Assembly: GCA_900696535.1 (NCBI GenBank)
Contig: CAADGM010000236.1
Span: 1 to 64,000 of the forward strand
DNA length: 64,000 nucleotides
Source of the DNA: an uncultured Planctomycetota bacterium
GTDB taxonomy: Bacteria > Planctomycetota > Phycisphaerae > UBA1845 > Fen-1342
Direction: 5' to 3'
Position numbers and translations under genes: made by a program. A model generated the notes under the pieces. It was not told the DNA's origin. It made no database searches and saw only the letters and a program-made list of their open reading frames with translations. Shown here piece after piece: positions 1 through 64,000 of the stretch (position 1 is the stretch's first letter; the number at the start of each line of letters is the position of its first letter).

Positions 1-1187
1 GCGCCGCGGCGGCGCCGGCCCCACCAATTCGCCAGCGGCGACGCGATCGGCACCAGGAGTGACCCGAGCAGCATCGTGCCGACCGTCCAGGCGACGAAGA
101 AGGACAGGAACTCGCGGGAAATCAGCGGCGGGTCGTGGTCGGCGGCAGCGGCGGCGAACACGTACCCGAACTCACTGATCGTCGCCATGCCAAGCCCGGC
201 GATAATTCCGATCCGGGTCGGCCAGCCCATCGCGACCACGGCCGAGCCTGCGAGGACCGCCTTGCCGACCAGCGTCAGCAGGATCGCCACGCTCAGCGGC
301 AGGAATTGGGCGGTCACGAGCTCGAAATTCACCAGCATCCCGATGGCCATGAAGAAGAGGGCGTTGAACGCGTCGCGGAATGGACTGATTTCGGCGTGAA
401 GCTGGTGCCGCAACGACGTCTGGGCAAGTAGCACGCCGGCCAGGAACGAGCCCAGCCCCCACGACCAGCCCGCCAGCCCCGCCAGCCAGGCGCCCAGCGA
501 AGCCATCACGATCGCGAACAGGGAGAGCACGTCGCGGCCGCCGTGGCGGAACACAATCGTGACGATCCAGGGCATCAGGGCCCGCGCCACGAGCGTGACC
601 ACCGCCAGCCCCCCGAGGGCCAGGACGATCTTGGCCGCGACCCACGCGGGCGGCGTGTCGCCGGGCTGCGCCACGAGCGGCAGCAGTACGAGCAGCAGAA
701 TAACCGCGATGTCCTGGAGCAATTGGACCCCCACGATCACCGAGCCGGCCGGCGAGTCCGTCTCGCGCTGGTCGGACAGGTGCTTGAGGACGATCGCGCT
801 GCAACTCGGCGCGACGGCGCAGCCCACCACCGCCGACGACCACCAGGTGAGCGGCAGGAATGTGTGCACCAGGGCGGCCACCGCGATCGCCGTCAGCCCC
901 ATCTGGATGAGCATCGCACCCACCATCCGAGGCCCCGACCGCACGAGCGGCGCCGGCGACAGCTCCAGCCCCACCGCGAACAGCAGCAGCGCCAGACCCA
1001 GCTCGGCGAAGAAGCGGACCTGCTCCAGGTCATCCCCCGCGCGGATCCAGCCCAGCCCGTGCGGACCGATGAGCATGCCAGCCAACAGGAAGCCCAGGAT
1101 CGTCGGGGCGCGCAGTACGCGCATCAACCACGCCACGACCAGCGCGGCTCCGAACAGCACGACGATGCCGGTGAGCTCCTGCGTCAT
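1..1187 (-). CDS. Kef-type (CPA2) cation/proton antiporter, C-terminal part outside window
   Basis: Translated from an ATG at 1187, the product is almost entirely membrane helices (I count about eleven) and matches the sodium/hydrogen exchanger domain of Kef/CPA2 transporters. Visible family features are the N-terminal GFLLAGMLIGP segment, FAELGLALLLFAVGLE, and the QDIAVILLLVLLP helix, where the QD pair is the usual antiporter carboxylate region. It would exchange K+ or Na+ for protons across the inner membrane. The reading frame runs off the left edge at about residue 395, so I cannot tell whether a TrkA-N nucleotide-binding domain follows. I see no convincing ribosome binding site before the ATG. 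It lies 127 bases downstream of the Bat operon on the same strand. Confidence 0.88.
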   Translation of the reverse strand, partial: MTQELTGIVVLFGAALVVAWLMRVLRAPTILGFLLAGMLIGPHGLGWIRAGDDLEQVRFFAELGLALLLFAVGLELSPAPLVRSGPRMVGAMLIQMGLTAIAVAALVHTFLPLTWWSSAVVGCAVAPSCSAIVLKHLSDQRETDSPAGSVIVGVQLLQDIAVILLLVLLPLVAQPGDTPPAWVAAKIVLALGGLAVVTLVARALMPWIVTIVFRHGGRDVLSLFAIVMASLGAWLAGLAGWSWGLGSFLAGVLLAQTSLRHQLHAEISPFRDAFNALFFMAIGMLVNFELVTAQFLPLSVAILLTLVGKAVLAGSAVVAMGWPTRIGIIAGLGMATISEFGYVFAAAAADHDPPLISREFLSFFVAWTVGTMLLGSLLVPIASPLANWWGRRRRG

Positions 1188-1314
1188 GCCGCCATTGTGC
1201 GGCCATGCGCCGGGAACGCAATCGCCACGAGCGAAACGTCAGGGCGCTCGATGTGGGGAAGCTGCGGATGAGTGAGCGCGCACTCACGTCTCCAGCCTCC
1301 CGTCGACTGACCGT

Positions 1315-2346
1315 CTACCAGTCCTTTTCGACCGGCTCGATGCGCGACATGCGCCGCCGGGCGAGCTCCTCGCGCCGCGCCTTCTCGGCATCGCGAACCA
1401 TCTGGAGCAGTCGCTCGGCCTGCTGGTCGGTCATGCGGTCTTGCGCGGGCTGCGCCTCGCCCGCCGGCTGCTGTGGAGTCTCGCGCGGCGCGGCGTCCGC
1501 CGGCGCGTCACCGGAGGCTTCCGCCTGCTGCTGCTCGCTCTGCCCGGCCTGATCCTGGTCGGCCGCCGACGGGGCCTGGTCCTGCTGTTGCTGCTCCTGC
1601 TGATCCTGCTGCCCCGATTGCTCGTCTTGAGACTTCTGCTGGGACTCCTCCTGCTCGGACTCGGCAGACTGCTGGTCCTGTTGCTGGTCCGACGCCTGGT
1701 CGGACTGCTGCTGCGACTGCTGCTGGTCGCGCTGCGGGTTGTTCGACTGCTCGCTGCTGTCCTGCTTCGACTCGTCCTGCTGTTCGCCCGATTGCTGATC
1801 CGAGCCGCCGGTCTGCGGCTGGTTCTGGAGCATCTCCTCCAACTGCCGACGAAGCTGGTGACTCAGCTCCAGGTTCGCCCGCGCGTCAGTCAGTGACGGA
1901 TCGAGGCGCAGCGCGCCACGGTACTGCTCAACCGCCCGCGCGAGGTGCTCCTGCGCAGCTTCGACGCCAGGCTGCGGCTGCTGGAGGGCGTCGAGCGCCT
2001 CGGCGTACTCGAGATTCCCGAGGTTGTAGCGCATCCGGGCTTCGAGGTTGGCGTCGCCTCGCTCCCGGGCGCGGGCCCAAAGCTCGCGGGCCTCGTTGCG
2101 CTGCCCGAGCTTGAAGTGCGCCGCCGCCCGGTTGTGCAGCAGCTCGATCGACTCCGCCCCGCCCGGAAGCTGCGCGGCACGCTCGTAAAGCTCCAGCGCG
2201 TTGCTGTACCGCTGCGCCGCGAACTCGGCGTTTCCCTGTGCCACCAGGTCGCGCAGCGACTCAGCCGCCCACGCCACCGGCGTCCAGGCTGACAACACCA
2301 ACGCGACGCCGACGCCGCACATTCGCCAACCACGCGACGTACTCAT
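1315..2346 (-). CDS. batC: BatC-like TPR protein with Gln/Ser/Asp-rich tail
   Basis: The 343-residue product begins with a signal peptide (hydrophobic stretch ending near residue 27, VAWAAES). TPR-type helices follow over about residues 28-150 (NAEFAAQRYSNALELYERA and later repeats). After these comes a very long low-complexity region rich in Gln, Ser, Asp and Glu (about 170-290) and a short charged C-terminus. Bat operons typically end with such a periplasmic TPR protein (BatC), thought to work with the VWA proteins BatA/BatB in envelope stress or metalloprotein assembly. The start ATG overlaps the batB stop by four bases (ATGA), so translation is probably coupled. The polar tail is likely unstructured. 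The family name rests on context plus TPRs; the tail is not diagnostic. Confidence 0.82.
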   Translation of the reverse strand: MSTSRGWRMCGVGVALVLSAWTPVAWAAESLRDLVAQGNAEFAAQRYSNALELYERAAQLPGGAESIELLHNRAAAHFKLGQRNEARELWARARERGDANLEARMRYNLGNLEYAEALDALQQPQPGVEAAQEHLARAVEQYRGALRLDPSLTDARANLELSHQLRRQLEEMLQNQPQTGGSDQQSGEQQDESKQDSSEQSNNPQRDQQQSQQQSDQASDQQQDQQSAESEQEESQQKSQDEQSGQQDQQEQQQQDQAPSAADQDQAGQSEQQQAEASGDAPADAAPRETPQQPAGEAQPAQDRMTDQQAERLLQMVRDAEKARREELARRRMSRIEPVEKDW

Positions 2347-3413
2347 GCCGCCTGCTCCCGCCGACGCACGGGCTGTGGCAGCGTGACCACGCCCGCCGCC
2401 GCCCGCGGACCGTCGCGAAGAAAGCTGTCGATCAGCACCAGCGCCAGGGCCGCCACCACGAACGGATGAAACCGCGCCGGCTGCTGCACCAGCCGCTGCT
2501 CGTCGATCTCGCTGGCCCGGATCGCGCTCGCGATCCTCCGGAAGATCGCCCCAAGGTCGAAGTTGCTTGTGCCAACGGGCACGAACACTCCCAGGGGCGA
2601 AGCCTCGGCGATCTTCTTCACGGTCTCGAAGTTCGCCTTCGACCATACTTCTTCATCCTTATACGTCAGGTAGCTTTGCCGGCCGCCCTCTGCGATCGGG
2701 ATCCGGGCGCCGATCTCCGGGTCGCCCAGGACCACCGCGACGACCGCGATTTTTGCGTCCTGCCACAGATTTGCGGCGGCCGCGACCGGCTCGCTGTCCT
2801 GGTCCTCGCCGTCCGTGATCAGCAGGACAACCCGGTGCGTGTCCGGTCCGCGCTCGAACTGGCCGGCCACCTTCCGCAGCGCATCGCCGATGAGTGAGCC
2901 CCCGCGCGGCGCGGACTGCGGCGACACGTCAGCAAGCGCCAGGCGGAAGAAGCCATAGTCGCTCGGCAGGGGGCAGACCACGTCGATCCCACCGGCAAAC
3001 GCGACCAGGCCGACGCGGTCGCCACCCAGCGCCGGCAGCAGGTCGTCGCGAATCGCCAGCTTCGCCCGCTCGAGCCGCGAGGGCGCGATGTCGCGGGCCA
3101 GCATCGAGCGCGAAACGTCCAGCAGGACGACCACGTCGAGGTTGCGGCGGATCATCGTCTGCGTCCGCTCGCCCCAGCGCGGCCCCGTGAGCGCGGCCAC
3201 CAGCAGCAGCAGCGCTGCCGCCACCAGCGCCAGCCGCAGCACCGCCCGCCCGGTCGCGGCCGGCGGCGCGAGCCGCGCCAGCAGCGGTTCGTCCGCGAAC
3301 CGGCGCAGCAGGACCCGGCGCCACACGATGGCCAGGACGCCGGCCAAGGCCACGACGGCCACCACCCACCCCAGGTGCAGGTAGCGGAGATCATCGAAGC
3401 TCAGCCCGCTCAT
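2343..3413 (-). CDS. batB: VWA-domain membrane protein BatB
   Basis: A 356-residue membrane protein with helices near residues 11-30 and 50-70, then a von Willebrand factor A domain (about 90-280) and a C-terminal helix. The MIDAS metal site is intact: DVSRS at the first strand, a Thr/Ser-bearing loop, and the ITDGED acidic motif. VWA proteins of this type sit in the inner membrane with the VWA domain in the periplasm, and act with MoxR-type ATPases and partner Bat proteins. I chose the ATG giving MSGLSF, which overlaps the upstream batA stop by four bases; a longer in-frame start would intrude further into batA. Its own stop overlaps the batC start, so the genes form one coupled unit. Confidence 0.9.
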   Translation of the reverse strand: MSGLSFDDLRYLHLGWVVAVVALAGVLAIVWRRVLLRRFADEPLLARLAPPAATGRAVLRLALVAAALLLLVAALTGPRWGERTQTMIRRNLDVVVLLDVSRSMLARDIAPSRLERAKLAIRDDLLPALGGDRVGLVAFAGGIDVVCPLPSDYGFFRLALADVSPQSAPRGGSLIGDALRKVAGQFERGPDTHRVVLLITDGEDQDSEPVAAAANLWQDAKIAVVAVVLGDPEIGARIPIAEGGRQSYLTYKDEEVWSKANFETVKKIAEASPLGVFVPVGTSNFDLGAIFRRIASAIRASEIDEQRLVQQPARFHPFVVAALALVLIDSFLRDGPRAAAGVVTLPQPVRRREQAA

Positions 3414-4483
3414 GGGAGCTTCCTCAGGAGCGTGAAACCCAGCAGCGACTGAAGCCCGAGGCACGCGAAGGCCGCCAGGACGAACGGGAAACCGAGGTCG
3501 CGCCAGTCCACGAAGGCGTGCTCCTCCGTGGTCGTCCGCTCGAGCTGATCGATTTCCCCGTACACCGAAAGCAGCGCCCGAGCGTTGCCAGCCCGGAAGT
3601 GCTTACCACCCGTGACGCGCGCGATCTCCTGGAGCACGCGGTCGTCCACGGGCAGGCGGCCGAAGCCGATCTGTTGCCCCGTACCCGCCGCGATCGTGTA
3701 CACGCGGATGCCGTACTTGGCGGCCAGCTCTCCGGCCTGCTCGGGCGTGATCATGCCCGCGTTGTTCTCGCCGTCGGTCAGCAGGATGACGACGCGGCTC
3801 TTGATGACGAATTGGGCCCCCGAGCCGGAGACGCGCTTCAGCTCCCGCAGGCGCTCCACCGCCAGCGCGAGGCCGTCACCGATCGCCGTCTGGTTGTACT
3901 CCTCCGGCACCCGCCCGAAACGGTCAAGCGGGATCTCGGTGCTGCGCAGCACACGCTCGAGATGCTCCCGGTCGAGCGTCAGCGGACAAACCGAGTCAGC
4001 GTATCGCGCGAAGCGGATCATCCCGATCAGATCGTTCGGCCGCCCCGGCAGGCGGTCTCCGTCTCCCACGACGAATCGGCGGAAGATCTCCTTGACCACG
4101 TCGAGCCGCGTGACCCGTTGCCCCGGCGGCGAGAGATCCAGATCGAGCATGCTCCCCGATACGTCGAGCACCATCTGGATCGCGATCCCCTCCACACGCT
4201 GCCGACGCGACTCGCTGGGCGACTGCGGCCGCGCCGCCGCCACAATCAGCGCCGCCAGCGCCGCCAGCCGCAGCACCCCCAGCAGCGGACGCAGCCGCAC
4301 CCGCCAGCTCGTCCCCGCGGCCCGCAGCGCCTCCAGGCTCGAGAACCGCAGCACACGCTCGCGCCGCCGGTCACGCCACCACCAATGCAGCACCGGCAGC
4401 ACGAGCAGCAGAAGCAGCAGCCACACCCACGGCTGCGGCCACCAGAGCCACTCCGGCGTCAGCGGCAACCGCACGTGACTCAT
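3410..4483 (-). CDS. batA: VWA-domain membrane protein BatA
   Basis: A 357-residue protein with a Trp/Leu-rich N-terminal helix (WLLLLLLVLPVLHWWW), a second helix near residue 75, then a VWA domain from about 95 to 310 and a C-terminal helix. The MIDAS residues are clear: DVSGS, a conserved Thr in NQTAIGDG, and LLTDGENN. The domain order (N-terminal BatA helix pair, VWA, C-terminal helix) fits BatA/DUF1550-like proteins. It starts inside the stop of the upstream lipoprotein gene (four-base ATGA overlap) and its own stop overlaps batB. It is similar in layout to batB, as expected for paralogues, but the two are well diverged. Confidence 0.9.
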   Translation of the reverse strand: MSHVRLPLTPEWLWWPQPWVWLLLLLLVLPVLHWWWRDRRRERVLRFSSLEALRAAGTSWRVRLRPLLGVLRLAALAALIVAAARPQSPSESRRQRVEGIAIQMVLDVSGSMLDLDLSPPGQRVTRLDVVKEIFRRFVVGDGDRLPGRPNDLIGMIRFARYADSVCPLTLDREHLERVLRSTEIPLDRFGRVPEEYNQTAIGDGLALAVERLRELKRVSGSGAQFVIKSRVVILLTDGENNAGMITPEQAGELAAKYGIRVYTIAAGTGQQIGFGRLPVDDRVLQEIARVTGGKHFRAGNARALLSVYGEIDQLERTTTEEHAFVDWRDLGFPFVLAAFACLGLQSLLGFTLLRKLP

Positions 4484-5574
4484 GCCGCCTCATCCTTCGC
4501 CGCGGCCGCGGCGGCCGTCTCACGCACGTATGCGCGGGCGGTCTCCAGCGCCGCGCGGGCGTCGTCCACCCCGGGCGTGAAGGCCGCGTACTTCACGATG
4601 TCGCAGGCCTCCAGGAACAGCCGCAGGCGGACCGGGTCGAATCGCGCCGCGTCGGGATGCCGCACGACGTGCACCAGGAACTCCTCGGTCGTCATCTCCG
4701 GCGCCGCCAGGCCGAACTTCCGCTCGATGTACTGCCGAACAATCTCAGTCAGCCGATAGTAGTATGTGGCCACGCGCTGCCCCGCGAACCAGTCCTGCCC
4801 GGCGAGCCGTTCCAGCTCGGCCAGCGCCCAGACCTCCGCCGGCACGGGCGGCGGCGGCGGACGGACCGCGCCGCGCAGCGCCAAGTACACGACCAGCGGC
4901 GCGCCCAGGCCGAAGGCCACCAGGAACGCGACCGCCAGGCGCTGCCACAGCGGCCACCCGCCCCCCGGCGGCAGCAGCGTCCCCGTGATGTCGCGCGGAC
5001 GGGCGGGGTTGTCGTCCGGCTTGAGCACGGACAAGACCTCGACTTCGAGCGGCTCAGTCATGAGCTCGCTCGTTGCGGCGGGCTGAGTCGCCGCGGGAGT
5101 CGCTTCATCAGCGGCAAGCGAGCTGAGTGGCGGCCCCGTGTAGCGAACCGTCAACACCGGGACGGTCAATCGGCCCGCGGCAGCCGGCTCGAACGTGAAG
5201 CTGCGCTGCCAGAGCCGCCCGCGCGCCCAGGGGCGCGGCAGCGGATCGTTCGTGCGCCGGGCGTCGAACTCCTTCAGCGCCGATTCGTCCGGCAGCTCGA
5301 TCGCGTACGCCTCCGGGGCTTCCACACTGACGCAGACCGTGACGACGTCGCCGATCTGCACCTTCGACGGTGCAACCGACACCTCCAGCCGGATCGGCCC
5401 GCGCTCCGCCCGACTGACCGCGCCGGGCGGTTCGGCGGGCGTTCGCTGGCAGCCGCCGCTGAGCAGCAACGCGATGCAAGCCGCCGCCAGTGAGAACCCG
5501 ACGACTTCGCGAAACCGACTCGCCGCCGCACAGGCGCGGGTGTTGGACGGCGACCTGTCAGGCCCGGCAGGCAT
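4480..5574 (-). CDS. BatD-like lipoprotein with membrane anchor (unnamed)
   Basis: The 364-residue product carries an N-terminal hydrophobic segment ending in a lipobox-like SGGC, a beta-rich domain (about 55-190) opening with IRLEVSVAPSKVQIGDVVTV, a transmembrane helix around residue 220, a Pro-rich linker, and a helical C-terminal region (about 245-350). The beta domain plus membrane helix recalls BatD and the DUF4381-type proteins of Bat operons, which are proposed to present substrates to the VWA proteins; that is inference from layout. The ATG overlaps the DUF58 gene stop as TGATG, and the end overlaps batA. It ends in an Ala-rich tail. A much longer in-frame start exists but would lie wholly inside the DUF58 gene, so I reject it. 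Confidence 0.8.
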   Translation of the reverse strand: MPAGPDRSPSNTRACAAASRFREVVGFSLAAACIALLLSGGCQRTPAEPPGAVSRAERGPIRLEVSVAPSKVQIGDVVTVCVSVEAPEAYAIELPDESALKEFDARRTNDPLPRPWARGRLWQRSFTFEPAAAGRLTVPVLTVRYTGPPLSSLAADEATPAATQPAATSELMTEPLEVEVLSVLKPDDNPARPRDITGTLLPPGGGWPLWQRLAVAFLVAFGLGAPLVVYLALRGAVRPPPPPVPAEVWALAELERLAGQDWFAGQRVATYYYRLTEIVRQYIERKFGLAAPEMTTEEFLVHVVRHPDAARFDPVRLRLFLEACDIVKYAAFTPGVDDARAALETARAYVRETAAAAAAKDEAA

Positions 5575-6455
5575 CACCGCCGACTCCCCCGCTGCCGGAA
5601 GAAGGCGGTCAGCGGCTCGACGAACGAAGCTCCGGTGTCGATGCGAATCGCGTCGAGCTTCATGCGCCGCAGCAGCGAGACCAGCGCCTGCTCGCGCTGT
5701 GCCGTGAGCTGGACATAGCGCCGGCGTACGCTCGCGCTGCTGGTGTCCACCAGCCGCTGCTCGCCGGTCTCCGGGTCGACCAGCTCGACCAGCCCCACGC
5801 GCGGCAACGCATACTCTCGCTCGTCTCGCACCAGCACGGGAATCAGGTCGTGCCGGTGCCGCGTCACGCGCAGTGGCCCGGAGAAGTCCGGGCACTGGAA
5901 GTCACTGACCAGGAAGACCACCGCCCTGCGCATGAAGACGCGGTTCAGGTAATCCAGCGCGGCGGACACGCTGGTCTGTCGCCCGGCCGGCTCGTGGTAC
6001 AGCAGCTCGCGCACGACACGGAGCGCGTGGCGCAGTCCCTTGCGCGGCGGGACGAACTTCTCCACCCGGTCCGTGAACAGGACCAGGCCGACCTTGTCGT
6101 TGTTCTGGATCGCCGAGAAGGCGAGCGTCGCGCCCAGCTCCGCCACCAGCTCGCTCTTGAGCTGCGCCCGCGTGCCAAAGCTCTGCGACGCGCTGACATC
6201 CACGAGCAGGACGACCGTCAGCTCGCGCTCCTCCCGGTAGTTCTTCACGAACGGCCGGCCCGTCCGCGCCGTCACGTTCCAGTCGATCCCGCGCACGTCG
6301 TCGCCTGGCTGGTACTCGCGGACCTCCTCGAACTCCATCCCCCGACCCTTGAAGGCGGAGTGATACTGCCCGGCGAATACGTCCTGGACGATCGCCGAGG
6401 TGACGATCTGGATGCGGCGGACTTTCTTGAGGATCTCGGCCGGGATCATCGACAC
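5574..6455 (-). CDS. DUF58 domain protein, first gene of the Bat operon
   Basis: A 293-residue soluble protein of the DUF58 family, the usual companion of MoxR ATPases and VWA proteins. Diagnostic stretches are RIDWNVTAR-like GIDWNVTARTG near residue 75, followed by the VWA-like strand VVLLVDVSASQSF with an incomplete MIDAS, and a C-terminal part ending near the stop at 5574. In well-studied operons MoxR precedes DUF58; here the gene in front encodes a Uma2-type protein and no moxR is present. It begins the overlapping run of five genes down to batC. ATG codons at 6455 and 6449 are both possible starts. Confidence 0.9.
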   Translation of the reverse strand: MSMIPAEILKKVRRIQIVTSAIVQDVFAGQYHSAFKGRGMEFEEVREYQPGDDVRGIDWNVTARTGRPFVKNYREERELTVVLLVDVSASQSFGTRAQLKSELVAELGATLAFSAIQNNDKVGLVLFTDRVEKFVPPRKGLRHALRVVRELLYHEPAGRQTSVSAALDYLNRVFMRRAVVFLVSDFQCPDFSGPLRVTRHRHDLIPVLVRDEREYALPRVGLVELVDPETGEQRLVDTSSASVRRRYVQLTAQREQALVSLLRRMKLDAIRIDTGASFVEPLTAFFRQRGSRR

Positions 6456-6556
6456 TCACGCACGCCGCGGCGATACAGCGCTTCGCGCCGCGGGGCCGTG
6501 ATTGTAGGGACGGCTTGCGCCCCCGTGAACCGTCGGGATCGCACGCGTCGGAGCCG

Positions 6557-7177
6557 TCAGCCGATCGCGGCCAGACACGCCGCCGGGTCTGGCGGAGGCT
6601 CGGGCCAGAGCCAACTGGCGTCCAGCCAGAATCCCGGAAGCGCGGGCGTCTCGACACGACCACTGCCGAGCTCGGCGACCTGCGTCCCGGCCGGTCGGTC
6701 CACCTGCACGAGGCGCCGGCTCACGTCGATCATCCAGTACTCGGGGACGCCCCCCTCAGCGTAGGCGCGGCGCTTCTCGCCCAAGTCGTAATCGCGCGTG
6801 GCGGGCGAGAGAATCTCGATCACAAGGTCGGCCGGCCCTTCGATCGCGACCTCGCCGATCCGGCCAGCATGGGCCGTCTTGACGAAAATGAGGTCCGGCT
6901 CGAAACGCCGCTCGTCTCCGAGGAACATGGGCGTCCGAGCACCGAACACCTCACCCAACTGCCGCCGCCTCACAAATCCGTCCAGCAGCGCGAGGAGGAA
7001 CCGGAAGATCCGCTCGTGCCGCACGCTCGCCGGCGAATGCAGGACCAGCACCCCGTCGCAAAGGTCCAGCCGGGTGTCCTCGTCGGCGGCCCGTTCGTAG
7101 TCCGCAACCGTCGCGCCGTACCGCTTGAAGAGGTACTCTCCGCGCGTCATTTCGGCTGGAACCAGCGACTTGCCCAT
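6557..7177 (-). CDS. Uma2-family (DUF820) PD-(D/E)XK nuclease-like protein
   Basis: The 206-residue product matches the Uma2/DUF820 fold, a restriction-endonuclease-like domain that is expanded in cyanobacteria and planctomycetes. The expected PD-(D/E)XK residues appear as EPDLIFV (Asp), then DLVIEILSPATRDYDLGEKR (Glu and a downstream Lys), then YWMIDV. The cellular role of the family is unknown; the nuclease fold is established but activity for most members is not. It stands alone between the Bat operon and larE. The gap to the DUF58 gene (about 100 bases) is larger than gaps inside the Bat operon, so co-transcription is uncertain. Confidence 0.88.
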   Translation of the reverse strand: MGKSLVPAEMTRGEYLFKRYGATVADYERAADEDTRLDLCDGVLVLHSPASVRHERIFRFLLALLDGFVRRRQLGEVFGARTPMFLGDERRFEPDLIFVKTAHAGRIGEVAIEGPADLVIEILSPATRDYDLGEKRRAYAEGGVPEYWMIDVSRRLVQVDRPAGTQVAELGSGRVETPALPGFWLDASWLWPEPPPDPAACLAAIG

Positions 7178-7195
7178 CGTACTGCCTCGCGGAGA

Positions 7196-8056
7196 TTATA
7201 CCCCGCGCAGCCCCGGCCCCAGCAGCACCTCGTTGAGACTGCCCGAACGCAGCCCGCGCAAGTCGAGCGCCACATACTGAAAGCCCAGCTCGCGCAGCGC
7301 CGCGTCCACGCGCTGCCGCAGCGCCGCGTCCGCGAATCGCTCGCCCTCGTCCGCCGGCACCTCGATCCGCGCCAGGCTCTCGTGGTGGCGGACGCGGCAG
7401 TCCCGGAAACCCAGCCCGCGCAGCAGCGTCTCCGCGGCGTCGATCCGCCGCAGCTTCTCGACCGTCACCGCCTCGCCGTAGGGAACGCGCGAGGAGAGGC
7501 AGGGTGAGGCCGGCTTGTCCGCCACCGGCACGCCCAGGGCCGCCGACAGCGCCCGCACCTCGGCCTTGGTCATGCCGACTTCGGCCAGCGGGGCCAGCAC
7601 GCCGTGCTCATCGGCCGCCTGCAACCCGGGCCGATAGTCACCCAGGTCGTCCGCGTTCGTGCCGCAGAGCACGACCGCGAGCCCGCGCTCCCGGGCCAGC
7701 GCGCGCAGTCCCTCGTAGAGGTCGCTCTTGCAGAAGTAGCAGCGGTTCTGCGGGTTGGCGACATAGTTCGGGTCGTCAAATTCGCTCGTGTCGTGGAACG
7801 CGTGCCGAGCGCCCAGCGCGGCGGCCAGCTTCGCCACGCCGGCCAGGTCCGCCGAGGGCACGCTCGGGCTGCGGCCCGTGACGGCCAGCACGCGCTCCGC
7901 GCCGAGCGCCTCCACGGCCAGCCGCAGCACCAGCGCGCTGTCCACACCGCCGGAAAACGCCACGACCGCGCTGCCGCGCGCGCGAATCAGCGCGAGCGAC
8001 GAGCGGTACTTGACCGCGAGTTCGGGCGCCAGGCTGGCCGTCGACTGTTCGTGCAC
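7196..8056 (-). CDS. larE: ATP-dependent sacrificial sulfur transferase LarE
   Basis: LarE inserts sulfur into the nickel-pincer nucleotide cofactor of lactate racemase and related enzymes. The PP-loop SGGVDS lies at residues 35-40, the NRCYFCK motif at 104-110, GTNADDLGDYRPG near 132-144, and the KPASPCLSSR motif with the active-site Cys at about 186. The CxxC pair plus this third Cys suggests the class that can hold an iron-sulfur cluster instead of sacrificing one Cys; that assignment is inference. I chose GTG at 8056 (286 residues), the usual family length; a longer in-frame start at 8242 would add 62 unusual residues and cross the divergent promoter. No larB, larC or lactate racemase is in this window. 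Confidence 0.87.
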   Translation of the reverse strand: MHEQSTASLAPELAVKYRSSLALIRARGSAVVAFSGGVDSALVLRLAVEALGAERVLAVTGRSPSVPSADLAGVAKLAAALGARHAFHDTSEFDDPNYVANPQNRCYFCKSDLYEGLRALARERGLAVVLCGTNADDLGDYRPGLQAADEHGVLAPLAEVGMTKAEVRALSAALGVPVADKPASPCLSSRVPYGEAVTVEKLRRIDAAETLLRGLGFRDCRVRHHESLARIEVPADEGERFADAALRQRVDAALRELGFQYVALDLRGLRSGSLNEVLLGPGLRGV

Positions 8057-8205
8057 GCGCTGCGCTCTCCTGCTCCCGCCTGCGCCGGCCCCGCCCCGGC
8101 GCGCACTCGGCCCGGTCGGCGGCCGCCGCCGCGTCAGCCCAACACGACAACTTAGCACGCTCGCCGGGGCGCGGCCAGAGAACTCGCAGCGCGCCGTATC
8201 GACCG

Positions 8206-8211
8206 TATAAT
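8206..8211 (+). promoter_or_regulatory. TATAAT -10 element upstream of the zinc-ribbon/lipoprotein/RDD operon
   Basis: A perfect TATAAT in an otherwise GC-rich stretch, 32 bases before the GTG start at 8244. I see no good -35 hexamer at the right distance, so the element is supported by the -10 and position only. Confidence 0.5.
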
Positions 8212-8243
8212 TCGCCTTGGCATGGAGGCCCCCGGAGACCAAT

Positions 8244-8777
8244 GTGGCCAGTGACTGGAGTATGCCCCGCCGGGGCGAGGCGTGCGCTGCCTGCGGGCGC
8301 GCGTTCGAAGGCGGCCAGCCCGTGTCCGTCTACCTGTACGAGGCCGCTGAGAGCTACGCGCGCCGGGACTTCTGCGAGACGTGCCAGCCGCCGGCCGAGC
8401 CCGCGTGGCTGGGCGCGTGGAAGACGCGACGCCCCGTCGAAGGCCGCAAGGCCCCCGCGCTCGACCGCGAGACGCTTCTGAAGATCTTCGAGCAGCTCGA
8501 CGCGGCGGCCGCCGCCGAGACGGTGCAGTTCCGCTTCGTCCTCGCGCTGCTGCTCTGGCGGAAGCGCGTGCTGAAGCTGGAGGGCACGAGCTCGGACGGG
8601 CCGACCGAAGTGTGGGACTTCAGTGGCCCTGCCGACCGGAAGTATCAGATCACCCGCCCGGACCTCGACGAGACGCAGCTCGAGCAGCTCAGCGATCAGC
8701 TCGAGGCGCTCCTGGCGGGCAAGTCGGACGCCGCCCTGCCCGCCGAGCTGGCCGCGCCCGGGGAGGACCCGTCATGA
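8244..8777 (+). CDS. Conserved-looking protein with N-terminal Cys4 zinc-ribbon
   Basis: I do not recognise a named family. The product (about 177 residues from GTG) starts with two Cys pairs, CAACGRAF and DFCETCQ, spaced like a treble-clef or zinc-ribbon knuckle, followed by a helical body with FVLALLLWRKRVLKL and an acidic C-terminal helix. The GTG has GGAG six bases ahead, better than the upstream in-frame TTG at 8217. Its stop overlaps the next gene's ATG (ATGA), making it the first gene of a coupled trio with a lipoprotein and an RDD membrane protein. The zinc-ribbon could be structural or bind a partner; there is no basis for a specific function. Confidence 0.75.
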   Translation: MASDWSMPRRGEACAACGRAFEGGQPVSVYLYEAAESYARRDFCETCQPPAEPAWLGAWKTRRPVEGRKAPALDRETLLKIFEQLDAAAAAETVQFRFVLALLLWRKRVLKLEGTSSDGPTEVWDFSGPADRKYQITRPDLDETQLEQLSDQLEALLAGKSDAALPAELAAPGEDPS

Positions 8778-9955
8778 GACGTCTCGTCGCGTTGGCGGCG
8801 CTGGCCGGCCTGGCGTTCCTGACCGCTTGCGACGGACCCCAGGGCGACGGTTTCAAGTTCAACCCGTTCTCGCCACGGGAGCCGGAGCCGCCGCGGCCCG
8901 TCACGCGGCGCGAGGCGCTCGACCGCGTCAACGAGAACCTGGCCCGGATCGACCAGCCCCTGCAATGCAAGGCCCTGGTGTCGTTCTCTTTCCGCGATGA
9001 AGACGGCCGCCAGCGGCGCTACCTTGGACAGGAAGCCGCTCTGTTCTTCGCCCGACCGCGCCTGCTGCGCTTCGACGTCCGGTCTCCCGTTGCCGGCGTC
9101 ATCGCCCAGTTCGGCTCGACCGAGCAACGCTACTGGCTCTGGATCGAGCCCGAGCTTCAGACGCTCTGGTGGGGCGACTGGCGCCGGGCCGGTCAGTCCA
9201 CGCAGCGCAAGCTCCCCGTGCCGCCCAACCAGCTTCTCGACGCCCTGATGCTCCGCCCACTGCCCGAGACACTCGACGGCCGACTGCGTCCGACGCTCCG
9301 CGTTGAGCCGGGCGACACACGGCTGGTCTTCACCCGGCTCGGGGCCGATCGCCAGCCCGCCGGCGTTCGCGAGATCCGACTGGATGCCCGCCCGCCCTAT
9401 CAGCCGATCGAGGTTATTGATCGCTCGGCCGAGGGCGAGATCGTCATGCACGCCCGCCTGTTCGACTACCGGCCGATCCAGGACAGCAACGCCTACACCC
9501 CGCGTCGATACGAGGTCCGCTGGCCCGCCAGCGACGCGGAGTTGAAGCTGGACATCACGCGGGCCGTCTTTCGGCCGGACCTGACGGAGGCCGTCTTCCA
9601 GTTCCCCGCCACGTGGGCCGGCCGGGTAGAACGGATCGACCTGGACGACGCGCGCCCGGCACGCCAGTTGGGGCCGAGTCCGTCGCGCGAGGACGAGTAT
9701 CCCTGGGCCCGCCCACGCAGGCCCGCACCCGCCGAGTCGGAGCCGCTGCTGACGGACGACGACGATGCGGCAATGCCTCCCGATCCGTTCGCGCCCCCGC
9801 CGCGCGAGCCGGAGCCGCAGTCGGACCGGCCGCCTGCCGCGCGGGACCGCGTGCGACCCGGGCCGCCGCCGGCGCCACCCACTGATGACTGGCCACCGCC
9901 CCCCCCGGCGAACGACGGGGACGAGCCCGAGTCCCCCGCGGACTTGCCGGAGTGA
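8774..9955 (+). CDS. Lipoprotein of the operon, LolA/DUF4292-like in outline, Pro-rich tail
   Basis: A 393-residue protein with a classic lipoprotein signal (MRRLVALAALAGL ending LTAC, Cys at about residue 19). A beta-rich domain spans roughly residues 45-300. The pattern FRDEDGRQRRYLGQEAALFF...LLRFDVRSP and VWPELQTLWWGDW-like repeats recall LolA/LolB-type half-barrels (DUF4292), which bind lipids or lipoproteins in the periplasm; that is a fold-level guess. Residues 310-393 are Pro/Asp/Arg-rich and likely disordered. It overlaps the genes on both sides by four bases, so the operon is translationally coupled. It is probably anchored in the inner or outer membrane, with no sorting residue evidence either way beyond Asp at +2. 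Confidence 0.8.
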   Translation: MRRLVALAALAGLAFLTACDGPQGDGFKFNPFSPREPEPPRPVTRREALDRVNENLARIDQPLQCKALVSFSFRDEDGRQRRYLGQEAALFFARPRLLRFDVRSPVAGVIAQFGSTEQRYWLWIEPELQTLWWGDWRRAGQSTQRKLPVPPNQLLDALMLRPLPETLDGRLRPTLRVEPGDTRLVFTRLGADRQPAGVREIRLDARPPYQPIEVIDRSAEGEIVMHARLFDYRPIQDSNAYTPRRYEVRWPASDAELKLDITRAVFRPDLTEAVFQFPATWAGRVERIDLDDARPARQLGPSPSREDEYPWARPRRPAPAESEPLLTDDDDAAMPPDPFAPPPREPEPQSDRPPAARDRVRPGPPPAPPTDDWPPPPPANDGDEPESPADLPE

Positions 9956-11661
9956 TCGCAGGCAGCGACAGAACGGCGAAGCGATCGGCGGCGCGCGGCG
10001 CGCCGCGCAGCGCGCGACGCTGCGCGACGCCGGTCGCGCTGCTGAGCGCGGCGCTGATCTCACTGGCGGCAGGCCCGCCGCGCAGTGCCTGGGCCCAATC
10101 CGGATCGGACGCGGGATTCGCCCTCTGCGCCGACGAGGAGAACCTCTATCTCCTCCAGATGAAGGATGAGCAGTCCGCCGTCTATCACCGCGGGGTCACG
10201 ACGGCGTTTCGATCCCGCCCGCCGCTGGGCGACGTGATCGTGAGCAGCGCGGTTCGATTCAACCGGCTGTATGCCTTCGTTCGCCGCGGACAGATGTACT
10301 CGCTCGGTGACGACGCCTGGCGCCCGGAGCTCAACTTCTCGCATCGTGCGGCGCCGCTCGACCTGGCCGGCTTCAGTGACGACCTGTATGCCATCATTCC
10401 GTCACCGCCCCCAGGCGCGATGCCGCTCCGCGTGAATGGCCAGCGCCCCCCCACTTCGCAGCCCTACGACGCTGGTGACGCGGCGCTCACCTTGGCCGCG
10501 TATGACGCGCGCGGCTGGATCGCGGTCGCCGCGCTTCCGGCCGACACCGCCGTCACGGGCGCCGGCACTTCCCCCCCGCCGCGCGTCGCCGCCGCGTACG
10601 ACCGCGTGTACGTGTTTTGGCCGGCGGAGCGCGGCAACGTGATCGCCGCGGCGCGCCTCGACCCCAACACCGCCGCGTGGGAGCGCGGCGCGGCGCTGCC
10701 CGTGCCGGCACCGGTCGAGCAGTTCTGGTACACCGCCCCCGGACGAGTGCCCACGCTCGTCGTGCTGTGCGGCGAGCCGATGGGGCAAAGCAGCCTGACC
10801 GCGTACCGCTCGCTGGGGATCGACTCGGACGGCTGGCCCCGTTGGCGACCGGCGGCGCTCGCGCTCTCACCCCTGCCCGCCCGGGCGAAGGGCGTCCAGT
10901 ATCGCGGCGCATACGGGTTCAACCAGCACATCGCGCTTCTGGCCACGGATGCCGGGGGCGAGTCGTACGTCCAGTTCGCGCGGACCGACGATCCGCCCGC
11001 CGAGCCCACCCTGGTCGTTCAGGAATTGCTCGACCAGCGCCGCCACGAGCTGACCACGGCCGGCTGGATTCAGGGGCTGACCATCCTGGCGCTGTTCGGG
11101 CTCGTCGCCTTGCTGTTCGTCTTCCGACGCGACGCCCTGACCCAGACGCTGCCGCTCCCCGAGCACGTCGTAGTCGCGCTCGGCCTCCAGCGGCTGCTCG
11201 CGCTGGCGCTCGACCTGCTCCCGTTCGCCGTGCTGGCCACGATGATCACAGGCGTCGACTGGCGTGGCGGCTTGCGATCGCTGCTTGACTGGGCGCTGGG
11301 GCTGGAAGTCCGCGGCAGCCGACTTCCAGAACTGGCGACGCTGGGGTGGTGGGTCCTGGCGACTGGCGCCCACGGAATCTATGCGCTGGCGTCCGAGCTT
11401 CTGGCCCAGCGCACGCTCGGTAAGGCGCTGCTGGGGATGCGCGTGTTGTCGGAGCGCGGCGCGCCGGCCGCCCCGCTGGCGATCGTCGCGCGGAACGTGC
11501 TTCGCTTCCTCGAGCTTCAGCCGCCCATGTGGGTGCTGGGGTTCCTCGTGCTGCTGTCCCGGAACCGGCAGCGCGTCGGGGACATCTTTGCGCGCACGAT
11601 CGTCGTGCGGCGTGCTCGCCGCGCGCCGCCTGGCGGCGCCGACCCGGGCCAGCGGTCCTAG
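9952..11661 (+). CDS. RDD-family membrane protein with large N-terminal periplasmic domain
   Basis: The 569-residue product has an N-terminal signal (to about residue 48, SAWAQSG), a long beta-rich region of about 300 residues with propeller-like repeats (GFALCADEENLYLLQ, AAYDRVYVFWPAERGN, GYNQH-type turns), one membrane helix near 355-380, and a C-terminal RDD domain (about 400-560). The RDD block has three helices and the LGKALLGMRVLS motif. RDD proteins are small membrane proteins of unknown or transport role; the big extracytoplasmic domain fused in front is unusual. The GTG start overlaps the lipoprotein stop (GTGA). The stop TAG shares a CTAG palindrome with the stop of the convergent SulP gene. 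Confidence 0.85.
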   Translation: MIAGSDRTAKRSAARGAPRSARRCATPVALLSAALISLAAGPPRSAWAQSGSDAGFALCADEENLYLLQMKDEQSAVYHRGVTTAFRSRPPLGDVIVSSAVRFNRLYAFVRRGQMYSLGDDAWRPELNFSHRAAPLDLAGFSDDLYAIIPSPPPGAMPLRVNGQRPPTSQPYDAGDAALTLAAYDARGWIAVAALPADTAVTGAGTSPPPRVAAAYDRVYVFWPAERGNVIAAARLDPNTAAWERGAALPVPAPVEQFWYTAPGRVPTLVVLCGEPMGQSSLTAYRSLGIDSDGWPRWRPAALALSPLPARAKGVQYRGAYGFNQHIALLATDAGGESYVQFARTDDPPAEPTLVVQELLDQRRHELTTAGWIQGLTILALFGLVALLFVFRRDALTQTLPLPEHVVVALGLQRLLALALDLLPFAVLATMITGVDWRGGLRSLLDWALGLEVRGSRLPELATLGWWVLATGAHGIYALASELLAQRTLGKALLGMRVLSERGAPAAPLAIVARNVLRFLELQPPMWVLGFLVLLSRNRQRVGDIFARTIVVRRARRAPPGGADPGQRS

Positions 11662-13418
11662 CCAACCTCCGGTGCCGACCGCTTGATGGCCGGCGGGAGC
11701 AGCTCGCCGAGCGTTCTCGCGATCCCGATGGCCTCGTCGAACGACGTGTAGAAGCTCAGCCACTCGCGGTTGCCCCAGCCGGCGCGGGCCATGAGGGCCA
11801 TCGGCTGCGGCTGCACACCGGCCACGATCGTGTAGACGTGGGTCGCGTGCAGCTTGGCCAGGGCCGACTCCAGGCTCACCAGGCCAGTCTGGTCGAGCAC
11901 GGGGACCGAGCGCACGTCGAGCACGACCACTGACAACTCGCGGTCGATCCGCTTGAGCACGCTGACCGCCCGCTGTGCCGCGCCGAAGAACAGCGGCCCG
12001 CGAACCTCGTAGACGAGCACGTGCGGCGGGAGCGGCCCGCCGGGAATGGCGTGGTGCTCGCCGACCATCTGGATGCCGGTCTGGCCCGCCATCCGGCTCA
12101 TGAACATCAACGCCGCCAGCACGACGCCAACCGTGACGGCGACCGTCATGTCAAACACGACCGTCAGCCCGAAGCACAGCAGCAGCAGGAAACGGTCGCC
12201 CGACGGAGCCACGTGCAGCGTGTGGATGAAGTGCCGCACCTCGGCCATGTTCCAGGCCACGAGGATCAACAGGGCCGCCATTGACGCCATCGGGATGTAC
12301 GCCAGCACGGGCGCCGCCAACACGATCGCTCCCAGCAGGAACACGGCATGCACAATTGCGGCGATCGGCGAGCGGGCGCCGGCGCGGATGTTCGCCGCCG
12401 TACGGGCGATGGCGCCAGTCGCCGCGAAGCCCCCGAAGAACTGGGCGACGATGTTGCCCACGCCCTGCGCGACCAGCTCGGCGTCCGGGTCGTGCTCGGT
12501 GCCGGAGATACCCGAGGCCACGACCGCCGAGAGCAGCGACTCGATCGCGCCCAGCAGGGCAATCGCCAGCCCGGACAGCGCCAGGCCGCGCACCGCGTCC
12601 CAGTTGAAGGGCAGTGGGCCGTGCGACGGGTCCTGAAGCGCCCAGGGCAGCACAAGGGCAGGGGGCTCCTTCGGAATCCCCCCGAAGCGCGATTGAATCG
12701 TCTCCGCATTCCAGTCCGGATTCGCCGCGTGCAAGGCCAGCGCGAGCAATGCGCCCAGCGGAATGGCGACCAGCGCCGCTGGCACGTGGCGCGTCAGCCG
12801 CGTCGTGAGCAGCAGCGCGGCCAGCGTGACGGCCCCGACCAGTGCATCAACCCACCGCCAGGATGGCAGCGCCTGCCACAGCGCCAGGACGCGGTCGATG
12901 TAGTGATCCGGCAGAGACTCGACGTGCAGCCCCAGCAGGTCGCGAAGCTGAAGCGTGGCGATCACCACCGCGATGCCGGCCGTGAACCCGGTCGTCACCG
13001 GATACGGTACAAACTCGATCCAACTCCCCAGCCGCGCCAGCCCCATCACGAGCAGGATGAGCCCCGCGATGATCGTGGCCACCAGCAGACCGGGCATTCC
13101 GTACTGCGCCGTAATGGGTGCGAGGATGACGACGAAGGCCGCGGTCGGCCCGGACACCTGAACCGCCGAGCCCCCGAGCAGGGCCACGATCGTTCCCGCC
13201 ACGATGGCCGTGTAGAGCCCGTACTGCGGCGGCGCGCCGGTCGCGATGGCCAGGGCCATCGACAGCGGTAGCGCCACGATGCCCACCGTGCAGCCGGCAA
13301 CCAGGTCCCGACGCAAATCGCCCGGGCCGTAGCCGCTTGCCAGCACGCCCCGCAGCGCGGAGGCGATCCGCAGCGGTCGCTCACGCGGCGGAACAGACGT
13401 GTTGGGTGCCGATGACAT
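11658..13418 (-). CDS. SulP-family anion transporter with C-terminal STAS domain
   Basis: A 586-residue permease. The N-terminal signature GCTVGIVALPLSMALAIATG and the QYGLYTAIVAG segment mark SulP/SLC26 transporters, which carry sulfate, bicarbonate or other anions. About ten to twelve helices lead into a cytoplasmic STAS domain (about 455-575; VVVLDVRSVPVLDQTGLVSLE matches the conserved strand-helix of STAS). Substrate cannot be read from sequence. I chose the ATG at 13418 (MSSAPN), preceded by GAGAG; a longer start adds 24 residues without family support. It is expressed separately from the upstream PEP-CTERM gene, since a strong terminator lies between them, and it converges with the RDD gene. 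Confidence 0.9.
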   Translation of the reverse strand: MSSAPNTSVPPRERPLRIASALRGVLASGYGPGDLRRDLVAGCTVGIVALPLSMALAIATGAPPQYGLYTAIVAGTIVALLGGSAVQVSGPTAAFVVILAPITAQYGMPGLLVATIIAGLILLVMGLARLGSWIEFVPYPVTTGFTAGIAVVIATLQLRDLLGLHVESLPDHYIDRVLALWQALPSWRWVDALVGAVTLAALLLTTRLTRHVPAALVAIPLGALLALALHAANPDWNAETIQSRFGGIPKEPPALVLPWALQDPSHGPLPFNWDAVRGLALSGLAIALLGAIESLLSAVVASGISGTEHDPDAELVAQGVGNIVAQFFGGFAATGAIARTAANIRAGARSPIAAIVHAVFLLGAIVLAAPVLAYIPMASMAALLILVAWNMAEVRHFIHTLHVAPSGDRFLLLLCFGLTVVFDMTVAVTVGVVLAALMFMSRMAGQTGIQMVGEHHAIPGGPLPPHVLVYEVRGPLFFGAAQRAVSVLKRIDRELSVVVLDVRSVPVLDQTGLVSLESALAKLHATHVYTIVAGVQPQPMALMARAGWGNREWLSFYTSFDEAIGIARTLGELLPPAIKRSAPEVG

Positions 13419-13662
13419 CTCTCGCTCTTGCGGCCCGTGCTGCGCTCGCCCCGCGCTGCGCTGAGACACGAGGCTTCGGCCCGCGCTCATCTGCCATGCG
13501 CGCGCTCGTGAAAAGGCGAAACGCCGGCGACTGGGCCGGCGCGGCGCAGGGCGGCTGGTATACCGCCCGCGGCGACAGCGTCAAGGCCGCCGCCCCGCGC
13601 GGCCCAGTGGACCAGCCGTTGGGAGCCGTCGCCAGCCCTACAACGCAGGGGGCCTCAATAGG

Positions 13663-13696
13663 AAAACCCCGCCGCGGGAAGGACGCGGCGGGGTTT
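13663..13696 (-). terminator. Rho-independent terminator of the PEP-CTERM gene
   Basis: A perfect 13-bp stem (AAACCCCGCCGCG paired with CGCGGCGGGGTTT) with a 7-base loop. Read on the minus strand it ends in TTTTCC, a short U-run. It lies about 32 bases past the PEP-CTERM stop and before the SulP gene, so it separates the two transcription units. Confidence 0.85.
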
Positions 13697-13727
13697 GGGT
13701 GATCGTCAAACGGGGCTGGGCGTCGAC

Positions 13728-14258
13728 CTACCGACGGCGAACGAGCCCGAACAGGCCGCCGAGACCGAGCAGCATCAGGCTGGCCGGCTCGGGAATCCAC
13801 TCGATGTGCAGCGTGCCCTGCGAGATGACCGCGTCGATGCCGCTGTCGTTGAACGTGTCATACACGGTCACGAACAGGTTCGGATTGGCCATCGTGAACG
13901 GGCCGCTGCCGAACAGACCGGGGTTCGGAAACACGCCGCTGGCCGGGCCGAACACGCCGGGCGAGTTGATGCCGGCGCCGGGGTTGTGATCCCAGAACAG
14001 GAGGCCGGGGACGTCGTCATTGAGCGACAGGACCAGCTCGGACTGCCAGCTCGCACCCTGGGCGGTAAAGATCAGGTCCGTGTACCACGCGTTGATGATC
14101 TGAGCACCCACACCCAGCGGGAAGAGCTGACCGGTGTTGCCGGCGGCACCGTAGCCACCGTCAGCCTGCCAGCCGGTGAGGTCGACGCTCAATACGGCGG
14201 CATTCGACATGCCCATCGCGAGAACCGAAACGACGAGAACTGCAAGAGCCTTCTTCAT
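13728..14258 (-). CDS. PEP-CTERM sorting domain protein
   Basis: A 176-residue secreted protein: signal peptide (MKKALAVLVVSVLAMGMSNA), a beta-rich domain with PLGVGAQIINAWYTDL and repeated Asp/Asn/Gly loops, and a C-terminal PEP-CTERM signal: IPEPASLMLLGLGG then a short arginine tail. Such proteins are recognised by an exosortase (EpsH/XrtA), which removes the tail and leaves the protein attached to or released from the surface. No exosortase is in the window. The ribosome site GGAGGAG is excellent and the start is unambiguous. The gene is a single-gene transcription unit: promoter at 14400-14429 on its 5' side and terminator at 13663-13696. What the mature domain binds is unknown. Confidence 0.93.
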   Translation of the reverse strand: MKKALAVLVVSVLAMGMSNAAVLSVDLTGWQADGGYGAAGNTGQLFPLGVGAQIINAWYTDLIFTAQGASWQSELVLSLNDDVPGLLFWDHNPGAGINSPGVFGPASGVFPNPGLFGSGPFTMANPNLFVTVYDTFNDSGIDAVISQGTLHIEWIPEPASLMLLGLGGLFGLVRRR

Positions 14259-14399
14259 TGTTGCTTCTCCTCCAGGGGACTCTCTGGTTTTAGGTCAGAC
14301 TTGCGAACGCGGAGACAGGGGGGCCGCGCAGTCGGAGTCCACGAGAGCGCTTCGATCCCCTGCCTGACTCAACAGCGAGAGGCAGTGTCCTCTGTCACG

Positions 14400-14429
14400 A
14401 TACTAGCGACCCGGGACCCGCCAAGGCAA
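14400..14429 (-). promoter_or_regulatory. Sigma-70-like promoter of the PEP-CTERM gene
   Basis: On the minus strand TTGCCT (14429-14424) and TAGTAT (14405-14400) are 18 bases apart, with an AT-rich stretch just upstream. The predicted leader is about 135 bases to the ATG at 14258. The rest of the 14259-14604 gap shows no other feature. Confidence 0.6.
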
Positions 14430-14604
14430 CCCCTAATCGCCTTCCGCGAAATGATTTATGTATCGGCCGCTCGCGCCCCGAATGGTCCGAGAATTCCACC
14501 GCGTGGGCTGCGACGGTCCCCACTGGCAACTCGGTGCCACCTACACCGGGATCGAGGCCGGCTCGACCGCGCCCGGGAAAGCGCGACTCCCCTGTGGCGA
14601 AGCG

Positions 14605-15741
14605 CTAGACGTCGCGGTTGTCGGCCGACGCCGGTGAAGCACGCCGCTCCCCTGCGGAGGGCGGCCCGGACCGCGTGCCCCGATGACCAAGCTCAGCGAT
14701 AAACGACTCGATCGCTTCGACGGCCTCGCGCCGCCCGTTTCGCGCGGCACAGCGAATGTGCGCGTGGAACCGCTCCTCCTCGGCCAGGAACGCCTGGAGG
14801 TGGTCGACCGAGAAGTCCCGCCAGCGCACCGCCCGGCCGAACCCACGTCGCTCCAGCGAGGCCGCGTTCAGCCGCTGCTCCACGCACTGCTCCGGCATCA
14901 CGAGCATCGGCTTGCCCAGGTGCACGGCCTCCCCCACGAGCTGGTTGCCCGCCGTGCTGATGATCGCCCGGCAACTGGCCATGTCCTCGACGAACGGAAC
15001 GTTGCTCATCGGACGATACGCGATCAGGCCGTCCGCGCCCTGCCGCGGCGTGCCGTACACGCGGCACGGGAGCCCGCTGGCTTGCAGGGCCCGCTCGATG
15101 TGCGGCGCGTACTGGTAGGCCCCCTTGTTGAAGTAGACCAGCAGGTGCTGACCGCGGCTCGGCTCGGCCGCGAGCACCTCGTCCCGCAGCAGCGGCCCGA
15201 CCACGCGCACGCGCGGCCAGCGCGGCTTGGCATGGTAGAAGCTCGACACGATGATCCGGTCGGGCTTGCCCATCAGCCAGCGGTACACCAGCACGTCGCG
15301 GCGGCTGCGAATCCGGTCGCCAAAGGGGATGTGCGGCTTGCAGTACACCATCACGCCGAAGTGGTCGAAGCCGATCCGGGGGATTCCGAGCCGGCGAGCC
15401 GCGCGGTGCATCCACGGCTCGGCATCGCTGATCACCAGGTCGGGAGCGAAGTCGGCCACCGCCTCACACACCTGCCGGAACTGTGGCCCCCGCAGGAGCA
15501 TGTCGAGCACGCTCCACGCGTTCTCGCGCGCCGTGAGCCAGCCGGAGATCGCCCCCCGCCGCGTGTACCGGTAGCCGATCGTCGGTATCCGCGACACCGG
15601 GTACTCGGGGCTGAGCTGGTCATAGGCGTCGCCGCCGGCGAACAGGCGCACGGCGTGTCGCCGGCACAGCTCAGGCAGAACCGCGGCGGCCCGCGTCGCG
15701 TGGCCGCGCCCGTAGCCGAAGATGCCGTAGGCGATGCGCAT
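14605..15741 (-). CDS. GT-B glycosyltransferase, MurG-superfamily (MJ1255/DUF-type), not canonical MurG
   Basis: The 378-residue product opens with MRIAYGIFGYGRGHATRA, a variant of the nucleotide-sugar GT-B opening motif (MurG has GGTGGH), and its C-terminal half carries IISTAGNQLVGEAVHLGKP...PEQCVEQRLNA, the counterpart of the MurG donor-binding motif with a final HQxxNA-like block. This fits glycosyltransferase family 28-type proteins of the MJ1255/VC2487 group, which use a nucleotide sugar to glycosylate lipids or carbohydrates. It lies 96 bases downstream of ftsW, the usual place for murG. It is not clearly MurG: the MurG lipid I-binding GGS loop is missing, and sequence is closer to the MJ1255 group. 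Acceptor unknown. The last 25 residues are Arg/Ser/Pro-rich. Confidence 0.82.
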   Translation of the reverse strand: MRIAYGIFGYGRGHATRAAAVLPELCRRHAVRLFAGGDAYDQLSPEYPVSRIPTIGYRYTRRGAISGWLTARENAWSVLDMLLRGPQFRQVCEAVADFAPDLVISDAEPWMHRAARRLGIPRIGFDHFGVMVYCKPHIPFGDRIRSRRDVLVYRWLMGKPDRIIVSSFYHAKPRWPRVRVVGPLLRDEVLAAEPSRGQHLLVYFNKGAYQYAPHIERALQASGLPCRVYGTPRQGADGLIAYRPMSNVPFVEDMASCRAIISTAGNQLVGEAVHLGKPMLVMPEQCVEQRLNAASLERRGFGRAVRWRDFSVDHLQAFLAEEERFHAHIRCAARNGRREAVEAIESFIAELGHRGTRSGPPSAGERRASPASADNRDV

Positions 15742-15837
15742 TGCTCGTCCTACCTGGCTCGCCCGCTATGAACGACGCCAAACGGGCCGGCGCCGTCCGG
15801 AGAACTGCGCTGTTGCCAACCAGGGCGCCCGTGCGGG

Positions 15838-17190
15838 TCACGCGACTGGCGCGGCTTCCCGGCGCCCGACCGACGCCAGCAGCCCGGCGGCCAGCCCCAG
15901 GAACACGACACCGGAGCCGCCCGCCGACACGAAGGGTAACGAAATGCCCTTGGTCGGGACACTGTTTGTCACGACGCCCACATTAAAGGCCGCCTGCAAG
16001 CAAATCGTGAGCGTGAGCCCGCCCGCCAGCAGTTGTCCGAAGCGCCCTGGAGCCCGTCTCGCCAGCCGCCAGCCCCGCCACAGGAACAGCAAGAACAGGG
16101 CCACGATCGCGAACCCCCCGGCCGCACCCAGCTCCTCGCAAATGATCGCCAGGATGAAGTCGTTGTTGTCCTGCGGCAGGTAGCCGTACTTCTGCACGCC
16201 GGCGCCGAGTCCCCGCCCCCACCACCCGCCGGAGCCGATGGCCAGGAGGGCCTGGTCGACCTGGTAGCCGGCCCCCATCGGGTCGGGGGCTTCCGAGAGA
16301 AACGTCGTCACGCGGGTCACCCGGTAGGGCTCCATGATGACGAGCCCGACCGCCGCCACGCCCCCCAGGCACATGAGCGAGAGGAGGTGCAGCCAGCGCA
16401 CCCCGGCGATGAACAGCATGATGAACCACACGACGCCCATGAGGGCCGCGGTGCCGAAGTCCTCGATCGCCGTGAGCCCGATCATCAGTCCCCCGCTCAG
16501 CACCGCGGGTAGAAAGCTGCGCGTCAGGCTTCGTGGATCCACGTGCTCGATCACCGTGGGGTCAACGCGCTCCCGTCGCGCCGGCCGCGCGGGCGGTGCC
16601 GGCGGGGCGGCTCGCCCGCGCCGAGCCCGGGCAGGAAGCGCCGGCTCGCGCAGCGGCGACTCCGGCATTCGGCGGCTCGCGGGCCGGGACAGCAGGGCCG
16701 CGGTCCAGACAACCAGCACGACCTTGGCCAGCTCCGAGGGCTGAAAGCCGCGACCGAGTCCGGGGATGAAGATTTGGCGCCGCGCGCCGAGCACCTCGCG
16801 CCCGATCCCCGGAACCAGCACGCCCACCAGCAGCGCCACGGTCAGCAGCACGAGGACAACCACCCGCCAGCCGTCGCCCGGCCGCTCCCAGGCCAGCACG
16901 CGATGATCGACGTGCGCCGCCGCGATCATGACCGCGAAGCCGACCAGCGCGAAAACACCCTGCCGCAGCGGCGTGTCCCACCACTGCCGCCAGTCGAAGG
17001 GGGCCGACTGCACCGACGTGGAGGCGGAGTAGACCATCGCGACGCCCAGCGTCATGAGCACGCCGGCGATGAAGACGATCACCGGGTCATAGCGCCGGGC
17101 GGGGCCAGGTGCGGCGAACAGGCTCGTGGGCTGGTCAGACAGGATCGGATCCTCGTGCGGCGCGGGACGGACGCCGGCCGGCCCGGCCAA
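15838..17190 (-). CDS. ftsW: FtsW/SEDS peptidoglycan polymerase
   Basis: FtsW polymerises lipid II glycan strands at the division site together with its cognate PBP (FtsI). The 450-residue protein has about ten helices and the SEDS signatures FQPSELAKVVLVVW near residues 149-162 and GLPLPFVSxGGS-like GISLPFVSAGGSG near the C-terminus; EDFGTA is also conserved. Between two helices there is a Pro/Arg-rich cytoplasmic loop of about 55 residues (169-225), longer than in typical FtsW. The TTG start at 17190 lies only 3 bases after the mraY stop, with no clear ribosome site, so start choice is uncertain; the first 33 residues add little. RodA is a less likely alternative given the dcw location. Confidence 0.9.
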   Translation of the reverse strand: MAGPAGVRPAPHEDPILSDQPTSLFAAPGPARRYDPVIVFIAGVLMTLGVAMVYSASTSVQSAPFDWRQWWDTPLRQGVFALVGFAVMIAAAHVDHRVLAWERPGDGWRVVVLVLLTVALLVGVLVPGIGREVLGARRQIFIPGLGRGFQPSELAKVVLVVWTAALLSRPASRRMPESPLREPALPARARRGRAAPPAPPARPARRERVDPTVIEHVDPRSLTRSFLPAVLSGGLMIGLTAIEDFGTAALMGVVWFIMLFIAGVRWLHLLSLMCLGGVAAVGLVIMEPYRVTRVTTFLSEAPDPMGAGYQVDQALLAIGSGGWWGRGLGAGVQKYGYLPQDNNDFILAIICEELGAAGGFAIVALFLLFLWRGWRLARRAPGRFGQLLAGGLTLTICLQAAFNVGVVTNSVPTKGISLPFVSAGGSGVVFLGLAAGLLASVGRREAAPVA

Positions 17191-17193
17191 CGC

Positions 17194-18342
17194 TCAGCGT
17201 AACTTGATCGTGGCCAGCGCGAAGGCGGCAAAAAGCGCCGCCAGGAGCCAGAAGCGCATCACCACCTGCGTCTCGGTCAGGCCGCCCAGGTGGTAGTGGT
17301 GGTGCAGCGGCGCGCAGCGGAAGATCCGCCTGCCAGTCAACTTGTAGTGGTAGATCTGGAGGAGGACCGAGATGGCCTCGATGACAAACACGCCGCCAAC
17401 GATGAAGAGCATCAGCTCCTGGCGTGTGACGATGGCGACGTAGCCGATCAGGCCGCCCAGCGGCAGGGCCCCCGTGTCGCCCATGAACACCTGCGCTGGA
17501 TAGGCGTTGAACCACATGAAGCCCAGGCACGCGCCAACGATCGCCCCGCACACCACGGCCAGCTCGTTCGTGTACGGAATGTAGAAGAACAGCAGCTTTC
17601 TCGAGACCGTCGCGTCCCCGATCACGCACGCGAGCACCATGAACGCGAACGCCGTCAAGACCATGCACCCGCTGGCCAGACCGTCCATCCCGTCCGTCAG
17701 ATTGACGGCGTTGGACGTGAAGGCGATGACCAGCACCGCGATGACCACGAACACCGGCGTGGCCAGAGGCAGAGCCTGCTTGACGAATGGGACGCTGAAG
17801 ATGTTGTAGTTGGCCGAGTACGTCACCTGCGGGTCATGCCAGCGGGCGCGCGTCTCGTTCGTCTCCCCGTGCCGCAGGATGAATACCGCGAGGAGCACGC
17901 CCAGCGCCACCTGAAAGACCAGCTTCTCCCACATGCGCAGCCCGTCGCGCGTGCCCGCCCGCCGGGCCGCCGTCAACTTCAGCCAGTCGTCCACCCCGCC
18001 CAGGATCGCCAGCCAGACCAGGCAGAACAGCGCCATGACAATGTAGAAGTTGGACAAGTCCGCGAGCAGCAGCAGCGACGCCGCGATGGCGATCACGATC
18101 AGGATGCCGCCCATCGTGGGCGTGTTGATCTTGCCTCTCATGATCTCGTTGAGGGCCTGGTGGTCGAACTCCGGCCGGTCGCCGATCTTCAGCTTCACCA
18201 GCCAGCGAATCACCGTCGGGCCGAGCAGCCAGACGACGAAGAAGCCGAGAATGGTGGCGGCGGTCGCGCGGAACAGCACGCTGTCCATGGCGTAGTTCGT
18301 CGGCTGGAAGCCGACCCACCACCGGTGAAGCAGGTAGAGCAT
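17194..18342 (-). CDS. mraY: Phospho-N-acetylmuramoyl-pentapeptide transferase MraY
   Basis: MraY links UDP-MurNAc-pentapeptide to undecaprenyl phosphate to give lipid I in the inner membrane. The 382-residue protein has about ten helices and all catalytic landmarks: KINTPTMGG near the N-terminal cytoplasmic loop, LGGVDDWLK (the DD pair), NAVNLTDGMDGLASG, FMGDTGALPLGG, and the LHHHYHLGG histidine loop. Length is slightly above the usual 360 residues. It sits between murF and ftsW with gaps of three bases on each side, so it is certainly within the same operon. Confidence 0.97.
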   Translation of the reverse strand: MLYLLHRWWVGFQPTNYAMDSVLFRATAATILGFFVVWLLGPTVIRWLVKLKIGDRPEFDHQALNEIMRGKINTPTMGGILIVIAIAASLLLLADLSNFYIVMALFCLVWLAILGGVDDWLKLTAARRAGTRDGLRMWEKLVFQVALGVLLAVFILRHGETNETRARWHDPQVTYSANYNIFSVPFVKQALPLATPVFVVIAVLVIAFTSNAVNLTDGMDGLASGCMVLTAFAFMVLACVIGDATVSRKLLFFYIPYTNELAVVCGAIVGACLGFMWFNAYPAQVFMGDTGALPLGGLIGYVAIVTRQELMLFIVGGVFVIEAISVLLQIYHYKLTGRRIFRCAPLHHHYHLGGLTETQVVMRFWLLAALFAAFALATIKLR

Positions 18343-18345
18343 GGA

Positions 18346-19776
18346 TCAGGGAGCGGCCGTGGCCGCCAGCCTTTCCTTCAGCGGCGCCACCACGCGGTCC
18401 AGCGCGACCGCCCGTGACGCCTTGAGCAGCACCACGTCGCCCGGCTGAACGCCCTCGGCCAGCCGGGCCGTGCACTCGTCCACGTCGGCGACGCGCTCCA
18501 CGCTCGGGCCGAAGAGCGCGCCGTCGCCCAACAGCTCGTACATCGGGTCGGTTGCGGACCCCACCAGCACCACCCGGTGCAGCCCGGCGGACCGGATGCG
18601 CTCGGCCACCCGACGGTGCAGCGCCGCCGACTGCCGCCCCAGCTCGCGCATCTCGCCGAAAACGAGGATCCGCCGCCCCCGGCAGGGAAGCTGCTCGAGC
18701 GTGTCGATCGCCGCCAGTGCGCTCGACGGGTTCGCGTTGTACGCGTCGTTCACGATCGTGATCCCCCCCACTTCCACGATCTCGTTCCGCATCGGCGGCA
18801 GGACGAAACTCTCCAGCCGCACGGCCGCTTCGTCGTAGTCAAACCCCAGCCGCCGGGCGATCGTCACCGCCCCCGCCGCGTTGACCGCGTTGTGCGCCCC
18901 CGGCAGGCGCAGGCGAAACGCGAACCGCTCGTTGAGCCGGAAGCTCAGCCAAGGCGCGGCATACTGCACGTCCGAGAGCCGCACGTCCGCGTTTGCCGCC
19001 CGGCCGAACGTGACCACGTGCGTCGAGCCGCCGGGCGCCGGCAGGTGCCTGCGAACCTCGGGGCTGTCAATGTTCACCGCGGCAAAGCCCTTGCCACGAA
19101 GCTTATCGAAGATCGCGCACTCCTCGGCGGCCACGCCTTCGAGGCTGCCCAGCCCCTCGAGATGCTCCTCGCCGATGCAGGTCAGCACGGCCAGATCCGG
19201 GCGGGCCAGCCCACCCAGTTGGGCGATCTCGCCCGGGCGGTTTGTCCCGATCTCGACCACCAGGTACTCGTCGCCCTGCTGTGCGGACAGCAGCGTGAGC
19301 GGCACACCGATGGCGTTGTTGTAGCTCTTGGGCGACGCGCGGCCGCGGAGCCGACCCGAGAGAATGTGGTGAATCATCGCCTTGGTGGTGGTCTTGCCGT
19401 TGCTGCCGACGACCGCGATCACCTCGGCCGCGCTCAGGCCGCGATGGTATGCGGCCAGGCGCCCCAGGGCCGCCACCGTGTCATCAACCTCGATCAGCAG
19501 CGCGCCGCGCGCCTGCGGCACGCCCGACTCGCGGAGCTGAGCCTCGACCCTGCCGACCTGCGCCCCCGCGACCACCGCCGCCACGGCGCCGCGCCGCAGC
19601 GCCGCCGCCACGAAGTCGTGCCCGTCGTAGCGCTCGCCGGGAATCGCGAAGAAGAGATCGTCCGGCGTGGCGCTGCGCGAGTCGGTCGATACGCCGCCGA
19701 CACTGACCGTCGGCAGCTCGCCCCAGGGCCGGCCCCGCATGGCCTCCACGACCTCGGCCAGCGTCAGCTTGATCAT
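18346..19776 (-). CDS. murF: UDP-N-acetylmuramoyl-tripeptide--D-alanyl-D-alanine ligase MurF
   Basis: MurF adds D-Ala-D-Ala to UDP-MurNAc-tripeptide in the cytoplasm, using ATP. The 476-residue protein has the Mur ligase three-domain order: N-terminal UDP-binding domain (VSTDSR near residue 29), central ATPase with VVGSNGKTTTK (about 122-132), a GTNRPGEIAQL motif, and the NDAYNANPSSALAAID motif at the start of the C-terminal part. The stop is three bases before mraY, and the ATG overlaps the murE stop by four bases, so translation is coupled with murE. Confidence 0.97.
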   Translation of the reverse strand: MIKLTLAEVVEAMRGRPWGELPTVSVGGVSTDSRSATPDDLFFAIPGERYDGHDFVAAALRRGAVAAVVAGAQVGRVEAQLRESGVPQARGALLIEVDDTVAALGRLAAYHRGLSAAEVIAVVGSNGKTTTKAMIHHILSGRLRGRASPKSYNNAIGVPLTLLSAQQGDEYLVVEIGTNRPGEIAQLGGLARPDLAVLTCIGEEHLEGLGSLEGVAAEECAIFDKLRGKGFAAVNIDSPEVRRHLPAPGGSTHVVTFGRAANADVRLSDVQYAAPWLSFRLNERFAFRLRLPGAHNAVNAAGAVTIARRLGFDYDEAAVRLESFVLPPMRNEIVEVGGITIVNDAYNANPSSALAAIDTLEQLPCRGRRILVFGEMRELGRQSAALHRRVAERIRSAGLHRVVLVGSATDPMYELLGDGALFGPSVERVADVDECTARLAEGVQPGDVVLLKASRAVALDRVVAPLKERLAATAAP

Positions 19777-21293
19777 GCCTTCTCTCCCGCCACAGGCTCC
19801 AGCGCCTGCGCCGCCGCCATCGCCACCTCCGCGTCGTCGAAGTGGATACGCTCCGAGCCGATGATCTGATAGGTCTCGTGTCCCTTCCCCGCGATCAGCA
19901 CGACGTCGCCGGCCCGCGCGTCCGCCAGCGCCGCGCGGATCGCCCGGGCGCGATCGACTTCGACGCGCGTCCGCTCGCGGTCCGCGGCGGTCAGACCGGT
20001 GAGGATCTCTGCGACGATCGCCTCGGGGGCTTCACTTCTCGGGTTGTCACTGGTCACGAACAGCTCGTCCGCAAGCTCCGCCGCCACGCGCGCCATGCGC
20101 GGCCGCTTCGTGCGGTCCCGGTCCCCCCCGCAGCCGAACACGACGCGCAGCCGGCCGCGCGTCAGCGGCCGCAGCGCGCCGAGCACGTTTCGCAGGGCGT
20201 CGTCACTGTGCGCGTAGTCAACGAACACGTCCGCCGGACACGCACACGGCACCCGCTGCAACCGCCCCGGTACCGCGCGCAGCGCCGACAGGCCCGCTGC
20301 AATCGCGTCCCAACTCACGCCCACCGCCCGCGCCAGCCCGGCGGCGCACAGCGCGTTGTACACGTTGTGTCGACCTACCAGCGCACTCTGGACGGTGACC
20401 TCGCGACCCTCGGCCGCCAGGCGATACGTCGTCCCCGCGCTGCTGCTGCCGACGATCGTCGCATGCAGGTCCGCATCGTGCTCGATCGCCACCGTCAGCA
20501 CACGCGCCGGACACTCGCGCAACATCTCCTGGTGGTGCGGATCATCGCGATTGACCACCGCGACCGCGTCAGCGCGCAGCCGCGCGAACAGCCGCGCCTT
20601 GGCGGCGCAGTACCGCTCCAGTGTCCCGTGATAGTCGAGGTGATCACCGCTCAGGTTCGTGAACGCTGCCGCCGTGAACCGCAGCCCGTCCGTGCGTTTC
20701 TGGTCCAGCGCATGGCTGGACACCTCCATCACCGCGGCCTGCGCACCGCGCGCCTGCGCCTCGGCCAGGCAGGCCGCCAGCTCCAGCGCGCCCGGCGTAG
20801 TATTCGTCGCGGTCACGGCGCGGCCACACAGGTCGTAGTGCATCGTGCCCAGCAGGGCACAGCGCACGCCCGCCGCCTCGAGGATGGCGCGCGTCATGAA
20901 CGTCGTCGTGCTCTTGCCATTGGTGCCCGTCACACCCAGCAGCACCAGGCGGAGTCCCTCGCCCGCCAGCCCATGCCAGCGAACGGCGAGCTCGGCCAGG
21001 GCCGCGCGGACGTCCGGGACCTCCACGCGAGCCGCACTGCCCGTCTCCGGCAGGTCAGTTCCGACGATGGCGACCGCCCCCCGCGCAAGCGCATCCGCGA
21101 TGAATCGGCGCCCGTCCGCCCGCTCGCCCGGTACGGCGACGAACAGCCCGCCTGGCCGCACGCGACGAGAGTCGTCGTAGACCCCCGTGACACGCACGGC
21201 GCCGAGCGCCGCGCGGTCGCCCGCGATCGGCAGGTCGGCCAGCAGCGCGACCAGCGGAAGGCTCCGTCCTTCAATCTCCGACGGCGTCGACAT
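19773..21293 (-). CDS. murE: UDP-MurNAc-L-alanyl-D-glutamate--2,6-diaminopimelate ligase MurE
   Basis: MurE adds the third peptide residue. The 506-residue protein has the P-loop GVTGTNGKSTT (about residue 120), the Mur ligase segments EVSSHALDQKR and NLSGDHLDYHG, and near the C-terminus SDNPRSE. The DNPR tetrad is the motif known to select meso-diaminopimelate over lysine, so the peptidoglycan is predicted to be meso-DAP type (A1gamma). The gene overlaps ftsI by 23 bases at its start (ATG inside the ftsI end) and murF by four at its stop. This makes it part of the coupled mraZ-ftsW unit. Confidence 0.97.
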   Translation of the reverse strand: MSTPSEIEGRSLPLVALLADLPIAGDRAALGAVRVTGVYDDSRRVRPGGLFVAVPGERADGRRFIADALARGAVAIVGTDLPETGSAARVEVPDVRAALAELAVRWHGLAGEGLRLVLLGVTGTNGKSTTTFMTRAILEAAGVRCALLGTMHYDLCGRAVTATNTTPGALELAACLAEAQARGAQAAVMEVSSHALDQKRTDGLRFTAAAFTNLSGDHLDYHGTLERYCAAKARLFARLRADAVAVVNRDDPHHQEMLRECPARVLTVAIEHDADLHATIVGSSSAGTTYRLAAEGREVTVQSALVGRHNVYNALCAAGLARAVGVSWDAIAAGLSALRAVPGRLQRVPCACPADVFVDYAHSDDALRNVLGALRPLTRGRLRVVFGCGGDRDRTKRPRMARVAAELADELFVTSDNPRSEAPEAIVAEILTGLTAADRERTRVEVDRARAIRAALADARAGDVVLIAGKGHETYQIIGSERIHFDDAEVAMAAAQALEPVAGEKA

Positions 21294-23106
21294 CCTGTCT
21301 TCGCTCTCCAGCGCTCGGCTGCGGAGGTTTGCGCCCCGCGGCGCCCGACTTCCTGTCCCCTGCGCTCAGTTCAGGCGGAACCTGCATGTACGCCAGCGTC
21401 TCGGCCAGAATCTCCTTGACCACCGGCGCCGCAACGACCCCGCCGTAATACCCGCCCCGTGTCGGCCTGTAAATCGAGCACACCGCCACGACGCGCGGGC
21501 GGCCCGCGGGCGCGCCGCCCACGAACGACGCCACGTAGCCGCCGCCGTAGCCCTTCCCCTGCAGGCCGGCGATCTGGGCCGTGCCTGTCTTCCCGAATAC
21601 CTGCCAGTCCTCCAGCGCCGCCATCTTCCCGGTTCCCGTGCGTACCGCCTCGACGAGGGCCGCGCGGCGGAAGAGCTCGCTCGTCTCGGCGCTGATCACG
21701 CGGCGGATCGGAATGGGCGTCGAGTCGTCACGGAGCGTTTGCCCGTCGGGACTGATGACACCGCGGATGATCCGCGGGCGCAGCAGCACGCCGCCGTTGC
21801 AGAACGCGCTGAACGCGGTGACGACCTGGATCGGCGTGACGGCCAGCTCCTGGCCAATCGGGATCGATTGCGGCGAGAAGGAAGGGTTCCAGTCCGCCAG
21901 ATCCCGTACCTGCCCCTCGTGCTCGCCGGGCAGCCCCAGTCCGGTCACATCGCCGAAGCCGAACATGCGAACATAACGAAAGAGCCGGTCCATCCGGCAA
22001 CGTGCCCCGAGCAGGCCCATTCCGATGTTGCTCGACTTGCTGATGACCTCGTGCAGCGCGAGTTGGCCGTAGGGGTGCGTGTCGCGGATGGTGCGCTTGC
22101 CGAAGCTGCGTACCGGGCCGTTGATGACGAAGACCTCGTCGATGCGCGTGAGGCCTTCGTCGAGCGCCTGGGAGGCGATGAACGGCTTGAAGATGCTGCC
22201 CGGCTCGTAGGAGTCCGAGACGGCGCGATTTCTCCAGATCTCCGCCGCCTTGAGCTGCTGCTCCGGCGACATCTCGTTGAAGCCCTTGGGCAGCGGGTTC
22301 GAAGGGTCAAAGTCCGGGACCACCGCCATGGCCAGCACCTCCCCCGTGTGCGGGTCCATCACGACGACCGCCCCCCAATCCGCGGCGTACTTTTCCACCG
22401 CCGCGCGAAGCTTGTCCTGCGTCACCTGCTGGATGTACGCGTCGAGGGTCAGGACGACCGAGCCGCCGTCCTCGGCAGGCTCGAGCGATTCGGCCCGGAC
22501 ACGACGGCGCGAGACATCGACGGTCGACGTGGCCCGGCCTGGCCTTCCCGCCAGGATATCCTGGCAACCCTGTTCGATGCCGGCCAGACCCTGGAGATCC
22601 GCACCAACGAAACCGATCACGTGCGGGGCGACGCGCCCCTGGGCGTACACGCGCACCGGCTCGTACTGCACGCCGAACGCCCGCAGTCGGCGAGCGCGAA
22701 GGAACGCCTCGAAGTCGCGAACAAAGTCGGTCTCGTTCTCGACCTCCAGCGTGCGGGCCAGCCAGGCAAAGCGGCGCTCGCGGTTCTCCACGAGCAGGTT
22801 GTACAACGCATCCGGGCTAAGCTTCAGGTACGGCGCCACGCTCTCGGCGGCGTAGCGCGCGTCCTGTACCAGGTATGGATCGACGTAGACCGACGGGCGC
22901 AGGATCGTGCCCGCCAGCACGCGGCCGCGCGTATCGATGATCTCTCCGCGAACCGCCGGAATGATGCGCGTGGTGGTCTGCTGTCGCGCGGCGCGTTGCC
23001 TCAGCGTCTCGCCCTGCGTGGACTGGATGTACGCCAGCCGCCCGGCGCCGCCCGCGAGCAGGACGCCGACCAGCAATGTCACCAGGCCCGCACTGCGCGT
23101 TCGCAT
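21271..23106 (-). CDS. ftsI: Peptidoglycan D,D-transpeptidase FtsI (PBP3)
   Basis: FtsI is the septal transpeptidase that cross-links glycan chains made by FtsW. The 611-residue class B PBP has an N-terminal membrane helix (7-25), a pedestal domain beginning RGEIIDTRGRVLA (53-65), and the transpeptidase domain. The active-site motifs are complete: SxxK at S304-K307 (GSIFK), SxN at S358-N360 (SSN), and KTG at K506-G508 (GKTGTA). The tail after residue 580 is a Lys/Arg/Pro-rich extension. I see no PASTA domains. It lies between the ftsL-like gene and murE, the standard dcw position, and overlaps murE by 23 bases. Confidence 0.96.
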   Translation of the reverse strand: MRTRSAGLVTLLVGVLLAGGAGRLAYIQSTQGETLRQRAARQQTTTRIIPAVRGEIIDTRGRVLAGTILRPSVYVDPYLVQDARYAAESVAPYLKLSPDALYNLLVENRERRFAWLARTLEVENETDFVRDFEAFLRARRLRAFGVQYEPVRVYAQGRVAPHVIGFVGADLQGLAGIEQGCQDILAGRPGRATSTVDVSRRRVRAESLEPAEDGGSVVLTLDAYIQQVTQDKLRAAVEKYAADWGAVVVMDPHTGEVLAMAVVPDFDPSNPLPKGFNEMSPEQQLKAAEIWRNRAVSDSYEPGSIFKPFIASQALDEGLTRIDEVFVINGPVRSFGKRTIRDTHPYGQLALHEVISKSSNIGMGLLGARCRMDRLFRYVRMFGFGDVTGLGLPGEHEGQVRDLADWNPSFSPQSIPIGQELAVTPIQVVTAFSAFCNGGVLLRPRIIRGVISPDGQTLRDDSTPIPIRRVISAETSELFRRAALVEAVRTGTGKMAALEDWQVFGKTGTAQIAGLQGKGYGGGYVASFVGGAPAGRPRVVAVCSIYRPTRGGYYGGVVAAPVVKEILAETLAYMQVPPELSAGDRKSGAAGRKPPQPSAGERRQDVDAVGD

Positions 23107-23127
23107 CCCGCCCTCACGGCCCTCGGC

Positions 23128-23394
23128 TCAGGGCTTGCCGCGCCGCGGCGTCTGCGGCGGGGCCTCCATCCACTCCTGCATCGCCTCGTTGAGCTGCTGC
23201 CGCATGACCATCGGGTTGCGGCGCCGGGCCTGCTCCAGCTCGGCTTCGCGAAGCTGGTGGCGCAGCACGTCGATGCGTCGCTCGTCGCGCGAGGTCTCGA
23301 AGTGCAGCCGCGCGGTCTCGGAACGCAGCACGACGACCAGCAGCATGAGCGCGAGCCCGACCACGAGCACCACGACCATGCGCAAGAGCGTCAC
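23128..23394 (-). CDS. ftsL: FtsL-like bitopic division protein
   Basis: An 88-residue protein with one N-terminal membrane helix (about 4-24, VVVLVVGLALMLLVVV) followed by a charged amphipathic, heptad-like helix (SETARLHFETSRDERRIDVLRHQ). The size, topology and position immediately before ftsI are those of FtsL, which joins FtsB and FtsQ in the divisome and helps activate FtsI/FtsW. FtsL sequences are poorly conserved, so the call rests on layout and context. No ftsB or ftsQ is adjacent. Confidence 0.75.
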   Translation of the reverse strand: MTLLRMVVVLVVGLALMLLVVVLRSETARLHFETSRDERRIDVLRHQLREAELEQARRRNPMVMRQQLNEAMQEWMEAPPQTPRRGKP

Positions 23395-23435
23395 GCCAAC
23401 GCGCCTCCGTCAGGCCGTCGCCGGCGTCGCACGCC

Positions 23436-24467
23436 TCAGGTTCCGCGCGACCCGCGCGGCGCCGCCTCCGCGTCGTCCGGAAGGCGGATCCGCGCGCCCG
23501 GCACGATCCGGTTGGCGTCGAGGTTCTTGTTGATCTTCACGATCTCGCGCCACCGGTTCGGGTCATCCAATTCGCGCCGCGCGATGCTCGCCAGCGAGTC
23601 GTTCTTCTGGATCGTATACCAGCGCGGCGACGCTGTCCCGGCCTTCTTCGGCTCGGCGGCCGACGAGGCCACGCGCCCCCCACCCACACCGCTGTCGCCG
23701 CGCGCGGGCTTGTCCGGCTTCGCCCCTCGGTCGGACCGGGCCACCGCGCTCTGACTGACCGTCGTCGGCGCCGGCGGAACCGTGATCACCTCGCCGGCCC
23801 GCACGCGCCCGTCACGCTTTGCCAGGCTGGGATTCGCCTTCATCAACAGCTCAATGTACCGGGCCTCGCGCGAGCCGTAGTACTGGGCCGCGATACGGGT
23901 CAGCGTCTCGCCCCGCGCCACCTCGTGCCGCTGCCCCGGCGAACCCGCCGCGCCTGCCTGCGGCGCCACCTCGCTCGCCACCTCCGGCGCCAGCGGCTGC
24001 ATCGCGACCGAGACGCCGTCCGGCGGGACCACCGGTCCGGTCGCTCCGTCCTCGCCACGCGGGCTCGCATCGCCAAACGCCGCGTCCGCCGTCACGTCCT
24101 CGAGCGCCAGCGCGACGTCGACCGCCCGGACGCGCGGCGGAAGCACGATCGGGATCAACTCGACACCACCCGCGCCGGCCACACCCGCGACCGCCGGGGC
24201 CGCCTCGTCGCGAAACTCGGCCACGGCCTGCCGATCCACAGCGCTGCGTCGCGCGAGCTGCCGCACCCACGACTCGCGCGGCCCCTCCATCGCCAGCGGC
24301 GCGGAGGGCTGCTGGACCGGCGCATCGACCCGTCCGCGCGGTTCGTCGAACCCCTGCCACGCGACCGGCCGCTCGATCTCCGCGATCTCGAAGCGACCCA
24401 GCACGAGTCCGGCGATGCCAATGATCGCCGCGCACATGAGCACGGCCGCCTTGACGTTGAGCCCCAT
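23436..24467 (-). CDS. Membrane-anchored double-LysM protein in the dcw cluster
   Basis: A 343-residue protein with an N-terminal helix (about 4-22, VLMCAAIIGIAGLVLG), a long low-complexity periplasmic stretch, and two LysM domains: one around residues 185-230 (GETLTRIAAQYYGSREARYIELLMKANPSL) and one at the C-terminus (about 285-330, KNDSLASIARRELDDPNRWREI). LysM binds GlcNAc-containing glycans, so it likely tethers to peptidoglycan. It lies between rsmH and ftsL, a slot not usual in the dcw cluster. The ATG at 24467 has AAGGAGG five bases upstream; the GTG at 24485 is therefore not the start. Its function in division is an inference from position. Confidence 0.87.
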   Translation of the reverse strand: MGLNVKAAVLMCAAIIGIAGLVLGRFEIAEIERPVAWQGFDEPRGRVDAPVQQPSAPLAMEGPRESWVRQLARRSAVDRQAVAEFRDEAAPAVAGVAGAGGVELIPIVLPPRVRAVDVALALEDVTADAAFGDASPRGEDGATGPVVPPDGVSVAMQPLAPEVASEVAPQAGAAGSPGQRHEVARGETLTRIAAQYYGSREARYIELLMKANPSLAKRDGRVRAGEVITVPPAPTTVSQSAVARSDRGAKPDKPARGDSGVGGGRVASSAAEPKKAGTASPRWYTIQKNDSLASIARRELDDPNRWREIVKINKNLDANRIVPGARIRLPDDAEAAPRGSRGT

Positions 24468-24486
24468 GGACGCCTCCTTGCTCACT

Positions 24487-25395
24487 TCATGAATCCGTTC
24501 GCTCCGCCACGCGCATCTTGGCGCTGCGGCTGCGCGGGTTGGCCCCGCGCTCCGCGGGGTCCGCGATCACCGGACGCCGGGTAACCTCGATGAGCCGCCC
24601 CGCGGCACGCCCGGCGCGGAACGCTTCCTTCACCAGCCCGTCCTCCAGGCTGTGGAAGCTGATGATCGCCAGCCGGCCGCCCGGCCGAAGGTAGTCCAGA
24701 GCAACACGAAGGAACTCGCGCAGGCTGTCCAGCTCCGCGTTCACCGCGATCCGCAGGGCCTGGAACACCCGCGTCGCCGCGTGCGTCTTGCCGCCAGCCT
24801 CCAGCGCGCCGTAGACCGACTCCACCACCCGCGCCAGGGCCAGCGTCGAGGAGATGCGCCCGCCGTGCCGCACCTGGCAGATGCGCCGAGCGATCTTCCG
24901 CGAGAGCCCCTCCTGAGCATTGAAGTAGAACAGGTCAGCGAGCTCGCTTTCCGAGAGCCCGTTGACCAGGTCGACGGCCTTGCGGGCCTGGTTGCGATCG
25001 AAGCGCATGTCGAGCGGGCCGTCCTGCTCGAAGGAGAACCCCCGCAGCGGGTCGTCGAGTTGGGCCGAGTTCACACCCAGGTCGAGCAGCATGCGATCAA
25101 CCTGCCGCACTCCCAACTCCGCCAGCCAGCGTGGGAGCTCCGCGAAGTTGCCCTGCACCAGGTCAACGCCCGAGGGGAACTGCGACGCGATCCGCGCCCG
25201 TGCCGCGGCGAGCATCGTCTCGTCGCGGTCCAGCCCGATGTAGCGACCGCCCGGCATGATCAGTGGCAGCAGCGCCAGCGCGTGCCCGCCGAGCCCGATG
25301 GTGCCGTCGAGGATCACTTCGCCCGGTTGGGGAGCGAGAAGCGTAACGACTTGTTCCACGAGAACGGGTCTGTGCTCAGGCGGCGGCGAATTCAC
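24487..25395 (-). CDS. rsmH: 16S rRNA (cytosine(1402)-N(4))-methyltransferase RsmH (MraW)
   Basis: RsmH methylates C1402 in the decoding center of 16S rRNA using SAM. The 302-residue protein matches MraW: HRPVLVEQV at the start (residues 8-16), LDGTIGLGGHA as the SAM-binding loop, the DRMLLDLGVNSAQLD block, and IISFHSLEDGLVKEAFR near the C-terminus. Start is GTG. Length and motifs are standard. It sits downstream of mraZ after a 299-base gap, and 19 bases precede the LysM gene. Confidence 0.96.
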   Translation of the reverse strand: MNSPPPEHRPVLVEQVVTLLAPQPGEVILDGTIGLGGHALALLPLIMPGGRYIGLDRDETMLAAARARIASQFPSGVDLVQGNFAELPRWLAELGVRQVDRMLLDLGVNSAQLDDPLRGFSFEQDGPLDMRFDRNQARKAVDLVNGLSESELADLFYFNAQEGLSRKIARRICQVRHGGRISSTLALARVVESVYGALEAGGKTHAATRVFQALRIAVNAELDSLREFLRVALDYLRPGGRLAIISFHSLEDGLVKEAFRAGRAAGRLIEVTRRPVIADPAERGANPRSRSAKMRVAERTDS

Positions 25396-25514
25396 CGGTA
25401 CATCCCGAGAGGCAGACCGGGCGCGGCGGGACCACCGCCGCGCACTCGAACATCGACAGATTCACCAAGACCGCGACTGCTTCCACTCGCCGCGGCAACC
25501 CGGGAAGACCTGGA

Positions 25515-25548
25515 GGCGGCCGCCGGCCTTCCGTGGCAGCCGGCCGCC
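25515..25548. other. GC-rich hairpin in the mraZ-rsmH gap (25396-25694)
   Basis: The 299-base gap between mraZ and rsmH, both on the minus strand, contains a GGCGGCC/GGCCGCC inverted repeat with an inner GCCGGC palindrome. It has no U-run on the minus strand, so it is a possible attenuator or RNA-stability element, not a clear terminator. A 72-codon minus reading frame crosses it (25376-25594) without a credible homologue or start signal. Nothing else is seen in the gap. Confidence 0.35.
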
Positions 25549-25694
25549 TTTCGGACGTCCGATCGCGTCCTTGCCGACAGCCCCATCTACCCACCGACGG
25601 GGTTGCTCGGTCGTCCGAAGCTCATCGCAGCGGCCCGACGGAGACGCTGTCGTCCGCCGTCACCGGCTGCTCGCGGCAAGCGGCCAACAGCCGC

Positions 25695-26198
25695 TCATCC
25701 GCTGGTCGAAACCATCACGTCGCTCGTCGCCGCGCCAACGGCGTCCGGCGTGATGCTGTATTCGCGGGCCTTCTCGACGAGCTCGGCGTATCTCGCACGT
25801 TGCTCCGCCTTGAAGGCCTTGAAGTCGTCGCGTCGCCAGACCTGCAAGTGGTCGCCGGCGCCGACCAGGTAAACCTCGCGTTCCAGCTCGGCGTCCTGGA
25901 GCATCTCCTCGGGGATGAGAACCCGACCTTGCGAATCCTGCTCCAGCACTTGCGTCGAGGCCAGCTCGAAGAGCCGCATGTCGCGAATCTCGCGCGTTGC
26001 GCCGGGCAGCGGCGGCCGCTTCTCCCAGTACCGATCGAGTCGGCCACGGGGGTACAGCTCCAACGTTCTCGGACGTTTGCCGACCGTGACGTAGAACTGC
26101 TGCCCATCGTCCTTGCCAATCTGCTCCCGCACCGCGAAGGGGATCAGGAGCCGATTCTTGGCGTCGATCGTCAACTGGTGCTGGCCGGTTATCGGCAT
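25695..26198 (-). CDS. mraZ: Transcriptional regulator MraZ
   Basis: MraZ is a SpoVT/AbrB-like DNA-binding regulator that forms ring oligomers and represses its own dcw cluster. The 167-residue protein shows the family pair of repeats: QLTIDAKNRLLIPFAVRE at 9-26, and SQGRVLIPEEMLQDAELEREVYLVGAGDHLQVW after residue 87. The C-terminus is longer than usual. It is the first gene of the cluster, with a promoter at 26274-26302 and candidate operator repeats at 26205-26229 directly upstream. Confidence 0.94.
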   Translation of the reverse strand: MPITGQHQLTIDAKNRLLIPFAVREQIGKDDGQQFYVTVGKRPRTLELYPRGRLDRYWEKRPPLPGATREIRDMRLFELASTQVLEQDSQGRVLIPEEMLQDAELEREVYLVGAGDHLQVWRRDDFKAFKAEQRARYAELVEKAREYSITPDAVGAATSDVMVSTSG

Positions 26199-26204
26199 CG
26201 CTCG

Positions 26205-26229
26205 CCGTCACCAGTCCCACTTTTCGCCA
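26205..26229 (-). promoter_or_regulatory. Candidate MraZ-binding boxes (TGGGN repeats)
   Basis: On the minus strand TGGCG (26229-26225), TGGGA (26219-26215) and a degenerate GACGG (26209-26205) lie exactly ten bases apart, each separated by five bases. E. coli MraZ is known to bind three TGGGN boxes with five-base spacers in the same position. These sit between the predicted transcription start and the mraZ ATG, so autorepression is likely. Confidence 0.65.
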
Positions 26230-26273
26230 CTTTACAGGTCTGCAACCGATCTGTGACTTACTCGACAGGGACA

Positions 26274-26302
26274 AGTCTACCGGGCGACGGCGCCGTTTGC
26301 AA
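26274..26302 (-). promoter_or_regulatory. Predicted dcw-cluster promoter in front of mraZ
   Basis: TTGCAA (26302-26297) and TAGACT (26279-26274) are 17 bases apart on the minus strand. Transcription would start near 26267, giving a leader of about 69 bases that includes the MraZ boxes. Confidence 0.6.
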
Positions 26303-26463
26303 GCCAACATTGCAGAATCCGGAAATTCTCGGGCTCACCACACCGCGAAGGCGACTCTGTGTGACGGAAAATCGTCGAAGGTGCAATCCCCCTGGCCTCG
26401 CGACCGTACCCCGCGGACGCACCGCCCCCCCTACCGCGTTGCCGTCGCCACGACTACTGCGGT

Positions 26464-27756
26464 TCAGCGGATCAGGTCGAAGATGCGGTCCACCGTGCGC
26501 TGCGTCGACCCCCGGCGACTCACGATGGCGGCGCGCCCGGCCTGTCCCCGGCCGCGCGCCCGCGCCGCGTCGCTCAGCAACTCCCCCACCGCACCGACGA
26601 GCTCATCCCCACTCTGCACGACGACGCACCCGCTCGCCTCGCGCAGCAACGACACCGCCTCGGCGAAGTTTTCCGTGTGGGGCCCGACGATGATCGGCTT
26701 GGCCAGCGCCGCCACCTCCATTACGTCGGACCCCCCCATCGGCACGAGCGTGCGCCCGACGAAGACCACCGTCGCCAGCGCATAGAACTTTCGAAGCTCA
26801 CCCATCGTGTCGCCCAGCGCCACCGGTCGCGGCTCGATGACGCCAGCCGGAACCACCGGCGAACCCGTGCTTCGCCGCAGACACGCGAATCCGCTTGCCG
26901 CGATGAGCTGCGCGACCTCGTCGAAACGCTCCGGCTTGCGCGGGATGATCGCCAGTTGCAGCGCGGGGTGCCGCTCCAGCAGACGCCGATACGCATCAAG
27001 CAGAATCTCTTCCTCGCCGGGCCCCGTGCTGCCGCAGACCAGCAGCGGCCGCGAGCGGTCGAGCCCCATCGCCGCGGCGAGCTCGTCCTGTCCCGCGATA
27101 TGGTCCGCGATCTCGGCCGTGTCGTACTTGACCGAGCCGGTCACGCTGACACGATCCGCCGGAACACCAAGTTCCACGAAGCGCGACGCATACGCGTCGT
27201 CCTGCGCGCCAACCCAAGTCAGGCGGCTGAACATTCGCCGCGCCACCCAGCGCACCACGGGCCACTTGAATCGACGCATGCTGCGCTCGAGCGTGACGCG
27301 CCCGTTGGCGATGATGACCGGGATCCGGCGCCGGGCGGCGACCTCGATCAGGTTCGGCCAGACCTCGAGCTCCATGAGCACGATAATCGACGGCCGGATC
27401 CGCGCGAGCAGCGTGCGGATCGCCGGACTGAAGTCGAGCGGGTATCGGAACGTCAGTAGGGTCGGATAGAGCTTGCGGGCCTGCTCCAGGCCGGTCGCGG
27501 TCGTGCTGCTGATGACGATGGCGGTCTCGGGCGCCCGGCGGCGCAGCTCGGCCACCAGCGTGCGGGTCGCGTTGATCTCGCCGAGCGAGACCGCGTGGAT
27601 CCACACGCAGTCAGCGGCGACGGACCTCGCCGGAACCCGGCCGAAGTACTCGCCGAGCGGACGGCGCGGCCCCGGGCGCGTCGCCCGCCTATAGAGGAGG
27701 TACGGCCAGGCGACGAGCAGGGCCAGGACCCAGCAGATGTCGTACAGCAAGGTCAT
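26464..27756 (-). CDS. waaA: 3-deoxy-D-manno-octulosonic acid (KDO) transferase WaaA
   Basis: WaaA adds KDO from CMP-KDO to lipid A precursor at the inner membrane, so its presence predicts an LPS outer membrane. The 430-residue GT-B enzyme has an N-terminal membrane helix, WIHAVSLGEINA near residue 53, the ELEVWPNLI motif near 127, and a C-terminal donor domain with GSTGPGEEEILLDAY, PRKPERFDEV, and GSDVMEVAALAKPIIVGPHTENF. All are typical of the family. It is transcribed toward the dcw cluster side but lies upstream of mraZ by 265 bases, so it is a separate unit. Confidence 0.95.
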   Translation of the reverse strand: MTLLYDICWVLALLVAWPYLLYRRATRPGPRRPLGEYFGRVPARSVAADCVWIHAVSLGEINATRTLVAELRRRAPETAIVISSTTATGLEQARKLYPTLLTFRYPLDFSPAIRTLLARIRPSIIVLMELEVWPNLIEVAARRRIPVIIANGRVTLERSMRRFKWPVVRWVARRMFSRLTWVGAQDDAYASRFVELGVPADRVSVTGSVKYDTAEIADHIAGQDELAAAMGLDRSRPLLVCGSTGPGEEEILLDAYRRLLERHPALQLAIIPRKPERFDEVAQLIAASGFACLRRSTGSPVVPAGVIEPRPVALGDTMGELRKFYALATVVFVGRTLVPMGGSDVMEVAALAKPIIVGPHTENFAEAVSLLREASGCVVVQSGDELVGAVGELLSDAARARGRGQAGRAAIVSRRGSTQRTVDRIFDLIR

Positions 27757-27796
27757 CGGAGAAAGCGATCGGCGGAAAGGCGCCGTGCCGCGGCGG

Positions 27797-27826
27797 TTGT
27801 CGCATCGGGCCGACGCCCGCTAGAAT
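27797..27826 (+). promoter_or_regulatory. Sigma-70-like promoter of the LolA-like gene
   Basis: TTGTCG (27797-27802) and TAGAAT (27821-27826) with 18 bases between. The TTG start at 27856 follows 29 bases later. Confidence 0.55.
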
Positions 27827-27855
27827 GCCGCCTCATCAGCAGCAAGGAGTTGGAA

Positions 27856-28809
27856 TTGTCCGCGTACCGCGCCTGGCGCATCGGGTCGGTGATCATACTC
27901 GGCATCGCGGGGATCGTCGCGGCGAGGGGGCAAGGCGTGCCACCAGACCCGGCGCCCCCGCCGGCAGCGCCCGCCGCACCCGGAGGTACCGAAGCTCGCC
28001 CCGCCGCGGACGCGGCGCCGGCTGCGTCGACGCCCGTCGAGCCGATCGACCCGCGGCTGGACGAGATCCTGACTCGGCTCGAGCAGCGCGAGGTAAGCGA
28101 CCTGCGGGCCGGCGTGGCCTGGCGGATGCAGTACGTTGTGGATCTGCCCGAAGACGCGACCACGAAGCGCGGCCGGCTCTGGTATCAGCAGGGCAAGCCC
28201 ACCGCCCGATTCATGATCCACTTCTCGGAGAGCATCCAGGGCGACCGACGTGAGAAGACCGACGAACGCCACGGCTTCGACGGCGAGTGGTACACCGACT
28301 ACCAGGCCCGCTCGAAGAGCGCCATCCGCACGCAGGTCCGTCGCCCCGACGATCCTGACAACCCGTTCGACATCGCGCGCGGCCTCTTCCCGCTGCCGTT
28401 CGGTCAGAAGAAGGCCGACATCCTCCGCGAGTTCCAGGCCCGGCTCGTCCCGCCCGCGGCCGGCGATCCACCCGACACCGACCGCGTGGAGCTCACGCCG
28501 CGCGAGGGGACTCGCATCGGCACGATCTACGGGAAGATGGACTTCTGGATCGCGCGGGCCGGCAGGCTCGAGGGTCTTCCGATCCGGGTGAAGGTCGCCA
28601 AGAAGGACGGCACGGGGCAGATCAACTCCCACATCACGATCACCTTCGACGACGTGGCGCTCAACGCCGGTTTTCCGGGCGACGTTTTCAAGATGGACAT
28701 CCCCAAGGACTTCCAGGTGACAGTCGAGCCGCTCGACGCGCCGCCGCAAGTCCACGTGACGATCCCTGGGAAGAAGCCGGAGCCGGGGGCCCAACCCGCC
28801 CGGCCGTGA
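27856..28809 (+). CDS. Secreted LolA-like protein, Pro/Ala-rich linker
   Basis: No specific named family. The 317-residue product (TTG start) has an N-terminal hydrophobic segment ([12 protein letters not shown]), a Pro/Ala linker (about 25-65), then a beta domain from about residue 70 to 300 with the LolA-like rhythm: [12 protein letters not shown]..., [19 protein letters not shown]..., [12 protein letters not shown], and near the end [28 protein letters not shown]. This is how periplasmic lipoprotein chaperones (LolA/DUF4292) look, but the true role is unknown. The TTG has AAGGAG six bases upstream and a good promoter. A 3' companion gene is sucD, 58 bases later, likely its own unit or loosely linked. 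Confidence 0.78.
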
Positions 28810-28867
28810 TCGCCGCCATGCAACTCCGGGGCGCCGGCGCTTGCGCCCCGCGAAGGAACCCGCCCAC

Positions 28868-29755
28868 ATGAGCATCCTGGTCGACGCCAACACGCGTGTC
28901 ATCTGTCAGGGCATCACCGGCAAGGCCGGCGCGTTCCACACCCGCCAGTGCCTCGAGTACGGCACGAAGATGGTCGGCGGCGTCACGCCCGGCAAGGGCG
29001 GCACGCGCTCCGAGCACGGCTTGCCGGTCTTCGACAACTGCTACGAGGCGGTCGCGGCCACGGGCGCAGACACGTCCATGATCTTCGTCCCCGCGCCATT
29101 CGCGGCCGAGGCGGCCATGGAAGCCGCCGACGCCGGCATTCGCCTGATCGTGCTCATCACCGAGGGCGTGCCGACGCTCGACATGGTGCGGGCCCGCAAG
29201 TACCTCGATGATCTCGGCGTCAAGCTGGTGGGGCCGAACTGCCCGGGCGTCATCACCCCTGGCCAGTGCAAGATCGGCATCATGCCCGGCTACATCCACA
29301 CACCGCCCGCGCCAGGTCGCAGGAGCGTCGGCATCATCTCGCGCTCCGGCACGCTCACCTACGAGGCGGTGTGGCAGTGCTCGCAGCGCGGTTTCGCCCA
29401 GAGCACCTGCGTCGGGATCGGTGGCGACCCGGTCAAGGGCCTCAACTTCATCGAGCTGCTCGACATGTTCGAGCAGGACTCCCAGACCGACGCGGTCGTG
29501 CTCATCGGCGAGATCGGCGGCACCGACGAGGAAAAGGCCGCCGCCCACATCCGCGCTCACATCACCAAGCCCGTCGTGGCGTTCATCGCCGGCCGCACCG
29601 CGCCGCCCGGGCGCCGCATGGGACACGCCGGCGCGATCATCAGCGGCGGCGAGGGCACGGCCGAGTCGAAGATCGCGGCCCTGCGCGACGCGGGCATTCG
29701 CATCAGCGACAGCCCCGCGACGCTCGGCGAGACCGTCGCCGGCGTCCTGCGCTGA
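28868..29755 (+). CDS. sucD: Succinate--CoA ligase subunit alpha
   Basis: SucD binds CoA and carries the phosphohistidine that passes phosphate between succinate/CoA and ADP or GDP in the TCA cycle. The 295-residue protein has [16 protein letters not shown] near the start (CoA-binding), [19 protein letters not shown], and [18 protein letters not shown], which contains the catalytic His. The CDS is full length. The partner gene sucC is not adjacent; upstream is the LolA-like gene and downstream the ABC exporter. SucD works only with SucC, so sucC must lie elsewhere. Confidence 0.96.
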
Positions 29756-29810
29756 ACTGGCGCCGCGCGCCCGCTGCGACGATCCCAGACAACTCACGAC
29801 GACATCCGCG

Positions 29811-29839
29811 TTGGTCACCCGCGACCCGGCCGGCATAAT
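29811..29839 (+). promoter_or_regulatory. Sigma-70-like promoter of the ABC exporter operon
   Basis: TTGGTC (29811-29816) and CATAAT (29834-29839) are 17 bases apart, 41 bases before the TTG start at 29881. Confidence 0.5.
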
Positions 29840-29880
29840 GCGGCCTGGAGGCAGGCTCGGGGGCGGTAGTGAGGTGCGCT

Positions 29881-30831
29881 TTGTCCGAGGCACTGGCGAT
29901 CGAGCGCGTGACCAAGCGGTACGGCCAGTTCGTGGCCGTCGACGAGTTCAGCCTGCGCGTCCCGCGCGGACAGGTGCTGGGCTTCCTCGGCCCGAACGGG
30001 GCCGGCAAGACCACCACCATCCGCATGGTGATGAGCATCATCCACCCGGACAGCGGGTCGATCAGCGTGCTGGGCCACCCGCGGGCCTCGGAGGTGAAGG
30101 ACCGGATCGGCTACCTGCCCGAGGAGCGCGGGCTTTATCGCAAGATGACCGTCCGCGAGATCCTGGAGTACATCGGTCAGCTCAAGGGCCTGCACGGCGC
30201 CGCGCTGCGACGGCGCATCGACGAGGGCCTGGAGCGCGTCGGGCTGGGCGACTGGAAGCGGAAGAAGGTCGAGGCGCTCTCCAAGGGCATGCAGCAGAAG
30301 CTCCAGTTCGTCGCCACCATCCTTCACCAGCCCGAGCTGCTCATTCTCGACGAGCCCTTCAGCGGCCTCGATCCCCTCAACACGCATCTGCTCGAGCAGC
30401 TTGTCGAGGAACTGCGTGCCGCCGGTACAACCGTCCTGTTCTCGACGCACCAGATGAACCAGGCCGAGCGCCTGTGCGACCGAATCGCCTTGATCAACAA
30501 GGGAAGGCTGGTCATCGAAGGCACGGTTCCTGAGGTTCGTTCGCGCTTCGCCGGCCGCGTGCTGGTGATCGACGCCGAGGGCGACCTGGGCCACCTGCGC
30601 GTGCTGCCCGGCGTGGTCAGCGCGCAGGTCACCGCGGGGCACGCGCGGCTCGAGCTCGACGAGGGCGTGGAGCCTAACTCGATCCTGCAATCGGCCCTCG
30701 CCCGGGCGTCAATTCTCCGTTTCGAGGTGCAGAGCCCCAGCCTCCAGGAAATCTTCGTCAAGCTCGTGGGCGGCGTGCCCGTCAATCGCTCGCTTAGCGA
30801 GCGCCCCGCTGCGGAGGTGGCCCGTGGATAA
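29881..30831 (+). CDS. ABC transporter ATP-binding protein, NatA type
   Basis: A 316-residue ATPase: Walker [11 protein letters not shown] at about residues 38-47, Q-loop [10 protein letters not shown], signature [10 protein letters not shown], Walker [14 protein letters not shown] and an H-loop STHQM. After residue 215 a C-terminal DUF4162 region follows, as in NatA-like sodium/multidrug exporters. I chose TTG at 29881 because GAGG lies seven bases upstream; GTG at 29869 is an in-frame alternative. It overlaps the permease gene by eight bases. Substrate cannot be deduced. Confidence 0.93.
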
Positions 30832-32068
30832 GCTCACGAGAATTGCCTGGCGCGAGTATTACGCCACGGTCCGCACGAAGGCTTTCATCCTCAGCGTCGT
30901 GCTCCTGCCGGCGATCGTCGTCGCGGGCGTCTATGGAACGCAGTACGCCGAGAAGCTCGCCTCCAGCGAGAAGGTCCCCGACCGCACGCTTGCCGTGGTC
31001 GACCACACCGGCCGTCTGTACGAGCCGCTGGCCGCGATCGTCGACGCGTGGAACCAGAACAAGCCGAATCAGCGCTTTCTCCTGGAGCAGGTCCCGGCCG
31101 AGCCGGACGACACCGCCGCGCTCCGCCAGCGCGTCAACCAGGGCGAGATCTATGCGTACATCATCCTGCCCGCGGACGTGATCGCCGGTGAGGGCCAGGT
31201 CGAGATCGCCCGGCGCGACAAGCAGCTCGACGCGGGCCGCCGGATGGAGACCTTCATTAACGGCGCGGTCTCGATGGTCCGTTTCCAGGACCTCGAAATC
31301 GACCCGGTCAAGGTCGCCGCGGCGCGGCGCGAGGTCACGATTCTCGAAGTCGACCCGGCCACGGCCCAGGCTCGCAAGAGCAACATCGTGGCCCGGCTGC
31401 TCACGCCGTTCGCCTTCATGTTCCTGCTCTTCATGGGCACCTTCGGTATCAGTCAGGGGCTGCTGACCAGCCTGATCGAGGAGAAGAGCAACCGGGTGAT
31501 CGAGGTGCTGCTGTCTGCGGTCAGCCCGATGCAGCTCATGGTCGGGAAGATCCTGGGCAACGCGGCCGTCGGCGCCACGCTGCTGATCGTGTGGGGCAGC
31601 GTGGGCTACTACGGGGCGCAGCGCTTCCACGTACCCGAGCTGGTCGGCACGCAGCAGCTCGTGCTGGCCCTGATGTACTTCCTGCCGGGCTTCCTCTTCA
31701 TGGCGGCGCTGCTGGCGGGCGTCGGCTCGATGTGCAACGAGCTCAAGGACGCCCAGGGCATGATGTTCCCGGTGAGCATCATCACCATCATCCCGATGAT
31801 CTTCTGGTTTTACCTCGCCCAGTACCCGCAGTCGGCCGTGAGCATCGCGTTGAGCTACGTCCCGCCCATCACGCCGCTGGTCATGATCCTGCGCATCTGC
31901 GCCGATCCGGACACGCCGCTGTGGCAGATCGTCACCACGCTCGCGCTGCTGTGGGTCTGCGTGCTGGGGATGTTCTGGGCGGCGGCGAAGGTGTTTCGCC
32001 TGGGCGTGCTCATGTACGGCAAGGCGCCGACCCTGCCCGAGATCATCCGCGCGGTGCGCATGTCCTGA
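30824..32068 (+). CDS. ABC-2 type permease, NatB type
   Basis: A 414-residue membrane protein with an N-terminal helix (about 20-40), a large extracytoplasmic domain of roughly 150 residues, and then five or six C-terminal helices. The motif GISQGLLTSLIEEKSNRVIEVLLSAVSPMQLMVGKILGNA is typical of ABC-2 exporter permeases. It starts with GTG inside the end of the ATPase gene. The two genes form a complete exporter operon ending at a convergent cyclophilin gene. Confidence 0.93.
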   Translation: MDKLTRIAWREYYATVRTKAFILSVVLLPAIVVAGVYGTQYAEKLASSEKVPDRTLAVVDHTGRLYEPLAAIVDAWNQNKPNQRFLLEQVPAEPDDTAALRQRVNQGEIYAYIILPADVIAGEGQVEIARRDKQLDAGRRMETFINGAVSMVRFQDLEIDPVKVAAARREVTILEVDPATAQARKSNIVARLLTPFAFMFLLFMGTFGISQGLLTSLIEEKSNRVIEVLLSAVSPMQLMVGKILGNAAVGATLLIVWGSVGYYGAQRFHVPELVGTQQLVLALMYFLPGFLFMAALLAGVGSMCNELKDAQGMMFPVSIITIIPMIFWFYLAQYPQSAVSIALSYVPPITPLVMILRICADPDTPLWQIVTTLALLWVCVLGMFWAAAKVFRLGVLMYGKAPTLPEIIRAVRMS

Positions 32069-32225
32069 GAAGGGCCCCGTCTCACCCAACGCACCACGCG
32101 CGCAGCGAGCGCCGTAGGTGGCTGATATCGAATGGAACCGTGACCGTCAGGGAGCGAGCTTCGAAACGGGGTTGCAGCGGTTAGTGAGCGAGTTGCCGCC
32201 TTGCTATGGCCGCTCCCTCACGATC

Positions 32226-32247
32226 GCGATTCGGGCGGGTGAATCGC
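32226..32247. other. Hairpin in the convergent gap between the exporter and cyclophilin genes
   Basis: A GCGATTC/GAATCGC stem with an eight-base loop, 11 bases beyond the minus-strand cyclophilin stop and about 160 bases after the permease stop. It lacks a U-run on either side; it may help end both transcripts. The rest of 32069-32258 shows nothing. Confidence 0.35.
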
Positions 32248-32258
32248 CGCTGCCGTGC

Positions 32259-33536
32259 TTACTGCGTCTCCGAGGCCGGCGGACGGACATCGCCCGTTTC
32301 GCCCGACTTCGTCTCCGAGCCGCCGGTCGTGACGCGCTTGACCGACTGGATGATTACGTCCGTCACGGGCACGTCGTTGAACCCGCCCTGGTCGCCCGTC
32401 GGCACGCTGCCGATCGCGTCGACCACGCTCAGCCCCTCGATGACCTTCCCGAACACCGCGTAACCCGCGTTCGAGCTGGTGCGGTCGAGGAAGGCGTTGT
32501 CGACCAGGTTCACGAACCACTGCGACGTGGCCGAGTCCGGGTCCGTGGTGCGCGCGTAGGCCACCGTGCCGCGGAGGTTCTTCAGCCCGTTGAACGACTC
32601 GTTGCGGATCGGGTCGCGAGGCGTCTTCTCGTTGAGCCCCGGCGTATAGCCGCCGCCCTGGATCACGAACCCGGCGATCACACGGTGGAAGATGGTCCCG
32701 TCGTAGAAGCCGTCGTCGACGTACTTGAGGAAGTTCTCGACGCTGATGGGGGCCTCTTCCTCGAACAGCTCGATCTGGAAGTTGCCGAGCGTGGTGCGCA
32801 CCTCTACGACCGGGTTGGTCTTGGCCGGGTCGCGGATCTCCAGCCGCACCCGATCCGTCACCGTCCGGTTCTGCCGGTCCGTCACCGCCAACTCGAACCG
32901 CAGCACGTTGTCCCCGCTGGACTCATAGTCCGGCGCCACGAACGTCGCTTTGACCGTGCTCGCGCCTTGCAGGGTCACCGCCCGTCCGGACGTCTGCCGC
33001 CACGCGTATGTCAGCGCGCTGCCCGTGCTGCCGCTGCCGTCCAGCGTCACGGTCTCGCCCTGGTTGATCTTGCGGTCCTGGCCCGCGTTGGCCTGCGGGC
33101 CGGTCGCGCCGACCGTCCCCGGCGGCAGGCTCGAGAAGTCGTACGGCTGGTAGTTCTCGTCGCGCTCGACCTGCACGCTCACGCTCGCCTGCCCGGTCGC
33201 CCCGGCGGCATTGCGCACGGTCACCGCAAAGGTCAGCGTGCTCGTCGCCGGCAGCGACGGCGCCTTGAACGAAGCGCTCGCCGTCCCGGCGTTCGACAGG
33301 GCCACACCCGGCCCGGCGGTCTGGAACCAGGAGAACGTCAGGGCGGCGGCATCGCTGCCGGGGAGGCGCGCGTTCATCAGCACTGTCTGGCCGACGGTGG
33401 CGGCCGCAGGGGCTTCGGCCTCGGGTTGCAGCGTCCCGACCAGGGAGTTGTCTTCGCCGGGCGGCGTGGGTGCGGGCGGGCAGCCGAAGGGCAGAACCGT
33501 CGCTACCGCGATGATCAGGAGCGTGAGTCGGATCAA
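32259..33536 (-). CDS. Lipoprotein with two Ig/PKD-like domains and a C-terminal cyclophilin PPIase
   Basis: The 425-residue protein has a lipoprotein signal ending LPFGC (Cys 19), then two beta-sandwich repeats (about 50-125, and 135-225). The second carries the PKD-like ANAGQDRKINQGETVTLDGSGS. A peptidyl-prolyl isomerase domain follows (about 232-405), with VEVRTTLGNFQIELFEEEAP, DGTIFHRVIAGFVIQGGGYTPG and the SQWFVNLVDN block. The conserved cyclophilin residues FHRV and QGG are present. It probably assists protein folding on the cell surface or in the periplasm. The TTG start at 33536 has GGAGGT seven bases upstream; a longer start would precede the lipoprotein signal. Confidence 0.9.
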   Translation of the reverse strand: MIRLTLLIIAVATVLPFGCPPAPTPPGEDNSLVGTLQPEAEAPAAATVGQTVLMNARLPGSDAAALTFSWFQTAGPGVALSNAGTASASFKAPSLPATSTLTFAVTVRNAAGATGQASVSVQVERDENYQPYDFSSLPPGTVGATGPQANAGQDRKINQGETVTLDGSGSTGSALTYAWRQTSGRAVTLQGASTVKATFVAPDYESSGDNVLRFELAVTDRQNRTVTDRVRLEIRDPAKTNPVVEVRTTLGNFQIELFEEEAPISVENFLKYVDDGFYDGTIFHRVIAGFVIQGGGYTPGLNEKTPRDPIRNESFNGLKNLRGTVAYARTTDPDSATSQWFVNLVDNAFLDRTSSNAGYAVFGKVIEGLSVVDAIGSVPTGDQGGFNDVPVTDVIIQSVKRVTTGGSETKSGETGDVRPPASETQ

Positions 33537-33669
33537 GCGCTGTACCTCCAGGCGACCGGCTCGGCTGGCCGTCGAGGCAGGCCGAGCACGCATCCCAGTC
33601 TACGGCAGTATAACAAGTCCAGCCGCCGCAAGCAGTAACGGCGGCCACGCCGACGCGGGGCCCGCCTGG

Positions 33670-33888
33670 CTAGCCGCCCTTGGCGGAGCGGTACTCCTCC
33701 AGCCAGGCCATCTGGATCGCCTCCAGTTTGGCCTCGTTGCTCGCCTTCGGGTCGTCGCCGAAATCGGGCAACTGGCACACCCATTCGTGCAGGTCCGTGA
33801 ACCGGACTTCCAGCGGGTCGCGGTCCGGCATCTTCTCGTGCAGGAGGATCGCCAGATCCTCGCTGTCGGTCCACTTCAGCTTGGGCAC
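33670..33888 (-). CDS. iscX: Fe-S cluster assembly adaptor IscX (YfhJ)
   Basis: A 72-residue acidic protein matching IscX along its full length: LKWTDSEDLAILLHEK at the N-terminus, then RFTDLHEWVCQLPDF and DDPKASNEAKLEAIQMAWLEEY. IscX binds IscS and iron and tunes cluster assembly. The GTG start at 33888 has GAGGAGG eight bases ahead. In E. coli iscX lies just after fdx at the end of isc operon; here no iscS, iscU, hscA or hscB is present, but the gene diverges from a ferredoxin gene. A longer in-frame start would add a basic tail without family support. Confidence 0.93.
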   Translation of the reverse strand: MPKLKWTDSEDLAILLHEKMPDRDPLEVRFTDLHEWVCQLPDFGDDPKASNEAKLEAIQMAWLEEYRSAKGG

Positions 33889-34115
33889 GGCCGCGGCCTC
33901 CTCGCGACGGATCGGATATCCGGCCGAGCGGGCAACCCTTCGCCACGTGCTCGCCAACTCAATGTCGCACAGTCTTGTTAGTCGCCGCGCAGGCCGACTT
34001 CAAGCCGCGTCCTTCTGCGAGTGCCAGGAATGCCGCGGTTGCCGCCCTCGCGGGGCCGGGCGGGGACGTCCCGCGGCGCGCAGCCGCAGCGTGCCGCTGG
34101 CCAGTCGGGCATTCG

Positions 34116-34143
34116 TTGTCGCCACGGGCGCGCCGGCTATAAT
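34116..34143 (+). promoter_or_regulatory. Sigma-70-like promoter of the ferredoxin gene
   Basis: TTGTCG (34116-34121) and a perfect TATAAT (34138-34143), 16 bases apart. The TTG start follows at 34205. The remainder of the 33889-34204 gap between iscX and this gene has only GC-rich inverted repeats and presumably the iscX promoter. Confidence 0.65.
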
Positions 34144-34204
34144 CCCATCGTTCGACCCGACGGGTGGACTTGACCATTTTTGCGCGTTGCCAAGGAGCCT
34201 GCGC

Positions 34205-34477
34205 TTGCCGCACATCATCACGCAGTCCTGCATCGGTACGAAGGACACGAGTTGCGTCGACGTGTGCCCCGTCGATTGCATCCACCCGCGCAAGGACGAG
34301 CCGGACTTCGCCAAGGCCGAGATGCTGTACATCAACCCCGAGACGTGCATCGACTGCGGGCTGTGCGTCGATGAGTGCCCCGTCAAGGCGATCTTCTCAG
34401 AGGACGACCTGCCCGCTGAGATGGAGGCCTTCATCGAGAAGAACGCCGAGTATTACGCCAACCAGCCGAAGTCGTAG
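34205..34477 (+). CDS. 7Fe-type ferredoxin, [3Fe-4S]/[4Fe-4S]
   Basis: A 90-residue ferredoxin. Cys spacing is C9, C17, C21-P, C25 and then a CxxCxxCxxxCP block (TCIDCGLCVDECP). This matches the Azotobacter FdI-type, 7Fe or 8Fe. The residue where an extra Cys sits in many (CxxC early) is Thr here (CIGTKDTSC), so the first cluster is expected to be [3Fe-4S]. The C-terminal acidic helix (MEAFIEKNAEYY) is typical of that group. It carries electrons for unknown partners. The TTG start has AAGGAG seven bases before and a TATAAT promoter. It is divergent from iscX. Confidence 0.93.
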   Translation: MPHIITQSCIGTKDTSCVDVCPVDCIHPRKDEPDFAKAEMLYINPETCIDCGLCVDECPVKAIFSEDDLPAEMEAFIEKNAEYYANQPKS

Positions 34478-34669
34478 GCCGGCCCCGGGCGCCGGGCGGG
34501 CCCCGTGCCCGCCGCCAGGCAGGGCCGCCGGTTCCATCGTGCGCAGATGCGCGGCGGCAATGTCGAGGCTGCACACTGGACGCAGCCCCGGAACCCGGAT
34601 TCACAGGAGCGAGAAGCGATTCCAGCGCCCGTGGAGCACCCGCTCTCAGCGGGCGCCTTCCGGGCCGGT

Positions 34670-34700
34670 CTCCCCCCAACCCCTCCGCGATCGGGAGGGG
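34670..34700. repeat. CCCCTCC/GGAGGGG intergenic palindrome, copy 1
   Basis: CTCCCCCCAACCCCTCC, a seven-base loop, and GGAGGGG. An inverted copy of the same CCCTCCC...GGAGGGGTTGGGGG design occurs at 56133-56168. It lies in the gap 34478-34716, where I see no gene. Confidence 0.6.
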
Positions 34701-34716
34701 AGCTGACGAATAGCCT

Positions 34717-35787
34717 CTAGGGCGCGTCCCGCGACTCGGACAGCGCGAAGTCCTGGTTGGTCGCCGCCTGGAGCAGGGTAGCCCATTCTTTCCACGCCAG
34801 GCGCGTCGCCGCGCGGTCGTGCTTCCTGAAGCTCTCAAACACGGTCGGTGCCCGTGGCGGCGACAGCGCGGCCGCCAGCGTGCGCTCGCCCACCAGCACC
34901 AGCCGCTCCAGCGTATTGCGCAGCTCCAGCAACGTCGGGTTATCACCCTGAGTGAGCTCGGCGAAATTGCGGTCCGGCGACAGGTAGCGCTCCAGCGCAA
35001 ACCGCGTGATCGTCCCCGCGGCCGCCGCGAGTCGCCGCTTGTCATCGTCGGACATCGCGCGGAGCATTTTGGTCGCGGCTTCGAGCCCGGCGTCGTCGGC
35101 ACCGAGGGCCGGCACATCCTTGTTCCCCGCGTGGAGCTTGGCACGTGCCTCCAGCAGGTCGAGCAACGCCCCAATCGCGGGCTTCAGGTCGAGCGAGGCG
35201 CCGACCTCCGCGTAGTTCATCGCCTCGTAGACGCCGCGCAGGGCCTCACGTGACTTCTCGACTCGCCCCGCGTCGCGCAGGGCGGCGACCGCGGCGCTGT
35301 AGACGTCGAACCCGGCCGCGACCAGCTTGGGGCGCAGGCGACGCAGCGCGAGGGCCGCGCTGGCCCGCACGCCGACCCGCTCGTCCTTCAGGGCCCCGAT
35401 AAAGAGCGTCCGGGCGTCGACCACATCCATCGCGTCCAGGATGGCCAGAAGCTGCGTCGCCGGAACCAGACTCGACTTCGGATATGCCGAGCTTGCCAGT
35501 TCGATCAAGATCGTCGCATAAGCCCGCCGAAAAGCTTCGCTGGCCCCCTGGTACGGCCGGCGGAGCTGGGCGGCGGCCTGCCGGGCGGTGGCGGCGTCGC
35601 CGCCGTTCATCTCGCCAATCCGCTGGGTGATGAACTCGCGGACGGCCGCTCGATCCTCGTCGTTCAGATCGGCCTTCGCCTTCAGGTTGCCCAGGGGCTC
35701 CGGGGCCGGCGGGGTCTGGCCGGATGCACAGGCCAAGCCCCAGGCCACCAGGACGGCCAGCGCCACGACACGACGAGATACAATCAT
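34717..35787 (-). CDS. Secreted HEAT-like repeat protein
   Basis: I do not recognise a named family. The 356-residue product has a signal peptide ending ACASG (the Cys at 20 may be a lipoprotein site), and the rest is almost entirely alpha-helical with HEAT/armadillo-like segments (for example RTLFIGALKDERVGVRASAALALRRLRPKL). It is likely a periplasmic scaffold. Gene ends at 34717 near a palindrome and starts near 35787, divergent from clpS. No partner gene is obvious. Confidence 0.75.
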   Translation of the reverse strand: MIVSRRVVALAVLVAWGLACASGQTPPAPEPLGNLKAKADLNDEDRAAVREFITQRIGEMNGGDAATARQAAAQLRRPYQGASEAFRRAYATILIELASSAYPKSSLVPATQLLAILDAMDVVDARTLFIGALKDERVGVRASAALALRRLRPKLVAAGFDVYSAAVAALRDAGRVEKSREALRGVYEAMNYAEVGASLDLKPAIGALLDLLEARAKLHAGNKDVPALGADDAGLEAATKMLRAMSDDDKRRLAAAAGTITRFALERYLSPDRNFAELTQGDNPTLLELRNTLERLVLVGERTLAAALSPPRAPTVFESFRKHDRAATRLAWKEWATLLQAATNQDFALSESRDAP

Positions 35788-35895
35788 GAGCGGAGCCTCG
35801 GTCGATCGTGCGGGTCCCGGACCCGCGGTGGACGCGGCATTCTAAATCGCGGGGCGGGTGAGGCAAACCCGCCCGCCCGGCGGCCGTGATTTTTC

Positions 35896-35925
35896 TTGAC
35901 GCCGCCCCGGAGCGCTTGCTATTTT
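35896..35925 (+). promoter_or_regulatory. Sigma-70-like promoter of clpS with a long leader
   Basis: TTGACG (35896-35901) and TATTTT (35920-35925) with 18 bases between. The start codon of clpS lies 168 bases further on, so a leader of about 160 bases is predicted. The gap 35788-36093 is otherwise without a gene. Confidence 0.6.
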
Positions 35926-36093
35926 CCCGCGGCCGACGGGCCGGCCGTGCCGGGCAGCAGAAGCGTACCACGTCGGTGCTTGCGGGGCCGGATCGTGCGG
36001 ATGGGCCGAGGGTCCGTCGCGATGACCGGGCCCCAGTCGCGGCGTCCTGACCCGACGCCCGGGTGACTTCAGCGTAGATGCAACGGTTCTGAT

Positions 36094-36384
36094 ATGCCTG
36101 CCCAGACTCGACCGAATACCGAAGTTCAGGGTGAGCAGTCCGCTCGACTGCTGCCGCGCTACCGCGTCGTGCTGCACAATGACGACGTGAACACGTTTGA
36201 CCACGTCATCATCTCGATCCTCAAGCTGACGCCGCTGTCGCGAGATGAGGCGATCCAGCGGACGCTCGAGGCGGACGCGACCGGAGCCGCCCTGCTGCTG
36301 GTCACACACCAGGAGCGCGCCGAGCTGTACGTGGAGCAGTTCGCCAGTCGAGGGCTAACGGTCACCGCCGAGCCCGACGACTAA
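36094..36384 (+). CDS. clpS: ATP-dependent Clp protease adaptor ClpS
   Basis: ClpS delivers N-end-rule substrates to a ClpAP-type protease. The 96-residue protein has a disordered N-terminal tail and the family core: YRVVLHNDDVNTFDHVIISIL (residues 23-43), the NDD motif and the TGAALLLVTHQERAELYVEQF block with the His that lines the substrate pocket. The expected position of Met40-type gate is Phe. It lies alone with a long leader and a downstream tandem hairpin. The window contains clpB but no clpA or clpP. Confidence 0.93.
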   Translation: MPAQTRPNTEVQGEQSARLLPRYRVVLHNDDVNTFDHVIISILKLTPLSRDEAIQRTLEADATGAALLLVTHQERAELYVEQFASRGLTVTAEPDD

Positions 36385-36431
36385 GCGCCCCCACCCACGA
36401 TGTGACCAAGCCTGACTCGCGCCGCTGCTCC

Positions 36432-36503
36432 GAGCCGGCCGCGCAAGCAGTCGGATAATGCCGTGCGCCCACCGTCCGAGCCGACCGCGCAAGCGGTCGG
36501 ATC
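36432..36503 (+). repeat. Tandem hairpin repeat downstream of clpS
   Basis: A 46-base repeat unit gives two hairpins. The second is perfect: CCGACCGC, GCAA loop, GCGGTCGG (36481-36500); the first (36435-36454) is the same with two mismatches in the stem. GNRA-type tetraloops are very stable RNA. No U-run follows, so they may be 3' stabilisers or a non-canonical terminator. Nothing else is seen in 36385-36582. Confidence 0.6.
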
Positions 36504-36582
36504 ATCTCACCGTCCACACGCGGCCTGTTCGCTCAGTCCGCGCGCCGTACCGCCAGGTCAGGTCGCTCCCGCGGCGGCCGAT

Positions 36583-37608
36583 TCACTTGAGCAGGTGCGA
36601 GTCCGTCGCCCGGTCCGGGCCCTCGCGTCCGGTGTAGCTGGTGACGTCCGACAGCGTCCAGATGTTGTCGCCGCCGACGCCCGCAAAAGGCGTCGTCGTC
36701 CAGGTGACGTGCCCGCCCAGCGAGAGGAGGTTCTGGCCCGCCCCGCCGTGGGCCCGGGAGTTCGCACTCTCGACCTTGGCCCAGGGCAGTCGGCGGGCGT
36801 CGAAGATCGGTATGCCATCGTCGAAAAGGGGATTCTCGTCCGCCATGATCGCCAGGGCGGGATCGTCGTTGGCCGTCGGCCGGACGCCGGCCATGTTCTG
36901 GTACGAATAGGTGACGTTGTCGTCCTGGAGAAAGTCATCGCTGCGGGCCACGGCCTCACTGGGCATTGGCACGCCGCGCTGCCCCGGACAGACGAAGACA
37001 CGTGGATCGGCAACGTACGCGCGGCTCAGCAGCAGGAACGCATGGCGGCGATTGGGAACGGTGACCACCCCGGGCTCCGACGTCGGCTGCCACGAGCTGT
37101 GCGAAGACCACCCGGCGAAGGGCAGGCTGGCGTTGAACGTGCTCGCGTACTGCTGAACGCCCATACCTAGCTGCGCGAGGTTGGTCGAGCAGCCGACGCG
37201 CTGCCCACGCTCGCGCAGGTGGATCATCCCGGGAACCCCGACCCCCACCGCCAGCACGATCAGCGCTGCCACCGAAATGATGTCCCGCAGGCTCGTCAGC
37301 CGCAGTACGCTCGGGCGGCCGCTGCGCTCCACCGCCGCCGTCAACGCGTCGGATGGGCGGACGACCCTGGGCACCGGCCCCGCCGCCCGAACCCGGGCCA
37401 CGACGCGCTCCGCCAGGGCCGACGGGGTCGACACCTCACGCGGCGCCTCCAGCGCGGCGAACACGCGCCGCAGCGCGTCGTCCTGTTCGGCCAGCCCCCG
37501 GTCGGTCAGCAGCTCACTCCGCAGCACCAGTTCCTCATCGGCCGCTAGTTGGCCAAGGTAGAGGTCCAGTAGCCGCGGATCGAACTCACGCCGTGTATCG
37601 CCCGACAT
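36583..37608 (-). CDS. Membrane anti-sigma factor fused to a prepilin-like domain
   Basis: A 341-residue protein. The N-terminal 60 residues (RLLDLYLGQLAADEELVLRSELL) resemble the cytoplasmic anti-sigma domain of ECF anti-sigma factors but have no His/Cys zinc ligands. A single membrane helix covers 110-130, followed by an extracytoplasmic domain starting GCSTNLAQLGMGVQQYASTF, a pattern of prepilin/DUF1559-type proteins of planctomycetes. The gene starts 45 bases after the sigma gene stop. The pair likely forms a signalling unit in which the outer domain reads the envelope state. Confidence 0.82.
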   Translation of the reverse strand: MSGDTRREFDPRLLDLYLGQLAADEELVLRSELLTDRGLAEQDDALRRVFAALEAPREVSTPSALAERVVARVRAAGPVPRVVRPSDALTAAVERSGRPSVLRLTSLRDIISVAALIVLAVGVGVPGMIHLRERGQRVGCSTNLAQLGMGVQQYASTFNASLPFAGWSSHSSWQPTSEPGVVTVPNRRHAFLLLSRAYVADPRVFVCPGQRGVPMPSEAVARSDDFLQDDNVTYSYQNMAGVRPTANDDPALAIMADENPLFDDGIPIFDARRLPWAKVESANSRAHGGAGQNLLSLGGHVTWTTTPFAGVGGDNIWTLSDVTSYTGREGPDRATDSHLLK

Positions 37609-37653
37609 GCACGTTGCTCCTGCTTGCGGCGGCGGGCGACGGCCCGCGCCGCC

Positions 37654-38247
37654 TCAAGCCTTCGCTTCCCGCTCCTGCTCGAGCCACGCGGCCGCGAACT
37701 GGTTGACCGCGCTGTGCAGCCGCGACTTCACCGTTCCGACCGGTATCTCGAGAATCTCCGCGATCTCCGCGTACGGCAGCCGCTGAAAATGCCCCAGCAC
37801 CAGGATCAGTCCCAGGTGCTCGGGCAGGCTCGCGATCACGCCGCGAACCCGGGCCGCCGTCTCGTCCGCTTCCACCTGCTCCACCGACGCTGGGCCGGCG
37901 TCCTCGATACGCTCGGCGGCCGCGGCGCCGGGCTCGCGCGAGTCCGGCGACGCGTCGAGCGACTGCATCGGCCGGCGGCCCCGGGCCCGCATGTAGTCGC
38001 GAGCCTTGTTGGCCGCCACCGTGAACAGCCACGGCTTGAATCGACGCTGCGGGTCAAACGCGCCCGCCGAGAGATGAACCTGGAGAAACGTCTCCTGCAC
38101 GAGGTCCTCGGCAACGGCAGCATTCCCGACGAAGCGCTTGAAGAATCCGAAGAGGGCATCCACGTACCGCGAAACGAGAATCTCGAACGCATCGGGTCTA
38201 CCGGCAAGGTGATCCGCGAGCAGTTCCTCGTCACGCCGCTGGTGCAC
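37654..38247 (-). CDS. ECF-family RNA polymerase sigma factor
   Basis: A sigma-70 ECF factor of 197 residues: region 2 (ILVSRYVDALFGFFKRFVGNAAVAEDLVQETFLQVHLSA...RFKPWLFTVAANKARDY, about 20-90) and region 4 (IASLPEHLGLILVLGHFQRLPYAEIAEILEIPVGTVKSRLHSAV, about 140-185). Region 2 contacts the -10, region 4 the -35. I chose GTG at 38247 with AAGGGCGAG upstream; a longer start at 38337 would add 30 Arg-rich residues. It precedes its putative anti-sigma factor. The 38248-38486 gap upstream contains no recognised gene. Confidence 0.92.
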   Translation of the reverse strand: MHQRRDEELLADHLAGRPDAFEILVSRYVDALFGFFKRFVGNAAVAEDLVQETFLQVHLSAGAFDPQRRFKPWLFTVAANKARDYMRARGRRPMQSLDASPDSREPGAAAAERIEDAGPASVEQVEADETAARVRGVIASLPEHLGLILVLGHFQRLPYAEIAEILEIPVGTVKSRLHSAVNQFAAAWLEQEREAKA

Positions 38248-38486
38248 CTTCTCGCCCTTGGTACGCTGCCGACCGCCTGGAGTTCGTTCGGTGCGGCGAT
38301 ACGAGCCGCACCCTGGATTATCCGCCGCGGCGCGCAATTATCGGCGAAGCCAAGACTAAGCGACAGGAGCCCCACCTGCGAGCACGGCCCGCGGGCCGAT
38401 TCGGCGCCTCTTTCGCAGAGCGCCGGCGCGGGTGCGAGGTACAGTCCGGCGCGAACGCCGGTAATCCCCCGATAGAGCCGCCGACC

Positions 38487-40169
38487 TCAGGCCGGAGCCC
38501 CCTCCTCCTCGTCGCTGGTCATATCGGACATCGAGGCCCGGGCCCGTTCGCCGTTCCCGGTCATCCGGGCCTTGCCGCTGATGGCGTACTCCGTGGCCCG
38601 CAGTTCGCGGAGGACCGTGACCTTGATCTCGCCGGGGAAGCCCGGAATCTCGTCCTCAATCTTGCGGGCGATGTCGCGGGCCAGCTTCAGCGCGCTGCGA
38701 TCCTCGATCCGCTCGGCATCGACAATGACCCGGACCTCGCGCCCGGCCTCGATGGCGTATGCCTGGCTCACGCCGTCGAAGCTGGTGGCGATCGCCTCCA
38801 GCTCCTGCAATCGCTTGATATATCGCTCGACGCTCTCCCGGCGCCCGCCCGGACGGGCAGCGCTGATCGCGTCGGCGGCGGTGACCAGCGGCGTGTAGGG
38901 GTGCGTGGCCTCGACGTCGCCGTGGTGTCCAACGATGGCATTAAGCACTGCCGGCGGCTCGTTGTAACGGCGGGCGAACTCGTAGCCGACGCGCGTGTGC
39001 GGCCCCTCGAACTCGTGGTCGAGCGCCTTGCCGATGTCGTGCAGCAGGCCGCAGCGCCGCGCCAGCGACCCATCGAGCCCGAGCTCGTCGGCCATCAGCC
39101 CGCACAGGTGCGCAACCTCGATGCTGTGCTTGAGCACGTTCTGCCCGTAACTCGTACGGAACGTCAGCCGTCCAAGCACGTCGAGGACCTTCTTGTTAAC
39201 GCCATTCACCTTGGCGGTCGCCGCCGCTTCCTTGCCGGCATCGGACACGCGGCGCTCGACGTCGCGCGTGGTCGACGCGACGACCTCCTCGATCCGCGTC
39301 GGGTGGATGCGGCCATCGCGGATCAACTGGTCGAGGGCGGCGCGGGCCACTTCCTTGCGGACGGGATCGAACGAGGAGACCTGGATGATGCCCGGCGTGT
39401 CGTCCACGATCACCGTTACGCCGGTCGCTTTCTCCAGCGCCCGGATGTTGCGCCCCTCGCGCCCGATGACGCGGCCCTTCATCTCGTCAGAGGGCACGTC
39501 CACGGTGGCAACAACCGTCTCGCAGGTATGCTCGGCGGCGAAGCGCTGGATGGCCGAGATCGTGATGTAGCGGGCGCGCTCGCGGGCGTTCTCCTCGGCG
39601 GTGGTGAGGATCTTCTCGACCAGTTGGCCCGCCTCCCGCTCCACGTCGGACTCGATCTGCTTGAGGCACAGGGCCCGAGCCTGGTCGGGCGAGAGCTTCG
39701 ATATGCGGAGCAGCTCGCTGCGCTGCTGGGCCAGGACCTGCTCGACCTCGGCCTGCTTGGCCTGGAGCGCCCGCTCGCGCTCGGCAAGCTGCCCGTCGAG
39801 GGCCTCGATCTTCCGCTCCTTCGTCAGCAGCACGTCGAGCTTCTTCTCCAGCGCGTCCTCGCGCTTCTCCAGCCGCCGCTCGGCTTCCTTGATCTCCTTG
39901 CGGGCTTCGGCCGACTCCTGCTCGAAGCGCTGCATCGCCTCGAGCACCTTCTTCTGCCCCTCAACCTCGGCGGCCCGCAGACGGTCCGCCGCCCGCCTCT
40001 CCGCGTCCGAGATGATCCGCTGGGCCGTCTCATGCCGCGCTTGCGTCTCCGCGCGGTTGCGCAGCCAGAGGTAGGCCACGCCCAGCAGCGCCCCGAAGGA
40101 AACGATGGCGATGATCCAGGCCGTCGTGGTGGCCGCGTCGGCCAGCAGCACGGGAAAGGGTGTGTCCAT
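38487..40169 (-). CDS. rny: Ribonuclease Y
   Basis: RNase Y is a membrane-tethered endoribonuclease that starts mRNA decay. The 560-residue protein has an N-terminal helix (14-33), a long charged coiled coil (about 38-190), a KH domain (about 200-270, with MKGRVIGREGRNIRALEKATGVTVIVDDTP), and an HD domain (about 320-420) including HSIEVAHLCGLMADELG and the metal-binding HDIGKALDHE. Members average 510-520 residues; a longer coiled coil explains the excess. I chose ATG at 40169, since the membrane helix begins soon after it. Its function and domain order are standard. Confidence 0.96.
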   Translation of the reverse strand: MDTPFPVLLADAATTTAWIIAIVSFGALLGVAYLWLRNRAETQARHETAQRIISDAERRAADRLRAAEVEGQKKVLEAMQRFEQESAEARKEIKEAERRLEKREDALEKKLDVLLTKERKIEALDGQLAERERALQAKQAEVEQVLAQQRSELLRISKLSPDQARALCLKQIESDVEREAGQLVEKILTTAEENARERARYITISAIQRFAAEHTCETVVATVDVPSDEMKGRVIGREGRNIRALEKATGVTVIVDDTPGIIQVSSFDPVRKEVARAALDQLIRDGRIHPTRIEEVVASTTRDVERRVSDAGKEAAATAKVNGVNKKVLDVLGRLTFRTSYGQNVLKHSIEVAHLCGLMADELGLDGSLARRCGLLHDIGKALDHEFEGPHTRVGYEFARRYNEPPAVLNAIVGHHGDVEATHPYTPLVTAADAISAARPGGRRESVERYIKRLQELEAIATSFDGVSQAYAIEAGREVRVIVDAERIEDRSALKLARDIARKIEDEIPGFPGEIKVTVLRELRATEYAISGKARMTGNGERARASMSDMTSDEEEGAPA

Positions 40170-40894
40170 TGCTTGTCCGCCTATCGCGCTATCGCGCAGG
40201 GAGGCCGCGTGGCGATCACGCCACACGCAGGCGGGCACAACGGCTGGCTTGCTTCCTCGTACGGACGCGGGGGGAACCGCGTCCAGCTCCCGCTCCGAGG
40301 TATTCCGCTACGGGCTGCTCATGCTGTTATCGCACGCACCGAACATGACTGGCTACGACAGGATCACGAAGATCGTGGATGAACGAATAAGATAGCGCGT
40401 CCTGCCCAACACCTTGCGTCAAGCGCCTCTTGGAGGACATCCGTCGGGCTGCCCATTGCGGCGTTCGATCAGACCGGCAACCGTCGGCGAAAACGCACAC
40501 GACGTCTGCCCGTCCGACTGCATCAGATTCAACCAGCGCTCGTCGCGCCGCACACCTTATCTACACCGGATTATAACGTTCGGCCCGCCCCACGCCAGCA
40601 ACCCCAGCGGCCGTGCTCCCGGGCCGCCCCCGCCGGCTGGCGGCACTCCAGCACGATCGCTCGACGCACCAAGAACCCTAGACCGTTGCGGTCCGGCGCC
40701 CCGCGCGGCGAGTTGCGAACCGGGCGCCCCGCGCGTAGGGTATCGGGCGAGGAGCCCCCGGAAGTTCCTGGAGCAATCGGGCAGGCCCTGGACGCCGCAC
40801 TCTGGTCCTGCCCGGCGGTCCCGTTCAGTGGCAGACGCGGCGAAGGTCCCGGCGTCGCCGCGGCTGCTGGCCCACACAGGTTCTCGCCCGCCCC
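40170..40894. other. 725-base gap without a supported gene
   Basis: Between rny and the next plus-strand gene I find no credible coding region; reading frames here lack ribosome sites, homology and normal composition. On the minus strand TTATAA/TATAAT (40570-40577) with TTGCTG 18-20 bases upstream could be the rny promoter, giving a leader of about 400 bases. Bases 40760-40830 can fold: GGGCAGG (near 40779) pairs with CCTGCCC (near 40807), so a small RNA is possible but not supported. Confidence 0.45.
40570..40601 (-). promoter_or_regulatory. Possible promoter for rny
   Basis: Minus-strand TTGCTG (40601-40596) with TTATAA (40577-40572) 18 bases downstream, overlapping a TATAAT. Transcription would enter rny after a leader of about 400 bases. 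Confidence 0.35.
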
Positions 40895-41383
40895 ATGGTT
40901 TGGCTGATGCAGTCCCCGTCGAACAGTCCACCGCCCCCCCGCCGCCCGCCGGTTGTGCAGTGGGTCATCGCCGGATTGCTCGCGGTCGTCGCGGTCGGGG
41001 TCTGGACGCGTAGCAGCGACCCGATTGAGCGGCTCGTGCATGCACAGCCGGCGCCGCTGGCCGGCGCGCGGGGCGTGTTCGCCTTCACGGGGCCGATCGA
41101 GCGTGACCGGTACGGTCTGTTCATGCTCGACGTGGACCAGGGTACAATTTGGTGTTACGCGTTCGATACGGTGGGCGGGACGCGCAAGCTGAAGCTGATC
41201 GCGGCCCGCTCGTGGGTGTACGATCGCTACTTGCAGGATTTCAACTGCGCCGAGCCGACGTTCCGCGACATCCAGGCGCTCGTCAACCAGCAGCGCGATC
41301 GCGGGGCCGGCCCGCCTCGTGGAGGCGAGCCGCCGGCGGACGTCCCCGAGAGTGACGCCGGCCGGTCAAATCAGAAGGAATGA
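40895..41383 (+). CDS. Hypothetical membrane protein
   Basis: No known family. The 162-residue product has a Pro-rich N-terminus, one membrane helix at about 22-38 (WVIAGLLAVVAVGVW), then a soluble domain with FAFTGPIERDRYGLFMLDVDQGTIWCYAFD and RKLKLIAARSWVYDRYLQDFNC, and a polar tail. The repeated-looking ADLPED-type tail and composition suit a planctomycete envelope protein. It is 30 bases upstream of the HTH membrane gene, so the two may share a transcript. Two in-frame ATGs, 40895 and 40907, are possible starts. Confidence 0.7.
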   Translation: MVWLMQSPSNSPPPPRRPPVVQWVIAGLLAVVAVGVWTRSSDPIERLVHAQPAPLAGARGVFAFTGPIERDRYGLFMLDVDQGTIWCYAFDTVGGTRKLKLIAARSWVYDRYLQDFNCAEPTFRDIQALVNQQRDRGAGPPRGGEPPADVPESDAGRSNQKE

Positions 41384-41413
41384 GTCGCTCCGGCGATGCC
41401 GGAGGAGGTCGTC

Positions 41414-42370
41414 ATGGCCAAGAAGCCGTTCTACTCACTCGAGGAAGCTTGTGCGAGACTGGGTAAGAACCAGGACGAACTCAAGGGGCTCGTCCGCGAC
41501 GGAACGCTGCGCGAGTTCCGCGACGCCGGGAAGGTGTTCTTCCGCGCGGAGGACGTCGATCGGCTGACGAGCAAGTCCGCCCCGACGGCCGCCGACGACA
41601 CGGGCGAGATTCTGCTCGAGCCCGCCGGCGACCTCGAGGAGCTGGACTCGGGCGGCAGCGCCGACCTGCCCTCGCTGGTCGAGTCCTCGGGCGGCACGAG
41701 CATTATCGGCCTGGAACCACTCCCCGGCGAAGACGAGAAGGGCGGAACAAAGGGCGGCACCAAGGGCGGCAGCGGCGGCCCCCGCAAGAAGGGCGACACG
41801 GTCATCTCCGGGTCCGGCATCCGGGTCTTCGACGAGGAAGAGCTCGAGATCGAAGCCGACCCGATGGGTAAGACGCACATCACTTCGGGCAATGTCGAGG
41901 ATCAGATCTCGCTCGAGGGCGCGGGCAGTGGGTCCGGTCTGCTTGACCTGGCCCGCGAGGCGGACGACACCGCCCTGGGGGCCGACCTGCTTGACGAGAT
42001 CTACCCCGGCGAGGAAGAGGCGGCCCCCGCTGCCGTGCAGCGCGCCGCGCCGGCCCAGCCGGCCGCAGAGGAGGAGGACGTCGAGGAGGTCGCCGACGCG
42101 GGCGAGGCCATCGCGCCGGTGGTGATCGCGACTGGCGATCCACACGAGGGCATGCTCAGCGGCCTGCTCGTGGCGGGGATCATCCTGATGGGGCTGGCGG
42201 CAACGGTGATGAGCGGCGTGATGCAGGGCTTCCTGCCCGGCTTCGCCAACTTCCTCGTGCAGAGCACGATGAACTTCTGGATCTACGTGGGCGGCTCCGT
42301 CGCGCTGGCCGGGTTGGCCCTGCTCGCCGGCTGGTTCCTGAACCGGGCGTTTTCACCGGCCAGGCGCTGA
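41414..42370 (+). CDS. Membrane protein with N-terminal excisionase-like HTH and two C-terminal helices
   Basis: A 318-residue protein. Residues 1-52 look like a MerR/excisionase-type winged helix: FYSLEEACARLGKNQDELKG, then a basic wing REFRDAGKVFFRAEDVDRL. A long acidic linker follows (60-240), with a short GGTKGGTKGG repeat around residue 115-125. Two membrane helices end the chain (about 254-276 and 288-310). The ATG has GGAGGAGG nine bases upstream and is well supported. Such a membrane-tethered, DNA-binding layout suggests release or local regulation, but no target is evident. It follows the hypothetical gene at 40895 and precedes a 244-base gap. Confidence 0.8.
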   Translation: MAKKPFYSLEEACARLGKNQDELKGLVRDGTLREFRDAGKVFFRAEDVDRLTSKSAPTAADDTGEILLEPAGDLEELDSGGSADLPSLVESSGGTSIIGLEPLPGEDEKGGTKGGTKGGSGGPRKKGDTVISGSGIRVFDEEELEIEADPMGKTHITSGNVEDQISLEGAGSGSGLLDLAREADDTALGADLLDEIYPGEEEAAPAAVQRAAPAQPAAEEEDVEEVADAGEAIAPVVIATGDPHEGMLSGLLVAGIILMGLAATVMSGVMQGFLPGFANFLVQSTMNFWIYVGGSVALAGLALLAGWFLNRAFSPARR

Positions 42371-42614
42371 CCGTGCCGCTCGGCAGGAGCGCTCGGAACG
42401 TCCGCTCGAGCGCGCTCTGGGCCCGTACCGCGGCCGTGAGTGCGCGGCACCTGCTGAACTGAAGACCGCTTCCTGGCGAGCGCGGTTCTGTTCTGCGGGG
42501 CGCACCTGACGATTTGACCATCGGGGTTCGCCGCGGTCGCGGCGCGCGGGCACGCCGACGCTGGTCAGCACGGGCCGCGCCCAGCGGGGCGGGTTCAGCT
42601 CCAGTGATCGCGTG

Positions 42615-43850
42615 TCAGGGCTTCTTGAAGATCAGGCACGTGTTGTGCCCGCCGAAGCCGAACGAGTTGCTCATCGCCACGCGCACCTGGGCGTCCCGAG
42701 CGGTGTTCGGCACGTAGTCCAGGTCGCATTCGGGGTCGGGATTCTCGAGGTTGATAGTCGGGGGGAGCGTGTTGTGCCGCATGGCCTCGATCGTGGCCAC
42801 GGCCTCCACGCCGCCGCTGGCACCCAGCAGGTGCCCGATCTGGCTCTTCGTGCTGCTGATGGCCACCTTGCGTGCAGCGGCGCCAAAGACGGACTTGATC
42901 GCCTTGGTCTCGGCCACGTCGCCGAGGGGCGTGCTCGTGCCATGGGCGTTGATGTAGTCGATGCCCTCGGGCCCCAGGCTGGCGGCCTGGAGCGCCACGC
43001 GCATGGCCCGCGCCGCGCCGCGGCCCTCGGGCTCGGGTTGCACGATGTCGCTGGCATCCGACGTCGCGCCGAAGCCGATCACCTCGGCCAGGATCGGCGC
43101 GCCGCGCTTGCGGGCGTGCTCGAACTCCTCGAAGACCAGCAGCCCGGCCCCCTCGCTGAGCACGAACCCGTCGCGGTCCTTGTCGAACGGGCGCGACGCC
43201 CGCGCCGGCTCGTCGTTCCGCGTGCTGAGCGCTTTCATGGCCGCAAAGGCGCCGATGCCCAGCGGCGTGCATGCCGCCTCGGCGCCGCCGGTGATGACCA
43301 CGTCGAGCTCGCCCCGCCGGATCGCGTGCCAGGCCTCGCCCATCGCGCTGCCGGCCGAGGCGCAGGCCGTCGAGACGATCGCGCTGGGGCCCTGGAAGTC
43401 GAACGTGATGGAGACGATTCCCGCGGCGGCGTTGGCCATGAGCTTGGGAATCGTGAAGGCCGATACCTTCGTCGGGCCCTTCTCGAGAAGCCGCAGATGC
43501 TGGTCCTCGATCTCCTGGAGCCCGCCGATGCCGGTGCCCAGGATGACGCCGCCGCGCGTCGGGTCGATCGCACCCGGTGCGAGTCCGCACTGGGCCACGG
43601 CCTGCTTGGCGGCGGCGAGGGCGAACTGCGCGAAGCGGTCCAGCCGCTTGATGAGCCGGGCGTCGATGAATCGGGTGGGCTCGAAGTCCAGGCATTCACC
43701 CCCGATGTGCACGTCGAACAGGCTGGGCTGGAAGCGGGCGATGTTGCGCACGCCGCTGCGGGCACTGATCAGCCCGTCCCAGAAGGCTTCGACCGAGCAT
43801 CCCAGCGGGGTGATGACGCCCAGGCCGGTGATCGCGACTCGACGTTCCAT
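42615..43850 (-). CDS. fabF: 3-oxoacyl-ACP synthase II (FabF)
   Basis: FabF condenses malonyl-ACP with acyl-ACP in fatty acid elongation. The 411-residue thiolase-fold enzyme has the nucleophile in VSTACASAGSAMG (Cys about 162), the two catalytic His in NAHGTSTPLGD and STKSQIGHLLGASG, and GLGVITPLG at the N-terminus. It follows acpP by 24 bases on the minus strand and forms the acpP-fabF operon. KAS II is favoured over KAS I by length and by motif; no fabB type markers are seen. Confidence 0.95.
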   Translation of the reverse strand: MERRVAITGLGVITPLGCSVEAFWDGLISARSGVRNIARFQPSLFDVHIGGECLDFEPTRFIDARLIKRLDRFAQFALAAAKQAVAQCGLAPGAIDPTRGGVILGTGIGGLQEIEDQHLRLLEKGPTKVSAFTIPKLMANAAAGIVSITFDFQGPSAIVSTACASAGSAMGEAWHAIRRGELDVVITGGAEAACTPLGIGAFAAMKALSTRNDEPARASRPFDKDRDGFVLSEGAGLLVFEEFEHARKRGAPILAEVIGFGATSDASDIVQPEPEGRGAARAMRVALQAASLGPEGIDYINAHGTSTPLGDVAETKAIKSVFGAAARKVAISSTKSQIGHLLGASGGVEAVATIEAMRHNTLPPTINLENPDPECDLDYVPNTARDAQVRVAMSNSFGFGGHNTCLIFKKP

Positions 43851-43874
43851 CAGGCGTGGCTCCGGCCCGGCCGG

Positions 43875-44141
43875 CTACTTGTTCTGGGCGGTGCTGTTGA
43901 GGTGCTGGACGATGAAGTCGATGGCCATCCCGACGGTGGAGATTTTCTCCGCCTCCTCGTCGGGGATGCTCATCTCGAACTCGTCCTCGAACTCCATGAC
44001 GAGCTCGACCGTGTCGAGCGAGTCCGCGTTCAGATCGTTCACAAATGAGGTCTCGGGCTTGATTTCAGTCTCCGCGACGCCCATCTGCTCGGCGACGATC
44101 TTCTTAACCTTCGCTTCGATTTCGGCGCGATCCACTGCCAC
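43875..44141 (-). CDS. acpP: Acyl carrier protein
   Basis: An 88-residue acidic four-helix protein, with the phosphopantetheine attachment Ser in [16 protein letters not shown], and the family start [17 protein letters not shown]. The C-terminal helix ends STAQNK. ACP carries growing acyl chains in lipid synthesis. The GTG start at 44141 has GAGGAGG eight bases upstream; the much longer frame is not used. It is first in the operon and has its own promoter at 44344-44372. Confidence 0.96.
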
Positions 44142-44343
44142 GCGTGGTACCTCCTCTTGGGGGGGATTTCGGGACCGACCTCCGCGGGTTTCCACGTCGT
44201 ATCTACCGACACCCGCCGCGACCTGCAAGAGGCCGTCGACATGGCCCGGACAACACCCCGGCTCTCGGCAGGCCGGTCTTTCCCGGTCCGCCACCGCCAG
44301 CCTGGGCCGGTCACCCACGCGGACAGACACGACGAACGGCGGA

Positions 44344-44372
44344 ATGATAGTTAATCCGGCGCGGGTTGCCAA
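44344..44372 (-). promoter_or_regulatory. Sigma-70-like promoter of acpP-fabF
   Basis: TTGGCA (44372-44367) and TATCAT (44349-44344) are 17 bases apart on the minus strand. Transcription would start near 44337, with a leader of about 195 bases before acpP. This accounts for most of the 44142-44467 gap. Confidence 0.65.
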
Positions 44373-44467
44373 GCCACCTCACGCCCCCCGGAAATGAGCC
44401 ACGCCGGCGCCCACTGCGGCGCCGCAAGCCTGGGGCGGCGGCGAGCGGATCGAGTACCATCCCGGCA

Positions 44468-45121
44468 ATGGACCATGCCGCCCTGAAGGCGAAGCTCTGC
44501 GAAATCGGCGCGCGGGCCTACGCCCGGGAGCTGGTCGACGGCACCGGGGGCAACTTCTCGTGCCGCCTGGACGACGGGCTGATCCTCTGCACGCCAACCC
44601 TCACCTGCAAGGGACGGATGGCGCCCGACGACCTGTGCATCGTCGACCCCGACGGGCGCCCCGTCTCCGCCCCGCGCCCGGTCAGCAGCGAGGTGCAACT
44701 GCACCTGGCGCTGTATAAGGCCAACCCGGACACCGGCGCGGTGGTTCACACGCACCCACCGTACGCGACAACCCTGGCCGTGCTCGGCGAGCACCTGCCG
44801 ACGGGCATCCTGCCCGAGGGCGACGTGTTCCTGGGCGCGGTTCCCCTCGTGCCTTACCGCACGCCGGGCACGCCGGCCCTGGGCGCGGCCCTCGCGCCGT
44901 TGGCCCGGTCGCACGTCGCGGCCTTGCTCCAGAATCACGGCGCGGTCACGTGGGGGCCAGACGTGGAAACCGCCTATGTGCTTACCGAGACGCTCGAAGC
45001 CGTCAGCCGGGTGTACTGCCAGGCGCGGGTGCTAGGGCAGCTAAACCTCATCCCCCCAGAACGGCAAGAGGAGCTGGCCGCTCTCCGCGAGCGATTTCGC
45101 GCCGGCCTGAAGCGCCCGTGA
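44468..45121 (+). CDS. Class II aldolase/adducin family protein (FucA/AraD-like)
   Basis: A 217-residue zinc-dependent class II aldolase. Family landmarks: GTGGNFSCRLDDG (about 26-38), the TPTLTCKGRM segment, HTHPPYATTLAVLG with the two zinc His (about 95), catalytic Glu in LPEGDVF, a further His in LLQNHGAVTWG. Substrates of the family are phosphorylated sugars such as fuculose-1-P or ribulose-5-P epimerase reactions; specificity is unclear. No strong ribosome site precedes the ATG, and a weak TACCAT lies eight bases upstream, so a leaderless start is possible. Its 3' end overlaps the convergent metallopeptidase gene by 81 bases. Confidence 0.9.
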   Translation: MDHAALKAKLCEIGARAYARELVDGTGGNFSCRLDDGLILCTPTLTCKGRMAPDDLCIVDPDGRPVSAPRPVSSEVQLHLALYKANPDTGAVVHTHPPYATTLAVLGEHLPTGILPEGDVFLGAVPLVPYRTPGTPALGAALAPLARSHVAALLQNHGAVTWGPDVETAYVLTETLEAVSRVYCQARVLGQLNLIPPERQEELAALRERFRAGLKRP

Positions 45122-45757
45122 GTCCGGCAAGCCCGCGCGCGGCGCGCGCGGCTTGAGCGCGGCTTCCTTGTCTCCGCGCGCCGCCCCGAGGATGCGGACG
45201 GGAATCGGCCGGGCCACCCGCGCCGCCCGCGCGACCCGAACCGGGGCGTCACTGGTTTTCGGCGCCGCGGCAACGAAGGCGTGCAGATCCTGGATGTCCC
45301 AGCGCGAGCGCGGCGCCGGCCGGCCGCGCGCATCGAGCACCGGGCAGCCGTACGCGTCGACCAGCACGCGGGTGGCGAAGCGGTCGCACATGGCCTCCTT
45401 GCGGCGCGTGTTCCGCCCGGCGGCCTTTACCAGGTAGTGAAACAGCTCGTGCAGATAGACGAACAGCACCAACAGGTACGCGTCGGCCACGAGCACGCGG
45501 AACGACTCGCGCCACCAGTGCGGCGCGTTGCTCTGCGAGCGCGCGATGTGCGTCGCGAGCAGATACGGGTACTGGTTCCTGGAGCCCAGGTTCACGAAGA
45601 TTCGGCTCGTCGCGTAATAGCATGCCCCCGAGAAGTCCGCCCCCCGGCTGCGCCGGACGCGCACGATGAGCCGATCGTGGCGGTACGGCGCCGTGTGCCG
45701 AAGCAGCAGGCGCTCGAGCCGCTCACTATCGAGGACCGTGGTGTTCGCGAAATCCAT
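45041..45757 (-). CDS. HExxH metallopeptidase-like protein (M78/SprT-type)
   Basis: A 238-residue protein with HELFH at 103-107 and a downstream EAMCDRFA (Glu 121, Asp 125), the gluzincin layout (HExxH then E, then acidic residue) seen in M78/ImmA-IrrE-like peptidases. Upstream is a beta domain (VRRSRGADFSGACYYATSRIFVNLGSR). The C-terminal third is Ala/Arg/Pro-rich and may be disordered. The ATG at 45757 has GAGGT at about six bases; the longer form with 33 extra residues is possible. It overlaps the aldolase gene by 81 bases tail to tail. Target unknown. Confidence 0.78.
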   Translation of the reverse strand: MDFANTTVLDSERLERLLLRHTAPYRHDRLIVRVRRSRGADFSGACYYATSRIFVNLGSRNQYPYLLATHIARSQSNAPHWWRESFRVLVADAYLLVLFVYLHELFHYLVKAAGRNTRRKEAMCDRFATRVLVDAYGCPVLDARGRPAPRSRWDIQDLHAFVAAAPKTSDAPVRVARAARVARPIPVRILGAARGDKEAALKPRAPRAGLPDSRALQAGAKSLAESGQLLLPFWGDEV

Positions 45758-45886
45758 CCGTGACCTCGCCGACGTGAACCGCCGCACGGGCGGCGGCACC
45801 GCACTGCGCAGTTGGCGCCAAGCAGTGCGGCGCGTCAACAGGTCAATGCGCTTCACGCGCGGAGCGAGCGCGGCGTGCGCGGCGCG

Positions 45887-46966
45887 TCAGTTCTCGCCGC
45901 CGACTCGGAACGGCTTCTCCAGCTTCGGGGTCGGATCGCCCACGCTGTAGAGCTTGGCCACGAACTGCGTCGCGCCGCTCCGCGTGAGCAGCTCGGTCGG
46001 CATGCGAAGCTGCACGCCTTCGGGTGGAACGCCCGGCCCCCAGAGGAACTCCTGCTCGGCCAGGTTCTCCCGGCCGCTCGCGGCGCTGACCGCAACGCGG
46101 AAGCGGTTGCCGTCGCACACGCGCGGCAGCCCCACGACCGCGATGATGACCTCGTCGCTGGTCGGCGCGATACGCCGCGTCTCGCGGTAGCGGCCGTCGA
46201 AGTACTCGCTCGCCACCAGGAGCATGTCCGACTTGAATTTCACCTCGACGCGCGTCGGCGCGATGCGCCGGTAGATCGCCGCCGCGATGTTCCGCATGGC
46301 GGCCGCGGCCATGTCCTCGGGTGTTTCGCGAGGCGGGTTGTTCCGCGACCGCTGCGCCTGGCTCGGGGCCCGAACCGTCTGGCTGAGCAGGATCTGCGAC
46401 GTGGCCGCGTCGATCACGCGCACGCTCGCCTCGGCCTCACAGCCGTGCACGTAAACCCACTCACGGCGCTCGCCGACCACGATCGGCCGGCCAAATCGGT
46501 CCAGCAGCGGCGCGCCGCGCGGGTCACGCGCGAAGACAGGGCGAACCTCCGGGATCCGCTCGCGCACCAGCCTGAAATCGGTCAGTCGCACGGACACCAC
46601 TGCCTGGGCGACGCGAATCTGACCGGCCGGCAGCGCCGTTCCCGCGTCGATGTCGTCGGCGAGCTTCGAGAGGTCTTGCTCGGCGAAGACCTCGCGCAGG
46701 CGTGTGCGCGTCAGCACCTCGAACGCGCCGGATCCGCTCAGCAGCGCCTCGAGCTGCTCGGACAGGAGGCCCGCATACCGCGCCCCTTCCGGATTGATCG
46801 CTCGCCCGGGCAGGACCGCCAGCCGGCGGTACTGCTCGAACGGCCAATCAGGCTGGTTGATGACGACGCCGCGCTCGCTGCGCCCGCCGCCTCCACAACC
46901 CGCTGCAAGCCATACCAGGAGACCAGCCGCTGCGATCGCGCACCGCTTGCGCGCAAACCGACTCAT
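45887..46966 (-). CDS. CsgG/TolB-like lipoprotein
   Basis: A 359-residue lipoprotein (lipobox ending LAAGC, Cys 24). The N-terminal domain has the CsgG/TolB rhythm: FEQYRRLAVLPGR...ARYAGLLSEQLEALLSGSGAFEVLTRTRLREVFAEQDLS. That is, a strand VAVLPF-like, a helical segment, then a strand with an ER/TR pair, as in CsgG and LpoB-type lipoproteins. A further beta region continues to residue 300. The family gives outer-membrane assembly or PBP activation; the true role is inferred only at fold level. The start ATG at 46966 is preceded by an AT-poor region. It is downstream of a small lipoprotein gene and an SH3 protein gene on the same strand. Confidence 0.78.
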   Translation of the reverse strand: MSRFARKRCAIAAAGLLVWLAAGCGGGGRSERGVVINQPDWPFEQYRRLAVLPGRAINPEGARYAGLLSEQLEALLSGSGAFEVLTRTRLREVFAEQDLSKLADDIDAGTALPAGQIRVAQAVVSVRLTDFRLVRERIPEVRPVFARDPRGAPLLDRFGRPIVVGERREWVYVHGCEAEASVRVIDAATSQILLSQTVRAPSQAQRSRNNPPRETPEDMAAAAMRNIAAAIYRRIAPTRVEVKFKSDMLLVASEYFDGRYRETRRIAPTSDEVIIAVVGLPRVCDGNRFRVAVSAASGRENLAEQEFLWGPGVPPEGVQLRMPTELLTRSGATQFVAKLYSVGDPTPKLEKPFRVGGEN

Positions 46967-47091
46967 GGGCTTGTCACTCCGTGCTCGAATGCCGCGTCCC
47001 GGCGTACAAGGTTGTAGACCCGCCCCCGCCGGGCCAGGTGAGGCGCGGCCCGCGACCATCTCTTTGCGGCGGGGTTCCGTCCCGCGGGCGG

Positions 47092-47292
47092 CTACTGGAC
47101 CTGTCCGGTCAGCGACGCCAGCAGGAGCGAAATCACGCTCGTGATCAGCGTGTTCAGGCCGGTGGTCAGGACCGTCTGCAAGATCGAGGTAAGCTGCTGG
47201 TCGCTCAGCCCGCCACACCCCGTCAGCAGCCCCAGGCCACTCAGGGCCATCGAGACGCGAAGACAACGCAGCCGCCAGGACAAGGACATCAT
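47092..47292 (-). CDS. Small lipoprotein (66 residues)
   Basis: Tiny secreted protein: MMSLSWRLRCLRVSMALSG, a lipobox ending LLTGC (about residue 26), then a hydrophobic, Thr/Leu/Ser-rich helix (ILQTVLTTGLNTLITSVISLLLASLTG). It is likely a lipoprotein with a second membrane-interacting helix. The ATG pair has GAGG about nine bases upstream. It is the middle gene of the three envelope-protein set (SH3 protein, small lipoprotein, CsgG-like lipoprotein). Confidence 0.7.
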   Translation of the reverse strand: MMSLSWRLRCLRVSMALSGLGLLTGCGGLSDQQLTSILQTVLTTGLNTLITSVISLLLASLTGQVQ

Positions 47293-47348
47293 GGGCAGGA
47301 ATCCTCTCTGCGGGCACCGGCGCCCAGGCGCGGGAAGTATACCCAGCC

Positions 47349-48305
47349 TCAAGGTGCCGGGCGAGTGGCCGCCGGGGGGCGCAGCGTGCCTGGTCGCGGC
47401 CGCTCCACGGCAGGCGAGAGCGCCCGAACGTCCACCAGCCAGGCCGCTCGCCGAGCCAGGTCGGTCCGCCATCGGCCGCGCACGGCGACGAGATGCCCCA
47501 CTTGCGATGCCAGCGAATCGGCGTAGCTCGGGTCGGCTTGAACGTACGCCTCGACCTGCCCGCTCAGTGGACTGAGCAGGACGTACGACCGGCCGACGCC
47601 CTCGGGCTCCAGCGGCGGCGCGCCGGCGAGAATGCCGAAGTATGTTCGCATCACCGGCCCCGCCGGCGTCGAAGGTTCCGACGATAGCCCAAGCCGCTGC
47701 CGGGCCGCCGCCACCGCCTCCGGCGCCAGCGCGACGGCCTGAGCTGGACTGATCTCGTCGACGAAGTCGGCCGCGACGTAGAAGTGGACGTCGACGGGCG
47801 GCACGATCCGCAGCCAGTCGGCGTCCTCGCCGATGATCTCGACGCGAGCGCCGGGGTCCAGTCGCGCAATGACGTCGCTGGCGGCCGGGTCAATGCGCGT
47901 CGTCGTGCTCCCCGCACGTACCCGCAGCGAGCCGCTCTGCACTTTGACCACGCCTTCGCGCAACGCACCACCGCGATCGACGTGGGCGGCCGAGACGTAG
48001 ACGAACGTTCCCTCGGGCGGCAAGACGCGATAGAAGCCGCCTTCGCGCTCCACCGCGACGAGGACGGCGTCCCGCCCCAGCCGAGTCGTCAGCACGCTGT
48101 TCTGGTCCGGGCGAACGCGAACGGCAAGACTATCAACCGCGACGCAGAGCCAGCGCGGGGACTCCGGCGTTGGGCGCGTCGTGACTCGCGCCGGCGCGTC
48201 GGTCGCGGGCGGCTCCGAGTTGGCCGCGAGGCAGGCGCATGCGGCGAGCGCTCCCGCCAATGCACACAGCCGCGCTCGGGAATGTCCCGTCGTTCGGATC
48301 GTCAT
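47349..48305 (-). CDS. Secreted protein with two SH3b-like domains
   Basis: The 318-residue product has a signal peptide ending ACACLA (possible lipoprotein), then two bacterial SH3-like domains: residues about 55-115 (LCVAVDSLAVRVRPDQNSVLTTRLGRDAVLVAVEREGGFYRVLPPEG) and about 118-185 (VKVQSGSLRVRAGSTTTRIDPAASDVIARLDPGARVEIIGEDADWLRIVPP). Bacterial SH3 domains bind peptidoglycan or partner proteins. The rest is a mixed alpha/beta region and a Pro/Ala tail. It is first of three same-strand envelope genes. No enzymatic domain is seen. Confidence 0.83.
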   Translation of the reverse strand: MTIRTTGHSRARLCALAGALAACACLAANSEPPATDAPARVTTRPTPESPRWLCVAVDSLAVRVRPDQNSVLTTRLGRDAVLVAVEREGGFYRVLPPEGTFVYVSAAHVDRGGALREGVVKVQSGSLRVRAGSTTTRIDPAASDVIARLDPGARVEIIGEDADWLRIVPPVDVHFYVAADFVDEISPAQAVALAPEAVAAARQRLGLSSEPSTPAGPVMRTYFGILAGAPPLEPEGVGRSYVLLSPLSGQVEAYVQADPSYADSLASQVGHLVAVRGRWRTDLARRAAWLVDVRALSPAVERPRPGTLRPPAATRPAP

Positions 48306-48437
48306 GCCGCGCCGGTCCGAGTTGTCCCCGGGCGACGGCGGGTTGCCGCCGCCGAGGCTCTCGGACGCGTTTCTAGTGCTCGGGCGGGGCGGGTGTCAAT
48401 CGTCGCGCGTGCCGTGCCCGCAATGACCAAGCGGGCG

Positions 48438-48443
48438 TAGAAT
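48438..48443 (+). promoter_or_regulatory. TAGAAT -10 element before the ATP-grasp gene
   Basis: TAGAAT lies 47 bases before the ATG at 48491. I see no convincing -35. A ribosome site GGGGAG follows at 48477-48482. Confidence 0.4.
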
Positions 48444-48490
48444 GAGCCGGCCCCTTGGCGCCGATCGGGCCGCCGGGGAGAGTGTGACCC

Positions 48491-49552
48491 ATGGCGTCGT
48501 CCCGCCAGCCCAGCAAACCGATAACCATCCTCTTCACTTGCGTGGGGCGGCGGGTGGAATTGCTTCAGGCATTCCGGGCCGCCGCCACGCGGCTCGGCGT
48601 CGAGCTGCGCCTGGTCGGCCTGGACAGCGACCTCACCGCCCCCGGGCTCTTCTGCGTGGACACGCCGGTGGTCGTGCCACGCGTCTCTGACCCGGGCTAC
48701 CTGCCGGCCGTGCTCGCGGCGGTCGAAGCGCACCACGCCACGGCGCTGCTGCCGACCACGGACACCGACCTCCAGGTCATCAGTGACCATCGCGAGCCGA
48801 TCGCGGCTTGCGGCTGTGTGCCGCTCATCGGCGCCCCGGAGGTCATCCGCCTCTGCCGGGACAAGACGCTGACGTTCGAGTTTCTCCGCCGGGCGGGCAT
48901 CGACACGCCGCAGACTTGGACACCCAAGCAACTCGATGGCGATAAGCCGCCAGCGCTACCGGCGTTCATCAAGCCGCGCACGGGCAGCGCGAGCCTGGGT
49001 ACGCACCGGATCGACTCGGCCGACGAGCTGGCGTTCTACCTGCGGCACGTGCCGGACCCGATCGTGCAGGAGTTCGTGGCCGGCACGGAGCACACGTTGG
49101 ACGTGTACGTCGGGCTGACCGGCGAGCCGCGGTGTGTCGTGCCGCGGGCCCGCTGGCAGGTGCGTACCGGCGAGGTCAGCAAGGGCGTGGTCGTGAAGGA
49201 CCTGGAGGTCATGCGGGCAGGGCAGCGCGTGGTCGCGGCGCTGGGCGACAGCCTGCGCGGACTGGTGACGCTCCAATGCATCGTCACGCCGGAGCGGCGC
49301 ATCCGCTTCATCGAGATCAACCCGCGGTTCGGCGGCGGGGCCCCGCTGGGAATCGCGGCCGGGGCGGACTATCCGGCCTGGCTGCTCGAAGAGCTACTGG
49401 GCCGCTCGCCGACGATCGCGTTCGACGGCTTTCAGCACGGGCTGTGCATTCTGCGCTACGACTGGTCCGTGTTCGTGCCGCTGGGGCCGGACGCCAGACC
49501 GAAGCTGACCAGCCCGCTCGCCCCGCCGCCGCCGTTTCTGCCCGGTCGCTGA
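48491..49552 (+). CDS. ATP-grasp domain protein, CarB-type
   Basis: A 353-residue ATP-grasp enzyme. N-terminal Rossmann part [29 protein letters not shown], an ATP-binding central domain with [22 protein letters not shown], and the metal-binding [24 protein letters not shown] near the end. This is the carbamoyl-phosphate synthase large-chain type of ATP-grasp, used by many small ligases that join a carboxylate with an amine or thiol. The substrate is unknown and there is no partner gene. The start ATG at 48491 has a good ribosome site. Confidence 0.88.
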
Positions 49553-49757
49553 GCGAAGTCGATTCGCTTCGGGCGATACCGCCCTTCAGCCGCGCCAGCA
49601 ACTCTAGCGCTGGGCCTCCGCGTCCAGCGCTGTCGCCATGGCGCGCCTCGGGACGCCGGACGCAGAAGTCCGGCGCTACTGGCTCGAGCGATTCCGGCCG
49701 TCTCTCAAGGGACCGTCAAGCGAAGTTCCGCACCCGGACCGTCACACAGGCGCCGAC

Positions 49758-49763
49758 TACAAT
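49758..49763 (+). promoter_or_regulatory. TACAAT -10 element before trpB
   Basis: TACAAT lies 19 bases before the ATG at 49783 and GCGAGG is at 49771-49776. Without a clear -35 the element is tentative. A short-leader promoter is plausible. Confidence 0.4.
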
Positions 49764-49782
49764 GTCCGCAAGCGAGGCAAGC

Positions 49783-50994
49783 ATGAGCAGCGCAGCCCTC
49801 ACGGCCGGCCAGACCCGCGGGCGATTCGGTCCCTATGGCGGACAGTACGTGCCCGAAGTGCTGATGGGCGCCATACGACAGCTCGAGGACGAGTACGAGC
49901 GGGCCAAGGCCGATCCCCGCTTCTGGACCGAGCTTGACGACCTGCTCACGCACTATGCCGGCCGACCCAGCGCGCTGTACGAGTGCCGGCGTCTGGCCGA
50001 GCACGCCGGCGGGGCCCGCATCTTCCTCAAGCGCGAAGACCTCAATCACACGGGCGCTCACAAGATCAACAACACGCTCGGCCAGGGCCTGCTCACCCGC
50101 CGCATGGGCAAACGCCGCGTCATTGCCGAGACCGGCGCCGGCCAGCACGGCGTCGCGACGGCGACCGCGTGCGCCGTGCTCGGGCTCGAGGGTGTCATCT
50201 ACATGGGCGCCGAGGACGTGCGGCGGCAGGCGCTGAACGTCTACCGCATGCGGCTGCTGGGGGCGCGCTGCGTACCGGTGGAGACCGGCCAGCGAACGCT
50301 GAAAGACGCGATCAACGAGGCCATGCGCGACTGGATGGGCTCCGTCGAGCACACGCACTACATCATCGGCTCGGTCATGGGCCCCCATCCCTTCCCCACC
50401 ATCGTGCGCGACTTCCAATCCGTCATCGGTCGGGAGACGCGCGAGCAGATGCTCGAACGCACCGGCCGACTGCCGGACGTGGTCGTGGCCTGTGTCGGCG
50501 GCGGCAGCAACGCCGCGGGAATCTTCCACCCCTTCATCGGAGACGCGGGCGTCCGGCTCGTCGGTGTCGAAGCCGCGGGCGAGGGCCTCGACGGCGCGCG
50601 GCACGCCGCGACGCTCTCGCGCGGGCGGCCTGGCGTTCTGCACGGCATGATGACGTACGTGCTCCAGGACGACGACGGCCAGACCGCGGCCGTGCACAGC
50701 GTCTCGGCCGGGCTCGACTACCCCGGCGTGGGGCCGGAGCACGCCTACTGGCATGCGAGTGGGCGGGTCGAGTACGTCAGCGCCACCGACCAGCAGGCAC
50801 TCGAAGCCTTTGAATTGCTGGCCCGGCTCGAGGGGATCATCCCAGCCCTGGACACCGCCCACGCGGTGTGGACGGCCGTCGAACTGGCTCGCACGCTGCC
50901 GCGCGACCAGACGATCGTCGTGAATCTCAGCGGGCGCGGGGACAAGGACTGCGTGGAAGTGGCGAGGTTAAGGGGGGAGGAGTTGAGGAGTTGA
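49783..50994 (+). CDS. trpB: Tryptophan synthase beta chain
   Basis: TrpB makes L-Trp from indole and serine with PLP. The 403-residue protein has the opening [16 protein letters not shown], the PLP Lys in [14 protein letters not shown] (about residue 95), the [15 protein letters not shown] block, [13 protein letters not shown] (phosphate cup) and the [16 protein letters not shown] loop. It is the TrpB1 type expected to pair with TrpA. No trpA follows. The last residues RLRGEELRS and the TGA stop are encoded by a tandem octamer array that begins in the gene's final codons. Confidence 0.95.
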
Positions 50995-51080
50995 GGAGTC
51001 GAGGAGTTGAGGGGCGGAGGGGAGAAGGAGCGAAGGGGCGCAGGACCGGAGGAGCGAAGGGGAGGAGGGGCGAAGGGTCC
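50977..51080 (+). repeat. Exact period-8 tandem repeat array at the end of trpB
   Basis: Thirteen octamers in perfect register, of the form (G/A)AGG(A/G)GNN: GAGGAGTT, GAGGAGTT, GAGGAGTC, GAGGAGTT, GAGGGGCG and so on. It starts inside the trpB coding sequence, and the trpB stop TGA (50992-50994) is formed at the junction of the second and third units. An octamer pair CAGGACCG GAGGAGCG occurs also in the clpB array. Confidence 0.9.
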
Positions 51081-51086
51081 AGGTCT

Positions 51087-51190
51087 CGTCACCCCCGCGC
51101 ACGCGGGGGTCCAGTCGGCTCGCGCGGCGAAGATCGTCCTGACGGCGCGCGATGCGCTCGGGCCTGGATTCCCGCTGGCGCGGGAATGAC
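51087..51190. repeat. Inverted pair of REP-like palindromes
   Basis: Two palindromes: ACCCCCGC-GCAC-GCGGGGGT (51091-51110) and ATTCCCGC-TGGC-GCGGGAAT (51168-51187), flanked by GTCA and CCAG in opposite order, so the pair is an inverted repeat of about 28 bases with a 53-base middle. This is the CCCGC-GCGGG repeat design seen in many bacterial genomes (REP/BIME-like). A partial third copy is at 53847-53875. Confidence 0.75.
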
Positions 51191-51313
51191 GGCGCGCGCT
51201 GGGCGGGAACGACGATGCGCGCTGCGCGGCACCGACGGCGCGCGCATCGCGGAAATGCCGGCACGCTTGCGCGGGAATGAAGACGCACGCTGTACGGGAG
51301 CGGCGATGAGAAG
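51179..51313. repeat. Degenerate tandem repeats, period about 23 bases
   Basis: About six units of roughly 21-24 bases derive from the right arm of the REP-like element: cGCGGGAATGACGgcgcgcgctg, then variants with GGCGGGAACGACG, GCGGCACCGACGG, GCGGAAATGCCGG, CGCGGGAATGAAG, TACGGGAGCGGCG. The remaining stretch to 51679 has a TATAGT at 51493-51498 that may serve the next gene, and nothing coding that I can support. Confidence 0.65.
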
Positions 51314-51679
51314 CCGGCCTCCACGCCGTTGCTGCGTGTGCGGGACTGCCCTCCAAGCCACGAGTGCGTATGGGCGACAGGACTCCGGCCGGCCTTGTGC
51401 CCACGTCCGGCCTCTCGCGCGCTTCACGGCGCAGACTCGCGCGCTCGCGAGAAGACCGGCACAATTCTCTGCTGATTCGCCCCCGGGCGAGGTATAGTGG
51501 GGTGAGCCGAAGGCTGCACGCAGACAGAGAGTGCGGCGCCCGCGCCGGGCGGGCCGTCGCGCCCGGGTACTTGGCTGCGCCACGAGCGCGTTGGCCGCAC
51601 GGCCGCGCACGCGGCGCCGGCTCGCGCCCTGCACGCATGCGCTGATGTGCACCACATCAATCGGTTGAGGAGGCCGAAG

Positions 51680-53635
51680 ATGAGAACCCTGGTCAGCACC
51701 TGGTTCGGTTGTGCCGCGATCAGCACCGTCCTCATGGCGACGCCGCCAGCAAGTCGGGCTCAAGCGCCGCTCGGAACCGCATTCTCGTATCAGGGGCAAC
51801 TCAAGGCAGGCGGAAGCCCGGTCGACGGGCCACACGACTTACTCTTCAGACTCTACGACGCAAGCACGGGTGGTACACAGATCGGCGTCACCCAGTGCGC
51901 GGACAACGTGAGCGTCACGGGCGGCCTCTTCACCGTGACGCTCGACTTCGGCGGGCAGTTCAGCGGCGACGAGCGCTTCCTGGAGATCGAAGTCCGGGCC
52001 GACGCCGGCCTGGGCTGCGGCAGCCTGGCGGGCTTCGTGGCGCTCGCGCCGCGCCAGCCGCTGACCGCGGTGCCGTACGCGCTGTACGCCTTCGGCGGCC
52101 CGGGCGGCGCCGGCGGCTTCTGGTCACCCAGCGGCAGCCACATCTTCAACACGAACGCGGGACGCGTGGGCATCGGCACGGACGCGCCCGAGGCGCCGTT
52201 GCACGTGTTTGGAGGCTCGGCCGGAACGGTGACGGCGCACCCCAACTCATCGGCCGCGTTCGAGCGCGGCGGCGCCAATTACCTGAGCATTCTCTCGCCG
52301 AGCGCCAGCGAGCGCGGCCTGCTGTTCGGCGACCCGGGCAGCTTCGTCAACGGCGGGATCATCTACAACAGCGGCAGCGTCCCCAATGGGTTCCAGTTCC
52401 GCACAGCGACCAACACGACACGCATGGTGATCACCGAACCGGGGAATGTCGGGATGGGTACCACCGCACCGGATTCGAGCACCAGACTGCACGCGGTCTC
52501 CGCGAGCACTGGAGTCGTCAGCGCCGTGCGAGGCGAGACCGCCAGCCCGTCGGGCACCGGCGTCGTGGGCACTGCGACCTCATCCACGGGCCTGGCGGTC
52601 GGCGTCACCGGCTCGACCTCCAGCAGCGGCGGAGTCGGCGTCATGGGTTCGACCAACGTCGCGAGCGGCGAGTGCTTTGGCGTGTGGGGGATCAACCTGA
52701 GCACGGGCGGAAGGGGTGTGTATGGGCAGTCCGTCCAGACGAGCGGCACGAACTACGGTGTTTACGGCAGCATCGCAGGCGGAGGCGGCGCTGGGGTACA
52801 TGGCGAGAACACCGGCGGTGGACCCGCCGCCGGCGTACACGGCGCCAATCTTGGTTTCAACGGCACCGGCGTCAGGGGCATTGGTGCGCGCACCGGAGTT
52901 GCGGGAGACGCGGGCAGCGCGTCCGCCGTCGGAGTGACCGGAAGTTCAACCTTCCCCGACGGCGTGGGCGTCGTCGGACTCAATGAGCCGCCGTTAGGCA
53001 ACGGCGAAGGCATCGGCGTCTACGGCCAGACCACCAGTGTCTTCGGGATCGGGGTATACGGCCTCGGAACACACCCGGTCGGTCAGTACGTCGGCGTCCG
53101 AGGCGCAACCGCAAACGCATTTGGCTACGGCGTCTTCGCGGCCGGCAACTTCGGCGCCAGCGGCACGAAGTCGTTCGTCATCGACCACCCAAGCGATCCC
53201 GAAAACAGGTACCTCAAGCACTACTGCGCCGAGGGCCCGGAGCCGCTGAACGTGTACGGCGGGGCGGCGCGGCTCGACGGCGCCGGGCGGGCGGTCGTCG
53301 AGCTGCCCGACTACTTCGCCGAAATCAACCGCGACCCGCGCATCCAGCTCACTGCCGCCGGTGCGGCCATGCCGAACCTGCACGCTTCCGAGAGCATCAA
53401 CGACAACAAGTTCGAGATTGCCGGTGGCGCACCGGGTCGGAAGGTGTATTGGGAGGTCAAGGCCGTGCGGAACGACCCCTGGGTGCGCGCGTATGGTGCC
53501 CCCGTCGATGTCCTCAAGCCGGAGCACGAGCGCGGGAAGTACCAGCGCCCGGAGCTGTACGGGCAGCCGGCCGAGCTGGGAATCGATCACCGCGCTCACT
53601 TCCGGGGGGCGAGCGCGACTTCGGCCGCGAGGTAG
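51680..53635 (+). CDS. Large secreted Gly/Val-repeat protein (tail-fibre-like)
   Basis: A 651-residue protein with a signal peptide (to about residue 28, SRAQAP), an N-terminal beta domain of about 100 residues (FSYQGQLKAGGSPVDGPHDLLFRLYD), and a long repeat region (about 265-500) in which motifs like GTGVVGTATSS, GVGVMGSTN, GVYGQS, GVHGEN recur every 15-25 residues. The last 130 residues are a globular domain (SFVIDHPSDPENRYLKHYC). The Gly-Val repeats suggest a trimeric beta-helix fibre, as in phage fibres and planctomycete surface proteins. The ribosome site GAGGAGG lies six bases before the ATG. Surface exposure is an inference. Confidence 0.85.
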   Translation: MRTLVSTWFGCAAISTVLMATPPASRAQAPLGTAFSYQGQLKAGGSPVDGPHDLLFRLYDASTGGTQIGVTQCADNVSVTGGLFTVTLDFGGQFSGDERFLEIEVRADAGLGCGSLAGFVALAPRQPLTAVPYALYAFGGPGGAGGFWSPSGSHIFNTNAGRVGIGTDAPEAPLHVFGGSAGTVTAHPNSSAAFERGGANYLSILSPSASERGLLFGDPGSFVNGGIIYNSGSVPNGFQFRTATNTTRMVITEPGNVGMGTTAPDSSTRLHAVSASTGVVSAVRGETASPSGTGVVGTATSSTGLAVGVTGSTSSSGGVGVMGSTNVASGECFGVWGINLSTGGRGVYGQSVQTSGTNYGVYGSIAGGGGAGVHGENTGGGPAAGVHGANLGFNGTGVRGIGARTGVAGDAGSASAVGVTGSSTFPDGVGVVGLNEPPLGNGEGIGVYGQTTSVFGIGVYGLGTHPVGQYVGVRGATANAFGYGVFAAGNFGASGTKSFVIDHPSDPENRYLKHYCAEGPEPLNVYGGAARLDGAGRAVVELPDYFAEINRDPRIQLTAAGAAMPNLHASESINDNKFEIAGGAPGRKVYWEVKAVRNDPWVRAYGAPVDVLKPEHERGKYQRPELYGQPAELGIDHRAHFRGASATSAAR

Positions 53636-53937
53636 CCCGCAGCGGCTCCGACGGCGAGAGCATGCCGCGCGGCCAGTGAGCCCGCGACGGTCGCGGCGGC
53701 CGTCACGCGGTCGTCGGTTGCCTGTCGCGAGCGACTCCAGCTTAATAGAGTGCGCGGGGTGATCCGTTATGCTACGGTTAGTGCAGCCTGTGACCGTGCG
53801 ACAAGTCGCCGTGAGCCGCTGCGCTACAGGACCGGTGCCACCGTGATCGGGACTCCCACTTTCGCGGGGATGACGGTGCTGGACCTCCGAGGCGGACCGG
53901 GCGCTCGGTCACGAATTTCCGCCCACCGCCTCAACGC
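53636..53937. other. Gap with possible promoter before the methyltransferase gene
   Basis: About 300 bases with TTGCCT at 53718-53723 and TTAATA at 53742-53747, an 18-base spacing that could be a promoter. It contains the REP-like partial repeat at 53847-53875 and no credible gene. Confidence 0.4.
53847..53875. repeat. Third, partial REP-like copy
   Basis: GACTCCCACTTTCGCGGGGATGACG resembles the right arm of the repeat pair at 51087-51190 (CTGGATTCCCGC...GCGGGAATGACG), with several changes in the stem. Confidence 0.55.
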
Positions 53938-54681
53938 ATGGACCCAACCATGAACCCCTGGCAGCAGTTCTTCGATCAATTCGCCACCCGCTACGATGAC
54001 GAGGTTTTCACGAAGAACACCGACGCGGAAGTCGAGTTCATCATTGCGCACGCCACTCCGCCGCCCGGCGGCGCCATCCTTGACCTGGGCTGCGGCACGG
54101 GGCGTCACAGTGTCGCATTGAGCCGGCGCGGCTACCGTGTCACCGGCGTGGACATCTCGGCGGGCATGCTCACCGTCGCAGCACAGCGCGCGGAGCGCGC
54201 CGGGGTGCAGGTCGAGCTTGTCCGCGCGGACGCCGCCGCTTTCGCCCGCCCGGCGTCCTTCGACGCAGCCATCTGTCTGTGCGAAGGCGCGATGTGCCTG
54301 CTCAGCCGCGACGACGACCCGATGCAGCGCGACACGACGATCCTCCGCAACATCCACACCTCGCTCAGGCCGGGCGGCGCGCTGATCCTGAACGTGCTCA
54401 GCGCGCTGCGCATCATCCGGGCCGCCACGGAGCGCGACATCGCCGACGGCAAGTTCGACCCGCTGACCATGACCCAGCGAAGCGACGTCTCGAGCCTGGT
54501 GCCGGACGCGCCGATCGCCGGCGAGCTGCGCGAACGCTATTACACCGCTCCCGAGCTGCACCGCATGGCGACCGAAGCGGGCTTCCGTGTGTCGCGGATC
54601 TACGGCGGCACCGCGGGCAACTGGGGCCTGCGCCCGATCAGCCTGGACGACTACGAGTTGATGTTGATCGCGACGAAGTGA
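53938..54681 (+). CDS. Class I SAM-dependent methyltransferase
   Basis: A 247-residue Rossmann methyltransferase: motif I ILDLGCGTGRHSVAL (about 46-60), GVDISAGMLTVA, the post-II FDAAICLCEGAMCLL and LRPGGALILNV. It is in the UbiE/small molecule class, and the substrate is unknown. There is no ribosome site before ATG 53938 or ATG 53950; start choice is weak. It stands alone. Confidence 0.88.
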   Translation: MDPTMNPWQQFFDQFATRYDDEVFTKNTDAEVEFIIAHATPPPGGAILDLGCGTGRHSVALSRRGYRVTGVDISAGMLTVAAQRAERAGVQVELVRADAAAFARPASFDAAICLCEGAMCLLSRDDDPMQRDTTILRNIHTSLRPGGALILNVLSALRIIRAATERDIADGKFDPLTMTQRSDVSSLVPDAPIAGELRERYYTAPELHRMATEAGFRVSRIYGGTAGNWGLRPISLDDYELMLIATK

Positions 54682-54784
54682 CGCCCGCGTCCCTGCACGC
54701 CGCGCCGCGGTCCTCAAGCCCGGCACGCACACCGCGCCCAACGTGCACAACATCGGCCAGAGGCCGGTGCCCAAAGCGAAGGAC

Positions 54785-54856
54785 GATCCCCCAAGCTGAG
54801 GCCGGGCCCCCAAACTGAGAGCCCCCCAAGGCCAACGCCAGTCCCCCAGGCTCAGC
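54785..54856 (+). repeat. Short tandem repeat, CCCCCAAGCTGAG-like units
   Basis: Four diverged units, starting GATCCCCCAAGCTGAG, GCCCCCAAACTGAG, GCCCCCCAAGGCC and GTCCCCCAGGCTCAG, of 15-20 bases each. They lie between the methyltransferase gene and the baeRF3-like gene. No function is evident. Confidence 0.55.
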
Positions 54857-54928
54857 CGCCGCGGTACACTGCGAGCCTGGCGCGGCGGGCCGGGCCGCGC
54901 ACCGGTCCGCACCGGTGAGGAGAAAGCC

Positions 54929-56071
54929 GTGCAACAGCTCACAAGCGCGATCGTGGCCGAACTCCTGGCGGCCCACGCCCCGCCCTGCATTTCGCTGTAC
55001 CAGCCGACGCACCGGCGCCGCCCCGATACGGCCCAGGATCCCGTCCGCTTCCGCAACCTGCTCGCGGAGATCGAGAAGTCGCTGCGGCAGAAGTACCCCG
55101 GCCGGGACATCGCGGCCCTGCTCACCCCGCTGCGCGCCTACGAGCGCGACTCGCGCTTCTGGGACCGACAGCTCGACGGGCTGGCCATGTTCGCCTCGTC
55201 GGGCGTGCTGCGCCTGGTGCAATTGCAGCGCCCGGTGCCGGCCCGTGCGATCGTCGCGGACAACTTCCACCTCAAGCCGCTGCTGCGCATCCTCCAGTCG
55301 GCCGACCGCTTCCGCGTGCTGTGCCTGAGCCGCGAGCTGGTGGCGCTCTACCAGGGCAACCGCGACGCGCTCGACCCGCTCGATCTCGGCGACGTGCCGC
55401 GCAGCCTGGTCGACGCACTCGGCGAGGAGCGAACCGAGCCGCACCTGACCGTCTCCTCCTACGGCGGCGCCGGCGGCCCGGGCATGCACCACGGCCACGG
55501 CTCGAAGAAGGACGAGGACGACATCGACCTGGAGCGCTACTTTCGCGTCGTCGACCGGGCGCTCATCAAGCACCTCGGCGCCGGCCCGGGGCTGCCGATC
55601 GTGCTGGCCGCCCTGCCGCACCACCAGGCGGTCTTTCGGCGCGTCAGCAAGCTGCCGCAACTGGTCGCCGCGGGGATCGATGCGCATCCCGAGAGCCTGG
55701 ACGCCGACCGTTTGCGGGCCGCGGCGTGGAAGCTCTTCGAGCCGGAGTACCAATCGCGCCTGGCGGCGACCGTGGAGCGCTACCGCCTGGCCAGGTCGCG
55801 CGGCGCCGGGTCGGACGACATTGCGCAGCTCGGCCCCGCGGCCGTGCAGGGGCGGGTGGAGCTGCTGCTCGTGACCGAGGAGCACCACGTGCCCGGCCGG
55901 CTCGATCCGGCCACCGGCGAGGTCACCTACGGCGCCGGCGCGGACCCGGAGCTGGACGACGTGCTCGATGATCTTGCGGAGCACGTGCTTCGCAAGGGCG
56001 GGCAGGTGTACGTCGTGCCGGCCCCGATGGCCCCGTCCGAGACCGGCGCGGCGGCGGTATTTCGGTTCTGA
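54929..56071 (+). CDS. Bacterial archaeo-eukaryotic release-factor-like protein (baeRF3 group)
   Basis: A 380-residue protein resembling the baeRF3 family, bacterial relatives of archaeal/eukaryotic eRF1. Features are an N-terminal region with CISLYQPTHRR, a central FHLKPLLRILQSADRFRVLCLSRE, and a C-terminal part with HHQAVFRRVSKLPQLV, VDDVLDDLAEHVLRKGGQVYVVPAPMAPS. The GGQ near the C-terminus differs in position from the eRF1 peptidyl-hydrolysis GGQ, so it may not act as such. A His/Gly/Lys-rich linker at about 190-200 (GMHHGHGSKK) is distinctive. baeRF proteins are proposed ribosome-rescue or hydrolase factors, not proven. GTG start with GAGGAG six bases upstream. Confidence 0.83.
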   Translation: MQQLTSAIVAELLAAHAPPCISLYQPTHRRRPDTAQDPVRFRNLLAEIEKSLRQKYPGRDIAALLTPLRAYERDSRFWDRQLDGLAMFASSGVLRLVQLQRPVPARAIVADNFHLKPLLRILQSADRFRVLCLSRELVALYQGNRDALDPLDLGDVPRSLVDALGEERTEPHLTVSSYGGAGGPGMHHGHGSKKDEDDIDLERYFRVVDRALIKHLGAGPGLPIVLAALPHHQAVFRRVSKLPQLVAAGIDAHPESLDADRLRAAAWKLFEPEYQSRLAATVERYRLARSRGAGSDDIAQLGPAAVQGRVELLLVTEEHHVPGRLDPATGEVTYGAGADPELDDVLDDLAEHVLRKGGQVYVVPAPMAPSETGAAAVFRF

Positions 56072-56132
56072 GCCTGGGCCAGCCTCCCCTCCCGTCGCCG
56101 GCCGCTTCCCTTCGCCTGCCCCGTCGCATCGC

Positions 56133-56168
56133 CTCCCCCTCCCTTCAGGGGAGGGGTTGGGGGAGGGT
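56133..56168. repeat. CCCTCCC/GGGGAGGGG intergenic palindrome, copy 2
   Basis: CCCCTCCC, TTCA, GGGGAGGGG followed by TTGGGGGAGGG. It has the same design as 34670-34700 in the opposite orientation. It lies after the baeRF3-like gene; no other feature is seen in 56072-56344. Confidence 0.6.
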
Positions 56169-56344
56169 TGAACTCACGGACTTGAACGAGACGCCGGCTC
56201 TTCTGGTCATACATGTCCGCGTGTTGAAGTCAGCTCCAGACCGTCGATGACTCTTCGCGCGCGGCAGGATCGCCAGTGCCGAGCCCGGCACGCGTCATCG
56301 TACGAGGGCGTGAGATGATGGCCTCCGCGTCGCGCCCGCGCTCG

Positions 56345-56701
56345 TTACGCCCCTTCTTCGGGTGCTTCGCTCCGCGGTGCGGCGGGGCGGGCCGGCGAGC
56401 GCTCGGCCGTGTCCGCCGGTCGCTCCAACACGGGGGCCAGGAGCCGCTTCGTGTGAGTGTAGCGCTGCCAGCCTCGCAACGTCACCAGCACGCCGGCCGC
56501 GATGATGACCACGCCGGCGATCTGGATCCAGCTCGACGTGAAGAACTTGATGCCCGTGCCGCCCACGACCACCAGCGCCAGGGCCGTGCGCGCGTAAGCG
56601 AGCAGCGTTCGCTCGTTGGCGAGCGTGGTCCGGTCGATGGCGAGATAGTCCCGAAGCGTGAGCTCCTGCTCGCGGAACTGGCTGTATGGCCCGCGTCGCA
56701 C
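56345..56701 (-). CDS. DUF202 (YidH-like) membrane protein
   Basis: A 118-residue protein of the DUF202 family: DYLAIDRTTLANERTLLAYARTALAL is the signature, with two membrane helices (about 42-60 and 68-86) and a short C-terminal tail. The family has no proven function. The GTG start at 56701 has GAGAGGG seven bases upstream; a longer form starts at 56746. It is downstream of clpB on the same strand, 220 bases away, so co-transcription is possible but not shown. Confidence 0.85.
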   Translation of the reverse strand: MRRGPYSQFREQELTLRDYLAIDRTTLANERTLLAYARTALALVVVGGTGIKFFTSSWIQIAGVVIIAAGVLVTLRGWQRYTHTKRLLAPVLERPADTAERSPARPAAPRSEAPEEGA

Positions 56702-56921
56702 TCGAACGCCCTCTCTTTCGCTCGGCCCGCGTCGCACCGGGCGCACCTTTGCGCCGCGCTTCGCTTCGCCCCCAACACGCGGCTCGCACCCGGTCGCGCC
56801 GCGCTATCGTGGCCGGCCGAACCCGGCGCGAGACCGACTGGAGGACTATCGTTCGGGCACTCCGCCACCGCAAGTGACCGGGCTGGACCGCGAACGGCTG
56901 CCGCTCGAGCCGGGAGCGGCA

Positions 56922-59705
56922 CTACCGCTCACGCTTCCGCATCACATACCCGTCGCCGCTGGCATCCACCTCGATCGCGTCGCCGGCGGCGAACTCGCCC
57001 GCCAGGATCCGCCTCGCCAGCGGGTTCTCGAGCTGCTGCTGGATGAGCCGCTTGAGCGGGCGGGCGCCGTACACCGGGTCGTAGCCGTCGCGGGCGAGTT
57101 GGTCCCGGGCGGCGTCCGTCAGCGCGAGCGTAATCTGCTGCTGCGCCAGCCGCGTCTGCATGTGCCGCACGAGGATGTCCACGATCTGCCGCAGGTGGTC
57201 GCGGCCCAGGCGGTGGAAGATCACCACTTCGTCGATGCGATTGAGGAACTCGGGGCGGAAGTGTCGCTTGAGCTCCTCCCTGACCAGCGCTTCGACCTCG
57301 ACATCGACCGCGGCCGTGGCTCCCGTTTCCCGGTTCCCGGTTCCCTGTTCCCTGCTCCCCGCTCCCTTCGTGCCTCCGTGCCTTCGTGCCTCCGTGCCTG
57401 CGCCCCCGTGTGCCTCCGTGCCTGCGCTCCTTCGCCCCTCCGCCCCTCCGCTCCTCCGGTCCTCCTCCCCCAGGGCCGCAATATGCTGACTCCCGATGTT
57501 GCTCGTCATCGCGATGATCGTGTTGCGGAAGTCCGCCGTGCGGCCCTGGCCGTCCGTGAGCCGGCCGTCGTCGAGTACCTGGAGCAACACGTTGAACACG
57601 TCGCGGTGGGCCTTCTCGATCTCGTCGAGCAGGATCACGCAGTACGGCCGGCGGTGCACGGCCTCCGTCAGCCGCCCGCCCTCCTCGTAGCCGACGTAGC
57701 CCGGCGGCGCCCCGATGAGCCGGGCCACGGAGTGTTGCTCCATGAACTCACTCATGTCGATGCGCACGAACGCGGCCTCGTCGTCGAAGAGGAACTCGGC
57801 CAGGGCCTTGCACAGCTCCGTCTTGCCGACGCCCGTTGGCCCCAGGAAGAGGAACGACCCCACCGGGCGGTTCGGGTCGCTCAGCCCGGCCCGCGCGCGG
57901 CGCACCGCGTCCGAGACCGCGCGGATTGCCTCGTCCTGACCTACGACGCGCTCGTGCAGGCGATCCTCCATGCGCAGCAGCTTCTCCTTCTCGCCCTCCA
58001 GCAGCCGCGCGACCGGCACGCCGGTCCACTTGCTGACCACCTCGGCCACCTCGTCCGCGGTGACCTCCTCGCGCAGCAGGCCCCCACCGCCGGCGTGCAG
58101 CGCTGCCAGCTTCGCTTCGCGCTCCCGAAGCTCCTTCTCCAGCCCCGGCAGCTCGCCATAGCGGATGCGGGCCGCGGCCTCCAGGTTGCCGCGGCGCGTG
58201 GCCTCGTCCAGCTCGCTCTTCTTCCGCTCCAGCTCGACCTTGAGCGACTTGATGGCCTCAATCGCGCCCTTCTCGGCCTCCCACTGGGCCGTCAGGCGCG
58301 TGTTGCTCTCCTGGAGCTCGGCCAGCTCGCGCTGGTTGAGCTCGAGCTGACGCTTGCTGGCCTCGTCGCGCTCCTTCTTGAGCGCCTCCTGCTCGATCTG
58401 GAGCTGCGTGATCTTGCGGCGGATCTCGTCGAGTTCCTGCGGCAGCGAGTCGTTCTCGATACGCAGCCGGCTGGCGGCCTCGTCGACCAGGTCGATGGCC
58501 TTGTCGGGGAGCTGGCGGTCCGGGATGTAGCGATGCGAGAGCGTCGCGGCCGCGACAAGGGCCGCGTCCTGGATGCGCACGCCGTGATGCGCGTCGTAGC
58601 GCGGCTTGAGCCCGCGGAGGATCGCGATGGTGTCCTCGACGCTGGGCTGGCCGACGTAAACCGGCTGGAAGCGGCGCTCGAGCGCCTTGTCCTTCTCGAC
58701 GTGCTTGCGGTACTCCTCGAGCGTGGTCGCCCCGATGCAGCGGAGCTCGCCGCGCGCCAGCGCGGGCTTGAGCAGATTGCCCGCGTCCGGCGAGCCCTCC
58801 GCCTTGCCCGCGCCGACGATCAGGTGCAGTTCGTCGATGAACAGGATGACCTGGCCCTGCGAGTCGACCACGGCCCGCACCACGGCCTTGAGCCGCTCCT
58901 CGAACTCGCCGCGGTACTTGGCCCCCGCGATGAGCGCGCCCATGTCGAGCGCAATCAGCCTCTTGTCCTTCAGCGCCTGGGGCACGTCACCCGCGAGGAT
59001 CCGCTGCGCCAGCCCCTCCACGATCGCGGTCTTGCCCACCCCCGCCTCGCCGATCAGCACCGGGTTGTTCTTGGTCCGGCGCGCCAACACCTGCATGCAA
59101 CGGCGGATTTCCTCGTCACGCCCGATGACCGGGTCCAGCTTGCCCTGGCGGGCCATCTCCACGAGGTCGCGCCCGTACCGCTTGAGCGGCTCGTAAGTCG
59201 ACTCCGGGTCCTGCGACGTGATCGGTTGATTGCCACGGACTTCGCGCAGCGCGGCGAGCACATCCTCGCGCTTCACAGCGCACAGCCGCAGGATTTCCTT
59301 CGCCTCGCTCTCGACCTCGGTCAACGCCAGCAGCAGGTGCTCCGTCGAAACGTACTGGTCCTTCATGCGGGCGGCTTCGCGCTCCGCCTGCTGGAAGACG
59401 TCCATGAGCTTGCGATGCGCGCCGAGCGAGCCGCCGCTCTGCTGCGGCAGGCGCCGCAGGTCCGCCGCACACATGCTCCGCACGCGATCGACCGGCGCGC
59501 CGATCTTCTCCAGGATGGGCGCGACGATCCCGCCGTCGTCGTCGGCCGCCCCCGGGCCAGCGGCCACGCCCCGCGCGTCGCCGCTACCGATCAACGCCGC
59601 CAACAGGTGCAGTGGCGTGACCTCCGGATGCCCGGCGGACGAGGCGAGCTGCTGTGCTCGCTGGACGGCCTCCGCGGCCTTGATCGTCAACTTGTCAAAC
59701 TGCAT
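56922..59705 (-). CDS. clpB: ATP-dependent disaggregase ClpB, with repeat-derived insertion in AAA2
   Basis: ClpB (Hsp104) is a hexameric disaggregase working with DnaK. The 927-residue protein has the N domain, first AAA+ module ([31 protein letters not shown]), a long middle coiled-coil domain (about 400-530), and a second AAA+ module ([38 protein letters not shown] and later [12 protein letters not shown]). The protein is about 70 residues longer than E. coli ClpB. Most of the excess is a Gly/Arg/Glu insertion (about 748-796) encoded by tandem repeats; it lies between sensor 1 and the EFLNRIDE helix. The start ATG at 59705 has GAGAGGAA upstream. Confidence 0.96.
57320..57464 (-). repeat. 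Octamer/heptamer repeat array inside clpB
   Basis: On the coding strand twelve octamers (GAGGACCG, GAGGAGCG, GAGGGGCG, GAGGGGCG, AAGGAGCG, CAGGCACG, GAGGCACA, CGGGGGCG, CAGGCACG, GAGGCACG, AAGGCACG, GAGGCACG) are followed by seven heptamers (AAGGGAG, CGGGGAG, CAGGGAA, CAGGGAA, CCGGGAA, CCGGGAA, ACGGGAG). The frame stays open through the array. It is the same repeat family as that at the trpB end. Confidence 0.9.
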
Positions 59706-59823
59706 CGCAGATTCCTCTCTGGGCCGACGACCGGCACGCCGACGGCTCACGCCGCCCGTCGATGCACGCCGCGTGCCGGCAGACGCTGGGCGCACTTCGA
59801 CTCCGCACCATGATCGCAACTGC

Positions 59824-59865
59824 TTTTCCGGAAAACGGTTACACAACAACGAGGCTTCCAGAAAA
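59824..59865 (-). promoter_or_regulatory. Candidate operator: TTTTCCGGAAAA palindrome and a half-copy upstream of clpB
   Basis: A perfect 12-base palindrome TTTTCCGGAAAA (59824-59835) and a related CTTCCAGAAAAG (59854-59865) lie 119-160 bases before clpB in an AT-rich island. They may bind a regulator of clpB. The rest of the 59706-60268 gap has no gene or promoter that I can support. Confidence 0.4.
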
Positions 59866-60268
59866 GTCCAGTCCGCGCGTCAATCTGACACCCGCGGCAG
59901 GCAGCGCCCCCACGCCCGCGAGACCACGAAACATGCAGCCAGCGGCGGCGCCTGCCCCCCTCGCAGCTCGCTCGCCCGAAGATCGTGTCAAACGGCGGGC
60001 TGTGCAGTCTATTCCCTGACGAATCGCTGGCCCGGGGAACGCGAAACGGCTGCCTGCCCCCCGTCCGGGGGGGCAGGCGCGGCCCACGGCAGTGGTCCCC
60101 GCGCCGGTGCTGCTGTTGATACGAGGAGCCCTGTCACGGGAGCCCCGGGCGCGGGCCGCCTGACAAGCGGTCCCGCCCTCCCGGCTTCCCGACTGGAGCC
60201 GCCCCGAACCGGTCCCTCATCGGCCGCCCCCGGCCCGACTCTGCGTGGAGCGGGACGTGGGGCGTGCT

Positions 60269-61873
60269 TTATTCGGGGCGCTGCCCAGCTTCAGAAGTGG
60301 CGGGCCGAGCCAGGAGCTGCCAGAACGGCTCGCTGCGGATGATCTCGACGCCGGGCGGAACGAGTGACTCCACCTCGCGCGAGGCGACCGCGATGACGCG
60401 CCCGCCGCGCCCCAGGTGCGCCGCGAGCATCTCCTCGCTGAGCAACTCGCCGCCCAACGGAAACAGGCAGGCTCGCGTCAGCGTGAAGAAGACGCGCACG
60501 CCGTCGGGTGCGCCGCGCAGCGTTGCCGCAGCCGCGATCAGTGGCGCCGGGTTCGAGTCGGCGATGATCCAGCCGCCGGGGCCGGCGTCCTCAAGCGCCG
60601 CTCGGGCCATCCGCTCAGCCGAGTCGTCCAGGTGCCGCCACGGCCGGAGGAAGTGCGTGTACGCGTTGCGGAAGGGGAGCGGCCGCATCTGGCTCGCCAG
60701 CCAGCCCTGCCGCTGCGCGATGAGTGGGAAGGCGAGGTATACAACGATCGGCAGCGCGGCGCCCAGCGCGAGCACGCGGTGCAGTGCAGGGCGGCTGATC
60801 CACCGACGTGTCCAGGGTCGCAGTGCCCGGACGCCGACCCCGGCCCACAGCGCAACCAGCACGCACACCGGCACGAAGTACGTGTAGACGTCCTTGATGT
60901 TGTAGCGGACGACGAAGGCTGTCACGACGAGCGTCTGGGCCGTGAGCACCCACGCCATCAGCCGCCCTCGTCCGCGTGTGCGGCGCTGCATCCCCGCCGC
61001 CGCCGTGGGCAAGGCCAGCGACGGGAAGCAGTAGCCGAGCACCAGCGCCGCCATGAGAAGGTGCCGCGCGCCCACCTCGACATTCAGCACGGCCGCCGCC
61101 CAGCCGGTCGTTCCGACGCCCCCGCCGAAGAGCGCCGAGCGCAGCGTTCGGGCCAGGTCGCCGGTCTGGTGATAGAAGTCCGCGACCAGGACCAGGTACG
61201 GCGCGGCGCCAAGCAGCCAGGCCACTGCGCAAGCGGGCAGCCACTTCGCCCCCACGCGACCCCTTACGACTCGCTCCAGCAGCAGCACGCCGTAGGTCGC
61301 CAGCGTCAACGTGCCGAGCATGTGGTCGGCCACGTGCAGGCCGTTGACGAAGAACACGGCCACGAGCCACGCCGGTCGGCCGCCGCGCGCGAAGCGCCAT
61401 AGCAGCAGCCACTCGACGGTCATCATCGCCGCGGCCAGCGTGTACGTCTCGGTCGTGGCCGACATCTGCCAGAAGCTGTGCGCCAGCGCGAGCGTGGCCC
61501 CGGCCAGGTACGCGGCCCAGCGGCTTCGCGTAAGTAAGACCACGAGCGCGGCCAGGGCGCCCACCGCCGTCGCCCCGCTGATGCTCGAAAGCAGGTTGAT
61601 GCGGACGGCCGGGTCGCCCAGCGGCAGCGCAAGCATCCCGCGCCCAAGCCACCAGTGCAGCGGGTGTGCCAGCGCGAGGCCGAGCGGGTGCTCGAGCTGC
61701 CCGGTGAGGATGCGGTACTGGTGGAACCCGGAATCCTGCCACTCCAGCCCGCGGGCACAGGTCGCCGCGAACAGGATGAGCGCCAGCCCGCCGGCGGTGA
61801 TGCCGGCGGCCAGTGCGGAGGGGCGCGTCATGCGCCTCGGTCGATCCGGGCCGCGCTCACCACGGGCGGGCAT
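60269..61873 (-). CDS. DUF2723 multi-pass membrane protein
   Basis: A 534-residue protein with about ten membrane helices. DUF2723 proteins resemble protein O-mannosyltransferases and other GT-C enzymes: the early loop GLEWQDSGFHQYRILTGQLEHPLGLALAHPLH has the acidic residue (D47) of the GT-C active site and the conserved PLGxxxxHPL. The C-terminal region is soluble (about 410-520). It may glycosylate a periplasmic acceptor, but no substrate is indicated. The ATG at 61873 overlaps the upstream gene's stop as TGATG; the ATG at 61831 (MTRPSA) is a shorter alternative. Confidence 0.88.
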   Translation of the reverse strand: MPARGERGPDRPRRMTRPSALAAGITAGGLALILFAATCARGLEWQDSGFHQYRILTGQLEHPLGLALAHPLHWWLGRGMLALPLGDPAVRINLLSSISGATAVGALAALVVLLTRSRWAAYLAGATLALAHSFWQMSATTETYTLAAAMMTVEWLLLWRFARGGRPAWLVAVFFVNGLHVADHMLGTLTLATYGVLLLERVVRGRVGAKWLPACAVAWLLGAAPYLVLVADFYHQTGDLARTLRSALFGGGVGTTGWAAAVLNVEVGARHLLMAALVLGYCFPSLALPTAAAGMQRRTRGRGRLMAWVLTAQTLVVTAFVVRYNIKDVYTYFVPVCVLVALWAGVGVRALRPWTRRWISRPALHRVLALGAALPIVVYLAFPLIAQRQGWLASQMRPLPFRNAYTHFLRPWRHLDDSAERMARAALEDAGPGGWIIADSNPAPLIAAAATLRGAPDGVRVFFTLTRACLFPLGGELLSEEMLAAHLGRGGRVIAVASREVESLVPPGVEIIRSEPFWQLLARPATSEAGQRPE

Positions 61874-62418
61874 CAGGGCTGGTCGCTCCCGTGATCCTTC
61901 GCGGCGGCAGACTTGACGGCCTGCTCGATCGGCTTGCCGATGTAGGTCTCGAACTCGCGCTCGTCGACCTCACCCTGAGTGCGGCTGACGGGCGTGCCCT
62001 CCCGCGTCAGCAGCAGGAAGAGCGGGCCGCGCTCGTACGCGAACCGGGCCCGTGTCCGCGGCGCGTCGGGCTCTCGCGGGTCGACGGAGATGCGGCAGCA
62101 GACAGCGCCTTTCAGAGGTAGTCGCGCCCAGCGCTGCGTGAAGACCTGGCGTTCGTTCCGCAGATGGCTTGGGTCGTTCGGCTCGTAGAGGTAGAGGAAG
62201 ACGCGCGGCCGATCGCGGCTGACCTGCGCCAGGGCCGCGTCGAGATCGCCTTCGATCCACGCGACCGGCGGCCCGCTGGTTGTCGCGAACTGGTTGACCA
62301 GCACGGTCCCGCAGACCAGGACCAGGAAGATGGCCACGCCCCACCAGGGCGGCCCCTTGCGGCGCGGCGGCGAGGCTGGCGTGTCGGCCTGGTTCGGCGT
62401 GTCGGGGGTCTCGGACAC
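61873..62418 (-). CDS. Membrane-anchored thioredoxin-fold-like protein without CxxC
   Basis: A 181-residue protein with an N-terminal Pro-rich stretch, one membrane helix (about 27-43, WGVAIFLVLVCGTVLV), and a domain resembling thioredoxin: LAQVSRDRPRVFLYLYEPNDPSHLRNERQVFTQRWARLPLKGAVCCRISVD...RARFAYERGPLFLLLTREG. Where a thioredoxin has CxxC after the first strand, this has PNDPS, so it cannot be a classical thiol oxidoreductase. The GTG at 62418 has GGAG six bases upstream; GTG 62430 is an alternative. It is coupled with the DUF2723 gene. Confidence 0.75.
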   Translation of the reverse strand: MSETPDTPNQADTPASPPRRKGPPWWGVAIFLVLVCGTVLVNQFATTSGPPVAWIEGDLDAALAQVSRDRPRVFLYLYEPNDPSHLRNERQVFTQRWARLPLKGAVCCRISVDPREPDAPRTRARFAYERGPLFLLLTREGTPVSRTQGEVDEREFETYIGKPIEQAVKSAAAKDHGSDQP

Positions 62419-62594
62419 GGTGCGCTCCACTTGGTCGCGCGCCCCTCCGGGCGGCGCGGCCGTCCGAGAACTCTATCGCCCGACGGCGCGGGGGTAAAAC
62501 AGCCACCGCAGAGACGAGGGACGCACGCGCCGGCCGACAGACGCCCGCGCGGCGTTCCGATAGTATGATTTCTGGACGTTGTCGGAGACTTGGC

Positions 62595-64000
62595 TTGCTC
62601 AGAACCTTCCCGCCGGAACTGGAGCGCGAACGTCGTCGCATCGAGGAAGTCGCCCGGAGCGAGGGCCTGGACTTCTTCGAGACGATCTTCGAGATGCTCG
62701 ACTTCGAGCAGATGAACCAGGTGGCGGCGTACGGGGGCTTCCCGCAGCGCTACCCGCACTGGCGGTTCGGGATGCAGTACGAGACGCTGCGCAAGCAGCA
62801 CGCGTACGGGCTGGGGCGCATCTACGAGATGGTCATCAACAACGACCCGTGCTACGCCTACCTGCTCTCCGACAACGAGTTCGTCGACCAGAAGACGGTC
62901 ATGGCGCACGTGCTCGCGCACTGCGACTTCTTCAAGAACAACATCTGGTTCAGCAAGACCAACCGCAAGATGATGGACGGGATGGCCAACCACGCCACCC
63001 GCGTGCACCGCCACATCGAGCGCGAGGGCTACGAGACGGTCGAGCGCTTCATCGACGTGTGCCTGAGCCTGGAGAACCTGATCGATCCGTACTCCCCGTT
63101 CATGAAGCGTCAGCCGGAGCCGCAGCGCCCGGCTGCGGGCTACACGCGGCTGGCCGACCAGCTCGAGGCCCGCGCGACGCGCTACCCGGCCAAGCCGTAC
63201 ATGGAGCGGTACATCAACCCGCCCGACGAGATGCGGGCCGAGCGCGAGCGCGAGGAGGCCGAGGTGAAGGCCGCCCGGCACAAGTTCCCGCCGGCGCCGG
63301 AGCGCGACGTGCTCCAGTTCCTGCTCCAGCACGCGCCACTCGAGGACTGGCAGGCGGACATCCTGACCATCATCCGCGACGAGGCCTACTACTTCGCCCC
63401 GCAGGGCCAGACCAAGATCATGAACGAGGGCTGGGCGACCTACTGGCACTCGCGCTTCATGACGCGCTACCACCTGCGCGACGACGAGCTCATCACCTAC
63501 TGCGACCACCACTCCGGCATCCTGGCCACGGCTCCCGGGCGGATGAACCCCTACAAGCTCGGGGTCGAGCTGTTCCGCGACATCGAGGATCGCTGGAACC
63601 GCGGCCGCTTCGGCAAGGAATACGAGGAGTGCCAGTCCATCGAGCGTCGCCGCACGTGGGACACCAAGCTGAACCAGGGACGGACCAAGATCTTCGAGGT
63701 CCGCCGGATGCACAACGACGTGACCTTCATCGACGAGTTCCTCACGCCGGAGTTCGTCGACCGCTTCCAGCTCTACCACTACCGCCAGGACCCGGCGACC
63801 GGCCGCATGGTCATCGTCAACCGCGACTTCGACGTGATCAAGCAGACCATGCTGTTCATGCTGACCAACCACGGCCAGCCCTACATTTACGTGGTCGACA
63901 GCAACTACGCCAACCGCGGCGAACTGTACCTGGCGCACAAGCACCTCGGCGTCGACGTCGACCTGAAGTACGCCGGTGAGTGCCTCAAGAACCTGCGCCT
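62595..64000 (+). CDS. SpoVR family protein, 3' end beyond window
   Basis: The translated frame from TTG 62595 matches SpoVR: FFETIFEMLDFEQMNQVAAYGGFPQRYPHWRFGMQYE near residues 25-65, IYEMVINNDPCYAYLLSDN, the QKTVMAHVLAHCDFFKNN segment, and later IIRDEAYYFAPQGQTKIMNEGWATYWH. SpoVR proteins act with PrkA and YeaH in stress or spore-coat formation; here neither partner is in the window. About 468 residues are visible and the gene is cut at the right edge. TTG has GGAG seven bases upstream and TATGAT at 62564-62569 as a likely -10. Confidence 0.92.
   Translation, partial: MLRTFPPELERERRRIEEVARSEGLDFFETIFEMLDFEQMNQVAAYGGFPQRYPHWRFGMQYETLRKQHAYGLGRIYEMVINNDPCYAYLLSDNEFVDQKTVMAHVLAHCDFFKNNIWFSKTNRKMMDGMANHATRVHRHIEREGYETVERFIDVCLSLENLIDPYSPFMKRQPEPQRPAAGYTRLADQLEARATRYPAKPYMERYINPPDEMRAEREREEAEVKAARHKFPPAPERDVLQFLLQHAPLEDWQADILTIIRDEAYYFAPQGQTKIMNEGWATYWHSRFMTRYHLRDDELITYCDHHSGILATAPGRMNPYKLGVELFRDIEDRWNRGRFGKEYEECQSIERRRTWDTKLNQGRTKIFEVRRMHNDVTFIDEFLTPEFVDRFQLYHYRQDPATGRMVIVNRDFDVIKQTMLFMLTNHGQPYIYVVDSNYANRGELYLAHKHLGVDVDLKYAGECLKNLR

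Follow-up and report, generated by a model that had tools for sequence, protein, structure and literature searches.

A two-LysM membrane protein encoded between rsmH and ftsL in planctomycete division clusters, a candidate for an overlooked part of the division machinery

Planctomycetes are described as lacking FtsZ (PMC5147048, PMC12283558, PMC10632474), and their division without it is an open question. The locus studied here lies in a stretch of 64,000 nucleotides (the window) from an uncultured bacterium of the class Phycisphaerae, phylum Planctomycetota. An earlier note on this DNA had described a gene for a membrane-anchored protein with two LysM domains, inserted between rsmH and ftsL of the division (dcw) cluster, and had proposed it as a possible undescribed division factor of this lineage. 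The locus raises the question of whether this gene is a regular member of the cluster, and whether its product may work with the septal machinery encoded next to it.

Gene composition of the division cluster

The genes of the cluster are located on the minus strand in the order rsmH, LysM gene, ftsL-like gene, ftsI, murE, murF, mraY and ftsW:

24487..25395, minus strand, rsmH (mraW), upstream of the LysM gene (PF01795, 1.8e-87)
24473..24479, minus strand, Shine-Dalgarno sequence AAGGAGG, 5 nt before the ATG of the LysM gene (sequence)
23436..24467, minus strand, LysM gene, encoding a TM-linker-LysM2 protein of 343 aa (open reading frame, two Pfam LysM matches, AlphaFold, 60 orthologues)
24393..24461, minus strand, N-terminal transmembrane helix, residues 3-25, with ETKxGLLVGLxFIxxFA kept in most of the class (alignment, AlphaFold)
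23760..23921, minus strand, LysM domain 1, residues 183-236 (Pfam, AlphaFold)
23478..23618, minus strand, LysM domain 2, residues 284-330 (Pfam, AlphaFold)
23128..23394, minus strand, ftsL-like gene, 88 aa, transmembrane segment and helix (position, weak FtsL_2/DivIC matches of orthologues)
21271..23106, minus strand, ftsI, class B PBP, septal transpeptidase (PF00905, 3.1e-62, and PF03717, PBP_dimer)
19773..21293, minus strand, Mur ligase, murE by position
18346..19776, minus strand, Mur ligase, murF by position
17194..18342, minus strand, mraY (PF00953)
15838..17190, minus strand, ftsW, SEDS glycosyltransferase (PF01098, 8e-83; best NCBIfam match TIGR02614, ftsW)

The open reading frame 23436-24467 coincides exactly with the coordinates given in the earlier note, where the strand was left unstated; it starts with the ATG at 24467-24465 of the minus strand, 19 nt after the stop codon of rsmH. 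Coding on the plus strand of the same interval was ruled out, the translation being meaningless. The position between rsmH and ftsL was confirmed by the PF01795 match upstream and the 88-aa ftsL-like gene downstream. The product of the latter has no Pfam match when searched alone; its orthologues show weak matches to FtsL_2 (8 of 28) and DivIC (6 of 28), which makes 'ftsL' a reasonable label for this gene. Two transpeptidase genes are present in the source genome, and the one located in the dcw cluster is FtsI. Contamination or chimerism of the MAG (6% contamination) was rejected as the source of the arrangement, since dozens of independent genomes carry the same gene order.

After ftsW, where murG is expected, the gene 14605-15741 (minus strand) encodes a protein matching the MJ1255/VC2487 glycosyltransferase family at 1.2e-30, versus 1.7e-4 for the MurG model.

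Architecture of the LysM protein

The description of the product as a membrane-anchored protein with two LysM domains proved correct. Both domains were identified by Pfam (PF01476, 3.9e-12; 46.4 bits against a gathering score of 20.9), which counts as an independent check, since our own LysM search model was seeded from the window protein. LysM was found by Pfam in all 60 aligned orthologues. In the source family, only one recognisable LysM is present in 6 of 22 orthologues. AlphaFold models of the 60 orthologues contain the helix 3-25 (pLDDT ~95) and two beta-alpha-alpha-beta LysM folds (pLDDT ~96), joined by a Pro/Ala-rich linker of ~150 residues with low confidence throughout, i.e., disordered.

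The frequency of the majority residue is 0.57 in the first seven residues, 0.50 in the transmembrane segment, 0.45 and 0.54 in the LysM domains and 0.19 in the linkers. Thus, conservation of the N-terminus and the transmembrane helix is close to that of the LysM domains and well above that of the linkers, which points to the helix being more than a membrane anchor. The consensus N-terminus of the class, MTxETKIGLLVGLxFIxxFA, contains a GxxxG-like pattern of small residues that could be used for helix-helix contact.

Conservation of gene order in Planctomycetota

Conservation of the gene between rsmH and ftsL in relatives had been set beforehand as a test of the proposal. An unbiased anchor, rsmH, was used: 100 rsmH regions were drawn from genomes at the level of order, class and phylum, 40 more were added later, and intervals were counted where rsmH and ftsI share one stretch. 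A LysM open reading frame was found between the two genes in all 61 intact intervals of the class, comprising 22/22 from the source family, 32/32 from other families of the order and 7/7 from other orders, so the proposal passed this test. In other classes, the interval contains a LysM open reading frame in 5 of 82 cases, four of them from one family (f37), and the median rsmH-ftsI gap outside the class, 284 nt, has space for no gene but ftsL.

Named records were collected by a scan with an FtsI alignment. Among ten named loci of planctomycetes, nine, assigned to Phycisphaerales, Phycisphaerae, Planctomycetota, Planctomycetales, Schlesneria and Planctomycetaceae, carried the LysM gene in the rsmH-ftsI gap; in the tenth, from Planctomycetes bacterium DG_23, no LysM gene was found in this gap. 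None of the 62 intact rsmH-ftsI intervals in named non-planctomycete loci contained it. By its conserved position across genera, the LysM gene is a gene of the dcw cluster. The suggested restriction to 'this lineage' was not borne out: the gene spans the whole class and Planctomycetales.

Apparent absences were checked individually. The LysM gene proved to be present in genomes G007 and G011; in G237, the region without it (L121) contains a second copy of rsmH, and the rsmH copy of the dcw cluster (L301) has the LysM gene beside it. The stretch L103 ends too early to show the gene.

Two rsmH genes, one inside the dcw cluster and the other elsewhere in G237, were found in many planctomycete genomes (G237, G240, G249, G250, G252, G253, G257-G260 and others). 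In the distant planctomycete G063 (L278, 1366-3685), genes for an ftsL-like protein, an SH3-type secreted protein and a TM-LysM2 protein are located between rsmH and ftsI, an arrangement that reads as a second kind of insertion at this site. A scan of viral contigs with the LysM protein revealed no relative.

Linkage of the LysM gene to ftsL and ftsI

In genome G023, assembled as a single contig, rsmH (2.65 Mb) and ftsI (2.16 Mb) are ~490 kb apart. The LysM gene, with its conserved start MTAETKIGLLTGL, still precedes ftsI, the two being separated by an ftsL-sized interval; accordingly, its linkage is to ftsL-ftsI and not to rsmH. In G019, a member of the same order, no LysM gene was found after rsmH and no FtsI orthologue was detected (best match 31%, partial), which may reflect loss of a septal module. 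An ATGA-type overlap (gap -1) of the LysM stop codon with the ftsL start was found in 10 of the 50 orthologous loci with a recognisable ftsL open reading frame. Taken together, these three observations indicate that the LysM gene travels with ftsL-ftsI.

In G151 (L158), rsmH is followed by a gene for a transmembrane protein with a single C-terminal LysM, and no ftsI was found within the 6 kb read; here the LysM gene may have outlived ftsI.

Paralogue at the secDF-lptFG locus

The source genome encodes a second protein of this layout (L337, contig G000:C171, 5699-6835, minus strand), with a transmembrane segment (MRPELKVGLIVGV...), a Pro-rich linker and two LysM domains. Its gene is flanked on one side by a fused secDF gene and on the other by two lptF/lptG-like genes. 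Consequently, the TM-linker-LysM2 layout is not specific to division; it would be a device of general use for connecting membrane and wall, and the dcw protein one version of it. A similar protein is encoded after secD/F in G023 (L303).

FtsZ-less setting

No FtsZ/tubulin (PF00091) was found in 30 of the 31 genomes searched, including the source genome, in agreement with the published absence of FtsZ. The sole match (G013:C302:1288-1770, L270) belongs to a genome with 8% contamination and is probably foreign. An SPOR protein is present in each genome; the single one of the source genome has the appearance of a TPR lipoprotein (lipobox LASC) and not of a bitopic FtsN.

Comparison with known LysM proteins and divisome components

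The LysM protein was compared with families of similar composition, and none of them accommodates it. It scores 31.7 bits with the YneA model (NF010723), under the cut-off of 60; no M23 domain, as required for NlpD/DipM (LysM + LytM/M23), was found in any of the 60 orthologues; FtsN carries a C-terminal SPOR domain, whereas only LysM-type domains are present here and the SPOR protein of the genome is encoded elsewhere. The closest solved structures by LysM sequence include the potassium-binding protein Kbp (YgaU; NCBIfam PRK11198), but the score with PRK11198 is 54.9 against 134 bits and there is no BON match: Kbp is a soluble BON-LysM protein without a transmembrane segment or tether. As Kbp binds potassium, a LysM domain is no guarantee of wall binding.

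A precedent is offered by YneA of B. subtilis, the most thoroughly studied protein with this arrangement: its transmembrane helix binds TM7 of FtsW, bringing it to the septum, and its action needs peptidoglycan binding by LysM (PMC13396833). ChiZ of Mycobacterium tuberculosis is modelled in the same way. Both share with the dcw LysM protein one N-terminal transmembrane helix and LysM, which in YneA and ChiZ is extracytoplasmic, and both act on the septal FtsWI complex; however, they are short SOS-induced inhibitors with one LysM encoded outside the division cluster, while the dcw protein has two LysM domains, a 150-residue linker and a gene inside the division operon. FtsN of E. coli is a bitopic protein with a short cytoplasmic end, a long linker and a C-terminal wall-binding domain, which works with FtsWI (PMC9525312). 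The same layout is predicted for the dcw LysM protein, but FtsN has SPOR instead of LysM, its gene lies outside the division cluster and there is no sequence relation.

Within the PVC superphylum, a LysM gene was found exactly between murD and ftsW, adjoining ftsW, in 7 of 8 genomes of Verrucomicrobiota/Kiritimatiellota (L317, L318, L319, L320, L322, L326, L329), a sample reached only through ten named loci. The encoded proteins resemble the planctomycete one in being anchored by a transmembrane segment or as lipoproteins, in the Pro-rich linker followed by one to three LysM and in being encoded beside ftsW in the division cluster; they differ in the shorter LysM type, the other position in the cluster and the frequent lipobox. 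In the LysM-domain tree of Planctomycetes and Verrucomicrobiota, which contains too little signal to support common descent, LysM1 and LysM2 pair within Planctomycetales. Given the different LysM types and this tree, the genes of planctomycetes and of the sister phyla should be regarded as analogues at the least, and they are possibly not homologues.

In Chlamydiae, whose 'NlpD' gene lies between murD and ftsW, there is likewise a LysM protein in cells dividing without FtsZ. This protein, annotated NlpD (Waddlia NlpD, Cpn0902), is septal (PMC5147048, PMC6956297); it differs from the planctomycete protein in its place in the cluster and in its reported DD-carboxypeptidase activity (PMC4388811). 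NlpD and AmiA are reported to be absent from Planctomycetes (PMC5147048). The distribution suggests that, within the PVC superphylum, LysM proteins of the wall-binding type came to lie beside FtsW/FtsI on more than one occasion.

Possible function and alternative explanations

The divisome function proposed in the earlier note is the best reading of the synteny in the class, the linkage in G023 and the joint absence in G019, although an operon position is no proof of a shared machine. Against it also weigh the potassium binding of Kbp, the orthologues with a single recognisable LysM, the paralogue of this layout at secDF-lptFG and the dispensability of ftsI and ftsW themselves in Planctopirus limnophila, a member of Planctomycetales (PMC10632474). 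We lean towards the view that the dcw LysM protein of Phycisphaerae and Planctomycetales is a bitopic inner-membrane, peptidoglycan-binding, standing subunit of the FtsW-FtsI-FtsL septal complex; this is somewhat more probable than all else considered. The short N-terminus would be cytoplasmic and the LysM pair periplasmic. On the precedent of YneA, the conserved transmembrane helix would be the docking element, contacting FtsWI/FtsL as the YneA helix contacts TM7 of FtsW, and the flexibly tethered LysM pair would be the hand that grips glycan made at the septum. The synthase would thereby be held at, or gated by, the new wall in cells lacking a focusing FtsZ ring. By analogy, such a subunit would work in the manner of YneA/ChiZ or as a tether of the FtsN kind. 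That it activates or tethers rather than inhibits is no more than a guess, preferred since the gene shares a run of genes with ftsL-ftsI and in some genomes overlaps the ftsL start. A bolder version, in which the protein is an FtsN-like core activator and positional cue, its LysM pair reading new septal glycan and its helix recruiting and switching on FtsWI so that positive feedback from the wall, in place of an FtsZ ring, focuses wall growth, is possible but doubtful.

The same resemblance to YneA and ChiZ admits the opposite role, that of a negative regulator or checkpoint whose helix binds FtsW and whose LysM blocks septal synthesis until a condition is met. YneA has this layout, its peptidoglycan-binding LysM does block septal synthesis (PMC13396833), and the window protein matches its model weakly; however, the match stays under the cut-off, YneA and ChiZ are stand-alone, DNA-damage-induced and short (YneA model, 87 positions), and the dcw gene lies within the division operon and has a strong ribosome site of its own. 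For a standing operon member, a structural or activating role is favoured over inhibition, and we consider the checkpoint role improbable. A general tether between the inner membrane and peptidoglycan, merely co-expressed with wall genes and acting outside the divisome, is unlikely, if less so than a checkpoint: the paralogue at secDF-lptFG indicates that proteins of this type may work with any machine of the inner membrane or for the envelope as a whole, but the dcw gene stays with ftsL-ftsI after the departure of rsmH and is missing together with ftsI, and its helix is conserved in sequence and is not merely hydrophobic.

A regulator of wall hydrolysis or cell separation, recruiting amidases or lytic enzymes to the septum like chlamydial 'NlpD' or DipM, would fit the septal location of the former and the LysM genes in the same cluster of sister phyla. 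Against it stand the reported absence of NlpD and AmiA from Planctomycetes and the lack of a LytM/M23, other catalytic or amidase-activating domain in the 60 orthologues, which make this role very unlikely. Least credible of all is a hitch-hiker kept by inherited gene order without a functional link. Division clusters generally keep their gene order, but presence in every intact interval over several orders, despite a fast-evolving linker, and retention with ftsL-ftsI after the rearrangement in G023 speak strongly against it.

As an 'undescribed division factor', the protein is new in part. Among the papers searched, none joins LysM, dcw and planctomycetes, and LysM is never mentioned in those on PVC division and the planctomycete essential genome. 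Still, the LysM genes of sister phyla, the septal chlamydial 'NlpD' and YneA/ChiZ mean that it is not without precedent. Surveys of planctomycete division genes search for homologues of the known Fts set, in which a cluster member peculiar to one lineage and bearing the generic label 'LysM' is easily overlooked. The dcw LysM protein is a good candidate for such an overlooked part of the division machine, and for planctomycete division without FtsZ its gene offers one concrete conserved candidate beside ftsL-ftsI. Planctomycetales carry the gene as well, and P. limnophila, which is genetically tractable, belongs to this order.
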